Positions 1-64,000 of a DNA stretch of 64,000 nucleotides are shown one piece after another; the stretch's first letter is position 1, and every line of letters starts with the position of its first letter. The stretch comes from Lachnospiraceae bacterium (GTDB taxonomy: Bacteria > Bacillota > Clostridia > Lachnospirales > Lachnospiraceae). The notes under the pieces are model-generated. The model saw nothing but the letters and a program-made list of their open reading frames with translations, made no database searches and was not told the origin of the DNA. The translations under genes were made by a program, and so were the position numbers. The stretch covers positions 1-64,000 of the forward strand of contig JAFYCS010000036.1 of the NCBI GenBank assembly GCA_017539565.1. Reading direction: 5' to 3'.

Positions 1-551
1 TCATGGTGGGAGGATCTCCTGCAGACAATAATGTGTCTCTGGTAGAGAATGCTTTCGAAAAGGTTATGACTGACAATAATGTGACTATAGCAGACCGTAC
101 CCACTGCGATGGCTGGAGAGCGGAGCTGGCTGCAGACTATATATATTCGCATCGCGTTCTCGTTGCCGGCTGTGATGCGGTAATGTGCGGAAATGATAAT
201 GTGGCCAGTCAGGTGGTGAATGCCCTTGCGGTACAGCGTATGGCAGGGAAGATACTGGTCACCGGGCAGGATGCGGATCTTGAAGCCTGCCAGCGTATAG
301 TGGAGGGCACACAGATAATGACGGTATATAAGCCTGTTGAAAAGCTTGCGCGGCGTGCAGCGGAATGTGCCGTGGCAATGGCAGAGGACAGGGAGATAAG
401 CGGCAGTGATGTGGGCACGATATCTAACGGAAAGAAAGACCTGCCATACGTTAAGCTGGAACCGGTAATGGTGACCAGGGATAATATGGATGAAGTGATC
501 ATAGACAGCGGTTTCCATTCAAAAGAGGAAGTGTATCTGAATATTAAGTAA
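1..551 (+). CDS. Xylose-binding-protein-like periplasmic sugar-binding domain (C-terminal part only)
   Basis: The reading frame is open from the left edge and ends in TAA, giving the last 182 or so residues of a type I periplasmic-binding-protein fold. The segments GGSPADNN, VTGQDADLEACQRIVEGTQ and MTVYKPVEKLA closely follow the D-xylose-binding protein XylF family. Whether this is a transport lipoprotein, a sensor partner of a two-component system, or the sensor half of a regulator cannot be decided because the N-terminus lies outside the window. It is followed by a strong terminator and then by a complete sugar ABC operon with its own binding protein, so a sensing role for this second binding protein is a reasonable inference but not shown. 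Confidence 0.8.
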   Translation, partial: MVGGSPADNNVSLVENAFEKVMTDNNVTIADRTHCDGWRAELAADYIYSHRVLVAGCDAVMCGNDNVASQVVNALAVQRMAGKILVTGQDADLEACQRIVEGTQIMTVYKPVEKLARRAAECAVAMAEDREISGSDVGTISNGKKDLPYVKLEPVMVTRDNMDEVIIDSGFHSKEEVYLNIK

Positions 552-578
552 AGAATCTTAACATTTTTGCAATAAATT

Positions 579-617
579 CCTGAACCATGACAAAAAAATG
601 CTGGTTCAGGTTTTTTT
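579..617 (+). terminator. Rho-independent terminator after the XylF-like gene
   Basis: A perfect 9-bp stem, CCTGAACCA with TGGTTCAGG, is followed by seven T. It separates the upstream gene from the sugar ABC operon. Confidence 0.9.
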
Positions 618-667
618 GTGCGCTGAAAGTAGACAATAAAGTGAAGCAATTAGCAAACAACTACTAT

Positions 668-696
668 TTGACCTGTGTTAACATGACAACTGTAAA
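668..696 (+). promoter_or_regulatory. Putative sigma-A promoter of the sugar ABC operon
   Basis: TTGACC and TGTAAA are separated by 17 bases, about 65 bases ahead of the binding-protein start. The -35 box is good and the -10 box is mediocre. A short hairpin (GGAGC/GCTCC) follows in the leader. Confidence 0.4.
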
Positions 697-761
697 GGAG
701 CAAAAGCGCTCCGAAAGCAAACCCGAAAAACAAAACCAATAAAAAAGGGAGGAAAGCAACA

Positions 762-1934
762 ATGAAGAGATTTACAAAAGCATTTTTAGGCGCAACACTG
801 GCTGTATCAATGCTGGCTGGATGTAACGGAGGCGGCGGAACAGCACCCGCTACTACCGGCGGTTCAACCGAGACTACTACCACTACTTCAACAACTACTA
901 CAAGCACCGATGACGGCGGCTCAACCGAGACCACTACTACTTCAAACGAAGGCGCAGGCAAGAAGGTTGGTGTGTCCATGCCTACCAAGGATCTGCAGAG
1001 ATGGAATCAGGACGGTGCCAATATGGAGAGCGAGCTGAAGGCAGCAGGTTACGAAGTGGACCTTCAGTATGCAGCTAACGATGTACAGCAGCAGCTGTCA
1101 CAGATCGAGAACATGATCGCCGGCGGATGCGATGTAGTCGTTATCGCAGCTATCGAAGGTTCTTCACTTGGTGAGGCTCTTGACATGGCTAAGTCATCAG
1201 GCGTTCCCGTTATCGCTTATGACCGTCTGCTCATGAACAGCGATGCAGTTTCCTACTACGCAACCTTCGATAACTACAAGGTTGGTACCGTTCAGGGTAC
1301 ATACGTAAAGGATACCCTTGATCTGGATAATGCAGCAGGACCTTTCAATATTGAGTTTACAGCAGGTGATCCCGGTGATAACAACGCAGGTTACTTCTTC
1401 AACGGTGCATATGACGTTCTTAAGCCTTACATCGAGAGCGGAAAGCTTAATGTAGTATCAGGCCAGAAGTCCTTTGATGAAGTTGCAACTCCTACCTGGG
1501 CAACCGATAAGGCTCAGTCCAGAGCAGAGAACATCCTTTCATCTTACTATGCAGACGGAACCAACGTAGATGTATGGCTTTGCTCAAACGACTCCACCGC
1601 TCTTGGTGTTGAGAACGCTCTGGCAGCTAACTACAACGGAACCTATCCCATCATCACAGGTCAGGACTGCGATATCGTTAATACCAAGAACATGATCGAA
1701 GGCAAGCAGAGCATGTCAGTTTTCAAGGATACCCGTACTCTTGCATCCCAGGTTGTTAAGATGACCGGCCAGATCCTCAGCGGAACTACTGTAGATGTTA
1801 ATGATACTTCTACATATAACAATGGTGTGATCACCGTTCCTTCATTCCTCTGCGAGCCCGTATTTGCAGATGCAAACAACTACAAGACAATCCTTATCGA
1901 TTCCGGATACTACACCGAGGATCAGTTAAAGTAA
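762..1934 (+). CDS. Sugar ABC transporter substrate-binding lipoprotein (ChvE/multiple-monosaccharide type)
   Basis: A 390-residue secreted receptor for a CUT2 monosaccharide importer. Residues 1-20 form a lipoprotein signal peptide ending in the lipobox LAGC, so the mature protein should be tethered to the membrane at Cys21. A low-complexity Thr/Ser/Gly linker (about residues 24-66) follows, then a type I periplasmic-binding fold with KDLQRWNQDGANM and GQDCDIVNTKNMIEGKQ. The fold is closest to ChvE/XylF-like receptors for xylose, glucose, galactose or arabinose; the exact sugar cannot be read. GGGAGGA precedes the ATG at good spacing. The ATPase and two permease genes follow in the same direction, as expected for an importer operon. 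Confidence 0.9.
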   Translation: MKRFTKAFLGATLAVSMLAGCNGGGGTAPATTGGSTETTTTTSTTTTSTDDGGSTETTTTSNEGAGKKVGVSMPTKDLQRWNQDGANMESELKAAGYEVDLQYAANDVQQQLSQIENMIAGGCDVVVIAAIEGSSLGEALDMAKSSGVPVIAYDRLLMNSDAVSYYATFDNYKVGTVQGTYVKDTLDLDNAAGPFNIEFTAGDPGDNNAGYFFNGAYDVLKPYIESGKLNVVSGQKSFDEVATPTWATDKAQSRAENILSSYYADGTNVDVWLCSNDSTALGVENALAANYNGTYPIITGQDCDIVNTKNMIEGKQSMSVFKDTRTLASQVVKMTGQILSGTTVDVNDTSTYNNGVITVPSFLCEPVFADANNYKTILIDSGYYTEDQLK

Positions 1935-2041
1935 GAAAAAGACAGCAGTAAATCTATATACGGCAGGCGGGGAATACCCCGCCTGTTGTATGACAGGGAA
2001 CAAAAAGGCGGAAGGCAGAAGTAAAGATTGGAGGGGAAACC

Positions 2042-3580
2042 TTGGGTAAGATATTACTTGAAATGAAAGATATAACCAAGACCTTTCCCGGAGTAAAGGC
2101 TCTCGATAATGTCAACCTGCAGGTTGAAGAAGGCGAGATCCATGCGCTGGTAGGGGAAAATGGTGCCGGTAAGTCCACGCTGATGAACGTACTCAGCGGT
2201 ATATATCCCTACGGTACTTATGAAGGGGATATCATATATAATGGCGAAGTATGCCAGTTCCAGAAGATAACCGATTCCGAAAAGCGCGGTATAGTTATCA
2301 TTCATCAGGAGTTGGCCCTTGTGCCGCAGATGTCAATAGGTGAAAACATGTTCCTGGGCAATGAGCGCGGGAGCAAGAATGCGATCAACTGGGATGAAAC
2401 GTACAGCGAGGCTGATAAGTACCTTAAGATGGTAGGTCTTTCCGAGTCATCGCGTGTACTTGTAAAAGATATAGGAACAGGTAAGCAGCAGCTTGTGGAG
2501 ATAGCAAAGGCTCTGGCTAAGAATGCCAAGCTGCTTATCCTTGATGAGCCCACTTCGTCACTTAATGAGACGGACTCAAGAGCTTTGCTGGATCTGATGC
2601 TCGAGTTTAAGAAAAAGGGCATGACGATGATCATCATCACGCACAAGCTGAACGAGGTGGTATATGTTGCTGACAAGATCACTGTCGTGCGCGACGGTTC
2701 CACAGTTGAAACAATGGACTGTCATAGTATTACGATAAACGAAGACCGTATCATAAAAGGTATGGTAGGCCGTGAGATCACTGACCGTTTCCCCAAGCGC
2801 AGCAATGTGGAGATAGGGGATGTGAATATGGAGGTCAAAGACTGGACGGTTTATCATCCGGTCTATGCAGAACGTAAAGTCGTCGATAATGTAAACATGA
2901 ACGTCAAGAAGGGCGAAGTGGTAGGTATCTACGGATTGATGGGAGCCGGACGTACAGAGCTTGCGATGAGTATATTCGGACGTTCCTACGGTGCGGATAT
3001 AAGCGGAAGCCTTTATATCAACGGTGAGGAAGTGGTACTTAAGAATCCGCGTGAAGCCATCAATGCAAAGCTTGCATATGTTACCGAAGACCGTAAGGGT
3101 AACGGACTGGTGCTTTCAAATCCCATACGTGTGAATACCTCGCTGGCAAATATGGCCGGGGTAAGCAATAAGGGTATAATCGATATGGATAAGGAATACC
3201 AGGTGGCTGTTGAGTATAAGGATAAACTCCGTACCAAGACTCCTTCGGTAGAGCAGAACGTAGGTAATCTTTCGGGTGGTAACCAGCAGAAGGTGCTGCT
3301 TGCAAAGTGGATGTTCACGGATCCCGAGATACTGATCCTTGACGAGCCCACGCGTGGTATCGATGTAGGAGCCAAGTACGAGATCTACTGTATTATAAAT
3401 GATCTGGTAAAGGCCGGAAAATCCGTTGTGATGATATCCTCCGAGCTTCCCGAAGTCATAGGTATGAGCGACCGTATCTATATAATGAATGAAGGCAGGT
3501 TTGTGGGAGAGATGAAAGCATCCGATGCCACTCAGGAAAATATCATGGCCTGCATATTACAGGCGGGGAGGGGCGAATAA
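2042..3580 (+). CDS. mmsA: Sugar ABC transporter double ATPase (MmsA/GguA type)
   Basis: A 512-residue fused ATPase that energises the CUT2 sugar importer at the inner face of the membrane. Domain 1 has Walker A GENGAGKST (residues 38-46), a degenerate signature IGTGKQQ and Walker B LLILDEPT. Domain 2 has the degenerate Walker A GLMGAGRTE (near 300), the signature LSGGNQQ (near 410) and ILILDEPTRGID. This asymmetry is typical of the RbsA/XylG/MglA family. The start is TTG, supported by GGAGGGG about six bases upstream; no nearer ATG fits. Only two bases separate its stop from the first permease. Confidence 0.95.
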   Translation: MGKILLEMKDITKTFPGVKALDNVNLQVEEGEIHALVGENGAGKSTLMNVLSGIYPYGTYEGDIIYNGEVCQFQKITDSEKRGIVIIHQELALVPQMSIGENMFLGNERGSKNAINWDETYSEADKYLKMVGLSESSRVLVKDIGTGKQQLVEIAKALAKNAKLLILDEPTSSLNETDSRALLDLMLEFKKKGMTMIIITHKLNEVVYVADKITVVRDGSTVETMDCHSITINEDRIIKGMVGREITDRFPKRSNVEIGDVNMEVKDWTVYHPVYAERKVVDNVNMNVKKGEVVGIYGLMGAGRTELAMSIFGRSYGADISGSLYINGEEVVLKNPREAINAKLAYVTEDRKGNGLVLSNPIRVNTSLANMAGVSNKGIIDMDKEYQVAVEYKDKLRTKTPSVEQNVGNLSGGNQQKVLLAKWMFTDPEILILDEPTRGIDVGAKYEIYCIINDLVKAGKSVVMISSELPEVIGMSDRIYIMNEGRFVGEMKASDATQENIMACILQAGRGE

Positions 3581-3582
3581 GT

Positions 3583-4749
3583 ATGAATACAAAAATTCTT
3601 GATGTATTAAAAAAATATACTATGGTATTTGCCCTGATCGCCGTGATCATATTCTTTTATGCAAGTACCCAGGGGAAGATACTCCTTCCTCAGAATATAA
3701 ACAACCTTATATCCCAGAATGCGTACGTGTTCGTGCTGGCAGCCGGTATGCTCCTCTGCATACTTACCGGTGGCAACATCGACCTGGCAGTAGGTTCGGT
3801 AGTATGCTTCGTAGGCGGTATAGGCGCTGTTATGATGGATAAGAACATCAACGTATGGGTAGCCGTAGCAGTTATGCTCATCGGCGGTGTCCTGGTAGGT
3901 GTATGGCAGGGCTTCTGGATAGCCTACGTAAAAGTGCCTCCTTTCATAGCTACACTGGCAGGTATGTATGCATTCCGCGGACTTGCAAACGTAGTAATGA
4001 AGGGCTTCGCGGTAGGTGTACGTAATGAAACCTTCCTTAATGTATTCGGTGGCGGTGCAGACTGCTATATACCGGATGTACTTCACGGAGACGGTTTCAA
4101 CATCACATGTATGGTAGCGGGTGTGGCAGTAGCGTTAGTCTACACTGCTATGGTAATAAAGAAAAGACTCAGCGCAAAAGCGAAAGGGTATGAGCTTCAG
4201 CCACTGTACCAGGTAGTTCCCAAGATGGCAGTTGTCTGTGCGGCTCTGCTCTGGGTATTCTATAAGCTGGCCAATTACAAGGGTATACCCGCAGGTCTTA
4301 TCTGGATCGCGATAGTGCTCATAGCATACGGATATATCACATCCAAGACCACCATAGGACGTTATCTCTACGCAGTAGGCGGTAATGAGAAGGCCACAAG
4401 GCTTTCGGGTATCGATTCACGCAAGGTCTACTTCTTCGCATATATCAACATGGGGCTTATGGCAGGACTTGCAGGTATACTTACGATAGCACGTGCAGCG
4501 AATGCACAGCCCACCTTCGGACAGGGCTATGAGATGGATGCCATTGCAGCCTGCTTCATCGGTGGTGCTTCCGCATACGGCGGTGAAGGCGGTATCTTCG
4601 GTGTCATCATAGGTGCGGTACTTATGGGTGTTATCAACCAGGGTATGAGTATCATGGGTATGTCGGCAAATTATCAGAGCGTAGTAAAAGGTATAGTTGT
4701 ACTTGTGGCTATCATCTTTGATGTGCTCTCTAATAAGAAGAAAAAGTAA
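3583..4749 (+). CDS. mmsB: Sugar ABC transporter permease 1 (MmsB/GguB type)
   Basis: A 388-residue polytopic permease of the BPD_transp_2 family with about ten hydrophobic segments. Landmark motifs are QNAYVFVLAAGM, LTGGNIDLAVGS, the EAA-like stretch GRYLYAVGGNEKATRLSGI, and GGASAYGGEGGIFGVIIGA near the C-terminus. It forms the membrane channel for the sugar captured by the upstream lipoprotein. It begins two bases after the ATPase stop and is followed 12 bases later by a second permease of the same family and length, so the channel may be a heterodimer. Confidence 0.93.
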   Translation: MNTKILDVLKKYTMVFALIAVIIFFYASTQGKILLPQNINNLISQNAYVFVLAAGMLLCILTGGNIDLAVGSVVCFVGGIGAVMMDKNINVWVAVAVMLIGGVLVGVWQGFWIAYVKVPPFIATLAGMYAFRGLANVVMKGFAVGVRNETFLNVFGGGADCYIPDVLHGDGFNITCMVAGVAVALVYTAMVIKKRLSAKAKGYELQPLYQVVPKMAVVCAALLWVFYKLANYKGIPAGLIWIAIVLIAYGYITSKTTIGRYLYAVGGNEKATRLSGIDSRKVYFFAYINMGLMAGLAGILTIARAANAQPTFGQGYEMDAIAACFIGGASAYGGEGGIFGVIIGAVLMGVINQGMSIMGMSANYQSVVKGIVVLVAIIFDVLSNKKKK

Positions 4750-4761
4750 GGAGAGTGAATC

Positions 4762-5931
4762 ATGGCAAAATTTCTTGAAACATTAAAAAAGCATGCAATG
4801 CTGATCGTTCTTGTCCTGGTATATATCTTCTTTACCGTGAAGACCAACGGCTTGATGTTCTCTCCTCTGAACTTTAACGCCCTGATCACGCAGAATGCAT
4901 ACGTATTCATCCTGGCAACAGGTATGCTGATGTGTATGCTTACCGGCGGCAATATCGATCTTTCCTGCGGATCTTTCGTATGTTTCCTGGGATCTGTAGG
5001 TGGTATCATGATGGTAGTAAAGGGACTGGGAACCGGTACATCGATCTTCCTCATGCTGGTCGTAGGTATAATCTACGGATGTGTGCTGGGCTTCCTGGTA
5101 GCGTATGTGAATATCCCGCCCTGGATCGCAACACTTGCCGGATATCTGGCATTCAGAGGCTGGGGAACAGCGCTTCTTTCGGAAAACAGTGACACCGGTA
5201 GTATAGGCCCCTTCCCCAAGAGCTTCCTTCAGATATTTTCAGGTAAGTTATTTGAAACAAAGATCAATGAGCTTAACTATGTCTGCCTTATAACAGGTAT
5301 AGTAGCAAGTGTGATAGTGGTAGCAGTAAACTTTATGACCAGAGCTAACAAAGTTAAAAAGGGATATGAAGCTGATTCGATCATATCTGTGGTCATCAAA
5401 TCGGTACTTTCCGCAGCAGTTATCATGCTCTTTGCATACAAGCTGGCTATGGCCGGCGGTATACCTACAGTTCTGGTATGGGTGGTAGCGATAGTGCTGA
5501 TATACAGCTTCATCACATCAAAGACTACCCTTGGCCGTTACTTCTATACCATAGGCGGTAATAAGGAAGCTACCAGGCTTTCGGGTGTGGATACAAAGAA
5601 GATCATGTTCTTTGCTTACCTGAACATGGCGATACTGACAGTTATCACTTCCTATATAGTAGTTGCACGTTTCCAGGCTGCCAACTCAACGGCAGGTACC
5701 AACTACGAGATGGACGCCATTGCGGCCTGCGTGGTAGGTGGTGTTTCCGCATACGGCGGTTCCGGTTCAGTATTCGGTATGGTAATAGGTGCAACGCTGA
5801 TAGGTGTCATCAACCTGGGCATGCAGCTTACAGGTGTGGATGCCGACTGGCAGAAGATAGTAAAGGGTGCGGTACTTCTGGGTGCAGTGGTATTTGATAT
5901 CATGGCAGCAAAGAAGAACGCTAATAAGTAA
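4762..5931 (+). CDS. Sugar ABC transporter permease 2 (MmsB paralogue)
   Basis: A 389-residue permease clearly paralogous to the preceding gene along its whole length. Compare ALITQNAYVFILATGML, LTGGNIDLSCGSFVC, TLGRYFYTIGGNKEATRLSG and VVGGVSAYGGSGSVFG with the same positions of permease 1. GGAGAG lies before the ATG. The usual multiple-sugar systems encode one permease that works as a homodimer, so the two copies here suggest either a heterodimeric channel or two channels sharing one ATPase. The operon ends at a strong hairpin 25 bases after the stop. Confidence 0.92.
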   Translation: MAKFLETLKKHAMLIVLVLVYIFFTVKTNGLMFSPLNFNALITQNAYVFILATGMLMCMLTGGNIDLSCGSFVCFLGSVGGIMMVVKGLGTGTSIFLMLVVGIIYGCVLGFLVAYVNIPPWIATLAGYLAFRGWGTALLSENSDTGSIGPFPKSFLQIFSGKLFETKINELNYVCLITGIVASVIVVAVNFMTRANKVKKGYEADSIISVVIKSVLSAAVIMLFAYKLAMAGGIPTVLVWVVAIVLIYSFITSKTTLGRYFYTIGGNKEATRLSGVDTKKIMFFAYLNMAILTVITSYIVVARFQAANSTAGTNYEMDAIAACVVGGVSAYGGSGSVFGMVIGATLIGVINLGMQLTGVDADWQKIVKGAVLLGAVVFDIMAAKKNANK

Positions 5932-5956
5932 TATCAACGATAGATTAAAGATGCTG

Positions 5957-5996
5957 CGGGCTGTCAAGAAAAAATACTTGACAGCCCGTTTGCTTT
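5957..5996 (+). terminator. Terminator of the sugar ABC operon, overlapping the ylxM promoter
   Basis: A 12-bp perfect stem (CGGGCTGTCAAG and CTTGACAGCCCG) with an A-rich loop is followed by TTTGCTTT. The downstream arm itself contains TTGACA, the -35 box of the next promoter. Confidence 0.85.
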
Positions 5997-6006
5997 CTGG
6001 CATAAT
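5978..6006 (+). promoter_or_regulatory. Sigma-A promoter for ylxM-ffh, buried in the terminator
   Basis: A perfect TTGACA (5978-5983), a 17-base spacer, and CATAAT (6001-6006). Transcription should start near 6013, only about four bases before the ylxM ATG. Confidence 0.7.
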
Positions 6007-6016
6007 ACGCTTTGTT

Positions 6017-6376
6017 ATGGAAAAAATAGTCGAGCAGGGCATATTATACGATTTTTACGGACCGCTGCTTACGCAGCACCAGCAGGAGGTTTATGAAGCC
6101 TGCGTATTTGAGGATCTGAGCCTTGCGGAGGCCGCGGAGCGTTTCGAAGTTAGCAGGCAGAATATCCATGATCTGGTAAAACGCTGCGACAAGAGCCTTA
6201 AGGACTATGAAAAGCGCCTTGGACTGATAGCGCGCTTCAGAGAGAACAGGGACAGCCTTGAGAGTATCAGGGATCTGCTGGCAAAAAACAGGGAGGCAGA
6301 CGGTTCCCGAAAATTCAGCGGGGCAGAGATAAACGGACTGCTGCAGGCCGTGGATCATCTGCTGGATGAGATATAG
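6017..6376 (+). CDS. ylxM: YlxM family helix-turn-helix protein, SRP-associated
   Basis: A 119-residue protein of the YlxM/p13 family, which is encoded next to ffh in most Firmicutes and is linked to signal-recognition-particle function. An HTH of sigma-region-4 type is visible: LTQHQQEVYEACVFEDLSLA, then AAERFEVSRQNIHDLVKRCD (about residues 20-60), with a charged helical C-terminus. The chosen ATG gives the family's normal N-terminus (MEKIVEQGILYDFYGPLL). No Shine-Dalgarno sequence precedes it, and the -10 box lies only ten bases upstream, so the message is predicted to be nearly leaderless. ffh follows after ten bases. Confidence 0.9.
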   Translation: MEKIVEQGILYDFYGPLLTQHQQEVYEACVFEDLSLAEAAERFEVSRQNIHDLVKRCDKSLKDYEKRLGLIARFRENRDSLESIRDLLAKNREADGSRKFSGAEINGLLQAVDHLLDEI

Positions 6377-6386
6377 GATGTGTTAA

Positions 6387-7742
6387 ATGGCATTTGAGAG
6401 CTTAAGTGATAAATTACAGAATATCTTCAAGGGTCTGAAGGGCAAGGGAAAGCTTACCGAAGCTGATGTCCGCGGAGCCATGAAGGAAGTCAAGATGGCA
6501 CTTCTGGAAGCAGATGTTAACTTCCGCGTGGTAAAGCAGTTCGTCAAGTCTGTTGAAGAGCGTGCCGTTGGTGAGGACGTTATGAACGGCCTCAATCCCG
6601 GACAGATGGTCATCAAGATAGTTAACGAAGAGATGACCGCCCTTATGGGCAGCGAGACTACGGAGCTTAAGCTGCAGCCCGGAAAGGCCACCACAGTCAT
6701 CATGATGTGCGGTCTTCAGGGTGCTGGTAAGACCACGACTACAGCAAAGATAGCCGGAAAGCTTAAGCTGAAGGGTAAGAAACCCCTGCTTGTAGCCTGC
6801 GACGTTTACAGGCCTGCCGCTGTAGAACAGCTGGAGATAAACGGAAAGAAGCAGGAAGTTGATGTGTTCTCAATGGGCACGGATCACAAGCCTGTAGACA
6901 TAGCAAAGGCTGCAATGGCCCATGCGGAAAAGAACGGCCATAACGTAGTCATCATAGATACCGCAGGACGTCTGCATATCGATGAGGATATGATGCAGGA
7001 GCTCATCACCATCAAGGAGCAGATAGAAGTGCATCAGACTCTCCTGGTAGTTGACGCGATGACCGGTCAGGATGCGGTCAATGTGGCTAAAGAGTTCGAT
7101 GAGAAGGTCGGAGTTACCGGTGTTATCCTGACAAAGATGGATGGTGATACCCGCGGTGGTGCGGCACTTTCCGTAAAGGCGGTAACAGGCAAGCCTATAT
7201 TGTTCGTAGGTATGGGCGAAAAGCTTTCTGACCTTGAGCAGTTCTATCCCGACAGAATGGCAGGACGTATCCTGGGCATGGGCGATGTGCTCTCTCTTAT
7301 CGAAAAGGTTGAGCAGAGCATAGATATCGATCCGGAAACAGAGAAGGATATGGCGGGCCGCCTTAAGAAAGGCAAGTTCGATTTTAATGATTTCCTTGAG
7401 TCGATGAAGCAGATGCAGAAGATGGGAGGCATAGGAAGCATACTTTCCATGCTGCCCGGAGTAGGCTCAAAGATGGGCGACATCAGCTCAATGATAGATG
7501 ACAAGCAGCTTAAGCAGACAGAGGCTATAGTACTCTCCATGACACCGCAGGAGAGAGCCAATCCCAAGCTTTTAAATCCCCAGCGCAAGTTCAGGATCGC
7601 TAAGGGAGCAGGCGTGGACGTGGCTATAGTCAACCGCTTCATCAAGCAGTTTGAGCAGTCACAGAAGATGATGAAGCAGATGCCCGGAATGATGGGGGGC
7701 ATGGGTAAGAAAGGACGTGGAGGCTTTCGCTTTCCGTTTTAA
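6387..7742 (+). CDS. ffh: Signal recognition particle protein Ffh (SRP54)
   Basis: A 451-residue GTPase that binds signal sequences on nascent proteins and targets them to the FtsY receptor. The N domain is followed by the G domain, with G1 GLQGAGKTTTTAK near residue 109, DVYRPAA, IDTAGR and TKMDGD. The Met-rich M domain runs from about residue 320 and ends MMKQMPGMMGGMGKKG, the RNA- and signal-binding part. Length and order match the family. It sits between ylxM and rpsP, as in B. subtilis. The ribosome site is weak (AGGATG) and coupling to ylxM is plausible. Confidence 0.98.
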   Translation: MAFESLSDKLQNIFKGLKGKGKLTEADVRGAMKEVKMALLEADVNFRVVKQFVKSVEERAVGEDVMNGLNPGQMVIKIVNEEMTALMGSETTELKLQPGKATTVIMMCGLQGAGKTTTTAKIAGKLKLKGKKPLLVACDVYRPAAVEQLEINGKKQEVDVFSMGTDHKPVDIAKAAMAHAEKNGHNVVIIDTAGRLHIDEDMMQELITIKEQIEVHQTLLVVDAMTGQDAVNVAKEFDEKVGVTGVILTKMDGDTRGGAALSVKAVTGKPILFVGMGEKLSDLEQFYPDRMAGRILGMGDVLSLIEKVEQSIDIDPETEKDMAGRLKKGKFDFNDFLESMKQMQKMGGIGSILSMLPGVGSKMGDISSMIDDKQLKQTEAIVLSMTPQERANPKLLNPQRKFRIAKGAGVDVAIVNRFIKQFEQSQKMMKQMPGMMGGMGKKGRGGFRFPF

Positions 7743-7782
7743 ATAACAATCATTTAATCCAAGAAAAGGGAGGAAATTAAAA

Positions 7783-8028
7783 ATGGCAGTAAAGATGAGA
7801 TTAACCAGAATGGGAAAGAAGAAAAAGCCCCAGTATCGTATAGTTGTGGCTGATTCCCGTAATGCGCGTGATGGTAAGGTGATCGACGAAGTAGGTACCT
7901 ACGATCCCAACACCACACCCTCTACCTTCAAGTTCGATGAGGAGAAGACCAAGAAGTGGCTTGCTAATGGCGCACAGCCTACCGAGACTGTAGGCAAGCT
8001 CCTTAAGCTGGCTAACATCGAAAAATAA
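7783..8028 (+). CDS. rpsP: 30S ribosomal protein S16
   Basis: An 81-residue S16 of normal length starting [20 protein letters not shown], followed by the family's VVADSR and VGTYDP segments. GGGAGG precedes the ATG. It is part of the conserved ffh-rpsP-khpA-rimM-trmD order, binds 16S rRNA and is needed for 30S assembly. Confidence 0.98.
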
Positions 8029-8048
8029 TTGAAGCCGGGGGTATTTGA

Positions 8049-8279
8049 ATGAAAGAATTAGTTGAGGTGATGGCCAAGGCTCTGGTTGATAAACCGGAGG
8101 CTGTGCAGGTCACCGAGGAGGCTGACGGAAAGCATATCACCGTCAAGCTCAAGGTTGACCCCTCAGACATGGGCAAGGTCATCGGCAAGCAGGGCAGGAT
8201 AGCAAAAGCGATCCGTGCCGTTGTAAAGGCTGCCTCCACCAGGGACGATACCTATGTGGACGTAGACATAATAGAGTAA
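8049..8279 (+). CDS. khpA: KhpA, single KH-domain RNA-binding protein
   Basis: A 76-residue protein made almost entirely of one KH domain, with the GxxG-type loop in MGKVIGKQGRIAKAIR. In Firmicutes KhpA pairs with KhpB (Jag) and binds many RNAs; it was formerly YlqC. GGGGG lies just before the ATG, and it follows rpsP by 20 bases in the conserved cluster. No special features. Confidence 0.95.
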   Translation: MKELVEVMAKALVDKPEAVQVTEEADGKHITVKLKVDPSDMGKVIGKQGRIAKAIRAVVKAASTRDDTYVDVDIIE

Positions 8280-8289
8280 TAAAACATAA

Positions 8290-8318
8290 ATGCCCGGGAG
8301 TTTTTTCCGGGCATTATT
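8290..8318 (+). terminator. Hairpin between khpA and rimM (weak terminator or attenuator)
   Basis: ATGCCCGG pairs with CCGGGCAT around a nine-base loop, but only TATTTAA follows rather than a T-run. It probably tunes or processes the polycistronic mRNA ahead of rimM rather than ending it fully. Confidence 0.5.
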
Positions 8319-8334
8319 TAACAGAAGGGGATCT

Positions 8335-8838
8335 ATGACAGAAGATTATTTCAGGATAGGTGTGATAACGGAGCCTCACGGAGTAAGGGGAGAGGTAAAG
8401 GTTTATCCCACAACAGATGATGCGGCGCATCTTAAAAAAGTGAAGGAATATTATATGCCTGCCGATGATGGTATGCAGTGTCTGCATGCTGCGGGTATGA
8501 AGATGCAGAATGACCGTATCATACTTCAGTTTAAAGAGATAACTGACAGGGATACGGCGGAGAAGCTTCGCAAAAAGGAGCTTTATGTGGACCGTGCCCA
8601 TGCCGTGCCTCTTGAGGAGGATGAATACTATATTTCCGACCTTGAGGGACTGGATGTGTATGAAAATGACGAAAAGATAGGCACACTGCAGGAAGTGCTG
8701 CGCACCGGGGCAAATGATGTGTACCGTATAGAGCGTAATGACGGCAGCGAGCTGCTGCTGCCGGCCATCAAGCAGTGCGTGCTTAAGGTTGATATAAAAG
8801 AGGGCCGCGTTGACGTGGCGGTCATGGAAGGCTTATGA
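8335..8838 (+). CDS. rimM: Ribosome maturation factor RimM
   Basis: A 167-residue two-domain 16S rRNA processing protein that helps mature the 30S head and binds S19. The N-terminal barrel begins FRIGVITEPHGVRGEVKVYP; the PRC-barrel domain follows with EEDEYYISDLEGLDVY and GANDVYRI. AGAAGGGG sits five bases ahead of this ATG, which decides the start over an upstream in-frame codon inside the hairpin. The stop overlaps the trmD start (ATGA), so the two are translationally coupled. Confidence 0.95.
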   Translation: MTEDYFRIGVITEPHGVRGEVKVYPTTDDAAHLKKVKEYYMPADDGMQCLHAAGMKMQNDRIILQFKEITDRDTAEKLRKKELYVDRAHAVPLEEDEYYISDLEGLDVYENDEKIGTLQEVLRTGANDVYRIERNDGSELLLPAIKQCVLKVDIKEGRVDVAVMEGL

Positions 8839-9659
8839 GATATTATGTGATGACACTCTTCCCGGAGCTTATCGATAAGGGCATGCATACGGGGGTCCTT
8901 TATCGTGCTATGGAGGAAGGGCTGCTTTCTCTTGATTGTTTCCATATCAGGGAATATACTGCCAGTAGGCACAAGCGCGTGGATGATTATACTTACGGCG
9001 GCGGGGCCGGCATGCTTATACAGTGCCAGCCTGTATATGACTGTTATCAGGCGGTTATGGAAACGATAAAGACACGTGCCGCAGCCGAAGGAAAAGAAGC
9101 AGGCAAAAAGCGTGTGATATATCTGACTCCCCAGGGCAGGGTATTTGACCAGGCGCTGGCAGAGGAACTGGCAAAAGAGGATGACCTGATATTCCTCTGC
9201 GGACATTATGAGGGGATAGATGAGCGCGTGCTTGAGGAGATAGTCACCGATAATGTATCGATCGGGGATTATGTGCTGACCGGCGGGGAACTCCCGGCAC
9301 TGGTTATGATGGACAGCATATCCCGTCTTATTCCCGGCGTGCTTAACAATGATGAGTCGGCCACTACGGAGAGCTTTAATGAGGGACTGCTGGAATATCC
9401 ACAGTACACCAGGCCTGAGGAATGGATGGGAAAGAAGGTGCCTGAAGTGCTTTTGTCAGGCGACCATGCAAAGGTGGACAGATGGAGACTTCTCCAGTCG
9501 ATGGAGCGTACAAAAGAGCGCAGGCCGGAGCTGTATGAAATCTATGAGCAGACGCATGCAGAAGAGCTGGCAGCACTCAGGAAGAAGCTGGAGAAGGAAA
9601 GGAAAAGACAGCTGAAAGCAGAGCAGAAAGCTGCGCAGAATGCAGGGGGAAGCACATGA
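8835..9659 (+). CDS. trmD: tRNA (guanine-N1-)-methyltransferase TrmD
   Basis: A 274-residue SPOUT methyltransferase making m1G37 in tRNAs, which prevents +1 frameshifting. The knotted fold shows YVMTLFPELIDKG, DDYTYGGGAGM, LCGHYEGIDERV and IGDYVLTGGELPA. It is somewhat longer than most family members owing to a basic, probably disordered tail after about residue 245. The start overlaps rimM and the stop overlaps the next ABC ATPase start, each by four bases. In B. subtilis rplS follows directly; here three transporter genes come between. Confidence 0.97.
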   Translation: MRYYVMTLFPELIDKGMHTGVLYRAMEEGLLSLDCFHIREYTASRHKRVDDYTYGGGAGMLIQCQPVYDCYQAVMETIKTRAAAEGKEAGKKRVIYLTPQGRVFDQALAEELAKEDDLIFLCGHYEGIDERVLEEIVTDNVSIGDYVLTGGELPALVMMDSISRLIPGVLNNDESATTESFNEGLLEYPQYTRPEEWMGKKVPEVLLSGDHAKVDRWRLLQSMERTKERRPELYEIYEQTHAEELAALRKKLEKERKRQLKAEQKAAQNAGGST

Positions 9660-10447
9660 GAATAGAAGCCAGGGAACTGTGCAAGAGCTTTACACGTCTG
9701 GTAAATGATAAGGATAAAAAGAGCCGCAAAGAGGAGTTCTTTGCGGTGGATCATGTGGATATAGATGCACATGAGGGGGAGATACTGGGAGTGCTGGGGC
9801 CTAACGGTGCCGGTAAGACCACGCTGCTGCGAATGCTGGGGAATCTTCTGGAGCCGGGCAGCGGATATGTGCATATCATAGATGAACAGGGGGAGAGGAT
9901 CACCGATCCCATTAAGATCAAGAGCTGTATAGGCTATCTTTCGGGAAATACGAGGCTGTACGGCAGGCTTTCGGCAAGGGAGCTGATGCATACCATAGGT
10001 GAGATCTACGGTATGGATGATGCGAGCCGCGAAGCGCGCATCGACCAGATAGTCGATGTATTAAAAATGCAGGAATTCGTGGATAACCGTATCGAGCGTC
10101 TTTCCACGGGCCAGACCCAGAGAGCGAACATCGCAAGATGCCTTGTTCATTCGCCGGGTATATATATCTTTGATGAGCCCACTCTGGGGCTCGATATCCT
10201 GAGCAGCGAAGCTATAGTTGAATTCATGAAGAGCGAGAAGACCAAAGGCAGGACGGTGCTTTATTCCACTCATTATATGGAGGAGGCACAGTACCTCTGT
10301 GACCGTGTTATCATGATGTACAAGGGCCGTATCATTGCCAATGATTCACCTTCAGGGCTTATGGAAATGACCGGGACGGATAATCTTCGTGATACCTTCA
10401 GGGCCATCATCAATGAAGGGGAAACGGAGGAAAAAGAGGATGCGTAA
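9656..10447 (+). CDS. natA: ABC transporter ATPase (NatA type)
   Basis: A 263-residue ATPase with Walker A GPNGAGKTT (about residues 48-56), signature LSTGQTQRANIARCL, Walker B YIFDEPTLGLD and H-loop YSTHYMEE. It pairs with the next gene, an ABC-2 type permease fused to a protease domain. NatA/NatB pairs export sodium or toxic compounds; the substrate is not readable here. The start overlaps trmD by four bases and the stop overlaps the permease start by eight, so the pair is co-translated with the ribosome/tRNA cluster. Confidence 0.9.
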   Translation: MRIEARELCKSFTRLVNDKDKKSRKEEFFAVDHVDIDAHEGEILGVLGPNGAGKTTLLRMLGNLLEPGSGYVHIIDEQGERITDPIKIKSCIGYLSGNTRLYGRLSARELMHTIGEIYGMDDASREARIDQIVDVLKMQEFVDNRIERLSTGQTQRANIARCLVHSPGIYIFDEPTLGLDILSSEAIVEFMKSEKTKGRTVLYSTHYMEEAQYLCDRVIMMYKGRIIANDSPSGLMEMTGTDNLRDTFRAIINEGETEEKEDA

Positions 10448-12473
10448 AAAGATCATCTTTTCACTCTATAAAAAGGAAATGCTGGATATCTTAAGGGATA
10501 AGAAGACTATTCTTATGATGATAGTGGTACCCCTTATCCTTTATCCTCTTATTTTTGCCGGCTCGATGTTTCTTGCATCATCCATGCTGACAGCATCGAC
10601 TTCAAAGAGCTACAGGATAGGCTTTGAAAACTTTGCCGATGAACAGACTATGATCGATGCTTTTGATAAGTATAAGGACGGGCATGATTATACCTTTGTT
10701 TATTACCGGCCCGGGACTGATGAAGATGAAGAGGAGAAGCTGAGAAACGGCGATATCGATGCTTATCTGATCGAAAGTGTTTCCGATAATAAGCCCTATT
10801 ATCAGATAGCCTACATGGCGTCAAAGACGGATTCGCAGACGGCGTCTGGTATGATAAAGGATATACTGCAGGATATACAGAACGAAAAGACCGATGCGGC
10901 ACTGAAGGCTGAAGGCCTGGATCCCGATGCGGTATTAAAGCCGATAAGTTATACCTATCTTAATCTGGCTACTGATGAGGAGAATGCAGGGTACTTAGTC
11001 GGTATGGTCGTACCTTTCCTGCTCATAACCAGTATACTGATGGGAGCACTGTATCCGGCTATAGATGCTACGGCAGGTGAGAAAGAGCGTGGTACCCTGG
11101 AGACGCTGCTTACCCTGCCGGTAAAGAATCTGGAACTGATCGTTGCAAAATTTTTCGCTACATCGACGGTTGCAGTGGGCGCAGCATTTTTAAACATCCT
11201 TTCCATGTCGCTGATGGCGGGCTATATGCTGGTGAGTGCAGGCAGTGTAGACGCAACAGCGGATCTGGAGCTGTCATCCTTTATCCCGGCAGTGATCATA
11301 ACCTTCCTTTGCGTGCTTACCTTTGCGATGTTTGCATCGGCGGTATGCCTGTCCGCCTGCATCTTTGCGCGCAGCTTTAAGGAAGCGCAGAACTATACTA
11401 CGCCGGTTATGCTGGTATTCATGGTCTGCGGTATGGCGGGGATGATCCCCCAGCTTACGCTTAATTCGGTGACTGCGCTGATCCCTGTGGTGAACATATC
11501 CCTGCTCATCACCGAGATATTCAGCTTCCGTTTCGAGATATCCCGGATAGCTATGGTGCTTATATCCAACCTGGCCTATACTGCTGTGGCCGTTGTGATA
11601 ATGGGCAGGCTGTTCTCTTCCGAGAGCATATTATTCGGTGATGCGGCCGGCAGCCTGCGTCTCCTGGAGAGCAGGAAGCATATGAAAGACAAGCAGATAC
11701 CGGGTATCGGTGATGTGATAATGCTGTTTGCCATGCTACTGATCGTAGTGCTTTTCGGAGGCGGTATACTTGTGCTCAAAATGGGACTTTGGGGGCTGGT
11801 TGCGGAGCAGGCAATGATATTCGGCCTGACAGTCTTCTATGCATGGTATATCAAGGCTGACAGGACGGTGGTATTCCATCTTCATGCACCGCGGGTTCCG
11901 GCTGTGATCGGCGGCGTGTTAAGCTGGGCAGGCGCATATCTGCTGGTACAGCTGCTGGCCAATCTGGTGACCGTACTGTTCCCGGGGCTGGCATCCAACC
12001 AGAATGCCCAGATGCTCCAGGAGCTGTGGACGGATGCTCCTAAATGGCTTATGATCCTTTCATCGGCCCTTATGCCTGCGATATGTGAGGAGTGGGCATT
12101 CAGGGGATTTATGCTTGGCAGCTTTGAGTTTAAGTTTAAACCCGCGGTGGCCATAGTGCTCACGGGGGTATTTTTTGCACTGTTCCACATGAGCCTTTTG
12201 CAGCTGATCATCATCGCTCCCCTTGGAATACTGTTTTCATATATAGTATGGAAGGAAAGGAGCATATTTATTACGATGATCCTGCACTTCCTTAATAATC
12301 TGACTTCCTTAATACTGGAAGAGTATCAGGAGGAGCTGACAGAGATATTCCCGTTCCTTGCGGGAGAACTCACTGCGGGAGGCGTAGTACTGCTTCTTGT
12401 CATCGGTTCCGTGCTGCTGGCAGCAGGCCTGCTGATAATACACGGGAAAAAGAAGGAGGTAAGCGCCTCCTGA
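10440..12473 (+). CDS. natB: NatB-like ABC permease fused to a CPBP (CAAX) intramembrane protease domain
   Basis: A 677-residue membrane protein. The N-terminal half is an ABC-2 permease with one TM helix, a large extracellular domain (about residues 55-200) and a TM bundle beginning near LVGMVVPFLLITSIL and GEKERGTLETLLTLPV. The C-terminal part carries the CPBP protease motifs EEWAFRGF, FALFHMS and HFLNN, matching the usual Glu-Glu-x3-Arg, His and Asn catalytic set. The ATG at the 8-base overlap with natA is chosen because the longer frame lacks a ribosome site. This fusion is known in Firmicutes; how the protease contributes to export is not established. Confidence 0.88.
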   Translation: MRKKIIFSLYKKEMLDILRDKKTILMMIVVPLILYPLIFAGSMFLASSMLTASTSKSYRIGFENFADEQTMIDAFDKYKDGHDYTFVYYRPGTDEDEEEKLRNGDIDAYLIESVSDNKPYYQIAYMASKTDSQTASGMIKDILQDIQNEKTDAALKAEGLDPDAVLKPISYTYLNLATDEENAGYLVGMVVPFLLITSILMGALYPAIDATAGEKERGTLETLLTLPVKNLELIVAKFFATSTVAVGAAFLNILSMSLMAGYMLVSAGSVDATADLELSSFIPAVIITFLCVLTFAMFASAVCLSACIFARSFKEAQNYTTPVMLVFMVCGMAGMIPQLTLNSVTALIPVVNISLLITEIFSFRFEISRIAMVLISNLAYTAVAVVIMGRLFSSESILFGDAAGSLRLLESRKHMKDKQIPGIGDVIMLFAMLLIVVLFGGGILVLKMGLWGLVAEQAMIFGLTVFYAWYIKADRTVVFHLHAPRVPAVIGGVLSWAGAYLLVQLLANLVTVLFPGLASNQNAQMLQELWTDAPKWLMILSSALMPAICEEWAFRGFMLGSFEFKFKPAVAIVLTGVFFALFHMSLLQLIIIAPLGILFSYIVWKERSIFITMILHFLNNLTSLILEEYQEELTEIFPFLAGELTAGGVVLLLVIGSVLLAAGLLIIHGKKKEVSAS

Positions 12474-12530
12474 TCCGGAGAGATTTATAATTCAAAATTT
12501 GATACAACCCAAGTCAAATAATAAGAAGAG

Positions 12531-12579
12531 AGATCTCGCGGCCGGTGTTAATATTGTTTTCCGGAACGGGATCTTTTTT
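12531..12579 (+). terminator. Terminator after natB
   Basis: AGATCTCGCGGCCGG pairs imperfectly with CCGGAACGGGATCT and is followed by TTTTTTA. It should end the ffh-trmD-natAB transcript. Confidence 0.8.
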
Positions 12580-12596
12580 ATGCGGGAATAACAGTT

Positions 12597-13973
12597 ATGA
12601 AAAATAAGAAAACCATAGTCATAGATGAAAAAACGCCGCTTCTGATGCTGGCGGGGCCGATGTTCCTGGAACTGCTCCTGAACACGATGCTTAATAATGT
12701 GGATATGCTGATGCTCAGCCATTATGATGAGATGGCTGTGGGAGCGGTAGGAAATGCCAATACCATTATGTTCATGATGAACATACTCTTCAATGTTATA
12801 GCGACGGCCACCAGCGTGGTCGTTGCCCAGTATCTCGGGGCAGGGCAGTATGATAAGATGAACATGATCTACACCCTGGCTGTTGCCGTAAACTTTGTCA
12901 TCGGTATGGTACTGAGTGGTACCTTTTGCGCGGCCAATCCGCTGATCATGAACTTTCTCCATGTTTCACCCGAGATGCGGCCGTATTCCATGATATATAT
13001 TTATATCGTAGGAGGAGGCGGCTTTATCACCGCGGTGTTTAATGTAATGCTCCAGATACTGCGGTGCAACGGATATACGAAGATCGGCATGTGGGTAACA
13101 TTTGCGATCAACATCATCAATATCATAGGAAACTATCTCTTCTTATACGGACCGTTAAGCTCCCTTAAGATGGGGGTAGCGGGAGTTGCCATATCCACAG
13201 TTGTGGCCAGGGCGATTGCCGTGACTGCCGTAGTCATATTCTTCTATGCGGCAAAGATCGGAAAGCTGGCATTGCGGTACTTAAGACCTTTTCCGGGGAG
13301 ACTGCTTATCAAGATGATCAAGATAGGCCTTCCTTCTGCCGGAGAGAGCCTGACCTATAATCTATATCAGACAACGCTTCTTTCCTTTGTCAATGCGATG
13401 GGGAATGATTCGGTAAATGCCAGGGCATATTGCAATACGCTGATATCCTTTGCGATGATCTTTTCGAATGCTTCTGCCATGTCGACCCAGATAATAACGG
13501 GGCATCTGGTGGGGGCAGGCAAATCGGAAGAAGCCTATAAGCGTGTGTTCAGGACACTGAGGACCTCACTGCCCATCACGATAGCGCTGGCTTCCGTGAA
13601 TGCGCTGCTATGCAGATACAGCCTGAGGCTGTTTACGGAAAATGCGAATATCATTGCCCTTGGGCAGATGATAATGATCGTTGATATTTTTATCGAGACG
13701 GGACGCTGTCTTAACATGACATTTGTCAGCAGTCTTAAAGCCGCAGGAGCCTATATCTTTCCGCTTGTCATGGGAATACTCTGTAACTGGGGGCTGGGCC
13801 TGACCGCCGGATATACGGTCGGCGTGGCTCTGGGGCTGGGGGTTGCAGGGATATATGCAGGAACAGCTACAGACGAATGTATCCGCGGACTGATCGTTAT
13901 GTATTACTGGTATAAGAAGAAATGGTGGGGGAAATCGGTTGTTGAAAAGAGGGATACTCCGGAAGCCGCTTAA
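12597..13973 (+). CDS. MATE family efflux pump
   Basis: A 458-residue multidrug and toxin extrusion protein with about twelve TM helices in two related halves. Motifs include PMFLELLLNTMLNNVDMLML near the start and the half-repeat KMIKIGLPSAGESLTYNLYQ near residue 240. It probably exchanges cations for drugs or metabolites; the substrate is unknown. No clear ribosome site precedes the ATG, which comes 18 bases after the natB terminator. A possible start further inside would remove part of TM1, so this ATG is kept. Confidence 0.9.
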   Translation: MKNKKTIVIDEKTPLLMLAGPMFLELLLNTMLNNVDMLMLSHYDEMAVGAVGNANTIMFMMNILFNVIATATSVVVAQYLGAGQYDKMNMIYTLAVAVNFVIGMVLSGTFCAANPLIMNFLHVSPEMRPYSMIYIYIVGGGGFITAVFNVMLQILRCNGYTKIGMWVTFAINIINIIGNYLFLYGPLSSLKMGVAGVAISTVVARAIAVTAVVIFFYAAKIGKLALRYLRPFPGRLLIKMIKIGLPSAGESLTYNLYQTTLLSFVNAMGNDSVNARAYCNTLISFAMIFSNASAMSTQIITGHLVGAGKSEEAYKRVFRTLRTSLPITIALASVNALLCRYSLRLFTENANIIALGQMIMIVDIFIETGRCLNMTFVSSLKAAGAYIFPLVMGILCNWGLGLTAGYTVGVALGLGVAGIYAGTATDECIRGLIVMYYWYKKKWWGKSVVEKRDTPEAA

Positions 13974-13989
13974 GTTAAGAAAAAATAAC

Positions 13990-14018
13990 TTGCAATAATC
14001 CCGAGTATGTGCTAAACT
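13990..14018 (+). promoter_or_regulatory. Promoter of rplS with extended -10
   Basis: TTGCAA, a 17-base spacer and TAAACT preceded by TGC (extended -10). The roughly 90-base leader before rplS holds a small hairpin (ACGT-AAGA-ACGT, about 14075-14086). Low-GC Gram-positives often carry an autoregulatory L19 leader here; I cannot confirm the motif by eye. Confidence 0.55.
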
Positions 14019-14113
14019 GTCAAAGTTGCGAAAAGTAAAGAGATGTTCCGCTGGTATAAATGAGCAATTCAGATACGTAAGAACGTCCGATGAAATCACA
14101 GGAGGATTTATAA

Positions 14114-14464
14114 ATGAACGCAGAGATCATCAAAGAACTTGAAAAAGAGCAGCTCAAGAGTGAAGTACCTTCTTTCAATGTAGGTGATACCGTAAAGGTT
14201 CACGGAAAGATAAAGGAAGGTGAGAAGGAACGTATCCAGATCTTCGAGGGTATCGTTACCAAGATCCAGAACGGTGGCGCACGTACTACCTTTACCGTAC
14301 GTAAGACCAGCGGTGGTGTAGGCGTAGATAAGACCTGGCCTCTTCACAGCCCCAATGTTGAGAAGGTGGAAGTTGTTCGCCGCGGTAAGGTCCGCAGAGC
14401 AAGACTTAACTATCTGAAGGGCCGTGTCGGTAAGAAGGCTAAGGTAAAAGAGGTTATTCGCTGA
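14114..14464 (+). CDS. rplS: 50S ribosomal protein L19
   Basis: A 116-residue L19 of normal length at the 30S-50S interface. Recognisable segments are [39 protein letters not shown] and a basic end ([20 protein letters not shown]). AGGAGG precedes the ATG. It is normally next to trmD; here it is a separate unit with its own promoter and terminator after the natAB and MATE insertion. Confidence 0.98.
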
Positions 14465-14515
14465 TAGCGTGTAACACAAAAAAATGCAGGGCACTTGGCC
14501 CGTTTGCGTGAGATT

Positions 14516-14546
14516 AAAGGGGCGGAGTTATCTGCCCCTTTTTATT
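14516..14546 (+). terminator. Terminator after rplS
   Basis: AAGGGGC and GCCCCTT form a 7-bp stem with a ten-base loop, followed by TTTATT. Confidence 0.85.
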
Positions 14547-14573
14547 CGATTCATTACTATTCTGAGGTGAGCC

Positions 14574-15158
14574 ATGGCCCGAAAGAAGGGCTTGACCTTT
14601 TATACAAAAGAGAGGAAAATAAACAAAAAGTATGTGAGTGAGGTTTTGAGCTGGTTGTTCTGGGGCGCACTCATGGTACTTCTGGCGTTTATGTTCGTGT
14701 ATCTTTTCGGCCTGCGAACCAGCATCATAGGGGTATCGATGGAGCCGGATCTCCATAACGGAGAGGAGATACTGATAGACCGTTTTGTATATCTCATACG
14801 CCAGCCTCAGGGATCGGATGTGGTGGTCTTCAGGCCTAACGGTAATGAGAATGCCCATCTGTACGTAAAGCGTATAGTGGGGACACCGGGAGATACGGTG
14901 CTGATACGTGACGGGCTTTTATATATAAACGGAAATATATATGATGAAGCCGGTATATTTGACCGTATAGAGAACGGAGGCATAGCGGAACCGGGGATAA
15001 CACTTGGTGAGGATGAGTACTTTGTGCTGGGTGATAACCGTAACGACAGCGAAGACAGCCGTTCCAGTAATATAGGTATAGTCAACCGCAGTTATATTAT
15101 CGGGCGGGCGTGGTTTCATCTGAAGTATAAGAAAGAGAGCATGGGTTTTATAAAATGA
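14574..15158 (+). CDS. lepB: Signal peptidase I (first copy)
   Basis: A 194-residue type I signal peptidase that removes leader peptides from exported proteins on the outer face of the membrane. One TM helix (about residues 24-46) is followed by the catalytic Ser in GVSMEPDL, the Lys region HLYVKRIVGTPGD and the conserved box GDNRNDSEDSR. GAGGTG precedes the ATG. The stop overlaps rbgA by four bases. A second signal peptidase gene lies just after rbgA. Confidence 0.95.
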   Translation: MARKKGLTFYTKERKINKKYVSEVLSWLFWGALMVLLAFMFVYLFGLRTSIIGVSMEPDLHNGEEILIDRFVYLIRQPQGSDVVVFRPNGNENAHLYVKRIVGTPGDTVLIRDGLLYINGNIYDEAGIFDRIENGGIAEPGITLGEDEYFVLGDNRNDSEDSRSSNIGIVNRSYIIGRAWFHLKYKKESMGFIK

Positions 15159-15994
15159 ATGTGCAATGGTATCCGGGCCACATGACAAAGGCCGTGCGTT
15201 CGATGCAGGAAGATATCAAGCTGGTCGACCTGATCATCGAGCTGCTGGATGCAAGACTGCCCATGTCGAGTCGCAATCCCGATATCAACAGGCTGGGACA
15301 GGGCAAAGCCAGACTGATACTGTTAAATAAGGCTGACCTGGCGGATCCGGCTGAGAATGATAAATGGCTTAAATATTTTAAGGCTTCCGGTGCAGAGGCG
15401 GTGCTTCTAGATTCACGTTCCAGCAGCGGCATGAACGATATCCGTTCGGCTGTAAGGGCTGCCTGCCGTGAGAAGAGGGAGCGTGACGCAAGACGCGGGA
15501 TAAAGAACAGGCCCGTGCGTGCCATGGTGGCAGGTATCCCCAATGTGGGTAAATCCACCTTTATAAACAGTTATGCAAAGAAGGCTGTAGCCAGGACCGG
15601 AAACAAACCGGGCGTGACTAAAGGCAAGCAGTGGATACGCCTGAGCAATGAGCTGGAACTTCTGGATACTCCTGGCATATTGTGGCCAAAGTTTGAGGAT
15701 GAATCTGTGGGACTGCATCTGGCTATGACCGGCAGTATAAATGATGAGATACTTCCTAAAGAAGAGCTGGCTGTGGCGATAGCTTCGCTTATGAAGAGTG
15801 CATATCCGGGCAGGATGAACGAGCGATACGGTGCCGACGAAGAGTGCGGTGATGCACAGCTTCTGGTGGCTGTGGCAGAGCGTATGGGCTGCATAAAAAA
15901 AGGCGGTGAACCTGATACACTCCGGGCGGCATCACTGCTCATAGATGATTTCAGGGCCGGAAGGCTTGGAAGAATAAGCATTGAAAGGGTATAG
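15155..15994 (+). CDS. rbgA: Ribosome biogenesis GTPase RbgA (YlqF)
   Basis: A 279-residue circularly permuted GTPase needed for a late step of 50S assembly. The permuted order is visible: the G4 motif LNKADL (near residue 56) comes before the P-loop GIPNVGKST (near 126) and then the G3 motif DTPG. The start MNVQWYPGHMTKA is the typical N-terminus. It overlaps lepB by four bases and ends five bases before the second signal peptidase start. Confidence 0.97.
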   Translation: MNVQWYPGHMTKAVRSMQEDIKLVDLIIELLDARLPMSSRNPDINRLGQGKARLILLNKADLADPAENDKWLKYFKASGAEAVLLDSRSSSGMNDIRSAVRAACREKRERDARRGIKNRPVRAMVAGIPNVGKSTFINSYAKKAVARTGNKPGVTKGKQWIRLSNELELLDTPGILWPKFEDESVGLHLAMTGSINDEILPKEELAVAIASLMKSAYPGRMNERYGADEECGDAQLLVAVAERMGCIKKGGEPDTLRAASLLIDDFRAGRLGRISIERV

Positions 15995-15998
15995 GGAC

Positions 15999-16634
15999 AT
16001 GAAGGATGAACTGATCGACGAAGAGCTTGAGATCAAGGAGCTCGATGCGGATGCGGATGAAGAAGATGATGAGCTCAAAAAAGCGGCAGCTAAAAAGAAC
16101 AGAACGAGAGCTGTTATAAAGGATATACTCTCAAATTCACTGTTCCTTCTGGTAGTCCTTATAGTAACCCTGCTTCTGGTGAAGTATGTGGGCCAGCGTA
16201 CCGTAGTGGTAGGGCACAGCATGGAACATACCCTCTCCGACGGAGACAGCCTTATAGTTGATAAGATAAGTTACCGCTTCAGGGATCCCAAGCGCTTTGA
16301 AGTTATAGTATTTCCTTTTGAATATAAGGAAGAGACTTATTATATCAAGCGTATCATAGGACTGCCGGGCGAAACGGTACGTATAGACGAGAACGGCGTT
16401 ATCTACATAAACGGTGAGGTGCTGAACGAGTCATACGGAATAGAGACTATACAGGATCCGGGAACGGCGATAAATGAGATAACCCTGGGTGAAGGACAAT
16501 ACTTTGTGATGGGTGATAACCGTAATCATTCCTCGGATTCGCGTACTCCTTCGGTAGGACTGATAGAGAGAAAGAACATAATCGGAAGAGCATGGGTAAG
16601 GATATATCCTTTCAATAAGATGGGAGGCATTTAA
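15999..16634 (+). CDS. lepB: Signal peptidase I (second copy)
   Basis: A 211-residue signal peptidase I with a long acidic cytosolic N-terminus (residues 1-30, Glu/Asp rich), one TM helix, catalytic Ser in GHSMEHTL, Lys in TYYIKRIIGLPGE and box GDNRNHSSDSR. The acidic tail is absent from the first copy, which suggests different placement or partners. The ATG chosen sits nine bases after GAAAGGG; an upstream in-frame TTG within rbgA is less likely. The rnhB GTG start follows the stop directly. Confidence 0.93.
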   Translation: MKDELIDEELEIKELDADADEEDDELKKAAAKKNRTRAVIKDILSNSLFLLVVLIVTLLLVKYVGQRTVVVGHSMEHTLSDGDSLIVDKISYRFRDPKRFEVIVFPFEYKEETYYIKRIIGLPGETVRIDENGVIYINGEVLNESYGIETIQDPGTAINEITLGEGQYFVMGDNRNHSSDSRTPSVGLIERKNIIGRAWVRIYPFNKMGGI

Positions 16635-17306
16635 GTGGCCACTAAGGCGGAAGAAGCACGTATCGAAAGAGAAAGAAAGAAGGCTGAAAAGCTTGAAGCT
16701 GAAAAGAAGCGCATGTACGGAATGTTCACTTATGAAAGGGAACATTCCGGCTGCGCTTTTATCTGCGGTATAGATGAGGTGGGACGCGGCCCCTTTGCGG
16801 GACCTGTTGTGGCAGGCGCCGTGATCCTTCCTAAGGATTGTGATCTGTTATATCTAAATGATTCAAAGAAACTCTCCGAAAAAAAGAGAGAGGAGCTTTT
16901 TGAGGCGATAATGGAAAACGCCGTATCCGTAGGGCTTGGTTTTGTTGATAATGAGCGTATCGATGAAATAAACATACTCAATGCCACATACGAAGCCATG
17001 AGACAGGCAATCTCAAAACTGACGCAGAAGCCCGATATACTTTTAAACGATGCGGTCACCATACCGGGAGTGGATATACCCCAGGTGCCGATAATCAAGG
17101 GGGACGCGAAATCCGCATCCATAGCCGCAGCCAGTATAGTGGCCAAGGTCACAAGGGACAGGTTGATGGTTGAAATGGATGAGAAGTATCCCGGATATGA
17201 CTTTGCATCAAATAAGGGATACGGAACGGCGGCACATATCGAGGGACTTAAGAAGCTGGGCCCCTGCCAGATCCACAGAAGGAGCTTTATAGCCAACTAT
17301 GTATAA
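16635..17306 (+). CDS. rnhB: Ribonuclease HII
   Basis: A 223-residue RNase HII that removes ribonucleotides from DNA and RNA-DNA hybrids. The active-site block CGIDEVGRGPFAGPVVAGA (DE pair) starts near residue 44, and other family blocks are LNDSKKLSEKKREEL, KGDAKSASIAAASIVAKV and NKGYGT. A lysine/glutamate-rich helical extension of about 35 residues precedes the catalytic domain. The GTG start abuts the preceding stop. Position after rbgA matches B. subtilis. Confidence 0.96.
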   Translation: MATKAEEARIERERKKAEKLEAEKKRMYGMFTYEREHSGCAFICGIDEVGRGPFAGPVVAGAVILPKDCDLLYLNDSKKLSEKKREELFEAIMENAVSVGLGFVDNERIDEINILNATYEAMRQAISKLTQKPDILLNDAVTIPGVDIPQVPIIKGDAKSASIAAASIVAKVTRDRLMVEMDEKYPGYDFASNKGYGTAAHIEGLKKLGPCQIHRRSFIANYV

Positions 17307-17319
17307 ACGGTGAGAACAT

Positions 17320-19104
17320 ATGAGTATGCTGTCACAGATATTCGGCCCGGGGCACAGTGCGCCGGTCACGGATAACAATCAGAATATACAACAGCAGAGC
17401 GCCGAAAATAAAGGCAATGAGTATCTGTCGCGCCTTTCTTCCGGACAGACCGTTGAAGGCAAGGTTACCGATATCAAAGGTAATGACGTGCAGATAGAAC
17501 TTCCCAACGGAGGGAAGGTTACGGCCAAGCTTGATAATGCAATGAATCTGAGTGAGGGACAGACCCTTACGTTTGAAGTGCGTGCCAATTCAGGCTCGCA
17601 GATCAGCTTAACACCATTATATACGAATCTGACGGTGGACCCTACTGCAGCAAAAGCGCTTACGGCAGCAGGCATGAGCGTGAATGCCCAGACCATGGCC
17701 ATGACAACGGCCATGATGGAAGGGGGGATGAACATCGACAGTAAGTCACTGGGCGATATGTACCATCTGATCACATCCATGCCGGAGGCTGAACCGGGGA
17801 ACCTGGTAGAGATGCAGCGTCTGGGGCTGCCCATTAATGAAGAGAGTGTGGCACAGTACAGTGCATTCAAAAATTATGAGTCACAGATATCGGAAGGCAT
17901 GCGGGAAGTAGCCGACGGTGCCATAGCGCTGTTTGATGAACTGCAGGCGGGTGAAGGCGGAGAAGCAAAAGCCATGCACTTCATGAAGGAGCTGACGGAT
18001 GTTTTTGCACAGACGCCGGAGATGACGGAGACGGCAGAGGCAGCGGAGCAGGGCGGAAAGGTGATACTTTCCGAAGACGGCACAATAAAGACCGCGGTAA
18101 GTGACAGCGCTGCGGATACATTGATGGCAGACATAGCTGAGCTCTTTGAGGCACAGGCGGATAAAGAGAATGTGCAGCCGAAATTAAGTCCCCAGGAAGA
18201 GGCCCTTAAACTGATAAAGGATGCGGCAGCGGCGGATAAACAGCCGGCAGAAATACGGGAGAGCGGCAATCCGGCGCAGAATGTTAACGATAAGATAGTG
18301 CAGCTGCTTAATAAGATGGATGGAGGGGAGTTGCTGGCTCAGCAGCTTAAGGATATGGCGCCTACGGATCAGAATGCACTCAAGCTGTCTAACGCCCTGC
18401 TTAAGATCATGGATGAAAAGGGCAGCTTCTCCAATAAAGAGCTCGAGGCAGAACTGAAGGAGCTGTTTAAGAGCGAGGACTTTAAGAATGTTGTAAAGAA
18501 TTCAATGAAGGACAGCTGGAGCCTCCGTCCGGACCAGGTGGCTGATAAGGCAAATGTGGAACAGCTGTACCAGCGCCTTGAGAAGCAGACCCACGAGCTG
18601 ACAAGAAGTCTTTCACAGCTTGCGGAGCCCGGCAGCCAGTTCGCCCAGAGTCTGGGCAACATGAGCAATAACCTGGATTTTATGAATCAGATGAACCAGG
18701 CGATGCAGTACATACAGCTGCCCCTTAAGATGAACGGTTCGGATGCTACGGGGGATCTGTACGTTTATACGGATAAGAAGAGTCTCGCAGCAAAAGACGG
18801 TAATGTGAGCGCCATGCTGCATCTGGATATGGAAAATCTGGGGACTGTGGATGTCTATGCAGCCATATCATCCGGTAACAAAGTGACCACAAGGTTCTAT
18901 CTGGAAAGTGATGAGGTGATCGATCTGATCGCGGAGCATATACACGAGCTTGATGAACGTCTGGAAAAGCGCGGGTACAGCTGCAGTACAAAGCTGACTA
19001 CCAGGGATCAGATGGGGAAAGATGATGAGAATGTAAGAAGCCTCATGCCGCCTGCCGGAGAAGCAAAGCTCATATCCAAACAGAGCTTTGACATGAGGGC
19101 GTAA
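17320..19104 (+). CDS. ylqG: FliK-like (flagellar hook-length control C-domain) orphan protein, YlqG type
   Basis: A 594-residue mostly hydrophilic, Ala/Glu/Met-rich protein with no signal peptide. An early segment (GQTVEGKVTDIKGNDVQIEL) looks like a small beta domain. The last 140 residues (QYIQLPLKMNGSDATGDLYV, then LHLDMENLGTVDVYAAI and LDERLEKRGY) resemble the hook-length control C-terminal domain of FliK. In B. subtilis ylqG-ylqH occupy the same place between rnhB and downstream genes and are FliK-like and FlhB-C-like. No other flagellar gene is in the window, so its function is uncertain. Confidence 0.7.
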   Translation: MSMLSQIFGPGHSAPVTDNNQNIQQQSAENKGNEYLSRLSSGQTVEGKVTDIKGNDVQIELPNGGKVTAKLDNAMNLSEGQTLTFEVRANSGSQISLTPLYTNLTVDPTAAKALTAAGMSVNAQTMAMTTAMMEGGMNIDSKSLGDMYHLITSMPEAEPGNLVEMQRLGLPINEESVAQYSAFKNYESQISEGMREVADGAIALFDELQAGEGGEAKAMHFMKELTDVFAQTPEMTETAEAAEQGGKVILSEDGTIKTAVSDSAADTLMADIAELFEAQADKENVQPKLSPQEEALKLIKDAAAADKQPAEIRESGNPAQNVNDKIVQLLNKMDGGELLAQQLKDMAPTDQNALKLSNALLKIMDEKGSFSNKELEAELKELFKSEDFKNVVKNSMKDSWSLRPDQVADKANVEQLYQRLEKQTHELTRSLSQLAEPGSQFAQSLGNMSNNLDFMNQMNQAMQYIQLPLKMNGSDATGDLYVYTDKKSLAAKDGNVSAMLHLDMENLGTVDVYAAISSGNKVTTRFYLESDEVIDLIAEHIHELDERLEKRGYSCSTKLTTRDQMGKDDENVRSLMPPAGEAKLISKQSFDMRA

Positions 19105-19106
19105 AT

Positions 19107-19406
19107 ATGGCAGATAACAGGAACAGACCCAAGAAAAGAACGGCAGTCGCCCTTGAATACGATCCCGTCGATGCGGCGCCTAAGGTAATAGCGTCCGGTA
19201 CAGGTAAGATCGCGGATAAGATCATCGAAAAGGCTAAGGAAGCCAAGGTGCCGGTACATAAAGACTCAAAGCTGGCGGATACCCTGTCACGCCTTGAGAT
19301 AGGCGAGATGATACCGCCGGAGCTATATGAAGTAGTTGCCGAGATACTGGTATTTGTGGATGCCATGGATAAGATAAAGGATAAGATGGCCAAGGCAGGG
19401 AAATAA
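19107..19406 (+). CDS. ylqH: FlhB C-terminal-domain-like protein, YlqH type
   Basis: A 99-residue protein resembling only the cytosolic export-switch domain of FlhB/YscU/EscU. TAVALEYDPVDAAPKVIASG corresponds to the segment after the FlhB cleavage site, with DSKLADTLSRLEIGEMIPPE matching the conserved region before the C-terminal helix. The self-cleavage motif NPTH is absent, and so is the membrane half. It follows ylqG by two bases, which fits the FliK-FlhB partnership in substrate switching, but as orphans their role is unknown. Confidence 0.8.
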   Translation: MADNRNRPKKRTAVALEYDPVDAAPKVIASGTGKIADKIIEKAKEAKVPVHKDSKLADTLSRLEIGEMIPPELYEVVAEILVFVDAMDKIKDKMAKAGK

Positions 19407-19408
19407 AC

Positions 19409-19771
19409 GTGAACAGACGTGCAGTAGGCAGTGAAAAGGAAGCCAAAGCGGCAGAATATCTGACCGCACAGGGCATAAAGATACTTGAGAGTAATTACAG
19501 GTGCAGGGCAGGCGAAGTAGATCTTATAGGGATAGACAGCGGCTGTCTTGTTTTTTTTGAAGTCAAATGGAGAAGGAGCGGATACAGCGGGGATCCTTCC
19601 GAGGCTGTAGACTGCAGGAAGCAGCAGAAGATATGCAGGGTCTGCGATAATTACAGGATGTTCCATAAGGAACTGTATAAGCTGCAGGTGCGTTTTGATG
19701 TGCTGGCCATGGAAGAGGAAAAGGTCAACTGGATAAAGAACGCCTTTGATTATGCAGGCAGAGGGTTCTGA
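19409..19771 (+). CDS. yraN: YraN/UPF0102 family predicted endonuclease-like protein
   Basis: A 120-residue UPF0102 protein with a restriction-endonuclease-like fold: VGSEKEAKAAEYLTAQG, YRCRAGEVDLIG (the E-x-D pair) and LVFFEVKWR (E-x-K). The family's true substrate is not established; Holliday-junction-resolvase-like structure is known. The start is GTG, two bases after the ylqH stop. It closes the conserved rnhB-ylqG-ylqH-yraN run. Confidence 0.92.
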   Translation: MNRRAVGSEKEAKAAEYLTAQGIKILESNYRCRAGEVDLIGIDSGCLVFFEVKWRRSGYSGDPSEAVDCRKQQKICRVCDNYRMFHKELYKLQVRFDVLAMEEEKVNWIKNAFDYAGRGF

Positions 19772-19808
19772 GTACATACTCGCGTTTTGTTACCGGTGCC
19801 ATCCTCTC

Positions 19809-19837
19809 TGTCATCCTGAGCACAGCGAAGGATCTTT
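19809..19837 (+). repeat. Dispersed hairpin repeat, copy 1
   Basis: TGTCATCCTGAGC-ACA-GCGAAGGATCTTT. ATCCT pairs with AGGAT and GC with GC around a three-base loop, leaving GA opposite GA. It lies just after yraN and just before the promoter of the Tyr-rich small ORF. Confidence 0.85.
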
Positions 19838-19840
19838 CTG

Positions 19841-19869
19841 TTGACAAACGTATAAGCATATGATATTTT
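19841..19869 (+). promoter_or_regulatory. Strong promoter before the Tyr-rich small ORF
   Basis: Perfect TTGACA, a 17-base spacer, and TATTTT with TGA directly upstream (extended -10). Confidence 0.7.
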
Positions 19870-19902
19870 TACAACAATATTTTTCAGAAAGGGACCGTTA
19901 AT

Positions 19903-20013
19903 ATGCATCGTAATGCAATCGGATATTCATACGACGAAATGATCAGCGTATACGCATATTATGTATATGCTTATTATTACGTGTGTGAAAACAGGGATTG
20001 CAGGGAACGGTAG
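19903..20013 (+). CDS. Tyr-rich 36-residue small ORF (or sRNA), unrecognised
   Basis: An ATG eight bases after AGAAAGGGA opens a 36-codon frame (start MHRNAIGYSYDEMISVYAYY, end CENRDCRER, stop TAG). Nine residues are Tyr, mostly in the pattern VYAYYVYAYYYV, with two Cys near the end. It has its own promoter (19841-19869), ribosome site and terminator (20044-20082), so it forms an independent roughly 200-nt unit. I do not recognise a family. The alternating small/aromatic stretch could be a short membrane or amyloid-like strand. The RNA also contains GCATAT/ATATGC, so a non-coding RNA remains possible. Confidence 0.5.
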   Translation: MHRNAIGYSYDEMISVYAYYVYAYYYVCENRDCRER

Positions 20014-20043
20014 ATTTTCGGATACAATAAGTTACAGGTATTG

Positions 20044-20082
20044 AAAGACCGCTGATCTTTGCAGGATGAGCGGTCTTTTTTA
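20044..20082 (+). terminator. Terminator after the Tyr-rich ORF
   Basis: AGACCGCT and AGCGGTCT form a strong stem with a 15-base loop followed by a T-run. Confidence 0.88.
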
Positions 20083-20107
20083 TATCAGAAAATAAGGAGG
20101 AGAAACA

Positions 20108-20569
20108 ATGATACGGAAAGCAGAAATGAAAGACCTGGATGCGGTCAATGAACTGAGGCGGCAGGTAAACGAACTGCATGTAGAGGGGCGGCCGGACATT
20201 TTTAAGCCGGGCTTTGGTCAGGAGCTTAAGGATCATGCGCTTATTTACCTGACTTCGGAGAACAATGAGATCTTTGTGGATGAGGAGGATGGGCGGCTGG
20301 CGGGGATGATAATGGTGGATTACTTTTCCAAGCCGGAAACACCATACAGTATGGCCAGGGATTTTTGCCACATCGCAGAGATCTGCGTGGATCGCGATTT
20401 CCGCAGACAGGGGATTGCACACCGCCTGATGGAACACGTTAAGGAAGAGGCGAAAAAGCGCGGCATGACGAGGATAGAGCTGGATGTGTGGGCATTCAAT
20501 GATGCGATCCGGTTCTATGAGGCAGAAGGCTTTAAGACTTTCAGGACCTTCCTGGAAATGGAACTGTGA
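20108..20569 (+). CDS. GNAT family N-acetyltransferase
   Basis: A 153-residue acetyltransferase of the GNAT fold. The acetyl-CoA-binding motif A is AEICVDRDFRRQGIAHRLM (R/Q-x2-G-x-A), and motif B includes LDVWAFNDAIRFYEAEGFK near the C-terminus. The substrate (small molecule, protein N-terminus or antibiotic) cannot be told. AAGGAGG precedes the ATG. It stands between two independent units and seems monocistronic. Confidence 0.88.
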   Translation: MIRKAEMKDLDAVNELRRQVNELHVEGRPDIFKPGFGQELKDHALIYLTSENNEIFVDEEDGRLAGMIMVDYFSKPETPYSMARDFCHIAEICVDRDFRRQGIAHRLMEHVKEEAKKRGMTRIELDVWAFNDAIRFYEAEGFKTFRTFLEMEL

Positions 20570-20596
20570 TAAAGAACCTCCCCGTAGCCGTTGTGC

Positions 20597-20625
20597 TTGA
20601 ATCCCGACAGCGTATGTGTTAAAAT
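20597..20625 (+). promoter_or_regulatory. Promoter of the SGNH hydrolase gene
   Basis: TTGAAT, a 17-base spacer, and TAAAAT preceded by TGT (extended -10). Confidence 0.65.
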
Positions 20626-20657
20626 AATCTGATTGTTTTTTTGAGAGGTGATCAGAT

Positions 20658-21611
20658 ATGAAAAAGGGAACCGGAATAGCCCTGCTGCTGATGCTTCTGC
20701 TGTGCATCTGCATGACATGCGTGTTGGGATTCCTTCTGTGGCAGAAGAACAGCGAGATCGATGATCTCAATTCAGACTTGAGAAGAGATAACAGGACTAT
20801 AGAAGGATATGAGGAACAGATAGCAGAGCAGCAGGATGCTTTCTCAAAAGAAAAGCAGGAGCTTGAACAGAAAAATCAGAAACTTAAAGATGAAAAAGAT
20901 CAGCTGACCGCGCAGCTTAAGGATGCTGAAGATGAGCTGGCAGCCCGGGAGGAACACATCCCTGCCACTGAAAATGTGGTCATAGACGAGAACGTCGGCA
21001 GGGTATATCAGTCAGGCTACGGGGAATTCTGTGATGCAAATGATACCTATGATACCAGACAGTATATGTTCAGTACCATGTATAATTATCCGACGGATGT
21101 TGTATTTACAGGCGACAGCCTGGTGGAACGCGGCAGCTGGGAAGAGCTCTATCCTGATCTGTCAGTAAAGAACCGTGGTATAGGCGGGGATACAATAAAC
21201 GGATTGAGGGTCAGGATTGATACCATAATGCTCACGCAGCCAAAGAAGCTCTTTATATATGTGGGTATCAACGATGTCCTGCATGGCAGGGAAGTTGAGA
21301 GTATCCTGGGGCGGTACGGTGAACTGTTTGACGTGTTAGATCAATATGACTGTCAGATATATATACAGGGAATTATGCCGGTATCGTCATCACAGTATGA
21401 CGCTGAACGCATATGTCTGGATGTGAATGAGATCAACGAGAGACTGCGTGAAATGGTTGAAGACAGGGGATATACCTTCATCGATCTGTGGTCGGAATTC
21501 GCAGGCGATGACTGGGCGCTCAGGGAAGAGTATTATTACGACGGGGTGCATGTAAATGCCGCTGCCTACCGTCACTGGAAAGAGATACTGGATCAGTATA
21601 TTTATGAATAA
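20658..21611 (+). CDS. Membrane-anchored SGNH/GDSL hydrolase with coiled-coil stalk
   Basis: A 317-residue surface enzyme. Residues 5-27 form a TM anchor (or uncleaved signal), about 33-100 a Lys/Glu/Gln-rich coiled coil, and 145-317 an SGNH hydrolase domain. The blocks are FTGDSLVERGSW (nucleophile Ser), GIGGDTING (Gly), VGINDVLHG (Asn) and DGVHVN (Asp/His). Such enzymes remove acyl groups from lipids or from cell-wall and exopolysaccharide sugars; the platelet-activating-factor-hydrolase-like blocks favour an esterase acting outside the cell. GAGAGGTG precedes the ATG. Confidence 0.88.
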   Translation: MKKGTGIALLLMLLLCICMTCVLGFLLWQKNSEIDDLNSDLRRDNRTIEGYEEQIAEQQDAFSKEKQELEQKNQKLKDEKDQLTAQLKDAEDELAAREEHIPATENVVIDENVGRVYQSGYGEFCDANDTYDTRQYMFSTMYNYPTDVVFTGDSLVERGSWEELYPDLSVKNRGIGGDTINGLRVRIDTIMLTQPKKLFIYVGINDVLHGREVESILGRYGELFDVLDQYDCQIYIQGIMPVSSSQYDAERICLDVNEINERLREMVEDRGYTFIDLWSEFAGDDWALREEYYYDGVHVNAAAYRHWKEILDQYIYE

Positions 21612-21658
21612 GTCATAAGGAGGGGGCCGCTTAAAAAGTGGGAAGATTGCCTTATGAC
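21612..21658 (+). promoter_or_regulatory. Long inverted repeat in the tyrS leader
   Basis: GTCATAAGG and CCTTATGAC pair perfectly, and inside them CCGCT pairs with AGTGG. There is no T-run and no T-box consensus. It starts one base after the hydrolase stop and precedes the tyrS ribosome site by about 30 bases, so it may be an RNA stability or regulatory stem. Confidence 0.5.
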
Positions 21659-21697
21659 CCTGTGTATTATAAAAAAGACTATAAGGAGGAAATATAA

Positions 21698-22918
21698 ATG
21701 GAAATCTTTGAGGAATTACAGGAGCGTGGCCTGATAGCCCAGGTCACCGACGAGAAGGAAATAAGAGACCTGATCAACGACGGAAGGGCTACTTTCTACA
21801 TCGGCTTTGACCCCACTGCGGATTCACTGCACGTAGGCCATTTCATGGCATTATGCCTTATGAAGCGTATGCAGATGTCAGGCAATAAGCCTATCGCACT
21901 TTTGGGCGGCGGTACCGGTATGATCGGTGATCCTTCCGGAAAGACCGATATGAGAAAGATGCTCACCCCCGAGCTTATCAATCATAATATCGAATGCTTT
22001 AAGGTACAGATGAGCCGTTTTATCGAATTCGGAGAGGGCAAGGCAAGACTGGTAAATAATGCGGACTGGCTCTTAGACCTTAACTATATTGAACTGCTTC
22101 GTGAGGTGGGACCTCACTTTTCCGTAAATAACATGCTGCGAGCAGAATGCTACAAGCAGCGTATGGAGAAGGGACTTACATTCTTTGAGTTCAACTACAT
22201 GATAATGCAGGCATATGATTTCTACACCCTGTTCCAGAAGTACGGCTGTAACATGGAGTTCGGCGGTGACGACCAGTGGTCCAACATGCTGGCAGGTACA
22301 GAGCTCATCCGCCGTAAGCTGGGCAAGGATGCATACGCTATGACCCAGACCCTGCTGCTTAATTCGGAAGGCAAGAAGATGGGCAAGACCGAAAAGGGTG
22401 CCGTATGGCTGGATGCAAATAAGACTACACCTTTTGAATTCTACCAGTACTGGAGAAATATACCGGATGCAGATGTTCTTAAGTGTATCCGTATGCTGAC
22501 CTTCCTGCCAATGGAGCAGATAAGGGATATGGATAAGTGGGAAGGAGCCAAGTTAAATGAGGCTAAGGCTATCCTGGCATGGGAGCTTACCAACCTGGTA
22601 CACGGTCAGGAAGAGGCTGATAAGGCTAAGGAAGCCAGCCTGGCACTGTTTGCAGGCGGAGGTAACTCCGAAAACATGCCTTCCACCCATTTAAATGATG
22701 AAGACTTCACCGATGGTGCTGTCGATATCATAACCCTTCTTGTTAAGGCATCCCTGGCAGGCTCACGCGGTGACGCAAGACGTACCGTTGAGCAGGGCGG
22801 CGTAACCGTTAACGGCGAGAAGATCTCCGACATCAAGCAGAGCTTCACAAAGAGCGACTTCGCCGGCGACTTCGTCCTGAAGAAGGGCAAGAAGAATTTC
22901 ATGAAGTACACCGTATAA
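21698..22918 (+). CDS. tyrS: Tyrosyl-tRNA synthetase
   Basis: A 406-residue class I synthetase charging tRNA-Tyr. HVGHF stands for the HIGH motif near residue 46, and the KMSKS-like loop is KKMGKT near 230; FGGDDQWSNMLAGTELIRR is typical. The C-terminal S4-like RNA-binding domain (about 345-406) includes GDARRTVEQGGVTVNGEKI. GGAGG precedes the ATG. The order tyrS-DUF512-der is not obviously functional. Confidence 0.97.
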   Translation: MEIFEELQERGLIAQVTDEKEIRDLINDGRATFYIGFDPTADSLHVGHFMALCLMKRMQMSGNKPIALLGGGTGMIGDPSGKTDMRKMLTPELINHNIECFKVQMSRFIEFGEGKARLVNNADWLLDLNYIELLREVGPHFSVNNMLRAECYKQRMEKGLTFFEFNYMIMQAYDFYTLFQKYGCNMEFGGDDQWSNMLAGTELIRRKLGKDAYAMTQTLLLNSEGKKMGKTEKGAVWLDANKTTPFEFYQYWRNIPDADVLKCIRMLTFLPMEQIRDMDKWEGAKLNEAKAILAWELTNLVHGQEEADKAKEASLALFAGGGNSENMPSTHLNDEDFTDGAVDIITLLVKASLAGSRGDARRTVEQGGVTVNGEKISDIKQSFTKSDFAGDFVLKKGKKNFMKYTV

Positions 22919-22944
22919 TACAGGGGCCCGCCTGTGCTTGACTA

Positions 22945-22974
22945 TGTCATCCTGAGCGTAGCGAAGGATCTTTT
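22945..22974 (+). repeat. Dispersed hairpin repeat, copy 2 (carries the DUF512 ribosome site)
   Basis: TGTCATCCTGAGC-GTA-GCGAAGGATCTTTT, same structure as copy 1. The repeat ends at the base before the ATG of the DUF512 gene, and its AAGGA lies six bases from that ATG. Confidence 0.88.
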
Positions 22975-24360
22975 ATGAAAGAACATGTGATCATAAAAAT
23001 CAAGGAGGGGAGTATTGCCGAGGAGCTTGGTATAGAGCCCGGCGACGTACTCCTCTCAATTAATGATAAGGAGATCGAAGATGTATTTGACTTCGATTTT
23101 CTTTGTATGGAGGAATACATAGAAGTACTTATCCGCAAGGCTGACGGCGAGGAATGGCTGCTGGAGGTGGATAAGGAGCCTGATGAGGATATGGGCCTTG
23201 TTTTTGATGAGGGCCTTATGGATCAGGCGCATTCCTGTAAGAATAAGTGCATCTTCTGTTTTATAGACCAGAACCCGCCGTGCATGCGTCCTACCATATA
23301 TTTTAAGGATGATGATACCAGGCTTTCATTTTTGCAGGGCAACTATGTGACCCTGACCAATCTTAAGGATGAGGATGTGGAGCGTCTTATACGCTATCAC
23401 ATGGAGCCCATCAATATCTCCGTACATACCATGGATCCGGAACTCAGAGTGTTTATGCTTAAGAACCCCAATTCCGGCAGGGTGCTTAAATACTTAAATG
23501 ATTTTTATGAAGCCGGGATAACCATGAACGGTCAGATAGTGCTTTGTAAAAAAGTTAATGACGGTGAGCACCTGGATTTCACCATGAATGAACTGCTTAA
23601 ATTCGCACCTGTAATGCAGAGTGTATCGGTAGTTCCTACGGGACTTACGAAGTACCGTGATAAGCTTTATCCTCTTGAACCTTTTGATAAAGAAGATTCG
23701 GAGAAGGTCATCGACCAGATAGAGGCTTTCCAGAAAAAGGCTTTTGAGCAGACCGGCTTACATTTTATACATGCCTCGGATGAATGGTATATAACGGCAG
23801 GCAGGGAGGTTCCGGAGGAGGAGAGATACGACGGATATCTGCAGCTGGAGAACGGTGTGGGCATGATAAGGCTTCTGATAGAGGAGATAAAATCTTTTCT
23901 GCCGCAGGCAGTCATGATATACGGAACTGATATTAAGAGGAGCGTATCCATAGCCTGCGGAAAGAGCGCCTATCCAACAATGCAGCGGATGATGAAGGAG
24001 GTTGAAAAGACCTTCCCGGATATAACGATTCATCTCTACTGGATCAGGAATGACTTCTTCGGTGAAAGGATCACCGTATCCGGGCTTATCACAGGGCAGG
24101 ATCTGGTGGCACAGTTAAAGGATCAGGAGAAGGGGGAGGAGCTTTTGCTCCCTTCGGCAATGTTCAGATCCGGCACCGAGGACTTCCTGGATGATATGAC
24201 CAGGACGCAGGTTGAGACAGCTTTACAAACGAAGGTTACTATTGTAAAATCGAACGGTATGGATCTGATAAGAGCAATATTGGGACAGGAACAGAGCGGA
24301 GAAGACGTGGAAGATGTAAATCCTTACGAGCTCTCCGATGAGGTGTATGATGAAACGTAA
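22975..24360 (+). CDS. DUF512 family radical-SAM-like protein with N-terminal PDZ
   Basis: A 461-residue protein conserved next to der in clostridia. An N-terminal PDZ-like domain (IKEGSIAEELGIEPGDVLLS) is followed by the iron-sulfur motif CKNKCIFC (C-x3-C-x2-C) near residue 83, typical of radical SAM enzymes, and then the DUF512 region. The substrate of the family is not established. Its ATG has no separate ribosome site: the AAGGA inside dispersed repeat copy 2 fills that role. The last 11 bases overlap the der start. Confidence 0.9.
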   Translation: MKEHVIIKIKEGSIAEELGIEPGDVLLSINDKEIEDVFDFDFLCMEEYIEVLIRKADGEEWLLEVDKEPDEDMGLVFDEGLMDQAHSCKNKCIFCFIDQNPPCMRPTIYFKDDDTRLSFLQGNYVTLTNLKDEDVERLIRYHMEPINISVHTMDPELRVFMLKNPNSGRVLKYLNDFYEAGITMNGQIVLCKKVNDGEHLDFTMNELLKFAPVMQSVSVVPTGLTKYRDKLYPLEPFDKEDSEKVIDQIEAFQKKAFEQTGLHFIHASDEWYITAGREVPEEERYDGYLQLENGVGMIRLLIEEIKSFLPQAVMIYGTDIKRSVSIACGKSAYPTMQRMMKEVEKTFPDITIHLYWIRNDFFGERITVSGLITGQDLVAQLKDQEKGEELLLPSAMFRSGTEDFLDDMTRTQVETALQTKVTIVKSNGMDLIRAILGQEQSGEDVEDVNPYELSDEVYDET

Positions 24361-25678
24361 ACCCGTGGTGGCGATAGTAGGCCGCCCTAATGTAGGAAAA
24401 TCGACTTTGTTTAATGCGCTGGCAGGTGAGAGGCTTTCCATAGTAAAGGATACGCCGGGTATCACCCGTGACAGGCTTTATACTGATGTAGACTGGCTTG
24501 ATAAGAACTTCACCCTGATAGATACGGGCGGTATCGAACCGGACAGCAGTGATATCATACTCTCGCAGATGCGGGAGCAGGCACAGATCGCCATAGATAC
24601 GGCGGATGTGATCATCTTCCTGACGGATGTAAGGCAGGGGCTTGTTGATGCGGATTCCAAGGTGGCTGATATGCTGCGCCGCTCAAAGAAGCCTGTAGTG
24701 CTCGTGGTCAATAAGGTGGACAATTTTGCCAAGCAGCAGGCTGATGTATATGAGTTCTATAATCTGGGACTGGACGAACCTTATCCGATATCTGCGGCAG
24801 AGAAGCAGGGACTTGGTGATATGCTGGATAAGCTCATCAGTTATTTCCCGGAAGGCAGCGGTGAGGAAGAAGAAGATGAGCGTCCGAAGATCGCCGTTAT
24901 AGGTAAGCCTAATGTAGGCAAATCTTCCATAATAAACAGACTGCTGGGAGAGAACAGGCTCATAGTTTCGGACATAGCAGGTACCACCAGGGATGCCGTG
25001 GATACCGTGCTCAAGCGTAACGGTAAGGAGTACGTCTTTATCGATACCGCAGGTCTTCGCAGGAAGAACAAGATAAAGGAAGAACTTGAGAAGTATATGA
25101 TAGTGCGTACCGTCAGCGCCGTGGAGCGTGCTGATGTGGCGGTGCTGGTCATAGATGCTACGGAAGGCGTTACAGAGCAGGATGCCAAGATCGCAGGCAT
25201 TGCTCATGAACGTGGCAAGGGTATGATCATCGCAGTAAACAAGTGGGACCTGCTGGAGAAGGATAACAAGACCGTAAACGACTTTACCAAGGATATCCGT
25301 GATACTCTGGCATTCATGCCTTATGCCGAGCTTATATTCATATCTGCAAAGAGCGGGCAGCGTCTGCCCAAGCTTTATGACATGATAGATGCTGTGACAG
25401 AGAATCATGCCATGCGTATACAGACAGGTGTGTTAAACGAGATCGTCAGCGAGGCAGCAGCACTGCAGCAGCCCCCTTCAGACAAGGGCAAGCGCTTAAA
25501 GATCTATTACACCACGCAGGCTTCGGTCAAACCGCCTACCTTCGTTATCTTCGTAAACGACAAGGAGCTTATGCATTTCTCCTATGTGCGTTACCTGGAG
25601 AATAAGATCCGCGAAGCCTTTGGCTTCAGCGGAACGCCACTGCGCTTCATAATAAGGGAAAGAAAAGAGAAAGACTGA
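24350..25678 (+). CDS. der: Ribosome assembly GTPase Der (EngA)
   Basis: A 442-residue double GTPase needed for 50S maturation. The first G domain opens GRPNVGKST (residues 11-19), the second GKPNVGKSS near 185, each followed by DTxG and NKxD motifs, and a KH-like C-terminal domain ends PLRFIIRERKE. Three in-frame ATG codons lie close together; the third is chosen because GAGGTG lies four bases upstream and it yields the normal MKRKPVVAIVG start. It overlaps DUF512 by 11 bases. Confidence 0.96.
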   Translation: MKRKPVVAIVGRPNVGKSTLFNALAGERLSIVKDTPGITRDRLYTDVDWLDKNFTLIDTGGIEPDSSDIILSQMREQAQIAIDTADVIIFLTDVRQGLVDADSKVADMLRRSKKPVVLVVNKVDNFAKQQADVYEFYNLGLDEPYPISAAEKQGLGDMLDKLISYFPEGSGEEEEDERPKIAVIGKPNVGKSSIINRLLGENRLIVSDIAGTTRDAVDTVLKRNGKEYVFIDTAGLRRKNKIKEELEKYMIVRTVSAVERADVAVLVIDATEGVTEQDAKIAGIAHERGKGMIIAVNKWDLLEKDNKTVNDFTKDIRDTLAFMPYAELIFISAKSGQRLPKLYDMIDAVTENHAMRIQTGVLNEIVSEAAALQQPPSDKGKRLKIYYTTQASVKPPTFVIFVNDKELMHFSYVRYLENKIREAFGFSGTPLRFIIRERKEKD

Positions 25679-25729
25679 CAGGATGAGCTGCCGCAGATGC
25701 GGCTCACCGGCGCGGGAGAGAAAGGGAAA

Positions 25730-26434
25730 ATGGAGATCATAGGAATACGTATCCTTTGTCTTGTTATAGGTTACCTCTTCGGTAACTTTCAGACAGCATA
25801 CATAATAGGAAGATTAAACGGCATAGATATCCGTGAAAAGGGCAGCGGAAATGCAGGGACAACAAATACCCTGCGTGTTCTGGGCAAGAAGGCCGGCCTT
25901 CTGGTATTCGTCGGCGACCTGGCAAAGAGCATAGGTGCCGTGGTACTGGTTTATTTTCTGTTTCGCTACCGTTACCCGGAATATATTTATCTCTTAAAGC
26001 TTTATGCGGGACTCGGATCCATTCTGGGGCATAATTTTCCTTTTTATCTGGGATTTAAAGGGGGCAAGGGTATCGCAGCCATGAGCGGTATGATACTTGC
26101 ATTTCATTGGATGTATGTGCCTATAGACCTTTTGCTCTTTTTTGGAACCTTTGCGATCACACATTATGTGTCACTGGGCTCGCTGATACTTACTACCGGC
26201 TTTTTTATCCAGACGGTCATTATGGGTGAGCTGGGGATATTCAAGCCTGTGATCATACCATGGATGGATTTTGTTCAGAAACCTTTTATACCGCCCGCGG
26301 TCCGTTATGAGATGTATGCGGTTGCATTTGTTATCACGTTGATGGCTTTCATCCGACATCATGAGAATATTAAAAAGCTCATCAGGGGAGAGGAACGCAA
26401 GACCTATCTCTTTAAAAAGAATAAAACGGAGTGA
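25730..26434 (+). CDS. plsY: Glycerol-3-phosphate acyltransferase PlsY
   Basis: A 234-residue membrane enzyme that transfers acyl groups from acyl-phosphate to glycerol-3-phosphate, the first step of phospholipid synthesis. Family blocks are GNFQTAYIIG, GSGNAGTTNTLRVLGKKAG and GHNFPFYLGFKGGKG. It is slightly longer than the usual 190-210 residues because of a wider loop and tail. The inner ATG is chosen since GAAAGGGA precedes it. gpsA, which makes the glycerol-3-phosphate substrate, follows, giving a functional pair. Confidence 0.94.
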   Translation: MEIIGIRILCLVIGYLFGNFQTAYIIGRLNGIDIREKGSGNAGTTNTLRVLGKKAGLLVFVGDLAKSIGAVVLVYFLFRYRYPEYIYLLKLYAGLGSILGHNFPFYLGFKGGKGIAAMSGMILAFHWMYVPIDLLLFFGTFAITHYVSLGSLILTTGFFIQTVIMGELGIFKPVIIPWMDFVQKPFIPPAVRYEMYAVAFVITLMAFIRHHENIKKLIRGEERKTYLFKKNKTE

Positions 26435-26446
26435 AGGCAACACCCG

Positions 26447-26475
26447 TGTCATCGTGAGCGAAGCGAAGGATCTTT
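26447..26475 (+). repeat. Dispersed hairpin repeat, copy 3
   Basis: TGTCATCGTGAGC-GAA-GCGAAGGATCTTT, between plsY and gpsA. It contains GCGAAGC, a sequence known to make an exceptionally stable mini-hairpin in single-stranded DNA. One stem base differs from the other copies. Confidence 0.85.
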
Positions 26476-26502
26476 ATCAAACATAATAAGGGGGAAATGA
26501 AA

Positions 26503-27516
26503 ATGGCAAAGATAGGAATGATAGGTGCAGGCAGCTGGGGAATAGCTTTGTCATGGCTGTTGGCAAATAACGGGCACGATATATGTGTATGGTCGGTATT
26601 GGAAGATGAGATCACGATGCTCAATAATGAGCGTGAACATAAGGATAAACTGCCGGGGGTTAAACTCGGCGATGCGATAAGCTTTACCACTGTGCTGGAA
26701 GATGCATGTAAGGATAAGGACCTGATCGTTATGGCAGTGCCCTCGATCTTTACCAGAAAGACTGCAGAGCAGATGAAGCCCTTCATTCCCGAAGGCCGTA
26801 TAGTGGTAAATGTGGCAAAGGGTATAGAAGAGAGCACGCCGCTGACACTTGATAAACAGATAAAGGAAGAGATACCCCAGGCCGAAGTGGCCGTATTATC
26901 AGGACCTACTCATGCAGAGGAAGTGGGACGCGGCATGCCTACCACTATCGTTGCGGCGGCAAAGAAAAAGGCTACCGCAGAATATGTACAGGAGATATTT
27001 TCATCGGAAGTATTCCGTGTTTATACATCACCCGATGTGCTGGGTGTGGAGCTGGGAGCTGCGCTTAAGAACGTTGTGGCACTGGCGGCAGGTATGGCAG
27101 ACGGCCTGGGCTACGGTGATAACACCAAGGCTGCCCTGATCACCAGGGGCCTGGCAGAGATAAGCCGTCTGGGCATTGCCATGGGCGGTAAGGCAGAGAC
27201 CTTCGCCGGCCTTACAGGCATGGGTGATCTGATAGTGACCTGCGCATCCGTTCATTCAAGAAACCGCAAGGCGGGCTTCTTGATGGGACAGGGTAAGACC
27301 GCACAGGAAGCCATGGATGAAGTTAAGATGATAGTGGAAGGTGTTTATTCGGCAAAGGCCGGCAAGGCGCTTGCAGAAAAATACGGTATCGAGATGCCTA
27401 TCGTTGAGCAGGTAAACCATATACTGTTTGACGGAAAGGCCGTAAAAGATGCGGTAAAGGAGCTCATGACAAGAGACCGTAAGTCGGAGCATAATGAGCT
27501 TCCCTTTGAGGAATAG
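26503..27516 (+). CDS. gpsA: Glycerol-3-phosphate dehydrogenase [NAD(P)+]
   Basis: A 337-residue enzyme reducing dihydroxyacetone phosphate to sn-glycerol-3-phosphate for lipid synthesis. The Rossmann motif GAGSWGIAL is at the N-terminus, followed by SGPTHAEEVGRGMPTT, the catalytic Lys region LGAALKNVVALAAGMADGLG, and AGLTGMGDLIVTC. The second ATG is chosen because the ribosome site AAGGGGG is eight bases away; the first, six bases earlier, is too close to it. Downstream, a membrane glycosyltransferase begins eight bases after the stop. Confidence 0.95.
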   Translation: MAKIGMIGAGSWGIALSWLLANNGHDICVWSVLEDEITMLNNEREHKDKLPGVKLGDAISFTTVLEDACKDKDLIVMAVPSIFTRKTAEQMKPFIPEGRIVVNVAKGIEESTPLTLDKQIKEEIPQAEVAVLSGPTHAEEVGRGMPTTIVAAAKKKATAEYVQEIFSSEVFRVYTSPDVLGVELGAALKNVVALAAGMADGLGYGDNTKAALITRGLAEISRLGIAMGGKAETFAGLTGMGDLIVTCASVHSRNRKAGFLMGQGKTAQEAMDEVKMIVEGVYSAKAGKALAEKYGIEMPIVEQVNHILFDGKAVKDAVKELMTRDRKSEHNELPFEE

Positions 27517-27524
27517 TCAGAGAT

Positions 27525-29354
27525 TTGAGATCTGAAAAGCGTACAAATATTATACTCGCGATCATACTTTTGGCCTGCTTTACGGTATTCGTCTATTGGG
27601 GATATCAGAAGGAAGGCTATCATGTGGATGAGATGTATATGTACGGTACGGCCAACAGTGAGTACCTGCCTTTCATGCACATGGGAACGCAGGAGTATTC
27701 CGTAAAGGACTGGATGAAGGAATACGGAGCGGGGGAGAATATCATCGACCTGTTCCGTAATCTGTCAAAAGATTTTTCCATACTTAAAGCTAACGGCTGG
27801 GATATAAAAGGCAGTGAGATCTATGCCGCATACGCCCGTGCCAGGGAGTGCAGCAATGATATGTATACCACTACCTGGATGAGCGGGCAGGCTTATAAGG
27901 ATTACATTGCAGTAAGCGATACCAACCGTTTTAATTACATTTCCGTACTCTATAATTTCCGCGGGGATAACCACCCGCCTCTGTATGCGCTGCTTCTGCA
28001 TACGATCTGTTCTTTCCATCCGGGAAAGTATTCCAAATGGTATGGCCTTAGCCTGAATATTATATTAGGTATACTCAGCATATTGCTTTTATACCGTACA
28101 GTCGAGAAGTTTCTTGGCGGTAAAACGGTCGGGCTTATGGCGGCGGCGCTCTATGGACTGAGTGCGGCAGCAGCCATAACGGCTTCGTATATCAGGATGT
28201 ATGCACTTGTCACCCTTATGGTCACCGGAGTGGCCTATGCTCATCTTAACCTTGCTTCGAAGAATTGGGAATGGGATAAGAAGGACAGGCGTAAACTGGT
28301 ATTCTTTACTCTCTGTGCATATCTTTCACAGTATTATTCAGTGATCTATATCTTCGGCATAGCACTTGCGTCGGTTGTGATAATGCTGGCCAGGAAAAAG
28401 ATAAAGAGCGTACTGCGTTATATACTTACCATGGGGATCACCGGTGCTGTCGGTATAGTTATGTGGCCGTTCTCGTTAAAGGCGGTGTTCGCGGGTTCGC
28501 GCGGGGCAGAATCCATAGGCGGATTCTTTTCGCTTGAAGGGACTCTTGACAGACTGGGGACGATGTTTTATGTGCTGGTCCACAACTGTATGGGAATACC
28601 CGAATGGCTGTATCTGGCATTGGCGGCTGTCGTGACCGTACTTATCGCAGTGCTGATGATAAAGGATAAGCAGGATGCTGACAGATCACGTATCGAGCGG
28701 GCGCTTATGGTGACAGTACCTTTCGTGATATACTTTGTATGTGTTTCAAAAATGGTTCCTTACCTGGTGGACCGTTACATCATGTGTATCATGCCCTGGT
28801 GCGGAACACTGCTCCTGTGCGGTGTGATGTTTTCGATCAAACGTCTGAAGCTTAAGGGGAAGGCCATGGCAATAGCTATGGCAGCCTGTTTACTGCCGAT
28901 GCTTATCTTTTCGGATTCCCTTGTAGTTGGGAACGGTCAGATATATCCCGGCGGACAGGAACGTGATATCATAGCGGGGGACACCGACTGCGTATATCTG
29001 CTCCCTGCCGGATGGTGGAATGAGAGCGCGGAGGATACGCTGCTCTTGTCAAAGTGCAGGGATACGGCTGTTGTACGTGAAGACAGCATTGATGTGCTGG
29101 CGGGAACTTATAAGGCAGACATCGGATCGACACTGCTAATGGTAGTGCACAGGGAATTGGAAGCCGGGGATAATGTAAAACGCTTCGCGGCATCCCTTAC
29201 GGATCCTGCTTCAGGCACAGAACTGATCGAAAAGCAACGGGAGAGCGTAAGGGGTAATACCTGGATCTATTATAAAGTGGAAGCTGCAAAAAAAGAGAGC
29301 GTTTCTTCAGCAGGGCAGATCACGGATACAGTTGTGGCAGCAGCAGACCGGTGA
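27525..29354 (+). CDS. GT39/ArnT-like polyprenyl-phosphate-dependent membrane glycosyltransferase
   Basis: A 609-residue polytopic protein with about eleven TM helices and an acidic motif after TM1 (HVDEMYMYG), the hallmark of C-type glycosyltransferases using polyprenyl-phosphate sugars. NHPPLYALLLH in a large extracellular loop matches this group too. The last 150 residues are a soluble extracellular domain. Acceptor and sugar are unknown. The start is TTG with only a weak ribosome site, eight bases after gpsA; starting at a later ATG would delete TM1 and the acidic motif, so the TTG is kept with moderate confidence. Confidence 0.78.
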   Translation: MRSEKRTNIILAIILLACFTVFVYWGYQKEGYHVDEMYMYGTANSEYLPFMHMGTQEYSVKDWMKEYGAGENIIDLFRNLSKDFSILKANGWDIKGSEIYAAYARARECSNDMYTTTWMSGQAYKDYIAVSDTNRFNYISVLYNFRGDNHPPLYALLLHTICSFHPGKYSKWYGLSLNIILGILSILLLYRTVEKFLGGKTVGLMAAALYGLSAAAAITASYIRMYALVTLMVTGVAYAHLNLASKNWEWDKKDRRKLVFFTLCAYLSQYYSVIYIFGIALASVVIMLARKKIKSVLRYILTMGITGAVGIVMWPFSLKAVFAGSRGAESIGGFFSLEGTLDRLGTMFYVLVHNCMGIPEWLYLALAAVVTVLIAVLMIKDKQDADRSRIERALMVTVPFVIYFVCVSKMVPYLVDRYIMCIMPWCGTLLLCGVMFSIKRLKLKGKAMAIAMAACLLPMLIFSDSLVVGNGQIYPGGQERDIIAGDTDCVYLLPAGWWNESAEDTLLLSKCRDTAVVREDSIDVLAGTYKADIGSTLLMVVHRELEAGDNVKRFAASLTDPASGTELIEKQRESVRGNTWIYYKVEAAKKESVSSAGQITDTVVAAADR

Positions 29355-29446
29355 CATTTGATGCATACAGGTTTTATATCCATGTTAAGGAGGGATAAGC
29401 TTAAGCTTCTTTATTACCGGGAAAAAAGGGATCATAAACAGAATTG

Positions 29447-29495
29447 AAAAGCGCCGTATGTTGATGTAGAATACATCACAGACGGTGCTTTTTTA
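29447..29495 (+). terminator. Terminator between the membrane glycosyltransferase and the LRR gene
   Basis: AAAGCGCCGT pairs with ACGGTGCTTT (one G.T), with an inner stem TGATGTA/TACATCA, followed by a T-run. Confidence 0.85.
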
Positions 29496-29540
29496 TGGCA
29501 TGATGTTAAAGTGAAATACCACAAGGAGGAAATGTAAAGC

Positions 29541-32500
29541 ATGAAGGCAAAACGTATTATGACTCTTGTGATGTGTGCAATGCTGGAGATAAGCAGTTTA
29601 GGCTCTGCTTATACGCCTGTTTTTGCTGCAGGAGAAAATGAAGTAACTGTTGTTGACGAAGATACATATCCGGAGGCTGCGTATGAGCAGGATGCGGATG
29701 AACAGGGGGAACCATCTTCTGAAGCTGTTGAGGAAGAGGATGTTTCAGCAGGAGTGGATATCAGTTCGTATCTTACCGTAAATGATAAAGGTACTATTAC
29801 GAAATACTCCTATGAAGGCGATGAGATCACTGATATCATTATCCCCTCAACTGTGAACGGGATAACGGTAAAAGGTATAGATGACGAGGTATTCAAAGGA
29901 CATAAGGAGCTTATTTCCGTACAGTTCCCTTCAACACTCGAATGGATCGGTAACAGCACTTTTGAGAACGCCAGTCTGGGATCAAACAGGAAGGACGGAC
30001 ATCTGGTCATTCCTGCGAATGTAACACAGATAGGCCATGATGCGTTCAGAGGCTGCAATGCACTTGGAACCGTTACTTTTGAAGCGGGAAGTGCACCGAT
30101 CGTATTCGTCTCTTCCTGGGGAAAAGGTAACACCTTTACATCTTGTGCTGCGCTCACAACGATAGAGCTTTCGAACAGGATAGATACCCTGCCCGGTTAT
30201 TTTGCAAATGATTGTTCATTGTTAAGTAACGTTAAGTGGAGCAGTACCGTAAAAGAGATAGGAGGGCATGCGTTTGAGAACGATGTTGTTTTAGACAGCA
30301 CTGATCTGAGTGGTACCGTTACAGAAACGATCGGGGAATACGCGTTCAGCGGCTGTACCGGTTTTGGACAGGTCAAGTTCCCTGAGACTCTTGTTAATAT
30401 AGGAAACGGGGCATTTGCCAAGACCCTTATGGGCAAGCGTTCGGCGGCCGGACAGCTTGTAATACCGGCAAGTGTTTCTTATATCGGATATAATGCTTTT
30501 GAAGCATGTGTTTATCTGGAGAGCGTAAGCTTTAATGATCAGACAGGGAGTGACATAACAGAAATAAACTTCGGATCCAGCTGGGGAAAGGGTGAGACCT
30601 TTGCAGGCTGTGAGGCATTAAAGACCATAAGCTTATCGAATAAGACAGTCAGCCTGCCTCCTACTTTTGCACATAATTGTCCTGTCCTCAGTACCGTAAA
30701 CTGGAGCAATGCTTTAAAAAAGATTGATGAGAACGCTTTCGCGAACGATCCCGTGCTCAACAGTCCCGATATGAGTAATACTGCATTGGAGACGATAGAA
30801 GAGGGGGCATTTAAAGACTGTAAGGCACTTCAGTGCGTTAAACTGCCCGAGACATTAAAGACTATCGGTGCAAATGCATTCCAGGGTACTTCCATGGGAA
30901 CCGCGTCGGCACACGGAGATCTGGTGATCCCTTCGGCAGTTACATACATAGGATGTTATGCATTTGAAAATTGCGAGTTTCTTGGCAGTGTTACGTTCAG
31001 ACCTTATACGGGAGAGGCTGCGCTCGATGCGATGGCTTTTGGCGAAAGCTGGGGGCACGGACAGACATTTGCTAACTGCAAAGTGCTCAAATCCATCACC
31101 ATGTCCAACAGACTATCCGTTATACCGCCTGAATTTGCGATGAACTGTGAATCGCTGAAAACTGTAAAATGGGGAGCTTTCATCACTGAGATCGGTGACA
31201 GCGCTTTCTATAAAGATGCTGTATTGAACAGCCCGGATTTTTCCGGCACTACGCTTAAAACCATCGGAGAAAGTGCATTTGAAGGATGTACTTCATTCGG
31301 CCTGGCTGTATTTCCCAGGGCATTAAAGAGCATCGGGGCCAGTGCATTTAAGGATACGGCTATGGGAACCAAAGAAGCCGGCGGCGTGTTGGTCATCTCT
31401 GAAGAAGTCTCTTATGTAGGGCCTTATGCATTCTTAAACTGTGCTTATCTTTCCGGAGTGGTGGTAGAGGATTATACCGGTGACGGAGCGCTTCCGGTGC
31501 TTACATTTGGCACCAGCTGGGGACACGCACAGAATTTCGCGGGATGTCCGATGCTTGAAGAGATTATAATAGGAGACAGGGTAAAGACCATACCTTACGA
31601 ATTTGCATCAGGCGATCCGGCTCTTACAATGCTTACGATACCTGCAAGTGTTGAGACTATTGAGCAGGGCGCATTTTATGTGGATACAAAGGATAATGAG
31701 AAGATCAAGACATTCCTGAGCACCGATAATCAGGTTGCTAAGGACTATGACTGGGATAAAGACAACAGAACGATAGCAAGCGGATCCAGAGTTTTAGTTG
31801 AAAGTGTTACACTGAACAAGACAGAATTGGAAGTGGGCACAGGAAGGAGTGCTACACTTAAGGCAACAGTAACGCCCGATAATGCTACCAATAAGAAGGT
31901 TACCTGGAGAAGTGATAATGCCGAGATAGCTACTGTTGATGCGAACGGTAAGGTTACCGGTGTGGCAGCAGGTGAGACACGTATAATAGTTACCACTGTG
32001 GATGGCGGAAAGACGGCAAGCTGTACCGTTAAGGTTACCGAGAGCGGAACTTCCGGCGGTGACGGAGAAGAGCTGACCCTTCCCGGCAAAAAGAACACCG
32101 AGGTTACCGCAAGTCTGATATTCATCACAAACGGTGCAGACGAAGTAGATCATTATTACACACTCAACAAGAGCGGAAAGAAAGCAAAGCTTGTGAACAT
32201 GGTCAAGAAGGGACACAGCTTCAAAGGGTGGTATTGCGAATATACTGATAAGAACGGCAATAAAAAGTCAAAGAGACTCAAAACTCTTACCGCAGCCATC
32301 CTGAGCAAGTATTCTGTTGATAACACGCTTACCCTGGAGGCAAAGTTTACATCCAACAAATATACCATTAAATACAAGGTGACCAGGCCTGCAAAGAAAG
32401 TAAAGGTGAGCGGAAAGATCAGGCTTTCGAAAGCTGAAAAGAAGATAGATTATGCAACAGGCAAACTCACTGTAAAAGGGGAAAATCTGACTGCAAAGGG

Positions 32501-32633
32501 ATATACTCTTGCAGGCTGGACCACAAAGAAGGGCGGCGCTGAGGTGATGCTTACTATAGGAGAGACCGTAACCATCGAAGAGCTGATCCCGGAAAAAGGC
32601 AAGACGATCACACTGTATCCTGTCTGGAAATGA
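29541..32633 (+). CDS. Secreted BspA-like LRR_5 surface protein with Big2 and Listeria-Bacteroides repeats
   Basis: A 1030-residue exported protein. Residues 1-30 form a signal peptide (ending VFAAG), about 35-70 an acidic linker, and about 75-745 LRR_5 leucine-rich repeats. Three near-identical blocks of about 156 residues (192-346, 347-502, 503-658), each opening SWGxxxxF, plus a partial fourth, show internal duplication. A Big2 Ig-like domain follows (ESVTLNKTELEVG, then VTWRSDNAEIATVD), then C-terminal InlB-type repeats (GHSFKGWYC, TLAGWTTKKGG) ending TLYPVWK. No LPXTG anchor is present. Such proteins bind host, plant or neighbour surfaces. AAGGAGG precedes the ATG. Confidence 0.9.
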   Translation: MKAKRIMTLVMCAMLEISSLGSAYTPVFAAGENEVTVVDEDTYPEAAYEQDADEQGEPSSEAVEEEDVSAGVDISSYLTVNDKGTITKYSYEGDEITDIIIPSTVNGITVKGIDDEVFKGHKELISVQFPSTLEWIGNSTFENASLGSNRKDGHLVIPANVTQIGHDAFRGCNALGTVTFEAGSAPIVFVSSWGKGNTFTSCAALTTIELSNRIDTLPGYFANDCSLLSNVKWSSTVKEIGGHAFENDVVLDSTDLSGTVTETIGEYAFSGCTGFGQVKFPETLVNIGNGAFAKTLMGKRSAAGQLVIPASVSYIGYNAFEACVYLESVSFNDQTGSDITEINFGSSWGKGETFAGCEALKTISLSNKTVSLPPTFAHNCPVLSTVNWSNALKKIDENAFANDPVLNSPDMSNTALETIEEGAFKDCKALQCVKLPETLKTIGANAFQGTSMGTASAHGDLVIPSAVTYIGCYAFENCEFLGSVTFRPYTGEAALDAMAFGESWGHGQTFANCKVLKSITMSNRLSVIPPEFAMNCESLKTVKWGAFITEIGDSAFYKDAVLNSPDFSGTTLKTIGESAFEGCTSFGLAVFPRALKSIGASAFKDTAMGTKEAGGVLVISEEVSYVGPYAFLNCAYLSGVVVEDYTGDGALPVLTFGTSWGHAQNFAGCPMLEEIIIGDRVKTIPYEFASGDPALTMLTIPASVETIEQGAFYVDTKDNEKIKTFLSTDNQVAKDYDWDKDNRTIASGSRVLVESVTLNKTELEVGTGRSATLKATVTPDNATNKKVTWRSDNAEIATVDANGKVTGVAAGETRIIVTTVDGGKTASCTVKVTESGTSGGDGEELTLPGKKNTEVTASLIFITNGADEVDHYYTLNKSGKKAKLVNMVKKGHSFKGWYCEYTDKNGNKKSKRLKTLTAAILSKYSVDNTLTLEAKFTSNKYTIKYKVTRPAKKVKVSGKIRLSKAEKKIDYATGKLTVKGENLTAKGYTLAGWTTKKGGAEVMLTIGETVTIEELIPEKGKTITLYPVWK

Positions 32634-32664
32634 TCTTACGGTCATAAGAAAAGGATGATAATTT

Positions 32665-32688
32665 AAAAGGGGGCTTTCGCCCCCTTTT
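32665..32688. terminator. Bidirectional terminator between the LRR gene and uxuB
   Basis: AAAAGGGGGC-TTTC-GCCCCCTTTT is symmetric, with A-run and T-run on opposite sides, between two convergent genes. Confidence 0.93.
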
Positions 32689-32690
32689 AT

Positions 32691-34307
32691 TTATGCCAGG
32701 TATTTCTCTAATGTTTTTTCTACACACCCTTTTCCGGCGGAGAGCTCTGCGAAGTAGCTCTTGACGGTATCGGCCATGCCTATGGCACATAAGTCTACGC
32801 CGAAGATCTTGTCATTCTTAAGCAGCTCATCAAGCTTCGACAGATCCTTGGGAGCATCTGAAAGCTCATAAGCCTTAACAAAAGGTGTTACGGTATCCAG
32901 AAGCGGATCGGGGCTTAATTCGAATGCATTTCCCTTATCATCAACAGCCATAAGGTAACGCAGCCATCCTGCATATACCAGAGGAATGAATTTTAAGGAC
33001 TTAACATCCAGCGTGCTGCTCTTTTCATAAGCCTTGATGGTCTCGCCAAATCGGATAGGCAGTTTCTGTGAAGTGTCACAGGCTATCCTCTGCGGAGTAT
33101 CAGGCATGAACGGGTTGGGGATACGTGTATTGACTACCGTATCGATGAAATCACTGGGAGCGATGATGCCGGGATCCACGACTACGGGAAGCCCTTCAAC
33201 ATAACCGACCTTCTCAACAAATTTCTTGAGAAGAGGATTCTTCATCTCGTCAGCGATAAGAGTATAACCCAGCAGGCATCCGTAAACAGCCAGTGTGGTA
33301 TGCAGGGGATTTAAACAGGTGCATACTTTCATCTTTTCAACCTTGTCTACGGTTTCGCGGTCGGTAAAGATGATACCGCCTTTATCCAGGGCAGGCCTGC
33401 CGTTCGGGAAGGCATCTTCTATAACAAGATATTCGCATTCTTCAGCGTTTACGAAGGGTGCGATATAAGTATTCTTGGATGTGATGACGGGCTCCAGGTT
33501 TTCCATGCCGTCATCTGAAAAGATCTTCTCGACTTTTGCATCCGGTCTGGGGGTGATCTTATCGATCATGCTCCAGGGGAAGGAAACTTTAGTCTTATCA
33601 TTAACGTATGCAAGGAAATCTTTATCAGCAAGACCGGCAGCGCACCATTTTTCGGCAAAGGCATTTACTGCGGCATAAAGCTTGTCTCCGTTGTGGGAGC
33701 AGTTGTCCATGCTGACCATGGCGATGGGAAGCCTGCCTTCCGTAAAACGGGTATAGAGCAGGGATACTACCTTGCCGAGGTAACTTTCGGGCTTTGCGGG
33801 ACCTTTTTCAAGATCGGCAGCAACAGAAGGGAGCAGTTCGCCGGCTCCGTTTACCAGGCTGTAGCCCTTTTCAGTAATGGTAAAGCTTGCCATCTGTAAT
33901 GAGGGATTGCTGAAGATCTCTTTAAGACGGCTGTACTCGGTATCGTTATCGGAATCCAGTATAAGTGATTCCATGATGGAGCCTACAACGGTCTTCTCAA
34001 CATTGCCTGATGCCTTTAATGTTGCCAGCAGGCTTAAGCTGTCATGAGGACGGTAGCTCTTTTCGATTATCTCGTAATCATAGCCTTCGGCTGCGATAAG
34101 ACCTGTATCCATAACGCCTGCGTTTAACAGGTTCTGCATAACGTTGGCCTGGAAGGCGCGAAAGATATTGCCTGCGCCGAAGTGTATCCATACAGGTCTT
34201 TCATAAGTATTCTTTTTAACGCTCTCTATGTCAAAGGAAGGGAGCTTATAGCCCTTGCTTTCATATTCGGCGCGTGCTTCTTTTATACCTTGTAATGTTA
34301 ATTTCAT
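32691..34307 (-). CDS. uxuB: Fructuronate reductase / mannitol dehydrogenase family oxidoreductase
   Basis: A 538-residue polyol dehydrogenase family enzyme. The NAD-binding start is WIHFGAGNIFRAFQANVM; later blocks are VSMDNCSHNGDKL, EECEYLVIEDAFPNGRP, CTCLNPLHTTLAVYGCLLGY (with the catalytic Lys/His region) and VVDPGIIAPSDFIDTVVNTR. With uxuA beside it, the expected reaction is D-fructuronate to D-mannonate by NADH, in glucuronate breakdown. The inner ATG (MKLTLQGIKEARAEY) is preceded by AGAAAGG and gives the usual N-terminus. It lies 63 bases downstream of uxuA. Confidence 0.9.
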   Translation of the reverse strand: MKLTLQGIKEARAEYESKGYKLPSFDIESVKKNTYERPVWIHFGAGNIFRAFQANVMQNLLNAGVMDTGLIAAEGYDYEIIEKSYRPHDSLSLLATLKASGNVEKTVVGSIMESLILDSDNDTEYSRLKEIFSNPSLQMASFTITEKGYSLVNGAGELLPSVAADLEKGPAKPESYLGKVVSLLYTRFTEGRLPIAMVSMDNCSHNGDKLYAAVNAFAEKWCAAGLADKDFLAYVNDKTKVSFPWSMIDKITPRPDAKVEKIFSDDGMENLEPVITSKNTYIAPFVNAEECEYLVIEDAFPNGRPALDKGGIIFTDRETVDKVEKMKVCTCLNPLHTTLAVYGCLLGYTLIADEMKNPLLKKFVEKVGYVEGLPVVVDPGIIAPSDFIDTVVNTRIPNPFMPDTPQRIACDTSQKLPIRFGETIKAYEKSSTLDVKSLKFIPLVYAGWLRYLMAVDDKGNAFELSPDPLLDTVTPFVKAYELSDAPKDLSKLDELLKNDKIFGVDLCAIGMADTVKSYFAELSAGKGCVEKTLEKYLA

Positions 34308-34370
34308 ATCTGACCTTTCTGCCTTTATATGGCGGGTATAGTTTGTGCTGCCGGGCAAAGACGATGGTTC

Positions 34371-35453
34371 TTACAGCGCCTGCTTATGTCCGTGAGACTT
34401 GCATATTGCTTCCCAGAGACCGTTGAGATAGGTAGCACCCAGAGCTCTGTCATACAGGCCGTAGCCGGGCATTGCCACTTCATCCCAGATCATACGTCCG
34501 TGGTCGGGACGGATGGGACCGTCGAAGCCTATGTCGTAAAGAGCCAGCATTATCTCATACATATCAAAGGTACCGTCGCTTGAAAGATGAGCAGACTCCT
34601 CAAAGTCGGTGGGAGAGTTGAATTTCAGGTTGCGCACATGTGCGAAATGTATCCTGCCTTTTAATGAACGGATCATGTCGGGCAGATCGTTCTCAAGATT
34701 GGTACCGTAGGATCCGGAGCAGAAGGTCACACCGTTGTGCGGGTTATCTACCATTTTCATCATGCGGAGTATGTTGGCTTTGTTGATGATGATACGGGGC
34801 AGACCGAATACGCTCCATGCGGGATCGTCGGGATGTATAGCCATGTTGATATCGTATTTATCGCATACCGGCATGATGCGCTCAAGGAAATACTTTAAGT
34901 TGGCGAAGAGCTTCTCATCGTCAACATCCTTGTACATCTCAAAGAGCTCCTTGATGTGCTCCATACGCTCAGGTTCCCAGCCGGGAAGGATGGCACCGTT
35001 TGCGTCGCCGCTGATGGATGCGAACATATCTTCAGGATTGAGAGCGTCAACAGCTTCCTGGGTGTATGCAAGTACCGTGGAACCGTCGGGACGGACTCTT
35101 GCAAGCTCTGTTCTGGTCCAGTCAAACACGGGCATGAAATTGTAGCAAACCATGTGTATACCGGCCTGGCCTAAGCGTTCGAGTGTTGTGATGTAGTTGT
35201 CGATATACTTGTCACGATCGGGAGTTCCCACCTTGATGGCGTCATGTACGTTGACGCTTTCAATACCGGTCAGCTGAAGGCCTGCATCCTCTATCTCTTT
35301 CTTAAGAGCAAGGATGTCTTCCATTTCCCATACTTCACCGGGAGCGGTGCCGTAGAGAGTGGAGATCACGCCTGTCACACCGGGGATCTGACGTATCTGC
35401 TTTAATGTTACCGTGTCGTACTTGCTGCCGTACCAGCGAAGAGTCATCTGCAT
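34371..35453 (-). CDS. uxuA: Mannonate dehydratase
   Basis: A 360-residue TIM-barrel enzyme dehydrating D-mannonate to 2-keto-3-deoxygluconate. Family blocks are MTLRWYGSKYDTVTLKQIRQ at the start, YNFMPVFDWTRTEL, MAIHPDDPAWSVFGLPRI, FCSGSYG and HVRNLKF; the HPDDP and HVR histidines belong to the metal site. AGGAGG lies ten bases before the chosen ATG on the reverse strand, which yields the normal length. It leads a uxuA-uxuB operon divergent from an AraC regulator. The kinase and aldolase steps (kdgK, kdgA) are not in the window. Confidence 0.96.
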   Translation of the reverse strand: MQMTLRWYGSKYDTVTLKQIRQIPGVTGVISTLYGTAPGEVWEMEDILALKKEIEDAGLQLTGIESVNVHDAIKVGTPDRDKYIDNYITTLERLGQAGIHMVCYNFMPVFDWTRTELARVRPDGSTVLAYTQEAVDALNPEDMFASISGDANGAILPGWEPERMEHIKELFEMYKDVDDEKLFANLKYFLERIMPVCDKYDINMAIHPDDPAWSVFGLPRIIINKANILRMMKMVDNPHNGVTFCSGSYGTNLENDLPDMIRSLKGRIHFAHVRNLKFNSPTDFEESAHLSSDGTFDMYEIMLALYDIGFDGPIRPDHGRMIWDEVAMPGYGLYDRALGATYLNGLWEAICKSHGHKQAL

Positions 35454-35509
35454 TTTAAATAGTCCTCCTGTTATTTTAATAGAACCACCTGGCCTATTAA
35501 TGATCATTA

Positions 35510-35538
35510 TTGCTTATTGTCACAAGGGATAGTATACT
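35510..35538 (+). promoter_or_regulatory. Promoter of the AraC-type regulator gene
   Basis: TTGCTT, a 17-base spacer and TATACT. The -35 overlaps ATTGCTT, a near-copy of the two ATTGCTC repeats found downstream at 35569 and 35590. Confidence 0.7.
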
Positions 35539-35568
35539 ATGTGTAATAAATGCTTGAAAAGAATATCT

Positions 35569-35596
35569 ATTGCTCCAAAACATGCAAAAATTGCTC
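35569..35596 (+). promoter_or_regulatory. Pair of ATTGCTC direct repeats in the araC-type leader (candidate operator)
   Basis: ATTGCTC occurs at 35569-35575 and 35590-35596, exactly 21 bases apart (two helical turns), between the promoter and the start codon. AraC proteins typically bind tandem direct repeats with this spacing, so autoregulation is a plausible reading. Confidence 0.4.
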
Positions 35597-35628
35597 TGAT
35601 TATCATTCTGACCATTATGGAGGCAGAA

Positions 35629-36522
35629 GTGGCAAAAGCAGATCAGCAAAAAAAAGACAGTATATCCTCAGGACGGAGGATCAGGACGCTCCCGGCAAGT
35701 GAGGAACGTCAGTATATGATAGACAGGGATTATGAGGTTTATGAAAAGGAGGGTGTCCCCACAGGTGCCATGTCTTTTCACTATCATAATTACTATGAGA
35801 TCTTATATGTGCTGGAAGGTGAGTACTCTTCAATGATAGAGAATCAGAGTTATCATCTGCATAAGGGGGATTTTTTGCTGATCGAGCAGAATGTCATGCA
35901 TAAGTACCAGCCCACTGCCAACGGAGCGGATTCCAAGCGCATCATATTATGGGTGACTTCTGCATTCCTGCAGGAGCTGGCTGACCCCGGTCAGGATCTG
36001 TCTGAATGTTTCAGGCTTAAAGATTCCAGGGCATGGCATTTTCCTGTTTATTATGAAGAAATGCTGCGAGGTTATCTTCTTAAACTGGCGATGAGCGGTG
36101 CGCCTGAGGGGCTGCGGCGTACCATGGACAGGGGATATCTGACCCTGTTTTTTGCGCATTTAAATATACTCTGCGGAAGAAAGGAGTCGCAGCTGTTCGG
36201 TGAATACGTGGCTGAGCATCCGCTGGTGGAACAGGTGGGGCAGTATGTTGAAGAGCATATGGAAGAAGCGGTTACGGCAGATCAGCTGGCAGATGAGGTA
36301 CATATGAGTAAATATCATTTCCTGCGGAAATTCAAGAAGCTCACAGGAGTAACACCGCATTCATTTGTGATAAATAAAAAACTTATCCGTGCCTGCGAAC
36401 TTCTGTCCCGCGGCGAAGCAGTATCTTCTGTCTGGCAGAAAACGGGATTCGGCGATTATTCCGTATTCCTGCGCAATTTCCGTACGGCCTTCGGAGTGTC
36501 TCCGGCTAAATACCGGGGATGA
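35629..36522 (+). CDS. AraC family transcriptional regulator with cupin sensor domain
   Basis: A 297-residue regulator. The N-terminal cupin/AraC-binding domain has MSFHYHNYYEILYVLEGEYS and YHLHKGDFLLIEQNVMHKY; the C-terminal AraC DNA-binding domain has two HTHs (VTADQLADEVHMSKYHFLRK, then TGVTPHSFVINKK and GFGDYSVFLRNFRTAFGVSP). It probably senses a uronate intermediate and controls the divergent uxuAB operon and the beta-helix gene downstream. The frame is open back to the promoter, but GGAGG lies five bases before this GTG, so I place the start there; the ATG twelve bases earlier is the alternative. Confidence 0.88.
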   Translation: MAKADQQKKDSISSGRRIRTLPASEERQYMIDRDYEVYEKEGVPTGAMSFHYHNYYEILYVLEGEYSSMIENQSYHLHKGDFLLIEQNVMHKYQPTANGADSKRIILWVTSAFLQELADPGQDLSECFRLKDSRAWHFPVYYEEMLRGYLLKLAMSGAPEGLRRTMDRGYLTLFFAHLNILCGRKESQLFGEYVAEHPLVEQVGQYVEEHMEEAVTADQLADEVHMSKYHFLRKFKKLTGVTPHSFVINKKLIRACELLSRGEAVSSVWQKTGFGDYSVFLRNFRTAFGVSPAKYRG

Positions 36523-36530
36523 AATAGTAT

Positions 36531-36559
36531 TTGACGTAAGCGTACAAAATTTATATCAT
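36531..36559 (+). promoter_or_regulatory. Promoter of the beta-helix gene
   Basis: TTGACG, a 17-base spacer and TATCAT, about 55 bases before the start codon. Confidence 0.65.
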
Positions 36560-36618
36560 TGAGTGGGGATGTTGAACGGCAAAAAAGTGGGGAAACAAGT
36601 AAAGAGGAGGTATTATTA

Positions 36619-38621
36619 ATGTCAAAAGCGAAAGTCTACTATGTTGATGCTTCAGCCCATCGTCAGGGAGATGGGAGTAAGGACAGGCCTTTCAAACACA
36701 TAGGCGACGCCGCAAAGATCGCAACGGCGGGGGATGAAGTGGTGGTACTCCCCGGAATCTACAGGGAGTGGGTATGTCCCGTTAATGCCGGAACAAAGGA
36801 TGCAAGGATAACCTACCGCTCAAAGGAGCCGCTTGGTGCAGTCATCACCGGTGCTGAAGAAGTCAAGAACTGGAAGAAGTACAAGGGTACCACCTGGACG
36901 GTAAGTATCGATAACAGTATATTCGGTGCATATAATCCGTACATCGAGAAGGTGGAAGGCGACTGGTATTTTTCGGATAAGGTACGCCATACCGGTGCTG
37001 TATTCTTAAATGATGCGATGATGTATGAAGCTGACAGTCTTGATGAATGTCTCAAGGCTAAGGCCGATCCTTATTCATGGGATCAGGAAGCGTCAAAATA
37101 TAATTCTTTGTGGAGCAGGACGGGAACAGGACAGTATTGTACGCGAACTTCCGCGGTGCGGATCCCAACAAAGAGAATGTTGAGATAACGGTACGCCGTA
37201 ACTGTTTCATGCCTGATAAGAACTTTGTGAACTATATAACCGTGAGCGGCTTTAATATCAACAAAGCAGCCACTACCTGGGCACCTCCCGCAGCTTATCA
37301 GGACGGTATGATAGGACCTCACTGGAGCAAGGGCTGGATCATTGAGGATTGTGAGATATATGGCAGCCGCTGCTGCGGTATTTCACTGGGCAAATATCTT
37401 GATCCCGAGAATGATATGTACTTCTTCAGAAAGTATGTTAAGAGCCCTACACAGATGGAGAGAGATGCGGTATGCCGCGGACAGTATCACGGCTGGGTCA
37501 AGGAGCGCATAGGTTCTCATATCGTACGCCGCTGTCATATCCATGACTGCGGGCAGACCGGTATTGTAGGACGTATGGGTGCCGTATTCTCATTGATAGA
37601 AGATAACCATATCCATGATGTATGTACCTCCGCACAGCTGGCAGGTGCAGAGACTGCGGGCATCAAGCTTCATGCGGGTATTGATGTTACCATCCGCCGT
37701 AACCATATCCATAACTGTATCATGGGTATATGGCTTGACTGGGAAGCGCAGGGGGCAAGGATAACCCAGAACCTCCTTCATGACAATCACCGTCCTGACG
37801 GGGTACAGGCAAAGCCGGGTATCATGTTCTCGACTGATGTATTTATCGAAGTGGGTCACGGGCCTACCCTTATCGATAACAACCTGCTGCTCTCAAAGGT
37901 GAGTGTAACGATACCAAGTGAAGGAATAGCCTGTGTGCATAACCTTTTCCTGGGAGCGTTCAGCCTTATCAATTCCGGTGTGGACAGTATAGTCAACGGA
38001 CAGCGTGAGCCCAGATACACACCTTACCATATTCGTCACAGGACCGAGGTTGCTGGCTTCATGACCATACTCCATGGTGATGACAGGATCTACAATAATA
38101 TCTTCATACAGCATTATCCTGTCGAAGATAAGAAGAAGACACCCAAGGATGCGGATTATATGGAAGTAGGGACAAAGTGTTTCGATATCTTCCCTTCATT
38201 TGAAGAGTGGAACGCACCTTTCGCCATCGACGGCAAGCCTGATATGGGCGCACTGGCACAGGCACACTTCGGACACCTTCCGGTATGGCTCTCCGGTAAT
38301 GCATTCTTTAATGGGGCAAATGTCAGCAGACATGATAAAGATAAGTTTGTTGATAAGAAGAACACAGCAGCTGTTGAGCTTAAGAAGAACAATAAAGGTA
38401 AGTACAGCATAAAGACCAATGTATACTCCCTGCTTAAGGATTTCAATACTTCCGTTATCTGTACGGAAACGCTGGGGAAGGCTTTTGAACCCGAGCAGAG
38501 ATTTGAAAATCCCGACGGAACAGATATAATCTTTGACACGGATTATCTTGGCAACCACCGTGGTATATCTACGATACCCGGACCGTTTGCGGATGAGGCA
38601 TCTTCGAAGAAGAGCCTTTGA
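36619..38621 (+). pseudogene. Right-handed parallel beta-helix protein, split by a frameshift near 37,100
   Basis: Two overlapping frames together encode one protein of about 667 residues. The first (36619-37188) starts after AGGAGG with SKAKVYYVDASAHRQGDGSK and a beta-helix N-cap; the second (open from 37104 to 38621) continues with VRRCHIHDCGQTGIVG, IEDNHIHDV and IRRNHIHNC, classic parallel beta-helix coils. The shift is -1 (or +2) within 37104-37188. The second frame has no ribosome site of its own and no canonical slippery heptamer is visible, so a mutation or an assembly error is likelier than programmed shifting. There is no signal peptide. Its place beside uxuAB suggests a role in pectin or uronate metabolism; the exact activity is unknown. 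Confidence 0.8.
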
Positions 38622-38643
38622 GACTGATAAAGATAAGTTTAAT

Positions 38644-38679
38644 CCCCCGGCATAATGTGATATGCCGGGGAGTTTTTTT
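38644..38679 (+). terminator. Terminator after the beta-helix gene
   Basis: CCCCGGCATA and TATGCCGGGG form a perfect 10-bp stem with a six-base loop, followed shortly by seven T. The ribosome site of the next gene begins immediately after the T-run. Confidence 0.92.
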
Positions 38680-38689
38680 GGAGGAGACA

Positions 38690-39205
38690 GTGAAAGTACT
38701 CCGTTTTATCACAAAGTACATGCTGATGTTTGCGCTGGCTTCATTTATCGGCTGGGCATATGAAGTTATCTGCACTTTTGTATTGTTTCATTACTGGGCA
38801 GACAGGGGAGTGCTGCATCTTCCGTTCTGCCCGATATACGGTTTCGGGATACTGATATTGTATCTGATCTTCAGGAAGGTTAAGGAACCGTTGCTGATAT
38901 TTCTGGGAAGCGCCGTGATCACGACGGCTATAGAACTTGGGGCTTCTTATATTCTGGAGTATTTCTTTCATGTACAGCTCTGGTCATATAAGGGCTGGTA
39001 TTTTAATTTTGATGACCGGATATCGCTGATCAGCAGCTGCATCTTTGGCCTGATGGCAGTGTGTTTCCTAAAATTGATAGTGCCACTTACAGAGCGTATC
39101 TATTCATCAAAGATAAAGGATATCGCTGCTGTTTCAGTGGCACTGTTTTATGTCTTCTGTATCGTCTGGGAGGTCATCCACGGCGGGCCTGTCCCCACAG
39201 TTTGA
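38690..39205 (+). CDS. Putative ABC-transporter type IV-like membrane protein (DUF1113/CmpB type)
   Basis: A 171-residue polytopic protein with about five TM helices. FIGWAYEVICTFV, LHLPFCPIYGFGILIL and LWSYKGWYFNFDDRISL resemble the DUF1113 (PF06541) group, annotated as putative type IV ABC transporter proteins; true function is unknown. The start is GTG four bases after GGAGGAG. There is no room for a promoter between the preceding terminator and this ribosome site, so expression may depend on readthrough. Its last 32 bases overlap the convergent larC gene. Confidence 0.75.
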   Translation: MKVLRFITKYMLMFALASFIGWAYEVICTFVLFHYWADRGVLHLPFCPIYGFGILILYLIFRKVKEPLLIFLGSAVITTAIELGASYILEYFFHVQLWSYKGWYFNFDDRISLISSCIFGLMAVCFLKLIVPLTERIYSSKIKDIAAVSVALFYVFCIVWEVIHGGPVPTV

Positions 39206-40475
39206 TCTGCAGGTTCAGCTTGGCTCTTGCTTCGCTTAAGCTTAAACCGGTCTTGCGGGCATAAGCTGCAATATCATCAAACTCGGCTTTGCTGCGGACA
39301 ACACCGTAGCCTGCGGATTCTTTTATCCTGACGCCGTCCTGTTCGGTTATGTTACGGTCCAGGATGTAGCGGTTCATGCGGCACTGCCGTATTCCGATGG
39401 TGCTGGTATGTTTAAATATCAGTTTTACGATCTCGTCTTTATGTTCATCGTCGGTGATCACCGTAAGGAGTGTGCCGGGGCGGCCTTTCTTCATCAGTAC
39501 CGAGCTGGTGTATACATCGCGGGCGCCTCCGAGCATGAGCTCTTCACACGCGAATGCCATATCCTCGGCACTCATATCATCCAGATTGCAGGAAAGCTCA
39601 ATGACCTCATCATTGCTGTCGGCGGTCTCACCCAGGTGGGCACGTACGCAGTTGGCGATGGGGAAATCCTTTTTACCGCAGCCGTAGCCGGTGCTGCTTA
39701 TACGCATTACGGGCATCGGACCGAACTCGGTTACGAAATGCTTTAAGAGTGCTGCGCCTGTAGGAGTGCAGAGCTCGCCTTTTATCTCACCGCCGTATAT
39801 GGGAACATCTTTAAGGATATAAGCGGTAGCAGGAGCGGGAACGGGCAGGATGCCGTGGGCACATTTTACGGTACCACTTCCGACATGTACGGGTGAGCAT
39901 ATGATCTTTTCAACATTCAGTTCATTTAAAAGCATGCAGACGGCTGTAACATCGGCTATGGCATCCATGGTGCCGACCTCATGGAAATGTACCTGGTCTA
40001 TGGGCCGGTTATGTGCATGGGATTCTGCTTCGGCAATAAGACCGTATACAGCCATGATATCTGCTTTTACCTTATCATCCAGATTAAGGAAATCAACGAT
40101 AAAACGGACCTGTTCAAGGGTAGAGTGACTGTGGTGATGATCGTGGCCGTGTTCGTGATCGTGCTCATGTTCATGACCGTGTTCATGGTCTTCATGCTCA
40201 TGGGAGTGCGTATGATCATTATCGTCATGACTGTGTCCATGCTCATGATGAGCGTGCATATCTTCACTTTCTTCTTTCCCGTCTACCAGTATAGAGATGT
40301 GGGTTCCGTGTATGCCACATTTTACGGAATCTTCACGTCGCATCAGTATGCGGGGGATACCCAGGGTATTGAAACGGTATACGAAATCGTCGGGATCCGG
40401 CAGGAGTTCGAGCAGAGCAGCGGTAAGCATATCTCCGGCAGCACCCATGTTGCACTCAAGATACAAGGTATTCAC
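39174..40475 (-). CDS. larC: Nickel insertion protein LarC with His-rich segment
   Basis: A 433-residue protein that inserts nickel into the pyridinium-bisthiocarboxylate mononucleotide cofactor used by lactate racemase and related enzymes. The start TLYLECNMGAAGDMLTAALL is typical; IDQVHFHEVGTMDAIADV, TPTGAALLKHF and SCNLDDMSAEDMAFA also match. Between about residues 75 and 125 lies a run of His with Asp/Glu/Gly (HEHGHSHDDNDHTHSHEH and on), a probable nickel store. GTG is the start, seven bases after AAGGAGG on the reverse strand. larA, larB and larE are not in the window. Confidence 0.93.
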   Translation of the reverse strand: MNTLYLECNMGAAGDMLTAALLELLPDPDDFVYRFNTLGIPRILMRREDSVKCGIHGTHISILVDGKEESEDMHAHHEHGHSHDDNDHTHSHEHEDHEHGHEHEHDHEHGHDHHHSHSTLEQVRFIVDFLNLDDKVKADIMAVYGLIAEAESHAHNRPIDQVHFHEVGTMDAIADVTAVCMLLNELNVEKIICSPVHVGSGTVKCAHGILPVPAPATAYILKDVPIYGGEIKGELCTPTGAALLKHFVTEFGPMPVMRISSTGYGCGKKDFPIANCVRAHLGETADSNDEVIELSCNLDDMSAEDMAFACEELMLGGARDVYTSSVLMKKGRPGTLLTVITDDEHKDEIVKLIFKHTSTIGIRQCRMNRYILDRNITEQDGVRIKESAGYGVVRSKAEFDDIAAYARKTGLSLSEARAKLNLQIKLWGQARRG

Positions 40476-40505
40476 GGACAGCACCTCCTTATGACTTTTT
40501 ATGAG

Positions 40506-40534
40506 AGTATACCACATAGTACCGCAACTTGTGA
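40506..40534 (-). promoter_or_regulatory. Candidate larC promoter
   Basis: On the reverse strand TTCACA, about 18 bases, and TATACT preceded by TGG (extended -10). It lies back-to-back with the cls promoter. Confidence 0.4.
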
Positions 40535-40549
40535 AGATGCGGCACTGCC

Positions 40550-40579
40550 TTGTGCCTGTATCCCTGATTGTGGTATAAT
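40550..40579 (+). promoter_or_regulatory. Promoter of the cardiolipin synthase gene
   Basis: TTGTGC, an 18-base spacer and a perfect TATAAT preceded by TGG. The expected transcription start is near 40586, some four bases ahead of the ATG at 40590. Confidence 0.7.
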
Positions 40580-40589
40580 CTGTCCTGTT

Positions 40590-42161
40590 ATGGCAGCTAA
40601 AAGGCAGAGAAAACCTTATGAATACCGAAAGAGTACACGGAACGGCGTAAAGAGGCTTATCCTTACAGGCTTATCTATCATCGTCCAGATAGTGCTCTTT
40701 TTATTATTCTTTACCAAACTCCATGAATATGCCCGCTGGCTTAATGTCATAACTTCCGTGGCATCGCTGGCTCTTGTGCTGGCACTGTATTCCCAGAACA
40801 AGACATCCACCATGAAGATGCCCTGGATAATCCTTATACTGGCATTCCCTATACTTGGTGTGGCATTGTATCTGCTGGTAGGTCTGGATTTCAGTACCCG
40901 GAGCATGAGGGAACGTTTTGCGGAAACCGACGGCGTAGTGCTTGCGCATCTGCCGGCTAATGATGATCAGCTCAAAGAACTGGCAGATATAAACAGACCG
41001 TCTGCGGGGATAGCCTCCTATATTCGTTCCGTGGCAGCTTATCCCGTATATCATAATACCGACATTACTTATTATGACAGTGCGGAAAAGGGACTGGAAG
41101 CGCAGCTTACTGCCCTGAAGAATGCAAAAGATTTTATCTTTATGGAATATCATGCCATTGAGGATGACATAGCCTGGGCACGTATAGAGGAGATACTGGC
41201 GGAGCGTGCCGATGCGGGAGTGGATGTAAGGGTATTCTATGATGATATGGGCAGCATCGGCTTTATCAATACGGATTTTGTAAAGAAGCTTAATTCCCAG
41301 GGCATATCCTGTAAGGCATTCAATCCCTTTACCATAATGCTGAATTTCTTCTTAAATAACAGGGACCACAGAAAGATCACGGTGATAGATAACCGCATAG
41401 CCTTTACCGGAGGGTATAACCTGGCCAATGAGTATTTTAATATCACACATCCGTATGGGGAGTGGAAGGATACGGGAATACGCCTTGAAGGCGATGCGGT
41501 AAGGAGCTTTACGATCATGTTCCTGGAGATGTGGTCGGCAGGACAGCGTAAGGGTGAGCCCATAGAAGATGTCACACGCTTCCTGACAGAGACTACTTAT
41601 AAAGCATCACAGCAGAGCTTCTGCCAGCCATATGCAGATAATCCCATCGACAGGGAGCGTATAGGCGAAGAGGTATACATCAGCATGATAGAAAAGGCGG
41701 AGCGTTACTGTTATTTTATGACTCCATACCTGATACTTACGGATGAGATGATGCATGCCCTGTGCCTGGCGGCAAAGCGCGGCGTGGATGTGCGGATAAT
41801 TACCCCGGGCATACCTGATAAGAAGATGATATACCGGATCACACGTTCCTTTTATCACAGCCTTGTGATCCATGGTGTAAGGATATACGAGTGGACTCCC
41901 GGATTTTGTCATGCAAAGATGAGTCTGGTGGATGATATGATGGCGACAGTGGGCACCATAAACCTGGATTACCGCAGCCTCTATCATCATTTCGAGAACG
42001 GCTGCTTTATAAGCGGATCCCCCGTAATAGCAGAGATAAAAGAAGATTTCGATAAAACATTCGGGGAATCACGTGAGGTTACCGAAGATTATATCAGGGG
42101 ATCGGCTACACACCTGCCGCCTTCACAGCTGTTCATGCGTTTATTTGCAGAGCTCCTCTGA
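40590..42161 (+). CDS. cls: Cardiolipin synthase (phospholipase D family)
   Basis: A 523-residue membrane enzyme condensing two phosphatidylglycerol molecules to cardiolipin. A basic N-terminus is followed by two TM helices (ILTGLSIIVQIVLFLLFF and WIILILAFPILGVALYLLVG) and two HKD domains: HRKITVIDNRIAFTGGYN near residue 260 and HAKMSLVDDMMATVGTINLD near 440. The frame is open far upstream over the larC gene, but this ATG is right after a perfect -10 box and gives the family N-terminus. No Shine-Dalgarno sequence precedes it, so the mRNA should be nearly leaderless. Confidence 0.92.
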   Translation: MAAKRQRKPYEYRKSTRNGVKRLILTGLSIIVQIVLFLLFFTKLHEYARWLNVITSVASLALVLALYSQNKTSTMKMPWIILILAFPILGVALYLLVGLDFSTRSMRERFAETDGVVLAHLPANDDQLKELADINRPSAGIASYIRSVAAYPVYHNTDITYYDSAEKGLEAQLTALKNAKDFIFMEYHAIEDDIAWARIEEILAERADAGVDVRVFYDDMGSIGFINTDFVKKLNSQGISCKAFNPFTIMLNFFLNNRDHRKITVIDNRIAFTGGYNLANEYFNITHPYGEWKDTGIRLEGDAVRSFTIMFLEMWSAGQRKGEPIEDVTRFLTETTYKASQQSFCQPYADNPIDRERIGEEVYISMIEKAERYCYFMTPYLILTDEMMHALCLAAKRGVDVRIITPGIPDKKMIYRITRSFYHSLVIHGVRIYEWTPGFCHAKMSLVDDMMATVGTINLDYRSLYHHFENGCFISGSPVIAEIKEDFDKTFGESREVTEDYIRGSATHLPPSQLFMRLFAELL

Positions 42162-42263
42162 ACAGATAACAAAAAATGATAGGGGCCTAGTCCGAATAAT
42201 AAGAAGTGGCGAAACGGCAGCGGATGATAGAATTACGGATATAAGGGAGCTTTGATTTTTTGT

Positions 42264-42292
42264 TTGCAAGTAGGATACCTTTGCGGTATAAT
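42264..42292 (+). promoter_or_regulatory. Promoter of the small-membrane-protein operon
   Basis: TTGCAA, a 17-base spacer and a perfect TATAAT, about 62 bases ahead of the first gene. Confidence 0.8.
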
Positions 42293-42353
42293 ACGGAAAG
42301 AATCTGACTTCCCTGTTGTTGCTTACAAAAAATATCAATAGGAGGTAAAGGTT

Positions 42354-42755
42354 ATGGCATGTTTTACGGCTACGGTAGCAGAAGCTGTTGTAGTAAAGGT
42401 TATCGAGAAGGTTGAAGAGAAGAAAGAGTTAAAGGTTGCAGAGGGCAGCAAGCACGTTGAGGAAAGTGCACGTATCCCTTTCAGCAGAAAGCTTAAATGG
42501 CTCACTTCCCTGCTGATCGGCGGTTCATTCCTTCTTGCATTTGAGCATGTATGGCACGGAGAGGTTGTTCCCTGGTTCCCGTTCCTTACAGCGATGAATA
42601 ATCCTGATGATGCGGCGGAGATGTTCCACGAGATCGCGACAGTCGGCGTATGTATGGCAGTACTGGTAACCCTGGTATGGGTAGGCATGTGTATCGCAGC
42701 GGATGCTATAGTTAAGAGATCTGCGCAGGAAACCGAGCAGGATCACGCAGCATAA
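42354..42755 (+). CDS. Small membrane protein of unknown function, first of three
   Basis: A 133-residue protein I do not recognise. A soluble, Lys/Glu/Val-rich N-terminus (VVVKVIEKVEEKKELKVAEG) is followed by two hydrophobic stretches, about residues 46-62 (WLTSLLIGGSFLLAFEH) and 92-116 (ATVGVCMAVLVTLVWVGMCI). Short motifs HVWHGEVVPWFPF and MFHEI between and before them place several His, Trp and acidic residues close to the membrane. AGGAGG precedes the ATG. It opens a three-gene operon with a strong promoter and short gaps; all three encode small membrane proteins. Confidence 0.8.
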   Translation: MACFTATVAEAVVVKVIEKVEEKKELKVAEGSKHVEESARIPFSRKLKWLTSLLIGGSFLLAFEHVWHGEVVPWFPFLTAMNNPDDAAEMFHEIATVGVCMAVLVTLVWVGMCIAADAIVKRSAQETEQDHAA

Positions 42756-42767
42756 GGAGGAGATGCC

Positions 42768-43085
42768 ATGACATTACTTATAACCGTATTTGCGGCAGTT
42801 ATCGCTACAGTATTATGGTATACACGTAAGAATGACAACCTTGGCCTGGGGATCCTGTGCTTTATGTATTGGGGCGCATCGCTTATGTGGCTTGTGGATG
42901 CGATATTTGAATATGTTGAGCTTCAGGAAGAATATTTCACGCCGGCGCTGGAGGATATGATCAATGATACTTTCCTTGGACTGAGCGTGGTGGCACTGGG
43001 ACTGGTAGTATGGGTAGTTAAGCTTCTCATAACGGATCCGCGCGGAGTTGTAAGACGTTCACTCAGCAGCAGGACAGCAAGGTAA
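42768..43085 (+). CDS. Small membrane protein of unknown function, second of three
   Basis: A 105-residue protein with about three TM helices: residues 2-18, 26-46 (LGILCFMYWGASLMWLVDAI) and 70-90 (GLSVVALGLVVWVVKLLI). An acidic loop (FEYVELQEEYFTPALEDMI) lies between the second and third. The basic C-terminus (RRSLSSRTAR) suggests a cytosolic end. I recognise no family. AAGGAGG precedes the ATG, 12 bases after the first gene's stop; the third gene follows after 25 bases. Confidence 0.78.
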   Translation: MTLLITVFAAVIATVLWYTRKNDNLGLGILCFMYWGASLMWLVDAIFEYVELQEEYFTPALEDMINDTFLGLSVVALGLVVWVVKLLITDPRGVVRRSLSSRTAR

Positions 43086-43110
43086 AAGATAAGGAGTAGA
43101 GGTAAAGAAG

Positions 43111-43257
43111 ATGGAGTTGACACTGTTTTTAAATGCATTTCTTTCATACGGACTGGTATTCGTTGTATTTGCGGCTGCCATTGTCATTGCGTTTCTCATA
43201 GGTTTCGGCCTCAGGAAGAACAAGAATAACAAGGAAGCGGCTGAAAAACAGTCATAA
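43111..43257 (+). CDS. 48-residue single-TM protein, third of the operon
   Basis: A short ORF (start MELTLFLNAFLSYGLVFVVF, 48 residues, stop TAA) with one long hydrophobic helix (about residues 5-32) and a very basic then mixed-charge tail (GLRKNKNNKEAAEKQS). A purine-rich ribosome site (AAGGAG, AGAGG) precedes the ATG. Size and layout recall the small gamma (OadG-like) subunits of membrane decarboxylases, but the sequence is too short to claim this. Conserved spacing with the two preceding membrane genes supports it as real. Confidence 0.7.
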   Translation: MELTLFLNAFLSYGLVFVVFAAAIVIAFLIGFGLRKNKNNKEAAEKQS

Positions 43258-43289
43258 ACACCAAATCTCTTTGTTAACATGAAAGATGA

Positions 43290-43318
43290 TTGACATAAAA
43301 GCTAATATTGCATATAAT
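43290..43318 (+). promoter_or_regulatory. Consensus promoter of nrdD
   Basis: TTGACA, a 17-base spacer and TATAAT: both boxes match the sigma-A consensus exactly. Confidence 0.88.
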
Positions 43319-43324
43319 GATAAG

Positions 43325-43340
43325 GCACAATATCTTGTGC
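43325..43340 (+). promoter_or_regulatory. NrdR-box-like palindrome in the nrdD leader
   Basis: GCACAATATCTTGTGC fits the NrdR box pattern acaCwAtATaTwGtgt at 13 of 16 positions and starts about seven bases after the -10 box, where a bound repressor would block transcription. NrdR is the ATP/dATP-sensing repressor of ribonucleotide reductase genes. Only one clear box is visible, though two are usual. The same bases can fold as an RNA hairpin (AAGGCACAA/TTGTGCCTT) followed by a T-rich run. Confidence 0.55.
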
Positions 43341-43391
43341 CTTATTTGTTTATTACAACAACATGAAGTAGTTTTGATCGGAGGATGGACA

Positions 43392-45554
43392 ATGGCGGAA
43401 GTTGATTACAGTGTGAGATACACGCCGAAGAGAGACGTTAAGGTGATCAAAAAAGACAACACCAGAGAGGAATTCAATGTCCAGAAGGTAATTAATGCCG
43501 TGGGCAAGTCCGCATACCGCGCTCTTACGGATTTTACCGATGAGGAGAAATGCCGTATCTGCCAGTTTGTGGTAGATAAAGTGGATTCCATGGATGTTGA
43601 TGAGATTCCCATCCCTATTATGCATAACATAGTAGAGAGCGCTCTTGAAGAGGTTAAGCCCATAGTGGCAAAGAGCTACAGGGATTACCGTAATTACAAG
43701 CAGGACTTCGTACGCATGCTCGATGATGTGTACAAGAAGAGCCAGTCCATCATGTATATAGGTGATAAGGAGAATGCGAATACGGACTCTGCACTGGTAT
43801 CCACCAAGCGCTCCCTTATCTTCAACCAGCTTAATAAGGAACTGTACCAGAAGTTCTTTCTGACTACGGAAGAATTACAGGCCTGCCGTGACGGCTATAT
43901 CTATGTTCACGATATGAGTGCACGCCGTGATACCATGAACTGCTGCCTCTTTGATGTGAAGAATGTATTGAGCGGCGGCTTTGAAATGGGCAATATCTGG
44001 TATAACGAGCCTAAGACCCTGGATGTGGCATTTGATGTTATAGGTGATATCGTGCTCAGCGCGGCTTCCCAGCAGTACGGAGGTTTTACCGTACCTGAGG
44101 TTGACAAGATACTTGAGCCTTATGCCGAGAAATCATACGAGAAATATATAAAGAAATATGAAACACTGGGAGTTGACCGCACCAGTGCCGAAGCGGAAGC
44201 AATGCAGGATGTTATCAGGGACTTCGAACAGGGCTTCCAGGGATGGGAGTACAAGTTTAATACCGTTGCATCGAGCCGCGGTGACTATCCTTTTATAACC
44301 GTAACAGCTGGCATAGGTACCGGACGTTTCGCACGTCAGGCTACCATAAGCATGCTCAACGTTCGCAGGAAGGGACAGGGCAGGGACGGCCACAAGAAAC
44401 CGGTGCTCTTCCCCAAGATCGTATTCTTATATGATGAAAAACTCCACGGCCCCGGCGGTGAGCTGGAGGACGTTTTCGAAGCCGGGGTGGAATGTTCGGC
44501 AAAGACCATGTATCCCGACTGGCTTTCACTTACAGGTAAGGGTTACATTGCCAGCATGTACAAGCAATACGGCAAGGTAATATCCCCCATGGGCTGCAGG
44601 GCTTTCCTGTCACCCTGGTATGTAAGGGGGGGGATGCATCCGGCGGATGATAAGGATGAGCCGATATTTGTAGGACGTTTCAACATCGGTGCCGTATCCC
44701 TTCATCTGCCCATGATACTGGCCAAGTCGCGTCAGGAGAGCAAGGACTTCTATGAAGTGCTGGATTACTATCTGAATCTTATAAGACAGCTTCATATCCG
44801 TACCTATGCTTATTTAGGAGAGATGAGGGCTTCCACCAATCCCCTGGCATACTGCGAAGGCGGTTTCCTTGAGGGACATCTGGGGCTTCATGATAAGATC
44901 AAACCGCTGCTCAAATATGCAACGGCGTCCTTCGGCATAACGGCTCTAAACGAGCTGCAGATGCTCTACAACGGCAAGTCACTGGTTGAAGACGGACAGT
45001 TTGCTCTTGAGGTTATGGAGCATATCAATAAGCGCATTACGGAGTTCAAGGAGGAAGACGGTAATCTGTATGCTATCTACGGAACTCCTGCGGAAAGTCT
45101 CTGCGGACTGCAGGTACAGCAGTTCCGCAAGAAGTACGGCATCATAGAAGGCGTAAGCGACAGGGAGTACGTCAGCAATTCCTTCCACTGCCATGTGACC
45201 GAGACCATCACACCCATACAGAAACAGGATCTGGAAGACCGTTTCTGGGAGATGCTTAACGGCGGTAAGATCCAGTATGTGAAGTACCCGGTATCTTATA
45301 ACACCGGAGCCGTACGTACTCTGGTACGCAGGGCTATGGAGATGGGATTTTATGAGGGCGTTAACTTGAGCCTGGCATACTGCGACGATTGCGGACACGA
45401 AGAGCTGGAGATGGATGTATGTCCCGTTTGCGGCAGCCGCAACCTTACCAAGATAGACAGAATGAACGGTTATCTTTCATATTCGCGTGTTCACGGAGAT
45501 TCCCGTCTGAATGATGCAAAGATGGCCGAGATTGCTGAAAGAAAGTCGATGTGA
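43392..45554 (+). CDS. nrdD: Anaerobic (class III) ribonucleoside-triphosphate reductase
   Basis: A 720-residue oxygen-sensitive enzyme making deoxyribonucleotides. An N-terminal ATP-cone (VIKKDNTREEFNVQKVINAV) controls activity by ATP/dATP. The large catalytic barrel follows, then the zinc site CDDCGHEELEMDVCPVCGS (four Cys) and the glycyl-radical loop RMNGYLSYSRVHGD, whose Gly is charged by NrdG. GGAGGA lies six bases before this ATG; the frame is open further upstream over the NrdR box but without a ribosome site. nrdG lies 185 bases downstream, past a large folded element. Confidence 0.97.
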   Translation: MAEVDYSVRYTPKRDVKVIKKDNTREEFNVQKVINAVGKSAYRALTDFTDEEKCRICQFVVDKVDSMDVDEIPIPIMHNIVESALEEVKPIVAKSYRDYRNYKQDFVRMLDDVYKKSQSIMYIGDKENANTDSALVSTKRSLIFNQLNKELYQKFFLTTEELQACRDGYIYVHDMSARRDTMNCCLFDVKNVLSGGFEMGNIWYNEPKTLDVAFDVIGDIVLSAASQQYGGFTVPEVDKILEPYAEKSYEKYIKKYETLGVDRTSAEAEAMQDVIRDFEQGFQGWEYKFNTVASSRGDYPFITVTAGIGTGRFARQATISMLNVRRKGQGRDGHKKPVLFPKIVFLYDEKLHGPGGELEDVFEAGVECSAKTMYPDWLSLTGKGYIASMYKQYGKVISPMGCRAFLSPWYVRGGMHPADDKDEPIFVGRFNIGAVSLHLPMILAKSRQESKDFYEVLDYYLNLIRQLHIRTYAYLGEMRASTNPLAYCEGGFLEGHLGLHDKIKPLLKYATASFGITALNELQMLYNGKSLVEDGQFALEVMEHINKRITEFKEEDGNLYAIYGTPAESLCGLQVQQFRKKYGIIEGVSDREYVSNSFHCHVTETITPIQKQDLEDRFWEMLNGGKIQYVKYPVSYNTGAVRTLVRRAMEMGFYEGVNLSLAYCDDCGHEELEMDVCPVCGSRNLTKIDRMNGYLSYSRVHGDSRLNDAKMAEIAERKSM

Positions 45555-45555
45555 G

Positions 45556-45693
45556 CGATAAGCGACGATGGTGCATGCATATAATTCAGAAACGGCATGC
45601 TTGCAGGCCGGAGCTGAATTATGTGCGTGCATCAGAGTGCAACGGACAACCGGCGAAATGCGAAGCATTTTGACGGTTGATCGTCGCTTATCG
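45556..45693 (+). other. 138-nt three-way-junction palindromic element between nrdD and nrdG
   Basis: The outer stem pairs CGATAAGCGACGAT (45556-45569) with ATCGTCGCTTATCG (45680-45693), 14 perfect bp. Arm 2 pairs 45571-45589 with 45614-45632 over 19 bp, including three G.U pairs (for example TAATTCAG with CTGAATTA at its tip). Arm 3 pairs AACCG-GCG-AAATGC (45648-45661) with GCATTT-TGA-CGGTT (45665-45678) around a GAA loop. The G.U pairs suggest RNA-level selection. It may be a structured RNA, an mRNA processing element, or a small palindromic (MITE-like) insertion; no clear target duplication is seen. Confidence 0.75.
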
Positions 45694-45739
45694 AAAGTAC
45701 TAAAGAGAACTATACTAAAGAAAGAGACAGAACAGAGAA

Positions 45740-46252
45740 ATGAGATATCATAATATTACTCACGATGATATGCTGAACGGTGACGGACTGCGTGTGGTTC
45801 TGTGGGTTGCAGGCTGTGATCATTGCTGTCCCGGATGTCATAATCCCATAACCTGGGATCCGGAGGGCGGACTGCCCTTTGATGAAGCCGCAAAGCAGGA
45901 GATCTTTGAGCAGCTTGATAAGAGTTATATAAGCGGCCTTACCTTCAGCGGAGGCGATCCTTTGTTCCCGGCTAACAGGCTGGATGTACGCGCCTTCGCG
46001 GAGGAGGTTAAGAAGCGCTATCCGGATAAGAACATCTGGCTTTATACCGGCTATGACTGGGATGATGTACTGCATTATCCGGTAATGCAGTATGTGGATG
46101 TGGTCGTAGACGGAGAGTTCAAACAGGATAAGAAGGATGTCAATCTTCAGTGGAAGGGCAGCAGTAATCAGCGTGTGATCGATGTTAAGGCCAGCCTGGC
46201 CCAGACCGATCCCTCAAGACCCGTGATATACTGCCCTGATTATAAGGAGTGA
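45740..46252 (+). CDS. nrdG: Anaerobic ribonucleotide reductase activase
   Basis: A 170-residue radical SAM enzyme that makes the glycyl radical on NrdD. The 4Fe-4S motif CDHCCPGC (C-x3-C-x2-C) is near residue 28, the start [20 protein letters not shown] is typical, and FSGGDPLF is the SAM-binding GGD block. The ribosome site is weak (GAGAA). It follows nrdD and the folded element, and the dUTPase-like gene starts two bases after its stop, so the three may share a transcript. Confidence 0.95.
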
Positions 46253-46254
46253 AT

Positions 46255-46689
46255 ATGCCCAGGATAAGGATCAAGTATTTCAGTGATAAGATAGAAAAGC
46301 TGCGTTACATAGAAGGAAAGTCTGACTGGATAGATCTGCGCTGCGCAGAGGATATCACCCTTAAGCAGGGGGAATTCAAGCTGATACCCCTTGGTGTGGG
46401 GATGCAGCTGCCGGAAGGCTATGAGGCTCATGTGGTGCCCCGCAGTTCGACATTTAAGAACTTCGGTATCATACAGACCAACCACTGCGGCATCATCGAT
46501 GAGAGCTATTGCGGAGACAACGACCAGTGGTTCATGCCGGTATTGGCGATGAGGGATACGGAGATACATGTAAATGACCGTGTCTGCCAGTTCCGTATAA
46601 TGGAACACCAGCCGGTAGTGGAATTTGAAGAGTGTGAACACCTTGCTGAAGAAGACAGGGGAGGATTCGGGTCTACAGGGAAAGCATAG
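46255..46689 (+). CDS. dut: dUTPase-like nucleotide diphosphatase
   Basis: A 144-residue trimeric dUTPase-fold protein, expected to hydrolyse dUTP to dUMP and so protect DNA from uracil. Motifs are DLRCAED (1), [11 protein letters not shown] (2), [17 protein letters not shown] (3), [11 protein letters not shown] (4) and GGFGSTG (5). The GIIDESY block with GDNDQW is the form seen in Firmicute and phage dUTPases. AAGGAG lies five bases before this ATG. It is placed with nrdD and nrdG, a sensible dNTP-pool group. Confidence 0.92.
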
Positions 46690-46730
46690 TCTGTTTTTTC
46701 AGACAGCGGGTTATACGGGGATTTGATCAG

Positions 46731-46774
46731 AGGGGCTTTGGAAAGGAAAAAATCCTTTTAATGCTCCTTTTTTT
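46731..46774 (+). terminator. Terminator after the nrd-dut unit
   Basis: Inner stem AAAGGA/TCCTTT and outer stem AGGGGC/GCTCCT (one G.T), followed by TTTTTTT. A smaller hairpin (GTCTG-TTTTTT-CAGAC) lies just before it. Confidence 0.8.
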
Positions 46775-46775
46775 G

Positions 46776-46784
46776 TGGTAATAT
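46776..46784 (+). promoter_or_regulatory. Possible extended -10 promoter of the GS[YF] operon
   Basis: TGG followed by TAATAT, with no good -35 box at the expected place. It is the best candidate between the terminator and the gene start at 46867. Confidence 0.3.
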
Positions 46785-46866
46785 ATTGATATATATGCGC
46801 CAAAAACGCAAATGGTTACGATAGGCGGGATACTTGCCGAATAATTGTAACATTCGAAGGGCGGCT

Positions 46867-48033
46867 ATGGCAGGTAGATTTACATGGCTGGACAGGATGG
46901 AGGGGGAATCTGTCCGCGCATACGACAAGCGTATAAACGATCTGGCGGCATTCCACAGTGGTTATGCCTTTTTGTCGTATGAGAATTACTGTCCTGAGTT
47001 CTATGCCTTTGCGGTTTATACGGTGTGGAACCACGAGTTCAACCGAAAGCTTGTTAATCCCCTGCCGGAAGGCGGATTTATGATGCATTGTGATGCCCGG
47101 AGAGCAGAAGAGATGCTTTCCTGTGCTCACGGTTTTCCTGTATTTGTCAAGCTCTGTGCCAAACTGGGTAAGCTTTATGTGGAGAGCTTTGCCATGGCAG
47201 ACAAGGATGTGGTCTTTGATCTGTATTTTAACGGCTGTGATGTTAAGGCGCCGGAGGGATTGGTATTTATGGGCAACGAAGCACCGGAGCTGCTGCCTGT
47301 ACAGAAGGGCTTCTCTGTGGCAGGAGGCAGTGCCCTTCCACGTTACCATGGCAGTCACCGGAGAGGTTCATATATAAAAGCCGGAAGTGTATCCGGCAGC
47401 TATATAAAGGGCAGTTATTACCGGGCGGGTGCGGCAGCCGGAAGTTATATAAAAGGCAGTTTTTACCGGTTGGGCACGGCGTCCGGAAGCTATATGACCG
47501 GCAGTTATTACCGCTGGGGAGCAGCATCCGGAAGTTACCGCGGCGGGCTTTCTGGCAGCTACCTTTCATGGTTTTTCGGAGGCGGGAGTTATCTGAAACT
47601 TCTTTTTGGGGCCGGCAGTTACCGCAGCCGTCTTTATGGCGGCGGTTATACGGGCGGGTTTTCTGCAGGGAGCTTTACGGGAAGCAGTTTCACTGCAGGC
47701 TTTTATTATGGCAGCAGCTATGTGGGCGGCAGTTATATAAAAGGCAGCTTTGCGGGAAGAAACTTTATCGGCGGCAGCTACATCGGCGGCAGCTTTGTCA
47801 GCGGACGATTTGAAGGGAGCGGTGTCGGCGGCAGGTATTTTATGACGGGCAGCTTCTATAACGGCAGTTATCACAGGGGCAGCTTTATATACGGTGGTTT
47901 CGCGGATGTGCTGGTGGGCTCGGCGCAGCCGCCTGCAGAGAATAAAGCAGCAGAGAATGATAAAAACCACCATGAGGAGTTCGTGATAAGACGGCTCATC
48001 GAAGAACTGGGCTACGGACTGGATCTTATTTGA
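46867..48033 (+). CDS. Gly-Ser-aromatic pentapeptide-repeat protein, unrecognised family
   Basis: A 388-residue protein with no signal peptide. Residues 1-150 are a globular domain (start MAGRFTWLDRMEGESVRAYD) I cannot assign. Residues 167-345 are low in complexity but strictly periodic: Phe or Tyr occurs every fifth residue, with Gly two before and usually Ser or Gly one before, i.e. G-[SG]-[FY]-x-x. From 265 to 345 the phase is unbroken apart from one Val. This spacing equals that of pentapeptide-repeat beta-helices, whose central Leu/Phe points inward, but uses Gly in place of Ala and Ser in place of Asp/Asn. Residues 177-226 also form 15-residue blocks. The tail is acidic/His (ENDKNHHEEF). 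AAGGG precedes the ATG. The glycosyltransferase gene starts one base after the stop. Confidence 0.8.
   Translation: MAGRFTWLDRMEGESVRAYDKRINDLAAFHSGYAFLSYENYCPEFYAFAVYTVWNHEFNRKLVNPLPEGGFMMHCDARRAEEMLSCAHGFPVFVKLCAKLGKLYVESFAMADKDVVFDLYFNGCDVKAPEGLVFMGNEAPELLPVQKGFSVAGGSALPRYHGSHRRGSYIKAGSVSGSYIKGSYYRAGAAAGSYIKGSFYRLGTASGSYMTGSYYRWGAASGSYRGGLSGSYLSWFFGGGSYLKLLFGAGSYRSRLYGGGYTGGFSAGSFTGSSFTAGFYYGSSYVGGSYIKGSFAGRNFIGGSYIGGSFVSGRFEGSGVGGRYFMTGSFYNGSYHRGSFIYGGFADVLVGSAQPPAENKAAENDKNHHEEFVIRRLIEELGYGLDLI
47365..47901 (+). repeat. DNA region coding the GS[YF]xx pentapeptide repeats
   Basis: Fifteen-base periodic coding sequence, with 45-base blocks (GGAAGTTATATAAAAGGCAG and variants) around 47395-47540, implying growth by tandem duplication. 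Confidence 0.8.
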
Positions 48034-48034
48034 T

Positions 48035-48880
48035 ATGAACGGTTTTTACTCAATATGGACAAAGCCGGCAGGAAAGAACGCGCAGCGGGAGTTTGCGATG
48101 CAGGATTACGAGCTCGCGTGCCTGTTGCTTTCTGTAGCGGCTTATGAAAACTATAACGGCAGGACCAAGCTCTACGCCGATAAAACTTCAGGCGCTTTTT
48201 TTATGGAGAGAGGGCTTGATGATATCTTCTCGAGAGGTATGGAAGAATTTGAAGTGCCGGAGGATATCGATCCCAAGGTGTTCTGGGCAGCGGGAAAGCT
48301 CTGCGCACTTAAGCTCGAAGACATGCCCTCCGTTATGGTCGATACGGATCTTATCATCTGGAAAAGCCTTGGCAGGCACTTGAGGGATAAGTCTGTAGCG
48401 GTGATACACAGGGAGGAACTGAATCCCGCGATCTATTCGGACCCCGGATGTTTCCCGATGAAACGGGGGTATTCATATCCCGCAGGGTGGGATTTTAACA
48501 TACGTCCTGCCAATACGGCGATGTTATATATAAGGGATAAGGAGTTCAGGGATTACTACGTAAAAGAGTCTCTGAGATTTATGCAGAACCTTGGGCCGTC
48601 GGAGGATAATCTCTGTCCCATGGTATTTGCGGAGCAGAGGATACTGCCGATGTGTGCGGCGGCAAGAGGATTAAGCATCCATGCCTTCTGTCCGGAGATG
48701 GAGGGCTTAAGGGAGCAGGATATGTTCACGCATCTGTGGGGACATAAAAATGTGTTCAAGTTTAATATGGACGAAAGACGGGGATTCATCAGACGGTGTA
48801 TGGAACGTATGAGGAGGGAGTTCCCGGAAATGTATGAAAGAGCGGCAACACTTCCCGAGCTTAAGGAAGCAGCCGTATGA
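48035..48880 (+). CDS. GT-A-like glycosyltransferase (DUF6734-like), partner of the repeat protein
   Basis: A 281-residue soluble protein. FYSIWTKPAG at the start, RTKLYADKTSGAFF, and VMVDTDLIIWKSLG (a D-x-D motif near residue 107) resemble GT-A glycosyltransferases of the DUF6734/capsule type, where the D-x-D binds a metal-nucleotide sugar. The C-terminal part has HLWGHKN and a basic helix. The family match is by eye and moderate. It starts one base after the GS[YF] repeat gene stop and ends 13 bases before an ABC ATPase, so it may glycosylate the Ser/Tyr-rich repeats; that is inference. Confidence 0.6.
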   Translation: MNGFYSIWTKPAGKNAQREFAMQDYELACLLLSVAAYENYNGRTKLYADKTSGAFFMERGLDDIFSRGMEEFEVPEDIDPKVFWAAGKLCALKLEDMPSVMVDTDLIIWKSLGRHLRDKSVAVIHREELNPAIYSDPGCFPMKRGYSYPAGWDFNIRPANTAMLYIRDKEFRDYYVKESLRFMQNLGPSEDNLCPMVFAEQRILPMCAAARGLSIHAFCPEMEGLREQDMFTHLWGHKNVFKFNMDERRGFIRRCMERMRREFPEMYERAATLPELKEAAV

Positions 48881-48893
48881 GAGGTAAAGAGTT

Positions 48894-49862
48894 TTGCTGA
48901 AAGTAGAGAATCTGTGTAAGGCCTACGGAGGCCGCGAGATAGTAAAGGACATATCTTTCGAGACACAAAAGGGAAAGATATACGGATTCCTTGGCCCTAA
49001 CGGTGTGGGCAAATCGACCACGATGAATATGATAACCGGCTACCTGGCTCCGGGCAGCGGTGAGATACTCATCAATGATATCTCCATGATCAAGAATCCG
49101 GTTAAAGCCAAGAGGCATATAGGCTATCTTCCGGAAGTGCCGCCTTTATATCCCGATATGACCGTATCGGAATATCTGGGCTTTGCTGCCGAGTTGAAAG
49201 GTCTTGGCGGCAAGGAAAAGCGTATGGAAGTAGAGCGTGTGGAAGAGCTGTTAAGCCTTGGCTATGTTAAGCAGCATCTGATCAAGCAGATTTCCAAGGG
49301 CTATAAACAAAGGGTAGGACTGGCCCAGGCCATAACAGGCAATCCGGAACTGATAATCCTGGATGAGCCTTCTTCCGGTCTGGATCCCAGGCAGATAGTG
49401 GAGATGCGTGAGATGATCCGCCGTCTTAAAGAAGACCATACCGTTATATTCTCAACACATATATTGAGCGAGGTCAGCTCACTCTGCGATCATGTTATGA
49501 TCCTCTCCGGAGGCAGGCTGGTGGCAGACGATACGCCCGAGCATCTGGTCAAGGCGTATAACGAAAAGCAGCGCTTAAGTCTTGTGCTGAAAGGCAATGC
49601 TACGGCAGCAGAGCGTGCTATGGACAAGATCAAAGATATAGAGAGCCATAAAGTATGCAAGGAAGATTCCGACTCCTGCACCATAGAGGTTACGGCCAAA
49701 AAGGGGAAGGATGTCAGAGAGGTGCTGTCGAAGGCCTGCATAAAGGCGGGATATACCATATTAGAAATGACGGGACGTCAGGTTTCACTGGAGGAAGTTT
49801 ATCTGGAACTTACTTTCTTACGGCCCATGAAGGAGGAAGCAGAAGATGTGGGCAGTATTTAA
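48894..49862 (+). CDS. ABC transporter ATPase (GldA/NatA type)
   Basis: A 322-residue ATPase with Walker A GPNGVGKST (about residues 37-45), signature ISKGYKQRVGLAQAI, Walker B LIILDEPSSGLDP, H-loop FSTHIL and a C-terminal regulatory region ending LRPMKEEAEDVGSI. TTG is the start, nine bases after GAGAGG; a CTG follows it. It overlaps the permease gene by 17 bases. Together with that gene it resembles the GldA-GldF-GldG type of ABC system found in many non-gliding bacteria, of unknown cargo. Confidence 0.88.
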   Translation: MLKVENLCKAYGGREIVKDISFETQKGKIYGFLGPNGVGKSTTMNMITGYLAPGSGEILINDISMIKNPVKAKRHIGYLPEVPPLYPDMTVSEYLGFAAELKGLGGKEKRMEVERVEELLSLGYVKQHLIKQISKGYKQRVGLAQAITGNPELIILDEPSSGLDPRQIVEMREMIRRLKEDHTVIFSTHILSEVSSLCDHVMILSGGRLVADDTPEHLVKAYNEKQRLSLVLKGNATAAERAMDKIKDIESHKVCKEDSDSCTIEVTAKKGKDVREVLSKACIKAGYTILEMTGRQVSLEEVYLELTFLRPMKEEAEDVGSI

Positions 49863-51960
49863 AAAAGAGTGGCTTGGAAATTTCCGTAACTTAAGCGGAT
49901 GGCTGTTCCTGTCGGCAACCCTGTTCTTTATGGGGTGGTATTTCAGGTATTACGGACTGACAAACGGAATGCCGTATCTGTCATATATACTGGATGCGGT
50001 ACTGTTCATCTTTATCTTTACCATGCCCCTGATAACAATGAGGAGCTTTGCAGAGGAGAAGCGTCATCGTACAGACCAGCTGCTCTTTACCTCACCTGTT
50101 AAGCTTTGGCAGATCGTTGTCGGGAAGTATATGGCAGCAGTAGCTGTATTCCTTCCGGTATTCCCGGTCATGCTGGCGTATCCGCTTATAATGAGGATAT
50201 ACGGTGATGTACCTTTTAACGAGAATGTTCTGGCAGTAGTGGGATTCTTCTTCTTCGGTCTGGCTGCTCTGGGTATCGGCGTGTTCATATCATCACTTAC
50301 AGAGAATCAGATGATAGCGGCTGTGCTGAGCTTCTTCGTGCTCCTGTTGAGTGCAATGATCAAAGCCATATGCGGCATGATCAGCCGCGAAGGCAATCTG
50401 CTTACAGCCGTGCTTTCGATATTTGACCTTACGGGACCTTTTGATGACAGCTTATACGGCGTGCTGTACTGGCCTGATTATGTATATTATATCTCCGTAG
50501 TGGTACTGGCACTCTTTTATACGGAGCAGATACTGGCGGCAAGGCGTTTTTCCGTTAAGACCCACGGCATACCCTGGGCCCTGGTAAACACCTTGAAGAT
50601 AGTGATGGTGACGGCAGCAGTGGTTCTCGTAAACATCGGTGTGAGGGCGCTGCCTTATGACAGCAAGAGCGTCGACCTTACCTACAACGGTATCAGGTCT
50701 ATTACTGAAGAGAGCAAACTGACACTTTCCAATCTGGACCGTGCCGTGCAGATCTATGTCCTTGTGAATGATGAGGATAAGGATGAGACACTTGAAGCTA
50801 CGCTGGACCGTATGGAAGAGAGCAGCGGTTTTATCAAAGTGGATTATGTGGATCCTAAGGAGAATCCTTATTTCTATCTGGATTATACCGATGTTGAGCC
50901 TCTTTCAAACAGCATGATAGTAGTCAGCGGCAAAAAGAGCCGTGTGGTTAACTATTATGACTGCTACCAGGTAAGCTATGATTATGCTTATGATGTGAGC
51001 GAAGGCGGATATGTCACCACCGATTATCATGTTTCGGGATACGACGGTGAAGGCCGTATAATGAGTGCCATCCGCTATGTCATAAATGACCACGTACCCA
51101 AGATCTACTGCATAACCGGACATGATGAGTTTGAGCCGGACGAAGAACTCAATACGCGTATCGCGAATGCCGGTTATGATATGGAATCCATCAACCTGCT
51201 GCTGCATGAGGATATACCGGATGACGGTGATATCATCTTCATACTGGCACCGGTCAAGGATATGAACGACGATGACCTGGCAAAGATCAGACGCTTTATG
51301 GATAAGGGGAAAGCCGCACTGTTCATCACCGGATATACTGAGGGTGCGGAACTGAACAACTTCTACAGCCTGTTAAAGGACTTTGGTATGGAAGTGCTGC
51401 CCGGAGTTGTAAGTGAGGCGGATCCTGCATATTATAACGGCACGCCGGAGTTCCTGCTGCCGGAGATAATCGAGGGTGAACTCACAAGGGCCGTGTATAC
51501 CACCGGCCGTACGCGCTTTATCTACATGCCCTTCTCAAGAGGCATACGTCTTAAAGAGATAGCGGATGTGAGCGGAAGTACCTTCCTGCGCACGACTGAA
51601 AGCGCATTTATCAAGGTCGGACGAGACATGGAGAAGGGACCTTTTTCGCTGGGCATTTATACTGAGAGGTATAGTGACAGCGGTGTCAGCAGAGTGGTAA
51701 CATATACAACAGATTACTTCCTGTATAAGGATATCAATATGGCTGTTAACGGAAGCAACTACGAGCTCTTTATGAGGAGCCTGCTCAAGCTTTCTGAGAC
51801 AGAGGCGGAGGCGGATGTACCCGTTAAGCCTTACAGCTACGATCCTATACTGGTAGATCCCACGGCAAGGGGAGTCATATCCATGATACTTACCGGTGTG
51901 CTGCCCGGTGCGGCACTCCTGGTAGGCCTGGGGATCTGGTATTACCGCAGAAGGAATTAA
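49846..51960 (+). CDS. ABC-2 permease fused to GldG-like extracellular domain
   Basis: A 704-residue protein joining GldF- and GldG-like parts. Residues 1-265 are an ABC-2 permease with about six TM helices (MRSFAEEKRHRTDQLLFTSPV is the conserved cytosolic segment). Residues 270-670 form an extracellular GldG-like (PF09822-type) domain, with LPYDSKSVDLTYNGIRSI at the start and IYCITGHDEFEPDEEL in the middle. A final TM helix (GVISMILTGVLPGAALLVGL) and basic tail end it. The start overlaps the ATPase gene. It is the last gene of the repeat-protein/glycosyltransferase unit, which makes an export or cell-surface role for that unit plausible. Confidence 0.87.
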   Translation: MWAVFKKEWLGNFRNLSGWLFLSATLFFMGWYFRYYGLTNGMPYLSYILDAVLFIFIFTMPLITMRSFAEEKRHRTDQLLFTSPVKLWQIVVGKYMAAVAVFLPVFPVMLAYPLIMRIYGDVPFNENVLAVVGFFFFGLAALGIGVFISSLTENQMIAAVLSFFVLLLSAMIKAICGMISREGNLLTAVLSIFDLTGPFDDSLYGVLYWPDYVYYISVVVLALFYTEQILAARRFSVKTHGIPWALVNTLKIVMVTAAVVLVNIGVRALPYDSKSVDLTYNGIRSITEESKLTLSNLDRAVQIYVLVNDEDKDETLEATLDRMEESSGFIKVDYVDPKENPYFYLDYTDVEPLSNSMIVVSGKKSRVVNYYDCYQVSYDYAYDVSEGGYVTTDYHVSGYDGEGRIMSAIRYVINDHVPKIYCITGHDEFEPDEELNTRIANAGYDMESINLLLHEDIPDDGDIIFILAPVKDMNDDDLAKIRRFMDKGKAALFITGYTEGAELNNFYSLLKDFGMEVLPGVVSEADPAYYNGTPEFLLPEIIEGELTRAVYTTGRTRFIYMPFSRGIRLKEIADVSGSTFLRTTESAFIKVGRDMEKGPFSLGIYTERYSDSGVSRVVTYTTDYFLYKDINMAVNGSNYELFMRSLLKLSETEAEADVPVKPYSYDPILVDPTARGVISMILTGVLPGAALLVGLGIWYYRRRN

Positions 51961-51961
51961 C

Positions 51962-51995
51962 TGTCATCCCAAGGGACATAGCCCGGGGGAGCTTA
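51962..51995 (+). repeat. Diverged copy of the dispersed hairpin repeat
   Basis: TGTCATCCCAAGGG-ACATAG-CCCGGGGGAGC keeps the stem plan (TCCC/GGGA and GGG/CCC) with AA opposite GG in the internal loop, 44 bases before a standard copy. Confidence 0.55.
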
Positions 51996-52005
51996 CGAAA
52001 GGAAA

Positions 52006-52039
52006 TGTCATCCTGAGGGCTTTAGCCCGAAGGATCTTT
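52006..52039 (+). repeat. Dispersed hairpin repeat, copy 4 (extended inner stem)
   Basis: TGTCATCCTGAGGGC-TTTA-GCCCGAAGGATCTTTA. The inner stem is four bp (GGGC/GCCC) rather than GC/GC, while the outer ATCCT/AGGAT and the GA/GA internal loop are kept. Confidence 0.85.
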
Positions 52040-52061
52040 ACACAAAGGAGGAGAATATATC

Positions 52062-53525
52062 ATGAAGATCAGAACACGCTATGCACCGAGCCCTACCGGT
52101 AAGATGCATGTAGGAAACTTAAGGACCGCACTTTACGAGTTCCTTATAGCAAAGCATGAAGGCGGCGACTTTATGCTGCGTATCGAGGATACCGACCAGG
52201 AGCGTTTTGTGGAAGGTGCCATCGACATCATAAACCGCACCCTGGAAAAGACCGGCCTTACCCATGACGAAGGCCCCGATAAGGACGGCGGTTACGGCCC
52301 TTATGTTCAGAGCGAGCGCGTAAAGACCGGGATCTATATGAAATATGCAAAGGAGCTTATCGATAAGGGAGAGGCTTATTACTGCTTCTGCGATAAGGAG
52401 AGACTGGCTACACTTAAGACTGAGGTTGTTGAAGGCAAGGAGATAAGTATCTATGACAAGCACTGCCTGGGTCTTTCGAAGGAAGAGGTAGAAGCAAACC
52501 TGGCTGCAGGCAAGCCTTTTGTAGTACGCCAGAACATCCCCAATGAGGGAAGCACGACCTTCAAGGATGAGCTTTACGGTGATATCACCGTTGATAATGC
52601 GGAGCTGGACGATATGATACTTATCAAGTCTGACGGCTATCCCACATACAATTTTGCAAACGTGGTTGACGATCACACAATGAACATCACCCATGTGGTA
52701 AGAGGAAACGAGTACATCTCATCCTCACCCAAGTATCAGAGACTGTATGATGCCTTTGGCTGGGAGAGCCCGGTATATATCCATCTGCCCCTCATCACCG
52801 ATGAGAATCATAAGAAGCTTTCAAAGAGGAGCGGACACTCTTCTTTTGAGGACCTTCTGGAGCAGGGCTTTGTGACCGAAGCTATCGTAAACTTTATAGC
52901 ACTCCTGGGCTGGAGCCCGGAAGATAACAGGGAGATCTTCTCACTGGATGAGCTTATAAAAGAGTTTGATTATCACAGGATCAGCAAATCGCCTGCGGTA
53001 TTTGACATAGTCAAGCTGCGCTGGATGAACGGCGAGTACTTAAAGGCAATGGATTTCGATACCTTCTATGAGATGGCGGAGCCTTTCATTAAGCAGACAA
53101 TCAAGAAGGATCTGGACCTTAAGAAGATCGCAAACATGGTAAAGACGCGTATCGAGGTATTCCCGGATATCGCCGAGCATGTGGACTTCTTTGAGGAACT
53201 GCCGGAGTATGACATCGCTATGTACACCCATAAGAAGATGAAGACCGACGCCGCATCGTCACTGCAGGTACTTAAGGATGTGCTGCCTGTACTCGAGGCT
53301 CAGGATGATTATTCAAATGACGCTCTTTATCAGACCCTGCTTAAGTATGTTGAGGAGAAGGGTGTAAAGAACGGCTACGTGATGTGGCCTATCCGTACGG
53401 CAGTGTCCGGCAAGCAGATGACACCTGCAGGTGCTACCGAGATCATGGAAGTACTTGGGAAGGAAGAGAGTATAAAGAGGATAAAGAAGGGCATAGAGCT
53501 GCTTGACAGCGCTGCTGCCGTATAG
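52062..53525 (+). CDS. gltX: Glutamyl-tRNA synthetase
   Basis: A 487-residue class I synthetase charging tRNA-Glu (and tRNA-Gln in organisms with the amidotransferase route). [20 protein letters not shown] holds the HIGH-like motif [15 protein letters not shown] is the glutamate pocket; [11 protein letters not shown] is the KMSKS-type loop near residue 250. The C-terminal helical anticodon domain is complete. AAAGGAGG precedes the ATG. No T-box is visible in the short leader. Confidence 0.96.
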
Positions 53526-53594
53526 TAATATCTCTATACTCTGAGAAGGCATACAAGCATGCGGAAGAGAAGGCCGCGTTAATGAGGTATGCCA

Positions 53595-55436
53595 ATGAAA
53601 TCTGAAGATATTATTTCAGGCCTTAGTCCCGAACAGGAGAAGGCAGTGCGTCATAAGGACGGTCCTATGATGGTGCTGGCCGGCCCCGGTTCGGGCAAGA
53701 CCTTTGTGATCACCCGCCGTATCGCATATATGGTGCAGGAGCACGGGATAGACCCGGGCAGTATTCTAGTGATCACTTTTACAAAAGCTGCAGCCATGGA
53801 GATGGAGGAACGCTTCATAAAGTTGTGCGGCGGCAGCGGCAGTGATGTGAATTTCGGCACTTTTCATGCCATATTCCTTGGTATCCTGAAGGAATGTTTT
53901 CACTATGACAGAAGCAACATACTGGATGAGGCTCAGAAGAGGCGCTATTTAAAAAGCGTGCTGGGCGGTTATGGGGCTGTGGAGGATGATACATCCACCA
54001 TAGACGATCTTCTGCGCATTTTTTCGGGGCTTAAGAATGACGGGCTTCCTCCGGAGAGTTATAACGCAGGTATGGGACTCATCGACAGGGAAGACTTTAT
54101 AAATATATTTAATGAGTATCACAGACTGCTTAAAGCCGAGCATAAGCTGGACTTTGACGATATGGTGCTGGATACATACAGGCTCTTTAAGGAGAGACCG
54201 GAGATACTTGCGGCCTGGCAGAAGAGATACCGCTATATACTGGTGGATGAATTCCAGGATATAAATCCGATGCAGTATAAGGTGGTGAGAATGCTGGCCG
54301 GGGGAGATGAGAACCTGTTTATAGTCGGGGATGACGATCAGTCCATATACGGGTTCCGCAGTGCAGATCCGGGGATCATGCTGGGATTTCCTGAGGATTA
54401 TCCGAAGGCGAAGAGGGTTACACTTAAGGAAAACTTCCGCAGTACACCGCCCATAGTGGATGCCGCACTTATGCTGGTGGGCAGGAACAGATCAAGGTTT
54501 ATGAAGAAATTAAAGGCCGGCAGGAAGGGGAACAATGCGGTGTTCGTTATGGGCTTTGATGAGCGCAGTCTTGAGGGTAAGGCGGTATGTGAGCTGATAG
54601 AAAAAGCCCATGAGCATATGAACTATAAAAATATGGCGCTGCTGTTCAGGACACACAGCGGAGCGGAATATTATTCCAGGGCGCTGTCCGGTGCCGGGAT
54701 CCCCTTTTATGTAAAGGAAAAGATAAGCAGTGTGTTTGCGGGCAGTACCGCGCAGGATATGCTGGCGATACTTGCCTTTGCGCACGGGGACAGACAGCGT
54801 AAGCATTTCCTGCGTTTTATGAATAAACCAATGCGCTATATCAGGAGAGCGTCGCTGACAAAGGAAACGGTGGACATTGACGAACTGTTAAAAGACCCCC
54901 GGCTTAAGGCAGCGGTAGCCGCACAGTTAAAGGGGCTCAGGTTCCATCTTAAGAGTCTTGCGGATATGCCGACTTATGCGGCACTTATGTATATCCGAAA
55001 GGGCATGGGCTATGAAGCCTGGGCCAGGACGGATGCTGTCGAAAAGGGCAGGGATACAGCTGAGCTGGAGGAAGAATTTGATATCATCTGTGATTCGGCA
55101 AAGGCTCATGATCCCTACAGCGAATGGCTGGAGAGCATCGCAGCTTATGAGCGTGAACTTAAGGACAGCGGAAAGGATAAGGACAGGGATGCGGTACAGA
55201 TAATGACCATGCACGGATCGAAGGGACTTGAATACAGCATGGTGATACTTCCTGATGTAAACGAAGGAATGGTGCCGCAGAAAAAAGCCAGGGAAGAGAA
55301 GGAGATAGAAGAGGAGCGGCGCATATTCTATGTAGCCATGACCAGGGCCAGGGATAAGCTATTTATTTTCTATCAAAAAAAGAATGCCGGGGTCAATATG
55401 AGCCCCAGCAGATTCATAAAGGAAGCAGGTCTTTAG
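53595..55436 (+). CDS. UvrD/Rep-type superfamily 1 helicase
   Basis: A 613-residue ATP-dependent DNA helicase of the UvrD/PcrA class, somewhat shorter than PcrA (about 720-740). Motif I GPGSGKT (near residue 32), Ia FTKAAAMEMEERF, II ILVDEFQDINP, III GDDDQSIYGFRSAD, IV ENFRSTPPIVDA, V MTMHGSKGLEY and VI FYVAMTRARDKLF are all present. The reduced length lies in the 2B region. The second ATG is chosen since GAGGT is at proper distance. The stop overlaps the convergent DUF1292 gene by four bases. Confidence 0.92.
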   Translation: MKSEDIISGLSPEQEKAVRHKDGPMMVLAGPGSGKTFVITRRIAYMVQEHGIDPGSILVITFTKAAAMEMEERFIKLCGGSGSDVNFGTFHAIFLGILKECFHYDRSNILDEAQKRRYLKSVLGGYGAVEDDTSTIDDLLRIFSGLKNDGLPPESYNAGMGLIDREDFINIFNEYHRLLKAEHKLDFDDMVLDTYRLFKERPEILAAWQKRYRYILVDEFQDINPMQYKVVRMLAGGDENLFIVGDDDQSIYGFRSADPGIMLGFPEDYPKAKRVTLKENFRSTPPIVDAALMLVGRNRSRFMKKLKAGRKGNNAVFVMGFDERSLEGKAVCELIEKAHEHMNYKNMALLFRTHSGAEYYSRALSGAGIPFYVKEKISSVFAGSTAQDMLAILAFAHGDRQRKHFLRFMNKPMRYIRRASLTKETVDIDELLKDPRLKAAVAAQLKGLRFHLKSLADMPTYAALMYIRKGMGYEAWARTDAVEKGRDTAELEEEFDIICDSAKAHDPYSEWLESIAAYERELKDSGKDKDRDAVQIMTMHGSKGLEYSMVILPDVNEGMVPQKKAREEKEIEEERRIFYVAMTRARDKLFIFYQKKNAGVNMSPSRFIKEAGL

Positions 55437-55747
55437 TCCTCTTCCTCATCAATGATCTCGTCGAATTCAACGGTATCGAGATACTCATCAAAGGCATCGG
55501 AGGCAGCTTCATACTCTTCTTCATCATCGATGTAACGAAGGGAAGGGTTGCCTTCTTCGTCTTCTTCATGACCGTAGATCCATACTTCTCCGTCCTCATT
55601 CTCACCGTCTTCGTTAAGGGGCAGGAGAGCGATGTAATCCTTGCCGTTGCATTCGAAAATAGCTACTATGGAGCAGTCTACGGGACCGTCTTCAAGGTCC
55701 AGCTGCACATACATCTCGTCATCATCAAATTCTTCTTTTTTACCCAT
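55433..55747 (-). CDS. DUF1292 family protein
   Basis: A 104-residue, strongly acidic protein of the DUF1292/YrzB group. CSIVAIFECNGKDYIALLPL and GEVWIYGHEEDEEGNPSLRY are typical; the last 40 residues are nearly all Asp/Glu. The role of the family is not established. AAGGAGG precedes the ATG on the reverse strand. It ends inside the last codons of the helicase, so the two genes may share a convergent end. Confidence 0.9.
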   Translation of the reverse strand: MGKKEEFDDDEMYVQLDLEDGPVDCSIVAIFECNGKDYIALLPLNEDGENEDGEVWIYGHEEDEEGNPSLRYIDDEEEYEAASDAFDEYLDTVEFDEIIDEEED

Positions 55748-55862
55748 GATCTTATAAGTACCTCCTTGTGACTGTATCGTCCTGAATATTATAGAAAAAT
55801 ATTGCTTTTAATACAAGTGTTTATATGTTATTATACTATTTTATGAGAAGGAGAAAGTATCG

Positions 55863-56408
55863 ATGAAAGCCTGGGAACATTTTAAGACCATAACTGAGCA
55901 CAGGATCGAGGTTATGAAGGGATGCTTTAAGGTGGGGCTGTATATGCAGGGCCTTACCCACGACCTGTCAAAGTATTCGCCTGCGGAATTCATACCCGGA
56001 GCAAAGTACTATCAGGGTTTCCGGAGTCCGAATGTGGCGGAACGCGAGGATATAGGGTATTCATCGGCGTGGCTTCATCATAAAGGCAGGAACCGGCATC
56101 ACTTTGAATACTGGATAGACTATCCCGTAAGGGATAAGGATACCGGTGAGATAAAGATGATCCCGGCGCGTATGCCCAATAAGTACATAGTGGAGATGTT
56201 CATGGACCGGCTTGCGGCATGCAAGATCTACCAGAAGGAGGCATACACTGACGCATCCCCCCTTGATTACTATAATAAAGGCGATATAAGCAGCATGCTA
56301 CACCCTGTTACCCAAAAGATCCTGGAACGGCTGCTTAAGATGAATGCAAAGTACGGGGAAGAATATACCGTTCAATATATAAGAGCAAAACTTCTTAGGA
56401 AGAAATGA
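55863..56408 (+). CDS. DUF5662 family protein
   Basis: A 181-residue protein matching the DUF5662 group by eye. [39 protein letters not shown] and [15 protein letters not shown] carry conserved His/Asp residues reminiscent of a metal site in HD-like folds. Function is not known. AGAAGGAG lies before the ATG. trpS follows 13 bases later. AT-rich sequence upstream (55800-55840) may hold a promoter, but no pair of boxes stands out. Confidence 0.82.
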
Positions 56409-56421
56409 GAGGAGATATGAA

Positions 56422-57528
56422 ATGTCTGAAAAGAAGATAATACTTACGGGCGACAGGCCCACCGGAAGGCTTCATCTGGGCCATTATGTGGGATCATTAA
56501 AGCGCAGGGTAGAGCTGCAGAATTCCGGGGAATATGACGAGATAAATATACTTATTGCCGATGATCAGGCGCTTACCGATAACGTGGAGAATCCGGGCAA
56601 GATCCGTTCAAATATTGTAAACGTGGTGCTGGATTATCTTTCCGTGGGCATCGATCCCGCCAAGACGACTATATGTGTGCAGTCGGCGCTTCCTGCGCTG
56701 CATGCGCTCACTTTCTATTATATGAACCTTGTCACCACAGCAAGGCTTTCACGTAATCCTACCGTTAAGGCGGAGATACAGATGAGAGGCTTTGCCGATG
56801 AGGGACTGCCCGCAGGCTTCTTCTGCTATCCCGTATCACAGGCAGCAGACATCACTGCATTTGATGCGACCGTGGTACCTGTAGGAGAGGACCAGCTGCC
56901 CATGCTTGAGCAGTGCAGGGAGATAGTCGAGAAGTTTAACAGGATCTATGGTGAAACCCTGGTACTGCCTAAGGCGATGATACCCGAGAATGAGATGCAG
57001 CGCCGCCTGCCCGGTGTGGACGGAAAGGCAAAGATGAGCAAGTCTCTCGGTAACTGCATTTATCTGTCCGATTCACCCGCTACCGTCAAGAAACAGGTAA
57101 ACGGCAGGATGTTTACGGATCCCCAGCATCTTAAGATAGAGGATCCCGGTCATCTGGAGGGCAACGTGGTGTTTACTTATCTTAGCGCTCTCTGCAGGGA
57201 TGAGCATTTTGAAAGATACCTGCCCGATTACAAGAACCTGGATGAGATGAAGGATCACTACTGCAGGGGCGGTCTGGGCGACGGTACCTGCAAAAAGCTC
57301 CTTATCAACGTTTTGGAAGAGACACTGGAGCCTATCCGCAAGGAAAGGGCTAAGTGGGAAGCAGATATCGATTCCGTATATGACATATTGGCAGAGGGCA
57401 CAAAGAAAGCCAGGGAGAAGACCGATGCAACTCTTGAGAGAGTGCGTTCTGCGATGAGGATCGATTATTTCAAGGATCGTTCAATTATAAAGGAATGGGA
57501 TAAGATCCTTAAGGAAACAGAGAAATAA
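56422..57528 (+). CDS. trpS: Tryptophanyl-tRNA synthetase
   Basis: A 368-residue class I synthetase charging tRNA-Trp. [20 protein letters not shown] has the HIGH-type motif; [16 protein letters not shown] and [11 protein letters not shown] (KMSKS) follow. It is somewhat longer than the usual 330-350 residues because of an insertion near [23 protein letters not shown] lies before the ATG. No T-box leader is seen, as the gene directly follows the DUF5662 gene. Confidence 0.95.
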
Positions 57529-57549
57529 GTAATAACAGAGGTAAGCAAG

Positions 57550-58926
57550 ATGTATCAGAATTCAATGATGGAACTCAGTGAGCACAGGAATGAGCTTTTT
57601 AATGCTCTGGTCGATTACTGCATGACTTCAGGTGAGATAGACCAGAACCTTTATTCCGAATATGATGTTAAGAGAGGCCTGCGTGATTCAAACGGTAAAG
57701 GCGTGCTGACGGGACTTACCGAGATATCGGATGTAAACGGCAGCAAGGTCATAGACGGGGTAAAGATGCCGGCAGAGGGTGAGCTTTATTACCAGGGCAT
57801 CAACGTAAAGGACCTGGTAGAAGGCAATAAGGGTAAGCGTTATGCCTTCGAGGAGATAACATATCTGCTGCTGTTCGGATCACTGCCCAATACGAAGCAG
57901 TTCGAGAGCTTTAAGGCTATACTCAGTGACCTGCAGGAGCTTTCCGGAGATTTCGTAAGGGATGTTATACTGCATAATCCCAGCATCAATATAATGAACT
58001 CACTTCAGAAGGCTATACTGAGCCTCTATTCCTTTGATGCGAATCCCGAAGATACATCGGTTCCTAATGTATTGAGACAGTGTCTGCAGATGATAGGCAA
58101 GACACCGCTTATTTCAGTTTATGCTTATCACGGATACAGACATTTTGACCTTAATAAGAACCTGCTTATAAAGACTCCCAAGAAGGAATATTCAACCGCA
58201 GAGAATATCCTGCACATGTTAAGACTTGACGGTAAGTTTACACCGCTCGAAGCAGCTGTGCTGGATACCGCACTGGTACTGCATGCGGAGCACGGCGGCG
58301 GTAATAATTCCACATTCACGACTCATGTGGTAACTTCTTCGGGAACTGATACATATTCAGCCATTGCCGCAGCAATAGCTTCACTTAAAGGTCCCAAGCA
58401 CGGCGGTGCCAACTTAAAGGTGCAGCAGATGTTCAGGGATATGAAGGACAATATCAGCGATTATTCCAACGAAGCTGCCATTGCCGATTATCTGGAGAAA
58501 GTCCTTAAGAAGGAAGCATTTGACAGGAGCGGGCTTATCTATGGTATGGGACATGCGATCTATACCCTGTCCGATCCCAGAAAGGTGATCCTTAAAGAAT
58601 GTACCAGGAAGCTGGCAGAAGAGAAGGGACGTATGGCAGAGTTTGAGCTGTACGACTCGGTTGAACGCATCGCTGCGGAGCTGATCACAAAGAGCAGAAG
58701 GGTGTTCAAACCCGTGTGTGCAAACGTGGACTTTTACAGCGGATTTCTTTACAGCATGCTGGGCATACCCGAGGAACTCTTCACACCTATCTTTGCGATA
58801 GCGAGGATATCGGGCTGGAGTGCACACCGCCTTGAAGAACTGGTCAATAAGGGCAAGATAATCCGCCCTGCATATAAATATGTCGGAACCCATAAAGAAT
58901 ATATAGCCTTAGAAAAGAGGAAATGA
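57550..58926 (+). CDS. gltA: Citrate synthase
   Basis: A 458-residue citrate synthase condensing acetyl-CoA and oxaloacetate. Catalytic regions are LHAEHGGGNNSTFTTHVVTS, MGHAIYTLSDPRK and NVDFYSGFLYSMLGIPEELF. The N-terminal 60 residues are longer than in the minimal bacterial form, as in other clostridial enzymes of this type. In such anaerobes it usually supplies 2-oxoglutarate for glutamate rather than a full cycle. AGAGG precedes the ATG. The lactonase-family gene overlaps or follows closely. Confidence 0.94.
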   Translation: MYQNSMMELSEHRNELFNALVDYCMTSGEIDQNLYSEYDVKRGLRDSNGKGVLTGLTEISDVNGSKVIDGVKMPAEGELYYQGINVKDLVEGNKGKRYAFEEITYLLLFGSLPNTKQFESFKAILSDLQELSGDFVRDVILHNPSINIMNSLQKAILSLYSFDANPEDTSVPNVLRQCLQMIGKTPLISVYAYHGYRHFDLNKNLLIKTPKKEYSTAENILHMLRLDGKFTPLEAAVLDTALVLHAEHGGGNNSTFTTHVVTSSGTDTYSAIAAAIASLKGPKHGGANLKVQQMFRDMKDNISDYSNEAAIADYLEKVLKKEAFDRSGLIYGMGHAIYTLSDPRKVILKECTRKLAEEKGRMAEFELYDSVERIAAELITKSRRVFKPVCANVDFYSGFLYSMLGIPEELFTPIFAIARISGWSAHRLEELVNKGKIIRPAYKYVGTHKEYIALEKRK

Positions 58927-58928
58927 GC

Positions 58929-59978
58929 ATGGCAGGTAAATATGTGGCGTATGTATCCTGTTATACCCAGGGCAGCAAGGTGGGTATGAGGGTCTATGAT
59001 GTAGACATGGAAGCGGGCAGATTCACCGAGAAGGAGCAGGTACAGATAAGCAACTCCTCCTATGTGACCATTTCACACAACCGTAAAGTCCTGTATTCCA
59101 TAACCGATCAGGGTGTTGAGGCTTATAACATCAAAAAGGACGGTACTCTGGAGACTATTTCCGCGGCATCCATCAACGGCATGAGAGGCTGCTATCTGTC
59201 GACGGATTACAGCGACCGTTTCCTCTTTGTTGCCGGGTATCATGACGGTAAGATAACCGTTCTTAAACTGGATGAAGACGGAAAGATCGGTGAGATCACC
59301 GATGAGATTTATCATAAGGGAATAGGAAGCGTGGCAGATAAAAACTTCCGTCCTCATGTAAACTGCGTTAAGATGACCCGTGATAATAAGTATCTGCTGG
59401 CTGCGGATCTGGGCCTTGATCATACCAAGGTGTATGAGGTGGACCATAAGCAGGGCAAGCTTAAGATGGTCGATATCATACATGCGGAGCAGTATTCAGG
59501 CCCCAGGCATATAAAGATATCCAAGGACGGCAAGTTCGTATATATCATCCATGAGGCCAGCAACGCTATTTCCGTATATCATTATTATGAGAGGAACAAC
59601 AATCCGGAATTTGAGAAGATCCAGTCGGTATCGACACTCAACGATTATCATGCCGGAAACGCTGCAGCCAGTGCGCTTAACCTTTCCGAGGATTTTAAGT
59701 ATCTGGTATGCTCTAACGCCGGTGATAACAGCGTGAGCATCTTCAAAATCGACCAGAAGGAAGGGCTGCTGAGCAAGCTCCTTACCCTGCCCATCAGCGG
59801 CGATTACCCCAAGGATGCGGCACTGTTCCCGGATAACAGACACCTGGTATCATTAAACCACGAGAACAACACCATGACCTTCTTTGCTGTAGATCTTGAG
59901 AAACATACCCTTGTCATGAACACCAAGGAGATAAAGATCCAGCAGCCCAACTGTGTGGTATTCCATAAATTGGGCTGA
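58929..59978 (+). CDS. Lactonase-family beta-propeller (6-phosphogluconolactonase-like)
   Basis: A 349-residue seven-bladed propeller of the YbhE/Pgl group (Lactonase, PF10282). Repeats include YDVDMEAGRFTEKEQV, NFRPHVNCVKMTRDNKYLLA, SGPRHIKISKDGKFVYIIHE and GDYPKDAALFPDNRHLVSLN. YbhE members hydrolyse 6-phosphogluconolactone, but many family members have other or unknown substrates, and no pentose-phosphate gene is nearby. The ATG chosen lies eight bases after GAGG; an ATG six bases earlier overlaps the citrate synthase stop. Confidence 0.85.
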   Translation: MAGKYVAYVSCYTQGSKVGMRVYDVDMEAGRFTEKEQVQISNSSYVTISHNRKVLYSITDQGVEAYNIKKDGTLETISAASINGMRGCYLSTDYSDRFLFVAGYHDGKITVLKLDEDGKIGEITDEIYHKGIGSVADKNFRPHVNCVKMTRDNKYLLAADLGLDHTKVYEVDHKQGKLKMVDIIHAEQYSGPRHIKISKDGKFVYIIHEASNAISVYHYYERNNNPEFEKIQSVSTLNDYHAGNAAASALNLSEDFKYLVCSNAGDNSVSIFKIDQKEGLLSKLLTLPISGDYPKDAALFPDNRHLVSLNHENNTMTFFAVDLEKHTLVMNTKEIKIQQPNCVVFHKLG

Positions 59979-60007
59979 CGATATATCGAATACTGACTAT
60001 AAAAACA

Positions 60008-60044
60008 GGGCGCGGCACACTATGACAGGTGCCGCGCCTTTTTT
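60008..60044 (+). terminator. Terminator after the lactonase gene
   Basis: GGCGCGGCAC and GTGCCGCGCC, a perfect 10-bp GC-rich stem, followed by TTTTTT. Confidence 0.95.
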
Positions 60045-60104
60045 ATTCCAGGCCGGGGTAAAGCAGGCTGGAAGCACCTGCCTGCTGTCAGACCGGCGTA
60101 ATAA

Positions 60105-60131
60105 TATAAAAGGCCCGCGATAGCGGGCCGG
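60105..60131 (-). terminator. Terminator of aroC
   Basis: On the reverse strand GGCCCGC-TATC-GCGGGCC is followed by TTTTATATT, 17 bases past the aroC stop. Confidence 0.88.
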
Positions 60132-60147
60132 AAGTTGCGGATTGGAT

Positions 60148-61239
60148 TCAGATGCGGGAATTGCGGTTCTGCAGGTACAGGTCGAGCAGTGTGATGGCGC
60201 ACATGGCTTCGACGACAACTACGGCGCGGGGAACGACCACGGGATCGTGGCGCCCTTTTATGGAGAGGCTTACATCTTCGCCGCGTTCATTGACCGTATC
60301 CTGGGGCTGATATATGGAAGGCGTGGGTTTGAAGTATGCCCGGGCCAGTATGGTATTTCCGTTGGAGATGCCGCCCAGTATCCCACCAGCATGATTTGTC
60401 TCAAAGGTAACTTTGCCATCCTTCATGCGCATGCAGTCATTGTTCTCGCTGCCTTTGGAAGCGGCAGCTTTTATCCCGTCACCGATCTCCACGGCTTTTA
60501 CAGCACCGATGGAGAAGAGCGCCTGGCCCAGCCTGGCGTCCAGCTTGTCAAATACCGGTTCACCTATGCCGGCGGGAACGCCTTCTATGCGGCATTCCAC
60601 GATACCGCCAAGGGAATCGCATTCTTCGCGTGCAGCAGCTACGCAGGCTGCGGCTTTCTCTGCAAGCTCTGCATCGGGAATGCAGGCTGCATTTGCGGAT
60701 GCTTCTGCGATGGCCTCGAGGCTCATGGCGTCCGCGTATGCGTCGGGAAGTGAGACGGGGCCGATGGCTGTGGTATAGGCCCGCAGTTTTATCCCGTAGT
60801 GCTCCAAAAGTAATGCGGCGATGGCACCTGCTGCAACACGTGCCGCAGTCTCGCGCCCTGAGCTGCGTCCGCCTCCGCGGTAATCCCTGAAGCCGTATTT
60901 GGAATGAAAACCGTAATCGGCATGTCCGGGACGGAAGGTGTCCGCCAGGTTACCGTAGTCCTTCGATATCTGCGAAGTGTTTTCTATCATTAATGAAATG
61001 GGAGTGCCCGTTGTCTTTCCTTCGAATACGCCGGAAAGAATGCGTACCTTGTCCGCTTCGCTGCGTGCGGTGGTCAGGGCAGAGGTGCCGGGCTTGCGGC
61101 GGTCAAGATAGGGCTGTATAAGCTCTTCGTTAAGAGTAAGTCCCGCAGGACAGCCATCAATGACACAGCCTAAAGCGGGGCCGTGAGACTCGCCCCAGGT
61201 AGTTACCCTGTATATGTTTCCGAATGTTGATCCTGCCAT
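60148..61239 (-). CDS. aroC: Chorismate synthase
   Basis: A 363-residue FMN-dependent enzyme converting EPSP to chorismate, the last shared step to aromatic amino acids. Signature blocks are TTWGESHGPALGCVIDGCPAG, FRPGHADYGFHSKYG, RDYRGGGRSSGRETAARVAA and GGILGGISNGN. GGAGGG precedes the ATG on the reverse strand. It stands alone with its own terminator; other shikimate genes are not present. Confidence 0.97.
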   Translation of the reverse strand: MAGSTFGNIYRVTTWGESHGPALGCVIDGCPAGLTLNEELIQPYLDRRKPGTSALTTARSEADKVRILSGVFEGKTTGTPISLMIENTSQISKDYGNLADTFRPGHADYGFHSKYGFRDYRGGGRSSGRETAARVAAGAIAALLLEHYGIKLRAYTTAIGPVSLPDAYADAMSLEAIAEASANAACIPDAELAEKAAACVAAAREECDSLGGIVECRIEGVPAGIGEPVFDKLDARLGQALFSIGAVKAVEIGDGIKAAASKGSENNDCMRMKDGKVTFETNHAGGILGGISNGNTILARAYFKPTPSIYQPQDTVNERGEDVSLSIKGRHDPVVVPRAVVVVEAMCAITLLDLYLQNRNSRI

Positions 61240-61285
61240 ATTGACCCTCCGTTATCAGATGATCTTCTTAAGAAAATACTGCTAT

Positions 61286-61314
61286 ATCCTATCATGCGAT
61301 AAGGATAATGGCAA
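61286..61314 (-). promoter_or_regulatory. Candidate aroC promoter
   Basis: On the reverse strand TTGCCA, a 17-base spacer and TAGGAT preceded by TGA (extended -10). Confidence 0.45.
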
Positions 61315-61334
61315 TAGTTTATGTTTGCGGCGGC

Positions 61335-61363
61335 TTGACCGTGCAGGGGCATTTTATTATAAT
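61335..61363 (+). promoter_or_regulatory. Promoter of the lipoprotein gene
   Basis: TTGACC, a 17-base spacer and a perfect TATAAT, 28 bases ahead of the lipoprotein ATG. Confidence 0.8.
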
Positions 61364-61391
61364 TGTGGGCAGTTATGAGGAGGGAGAAAAA

Positions 61392-62768
61392 ATGAAAAAG
61401 TACAGGATAATAGCAGCTTCGATACTCAGCTTGGCCATGCTTGCAGGCTGTACAACTAATGAAGGCAGGAGCCGCGGTGAATATGATCCGGATGCGGATA
61501 CTACAGGGAATGAGGTGGATACACCTACCCCTACGCCTGCGGACATACCGACGGTAATAGTACCTGAAGAGACACCGACGCCTACTCCGGCGGATATCGA
61601 TGACGGGCCGGTTTTTGACGGATATGAATCATCGGAGAAGGAGATAGCCGGATTTCTGGACGGGACCTGGTATCTTCATGAAGGGGCCAATATGATAGAG
61701 GCACCCGACGGGCTCTGGGATCACTTTGAGTTTAACGCCGATACTATGACGGCAAAGTACACGATGGCTTATGCAGCAGAAACCGCATACTTTGATTTTG
61801 AATTAAAAGATGCATATCCGGATGTTCCGGGGCAGTATAACCTGCTCTATCTGACAGCTACCGGGGCAACAGAAGGTTTCCCTTATGATATAAAGGGGCA
61901 GGTAGATACGTTCATGATAATACCTGTAAGGGACGGTATGGGTGACCGTCTCCTGATACAGCAGGTAGGCAACGGTATGTCGGAATTTGCATATGCTACC
62001 CTGAATGAAAAGCGCCAGGCTGATGGCGACTTCTGGATATTTAACAGGGATTATGGGGAAACTCCGCATGTAGGCGTAAACGGTATGGAGCGTGAACGTA
62101 ATCTGAATAAGAACGATCATTTCTATGCCATCAGGTATTCCGATTACGGATCGGAATGCAGCCTGCAGGAAGTAGAGCCTTTATTTGTTGAGCTGGAGAT
62201 GGAAGACGAATCCCTTGCAGACGTTATCTGTTTTGGCTGGAGTGATAACGGCCATCCTTTTAATACCGTAAACTATGATATAAAGGGAAAGGAGATGCTG
62301 GCAAATTCCGGAGCTTTTCTGCCGGGGCTGGTTGAGGTGACCACCGATGCGGACGGTAAGATCACTGAGATCCTGGATTGTCCTTCGTTTGCATACGGAT
62401 ATTTCTGCGAAGCCGCTAACGGTGCGCCTGATATTGACAGGGATGATGCAGTTTATGGTCCTACGGATAAAATGTTTCTGGGTGACTGGCTCTGTAAGGA
62501 TGACGGGGTGGGTTCATTGCAGATCACAACTGCAGATCCCCAGACCGGCGGATATTATCTGTTGTTCGATGTTTACCGCCTTTGCGTGATAGAAGCGTAT
62601 GCCAATATCGACGGTAACATGCTTAGTATCAACCAGGGATATATAAATTATACACTGCCGTTTGCAGCAACACTGGAAATAAAGGGTGACGAATTAAGGG
62701 TTACCGTTACCGAATCGGATTTTGAATATCTTCCCGTCGGTACCGTGATGCTCTATGAAAAAAAGTAA
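61392..62768 (+). CDS. Lipoprotein of unknown function with Pro-Thr linker
   Basis: A 458-residue exported protein. A lipoprotein signal ends in LAGC (Cys about residue 20); a linker with TPTPTPADIP and TPTPTPADID repeats (about 40-75) follows; the rest is a soluble, acidic domain with no family I recognise (SSEKEIAGFLDGTWYLHEGA at its start, SEFAYATLNEKRQADGDFWI and SLQITTADPQTGGYYLLFDV later). GGAGGGAG precedes this ATG; the frame is open further upstream but over the promoter. An NhaC-type antiporter follows after 21 bases, possibly in the same operon. Confidence 0.85.
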   Translation: MKKYRIIAASILSLAMLAGCTTNEGRSRGEYDPDADTTGNEVDTPTPTPADIPTVIVPEETPTPTPADIDDGPVFDGYESSEKEIAGFLDGTWYLHEGANMIEAPDGLWDHFEFNADTMTAKYTMAYAAETAYFDFELKDAYPDVPGQYNLLYLTATGATEGFPYDIKGQVDTFMIIPVRDGMGDRLLIQQVGNGMSEFAYATLNEKRQADGDFWIFNRDYGETPHVGVNGMERERNLNKNDHFYAIRYSDYGSECSLQEVEPLFVELEMEDESLADVICFGWSDNGHPFNTVNYDIKGKEMLANSGAFLPGLVEVTTDADGKITEILDCPSFAYGYFCEAANGAPDIDRDDAVYGPTDKMFLGDWLCKDDGVGSLQITTADPQTGGYYLLFDVYRLCVIEAYANIDGNMLSINQGYINYTLPFAATLEIKGDELRVTVTESDFEYLPVGTVMLYEKK

Positions 62769-62789
62769 ATAAAAAACGGAGGGCATAGT

Positions 62790-64000
62790 ATGTTTACGGA
62801 TTCTATATGGGCGCTGTTACCGCCGCTGGTGGCTATACTGCTGGCTCTTATCACAAAAGAGGTCTATTCTTCCCTGATGATAGGTATCATCGCCGGCGGA
62901 CTGCTGTATGCAGGATTCAATCCCGTCCTGGCGATGGAGCATATCTTTACGGAAGGCATGATAAGCCAGCTTTCCGATTCCTGGAATGTGGGCATACTTA
63001 TTTTTCTGGTAGTCCTGGGCAGTATCGTTATGCTTATGAACCGTGCCGGCGGATCAGCTGCTTTCGGGCGCTGGGCATCGGCACATGTAAAGACCCGTAT
63101 GGGAGCCCAGCTGGCAACATTTGCCCTTGGCGTTCTGATCTTTATAGATGACTATTTCAACTGCCTTACGGTCGGATCCGTAATGCGGCCGGTGACCGAT
63201 AAGAATAAGATATCACGTGAAAAGCTGGCATATCTGATCGATGCTACGGCTGCACCGGTCTGTATCATAGCTCCCATATCATCATGGGCGGCAGCAGTCA
63301 CAGGTTTTGTGGACGGCACTAACGGGCTGACTCTTTTCATCAGGGCTATCCCCTATAATCTTTATGCTTTCCTTACGATAGGGATGATGCTTATGCTCAT
63401 CTTAAGCGGTTATGACTTCGGCCCTATGAAGAAAGCGGAAAAGAATCTGCCCAAAGAGAAGATGCCGGATGAATCCCTGGTGGAATCGGGTATGACGGGA
63501 GCTGAAGAACAGCCTACACCGCCGGTTTCAGAAAAGGGAAAGGTTATACATCTGGTGCTGCCTATAATCACCCTTATATTCTGCTGCGTGATAGGCATGA
63601 TATATACCGGAGGCTTCTTTGAAGGAGTAAACTTTGTTGATGCATTTGCAAATTCCGATGCTTCGGTCGGTCTGGTATACGGATCCATGGCTGCACTTTT
63701 TATCACTGTAATATTCTATCTCCTTACAGGGGTGTTAAGCTTTAAGGAATGTATGAATGCCATACCGGAAGGCTTCAAGAGTATGGTACCGGCTATCCTT
63801 ATACTTACCCTTGCATGGACCTTAAAGAGCATGACGGATTCACTTGGCGCGGCAACATATGTGGCTTCGGTAGTTGAGAATATCGCAGGTAACGGCATGG
63901 TCATGTCTTTCCTTCCGGCCTTCGTATTCCTTATAGGTGCGTTCCTGGCGTTTGCGACCGGAACCTCATGGGGAACTTTCGGACTTCTGATACCTATTGT
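62790..64000 (+). CDS. NhaC-type Na+/H+ antiporter family protein (3' end outside window)
   Basis: The first 403 residues of a polytopic transporter. IDDYFNCLTVGSVMRPVTDKNKIS, with DDYFN on a TM helix, and FATGTSWGTFGLLIPI near the window edge are landmarks of the NhaC/YuiF (Na_H_antiporter) group. A hydrophilic loop (about residues 210-248, with GYDFGPMKKAEKN) splits two TM bundles. It probably exchanges sodium for protons or carries an organic acid or amino acid; the exact role is open. GGAGGG precedes the ATG. The gene runs off the right edge. Confidence 0.9.
   Translation, partial: MFTDSIWALLPPLVAILLALITKEVYSSLMIGIIAGGLLYAGFNPVLAMEHIFTEGMISQLSDSWNVGILIFLVVLGSIVMLMNRAGGSAAFGRWASAHVKTRMGAQLATFALGVLIFIDDYFNCLTVGSVMRPVTDKNKISREKLAYLIDATAAPVCIIAPISSWAAAVTGFVDGTNGLTLFIRAIPYNLYAFLTIGMMLMLILSGYDFGPMKKAEKNLPKEKMPDESLVESGMTGAEEQPTPPVSEKGKVIHLVLPIITLIFCCVIGMIYTGGFFEGVNFVDAFANSDASVGLVYGSMAALFITVIFYLLTGVLSFKECMNAIPEGFKSMVPAILILTLAWTLKSMTDSLGAATYVASVVENIAGNGMVMSFLPAFVFLIGAFLAFATGTSWGTFGLLIPI

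Follow-up and report, generated by a model that had tools for sequence, protein, structure and literature searches.

The repeat-protein gene and its locus

The window, a 64,000-nucleotide stretch of DNA from a Lachnospiraceae bacterium, carries a gene for a repetitive protein that is followed directly by a gene of the DUF6734 family (Table 1). The repeat-protein ORF is read from an ATG, and an alternative, longer TTG start lies at position 46834. The MAGRF start is common to the two closest relatives (G012 and G032), in which it stands directly after GAAGGGCAGCT; in the window it stands after GAAGGGCGGCT. The gene has one copy in its own genome. Its N-terminal domain gave dN/dS values of 0.00–0.09 in six genus pairs, which shows that the ORF is a real gene.

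Table 1. Features of the repeat-protein locus in the window
Feature	Coordinates	Strand	Basis
Repeat-protein CDS (388 aa), putative substrate	46867..48033	+	ORF, orthologues, single copy in own genome
N-terminal domain (residues 1–140), genus-conserved, without known family	46867..47286	+	Alignment, family and PDB-sequence searches
Gly-Ser-aromatic repeat core (residues 165–346), period 5, Ser as putative modification sites	47359..47904	+	Autocorrelation, enrichment, conservation of Ser-aromatic in orthologues
C-terminal tail GYGLDLI (residues 382–388), putative recognition tag	48010..48030	+	Proteins of the genus and of another family
DUF6734 gene (281 aa), predicted GT8-like GT-A glycosyltransferase	48035..48880	+	Starts one base past the repeat-gene stop

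Inspected by eye, the protein (N-terminus MAGRFTWLDR, end GYGLDLI) showed neither a signal peptide nor a cell-wall anchor. No accessory Sec genes were found among the window neighbours of the pair, which are nrdD, nrdG, a dUTPase-like gene and ABC genes. A scan for promoters returned one site, on the opposite strand, against 2.9 expected. On the 3' side of the pair (48894–51960) lie genes for an ABC ATPase and for an ABC-2 permease that carries an ABC_transp_aux domain. This transporter was considered as a part of the system and set aside: the permease cluster was present in 17 of 21 genus regions and unseen in L038, L045, L046 and L047, a count in which the relevant strand of L038 is hidden by antisense ORFs and L047 has two unclustered ORFs at that place. 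A role in anti-phage defence was likewise rejected, as three proteins had no PADLOC match. The same applies to a phage or mobile origin, because in pattern-based scans the viral contigs held no relative of either protein and the phages no glycosyltransferase (GT); one distant DUF6734 GT was found on a Hymenobacter plasmid in the same mobile-element scans.

Of the 35 genomes in the genus, 32 have the N-terminal domain, the own genome and 23/23 of those of good quality among them; three Lachnospiraceae metagenome assemblies are among the relatives. Mean column identity over an alignment of 21 sequences is 57%, and the repeat core is not well conserved. No match was obtained outside the genus in a sample of 397 family genomes (334 genera), and in a class sample of 391 genomes the three matches beyond it were weak (E from 6e-4 to 0.01) and were all interrupted by a stop codon. 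The description of this region as an unassigned domain in an earlier, sequence-only reading agrees with these searches: the domain of about 140 residues matched nothing in Pfam, NCBIfam or PHROG, in which the whole protein has no family at E<=1, and its profile found nothing convincing among PDB sequences (best E 0.32). The best PDB sequence match of the window protein was actinohivin (E 0.12), which was judged to be chance.

The Gly-Ser-aromatic repeat core

In residues 167–350, aromatic pairs number 22, 21 and 24 at lags 5, 10 and 15, where shuffles average 9.1, 9.0 and 8.7, and none of 2000 shuffles reached the observed values. Up to lag 20, the sole further lag above chance is 20 itself (18 vs 8.4). 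The phase-0 centres of residues 265–345 read FFFYYYFFYFFVFFYFF, with 16 of 17 aromatic and one Val, and two blocks precede them, one at residues 169–224 in phase 4 and one at 232–257 in phase 2. The five-residue Gly-Ser-aromatic tract of the sequence-only reading is therefore real, down to its exact count of aromatic centres and its two shorter blocks. Furthermore, Ser immediately precedes an aromatic residue 22 times in residues 141–374, against 7.2 in shuffles (maximum 14 in 500).

That reading had also named homologues without the five-residue periodicity as a refutation, and such homologues do occur in part. The dominant spacing is 5 in most of the 30 genus proteins, the window protein included; it is 7 in G007, G008, G025 and G033, 6 in G026 and 13 in G015, it is irregular in at least three proteins (G009, G024 and G027), and in the 30 loci counted of a second family, f79, it is mostly 4. 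In contrast to the period, the pairing of Ser with an aromatic residue persists. Ser before Phe/Tyr/Trp exceeded all 500 shuffles in 28 of 30 genus cores, the cores of G009 and G015 staying within them. The 30 proteins hold 608 such motifs, 215 with Phe and 9 with Trp, and Phe is the dominant aromatic in G005, G010 and G029. The proteins of G027 and G024 also carry a run of 8–10 Asn inside the repeat core (L046 7995–9092).

The period had led to the proposal of a pentapeptide-repeat protein, that is, a beta-helix or a silk-like structural protein; the GT would then be a bystander or a decorator of the protein. The strong period 5 in the window protein and in most of the genus speaks for this, as does one orthologue, that of G029, which was the only one of 20 scanned to pass the Pentapeptide_2 (PF01469) cut-off (117.7 vs 26.4 bits). 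The window protein itself, in contrast, has no pentapeptide HMM match even at E=1, and PF00805 found nothing in its own genome. Moreover, the spacing of relatives changes to 4, 6, 7, 13 or irregular while tail and GT persist. Because the period drifts in this way, a pentapeptide beta-helix was rejected as the conserved essence of the protein, and the structural explanation as a whole is regarded as improbable, although the window protein by itself may locally form a beta-helix or a silk-like state. The G029 orthologue (L053 7499–8716) consists of GSFN[LIT] repeats; the Pentapeptide_2 family that it matches is the mycobacterial PPE-type repeat, and its repeats are likely a drifted core.

Codon changes were summed over four close genus pairs (G006/G031, G006/G002, G008/G007 and G005/G029, with G006 used twice). 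Ser was changed in 1/109 cases, the aromatic residue in 3/109 and the remaining core in 117/683, rates that are biased low because a repeat alignment favours matching motifs. Two more diverged pairs gave 3/13 for Ser and 3/13 for the aromatic residue (G027/G024), and 1/22 and 5/21, respectively (G000/G012). Five f79 pairs were left outside the sums, since the region bounds misfit those shorter proteins. If the modification proposed below is true, evolution of this core would follow the motif rather than a fold, with a period that shifts and a presumed acceptor that is kept.

A core of this kind could also be the scaffold of a condensate, in which aromatic stickers and Gly/Ser spacers drive phase separation and the GT tunes it. 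The composition of the genus cores (Gly 22%, Ser 18%, Tyr 10%, Phe 9%) would suit such a role, and so would a motif that is retained at free spacing. Stickers nevertheless leave unexplained why the Ser at −1 is conserved no less strictly than the aromatic residue (1 vs 3 changes of 109), and the Lys/Arg count of core and linkers ranges from 2 to 34 across the genus proteins. We hold little expectation for this explanation.

The C-terminal tail

The conserved tail and the DUF6734 neighbour were both absent from the sequence-only reading. All 28 complete genus proteins terminate in GYG[LI][DNG]LI, to which three add a further Trp. At the DNA level, a pattern for GYGL[K/N/D/E]LI plus stop, with Phe also permitted at the Leu places and Trp at the stop, matched 6 of 398 phylum genomes, the own genome included, against 2 for a backward control pattern. 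A long ORF ends at two of the six matches, in G000 and in G176, and each of these ORFs adjoins DUF6734; of the other four matches, two stand before TGG and so lack a true stop, and the remaining pair closes frames of 11 and 13 residues.

The tail was examined as a general sorting signal, and this role was not supported. The shorter pattern GL[DN]LI gave 17 other stop-ended matches in the 35 genus genomes, and GYG preceded none of the 16 that were read (extra copies in G013 were set aside, and one G032 match and the TGG-followed matches stayed unread). As judged by this pattern, the GYG form is seen within the genus on the repeat gene only, plus short downstream copies in G013. In the latter genome (L071, G013:C195:1700–2200), two short frames ending in EMGYGLDLI-stop and ERGYGLDLI-stop lie between the substrate and the GT gene, and they look like local duplications of the end of the gene. 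The strings GYGLELI, GYGLDLI and GYGLNLI are without mention in the searched literature.

The DUF6734 glycosyltransferase

The structure model of the DUF6734 protein (pLDDT 92) confidently predicts a GT8-like glycosyltransferase with a GT-A fold like that of glycogenin and LgtC. In structure comparison, YeGT, LgtC and UGGT are tied, with scores within about 1 Z. The matches also include GT domains of effectors and toxins (SetA, PaTox), so that the fold alone leaves the acceptor unfixed. A sequence profile built from 20 DUF6734 proteins found no PDB glycosyltransferase at E<=1, and DUF6734 is without mention in the searched literature.

GT8 enzymes are marked by a DxD motif and a C-terminal HxxGxxKPW motif for metal and phosphate. 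Both Asp residues of DxD, His233 and Gly236 are invariant in 14/14 DUF6734 sequences, and a Lys follows, but its register is shifted relative to HxxGxxKPW and PW is missing.

In the DUF6734 tree, a branch with support of 100/99 parts 23 tail-linked GTs from two tailless ones (G1131 and the Hymenobacter plasmid), whose exact placing is unsure owing to long branches. FAEQR and THxWG are common to the tail-linked GTs (12 of 23 compared), and the tailless two lack these forms. No tail was found in any frame of the regions fetched around these two. In G1131 (C16, L093), the DUF6734 is typical (204 bits) and has no tailed partner; its locus encodes an eCIS_core (PF13699) protein together with a protein of 723 residues that has no Pfam match.

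Pairing of the repeat gene with DUF6734

DUF6734 was found in 33 of 35 genus genomes, and in 33/33 of these the end of a tailed gene lies directly before it; in a few of them, the substrate gene is divided between contigs. The two remaining genomes, G020 and G021 (72 and 81% complete), lack both the repeat gene and DUF6734. The gap between the two genes is below 5 bases in 11 of 18 genus loci.

Across 398 phylum genomes, a DUF6734 search returned four, the own genome included. One of them, G176, belongs to f79, and just upstream of its DUF6734 gene lies that of a 199-residue protein with SYLTSYLTSY repeats and the end HGYGLELI. The GT is present in 50 of 87 f79 genomes. In 30/30 loci examined, the upstream protein ends in G[YF]GLEL[IV], and 15 further regions (11 from new genomes) are all tailed, with D or N in some. 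Altogether, the tail in the form G[YF]G[LI][EDN]L[IV] and Ser-aromatic motifs occur in all 41 genomes examined of the 50 that are GT-positive. Measured up to where the GT match begins, the gap ranges from −1 to 7 in 29 loci. The repeats of the 30 loci are mostly TSY or GSY; those of genus g821 appeared by eye to be of GSYRLTS type with a longer spacing. Only 12 of the 30 cores lie above all 500 shuffles for Ser-aromatic, owing to their small motif numbers. A profile of 17 f79 partners, none from g821, had no similarity to the N-terminal domain of the window protein. In 7 of 16 f79 regions (e.g., L095 and L143–L145), an opposite-strand gene for about 354 aa, by eye an FkbM-type methyltransferase, stands upstream of the pair.

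A third family is represented by G1195, whose upstream protein ends in GSGFGGYGLELIDAR; 16 other genomes searched of this family had no GT. This partner carries the tail with three additional residues, and its Ser-aromatic motif is a single one. A part of it is weakly similar to the N-terminal domain of the window protein (hhalign E 8e-5, probability 61), and by this alignment it may share that domain. At the locus (L094 2962–4675), an ORF that by eye is an IS30-type transposase overlaps the end of a short DUF6734 ORF, and the pair may therefore be decaying.

The distribution of the pair also bears on the spore coat. Coats contain low-complexity, Tyr-rich proteins without a signal peptide and with a GT nearby, and the proteins described here resemble them, so that a spore-coat glycoprotein produced in the mother cell could be imagined. 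Yet SpoIVA is lacking in 21 of the 25 genus genomes in which it was sought, the own genome included, and all of them carry the repeat gene. In f79, SpoIVA occurs in 35 of 37 GT-positive and in 16 of 17 GT-negative genomes tested. As SpoIVA is missing from so much of the genus, and no restriction of the pair to spore formers was seen, a general spore-coat role is unlikely, and this explanation is given almost no weight.

The pairing of the tailed repeat protein with DUF6734 is well supported, and the chemistry proposed below is an inference.

A proposed substrate and its enzyme

The neighbouring genes suggest a system, so far undescribed, for the attachment of sugars to repeat proteins. The reading that we favour, and regard as rather probable, is that the repeat gene encodes a dedicated substrate of the adjoining GT, on which the tail docks and the Ser of the Ser-aromatic motifs is glycosylated. 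The modules of the substrate are kept among relatives: a variable N-terminal part, a fast-evolving [G/T]-Ser-[Tyr/Phe/Trp] core and, at the extreme C-terminus, GYGL[D/N/E]L[I/V]. The two genes adjoin wherever the GT of the tail-linked clade was examined, and they often overlap or lie a few bases apart. The DUF6734 genes without a tailed partner, in G1131 and on the Hymenobacter plasmid, count against this reading, and so do the G1195 locus with its single motif and short GT ORF, the unenriched cores of G009 and G015, and the larger changes in the two more diverged genus pairs. Adjacency and a modelled fold fall short of proof that the repeat protein is the acceptor.

In the proposed mechanism, the tail would dock the repeat protein on the DUF6734 GT, which would then take sugar from a nucleotide-sugar donor and attach it to the Ser of one Ser-aromatic motif after another. 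The core would become a multivalent glyco-scaffold in the cytoplasm, and the modified protein might finally serve in storage, scaffolding or the control of condensates. As the acceptor, Ser seems more likely than Tyr: it is constant, whereas 224 of 608 genus motifs have Phe or Trp in the place of Tyr. This argument is weaker in f79, where Tyr accounts for 152 of 199 motifs and is a possible acceptor.

A rival explanation is priming as by glycogenin, in which the GT would glucosylate Tyr (or Ser) and the repeat protein would be the multi-site primer of an intracellular polysaccharide and not the end product. Against a Tyr primer stand the 215 genus motifs with Phe in place of Tyr and the three genomes in which Phe dominates. 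The GT is also the sole neighbour found in both lineages, among neighbours that were clustered and not all annotated, and the tie of YeGT, LgtC and UGGT gives glycogenin-like enzymes no lead. Priming is accordingly considered unlikely.

A broader form of the favoured substrate reading, to which we give about an even chance, is a tag-guided system: a cytosolic GT8-like enzyme would read the C-terminal GYGL[D/N/E]L[I/V] and decorate any Ser-aromatic core that precedes it. The N-terminal cargo and the repeat period would then be freely exchanged in evolution, and tag, motif and enzyme would be fixed. No tag-guided protein-glycosylation system of this kind was found in the searched literature, and among the papers listed on glycogenin-like bacterial enzymes, pentapeptide and low-complexity proteins, and condensates, none concerned a pair of repeat protein and DUF6734.

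If this is true, one clade of DUF6734, a domain of unknown function, would gain a function, and a two-gene modification system would be present in 23/23 good-quality genomes of one genus and in 50/87 of a second family. In addition, a short, portable C-terminal tag with a simple Ser-aromatic sequon would be useful for protein engineering.

Comparison with known systems

Glycogenin modifies itself. Compared with GT8 enzymes such as glycogenin and LgtC, the DUF6734 profile lacks a PDB glycosyltransferase match, and the likely acceptor is a separate, tagged protein. Pentapeptide repeats (PF00805 and PF01469) share the five-residue period with a bulky centre, and one orthologue matches PF01469; they differ in that the window protein matches neither family and its period is not conserved.

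Serine-rich repeat adhesins have dedicated cytosolic Gtf enzymes, with the GT genes nearby. They are surface adhesins with Ser/Thr O-glycosylation in a repeat protein and with accessory Sec export (PMC6973325). The likeness lies in a repeat protein with a dedicated GT and, as proposed here, sugar on its Ser. The present pair differs from them in its Ser-aromatic repeats, its C-terminal tag and the lack of a visible signal peptide or anchor.

Another comparison is offered by AIDA-I and TibA with AAH and TibC, where a dedicated enzyme modifies the Ser of its partner; in the sections available, Ser and not Thr was identified at the sites, and TibC is a dodecameric heptosyltransferase that acts on autotransporters (PMC4358343). 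These systems share with the present proposal a dedicated enzyme and a Ser acceptor in the partner, and differ from it in that the enzyme here is predicted to be GT8-like.
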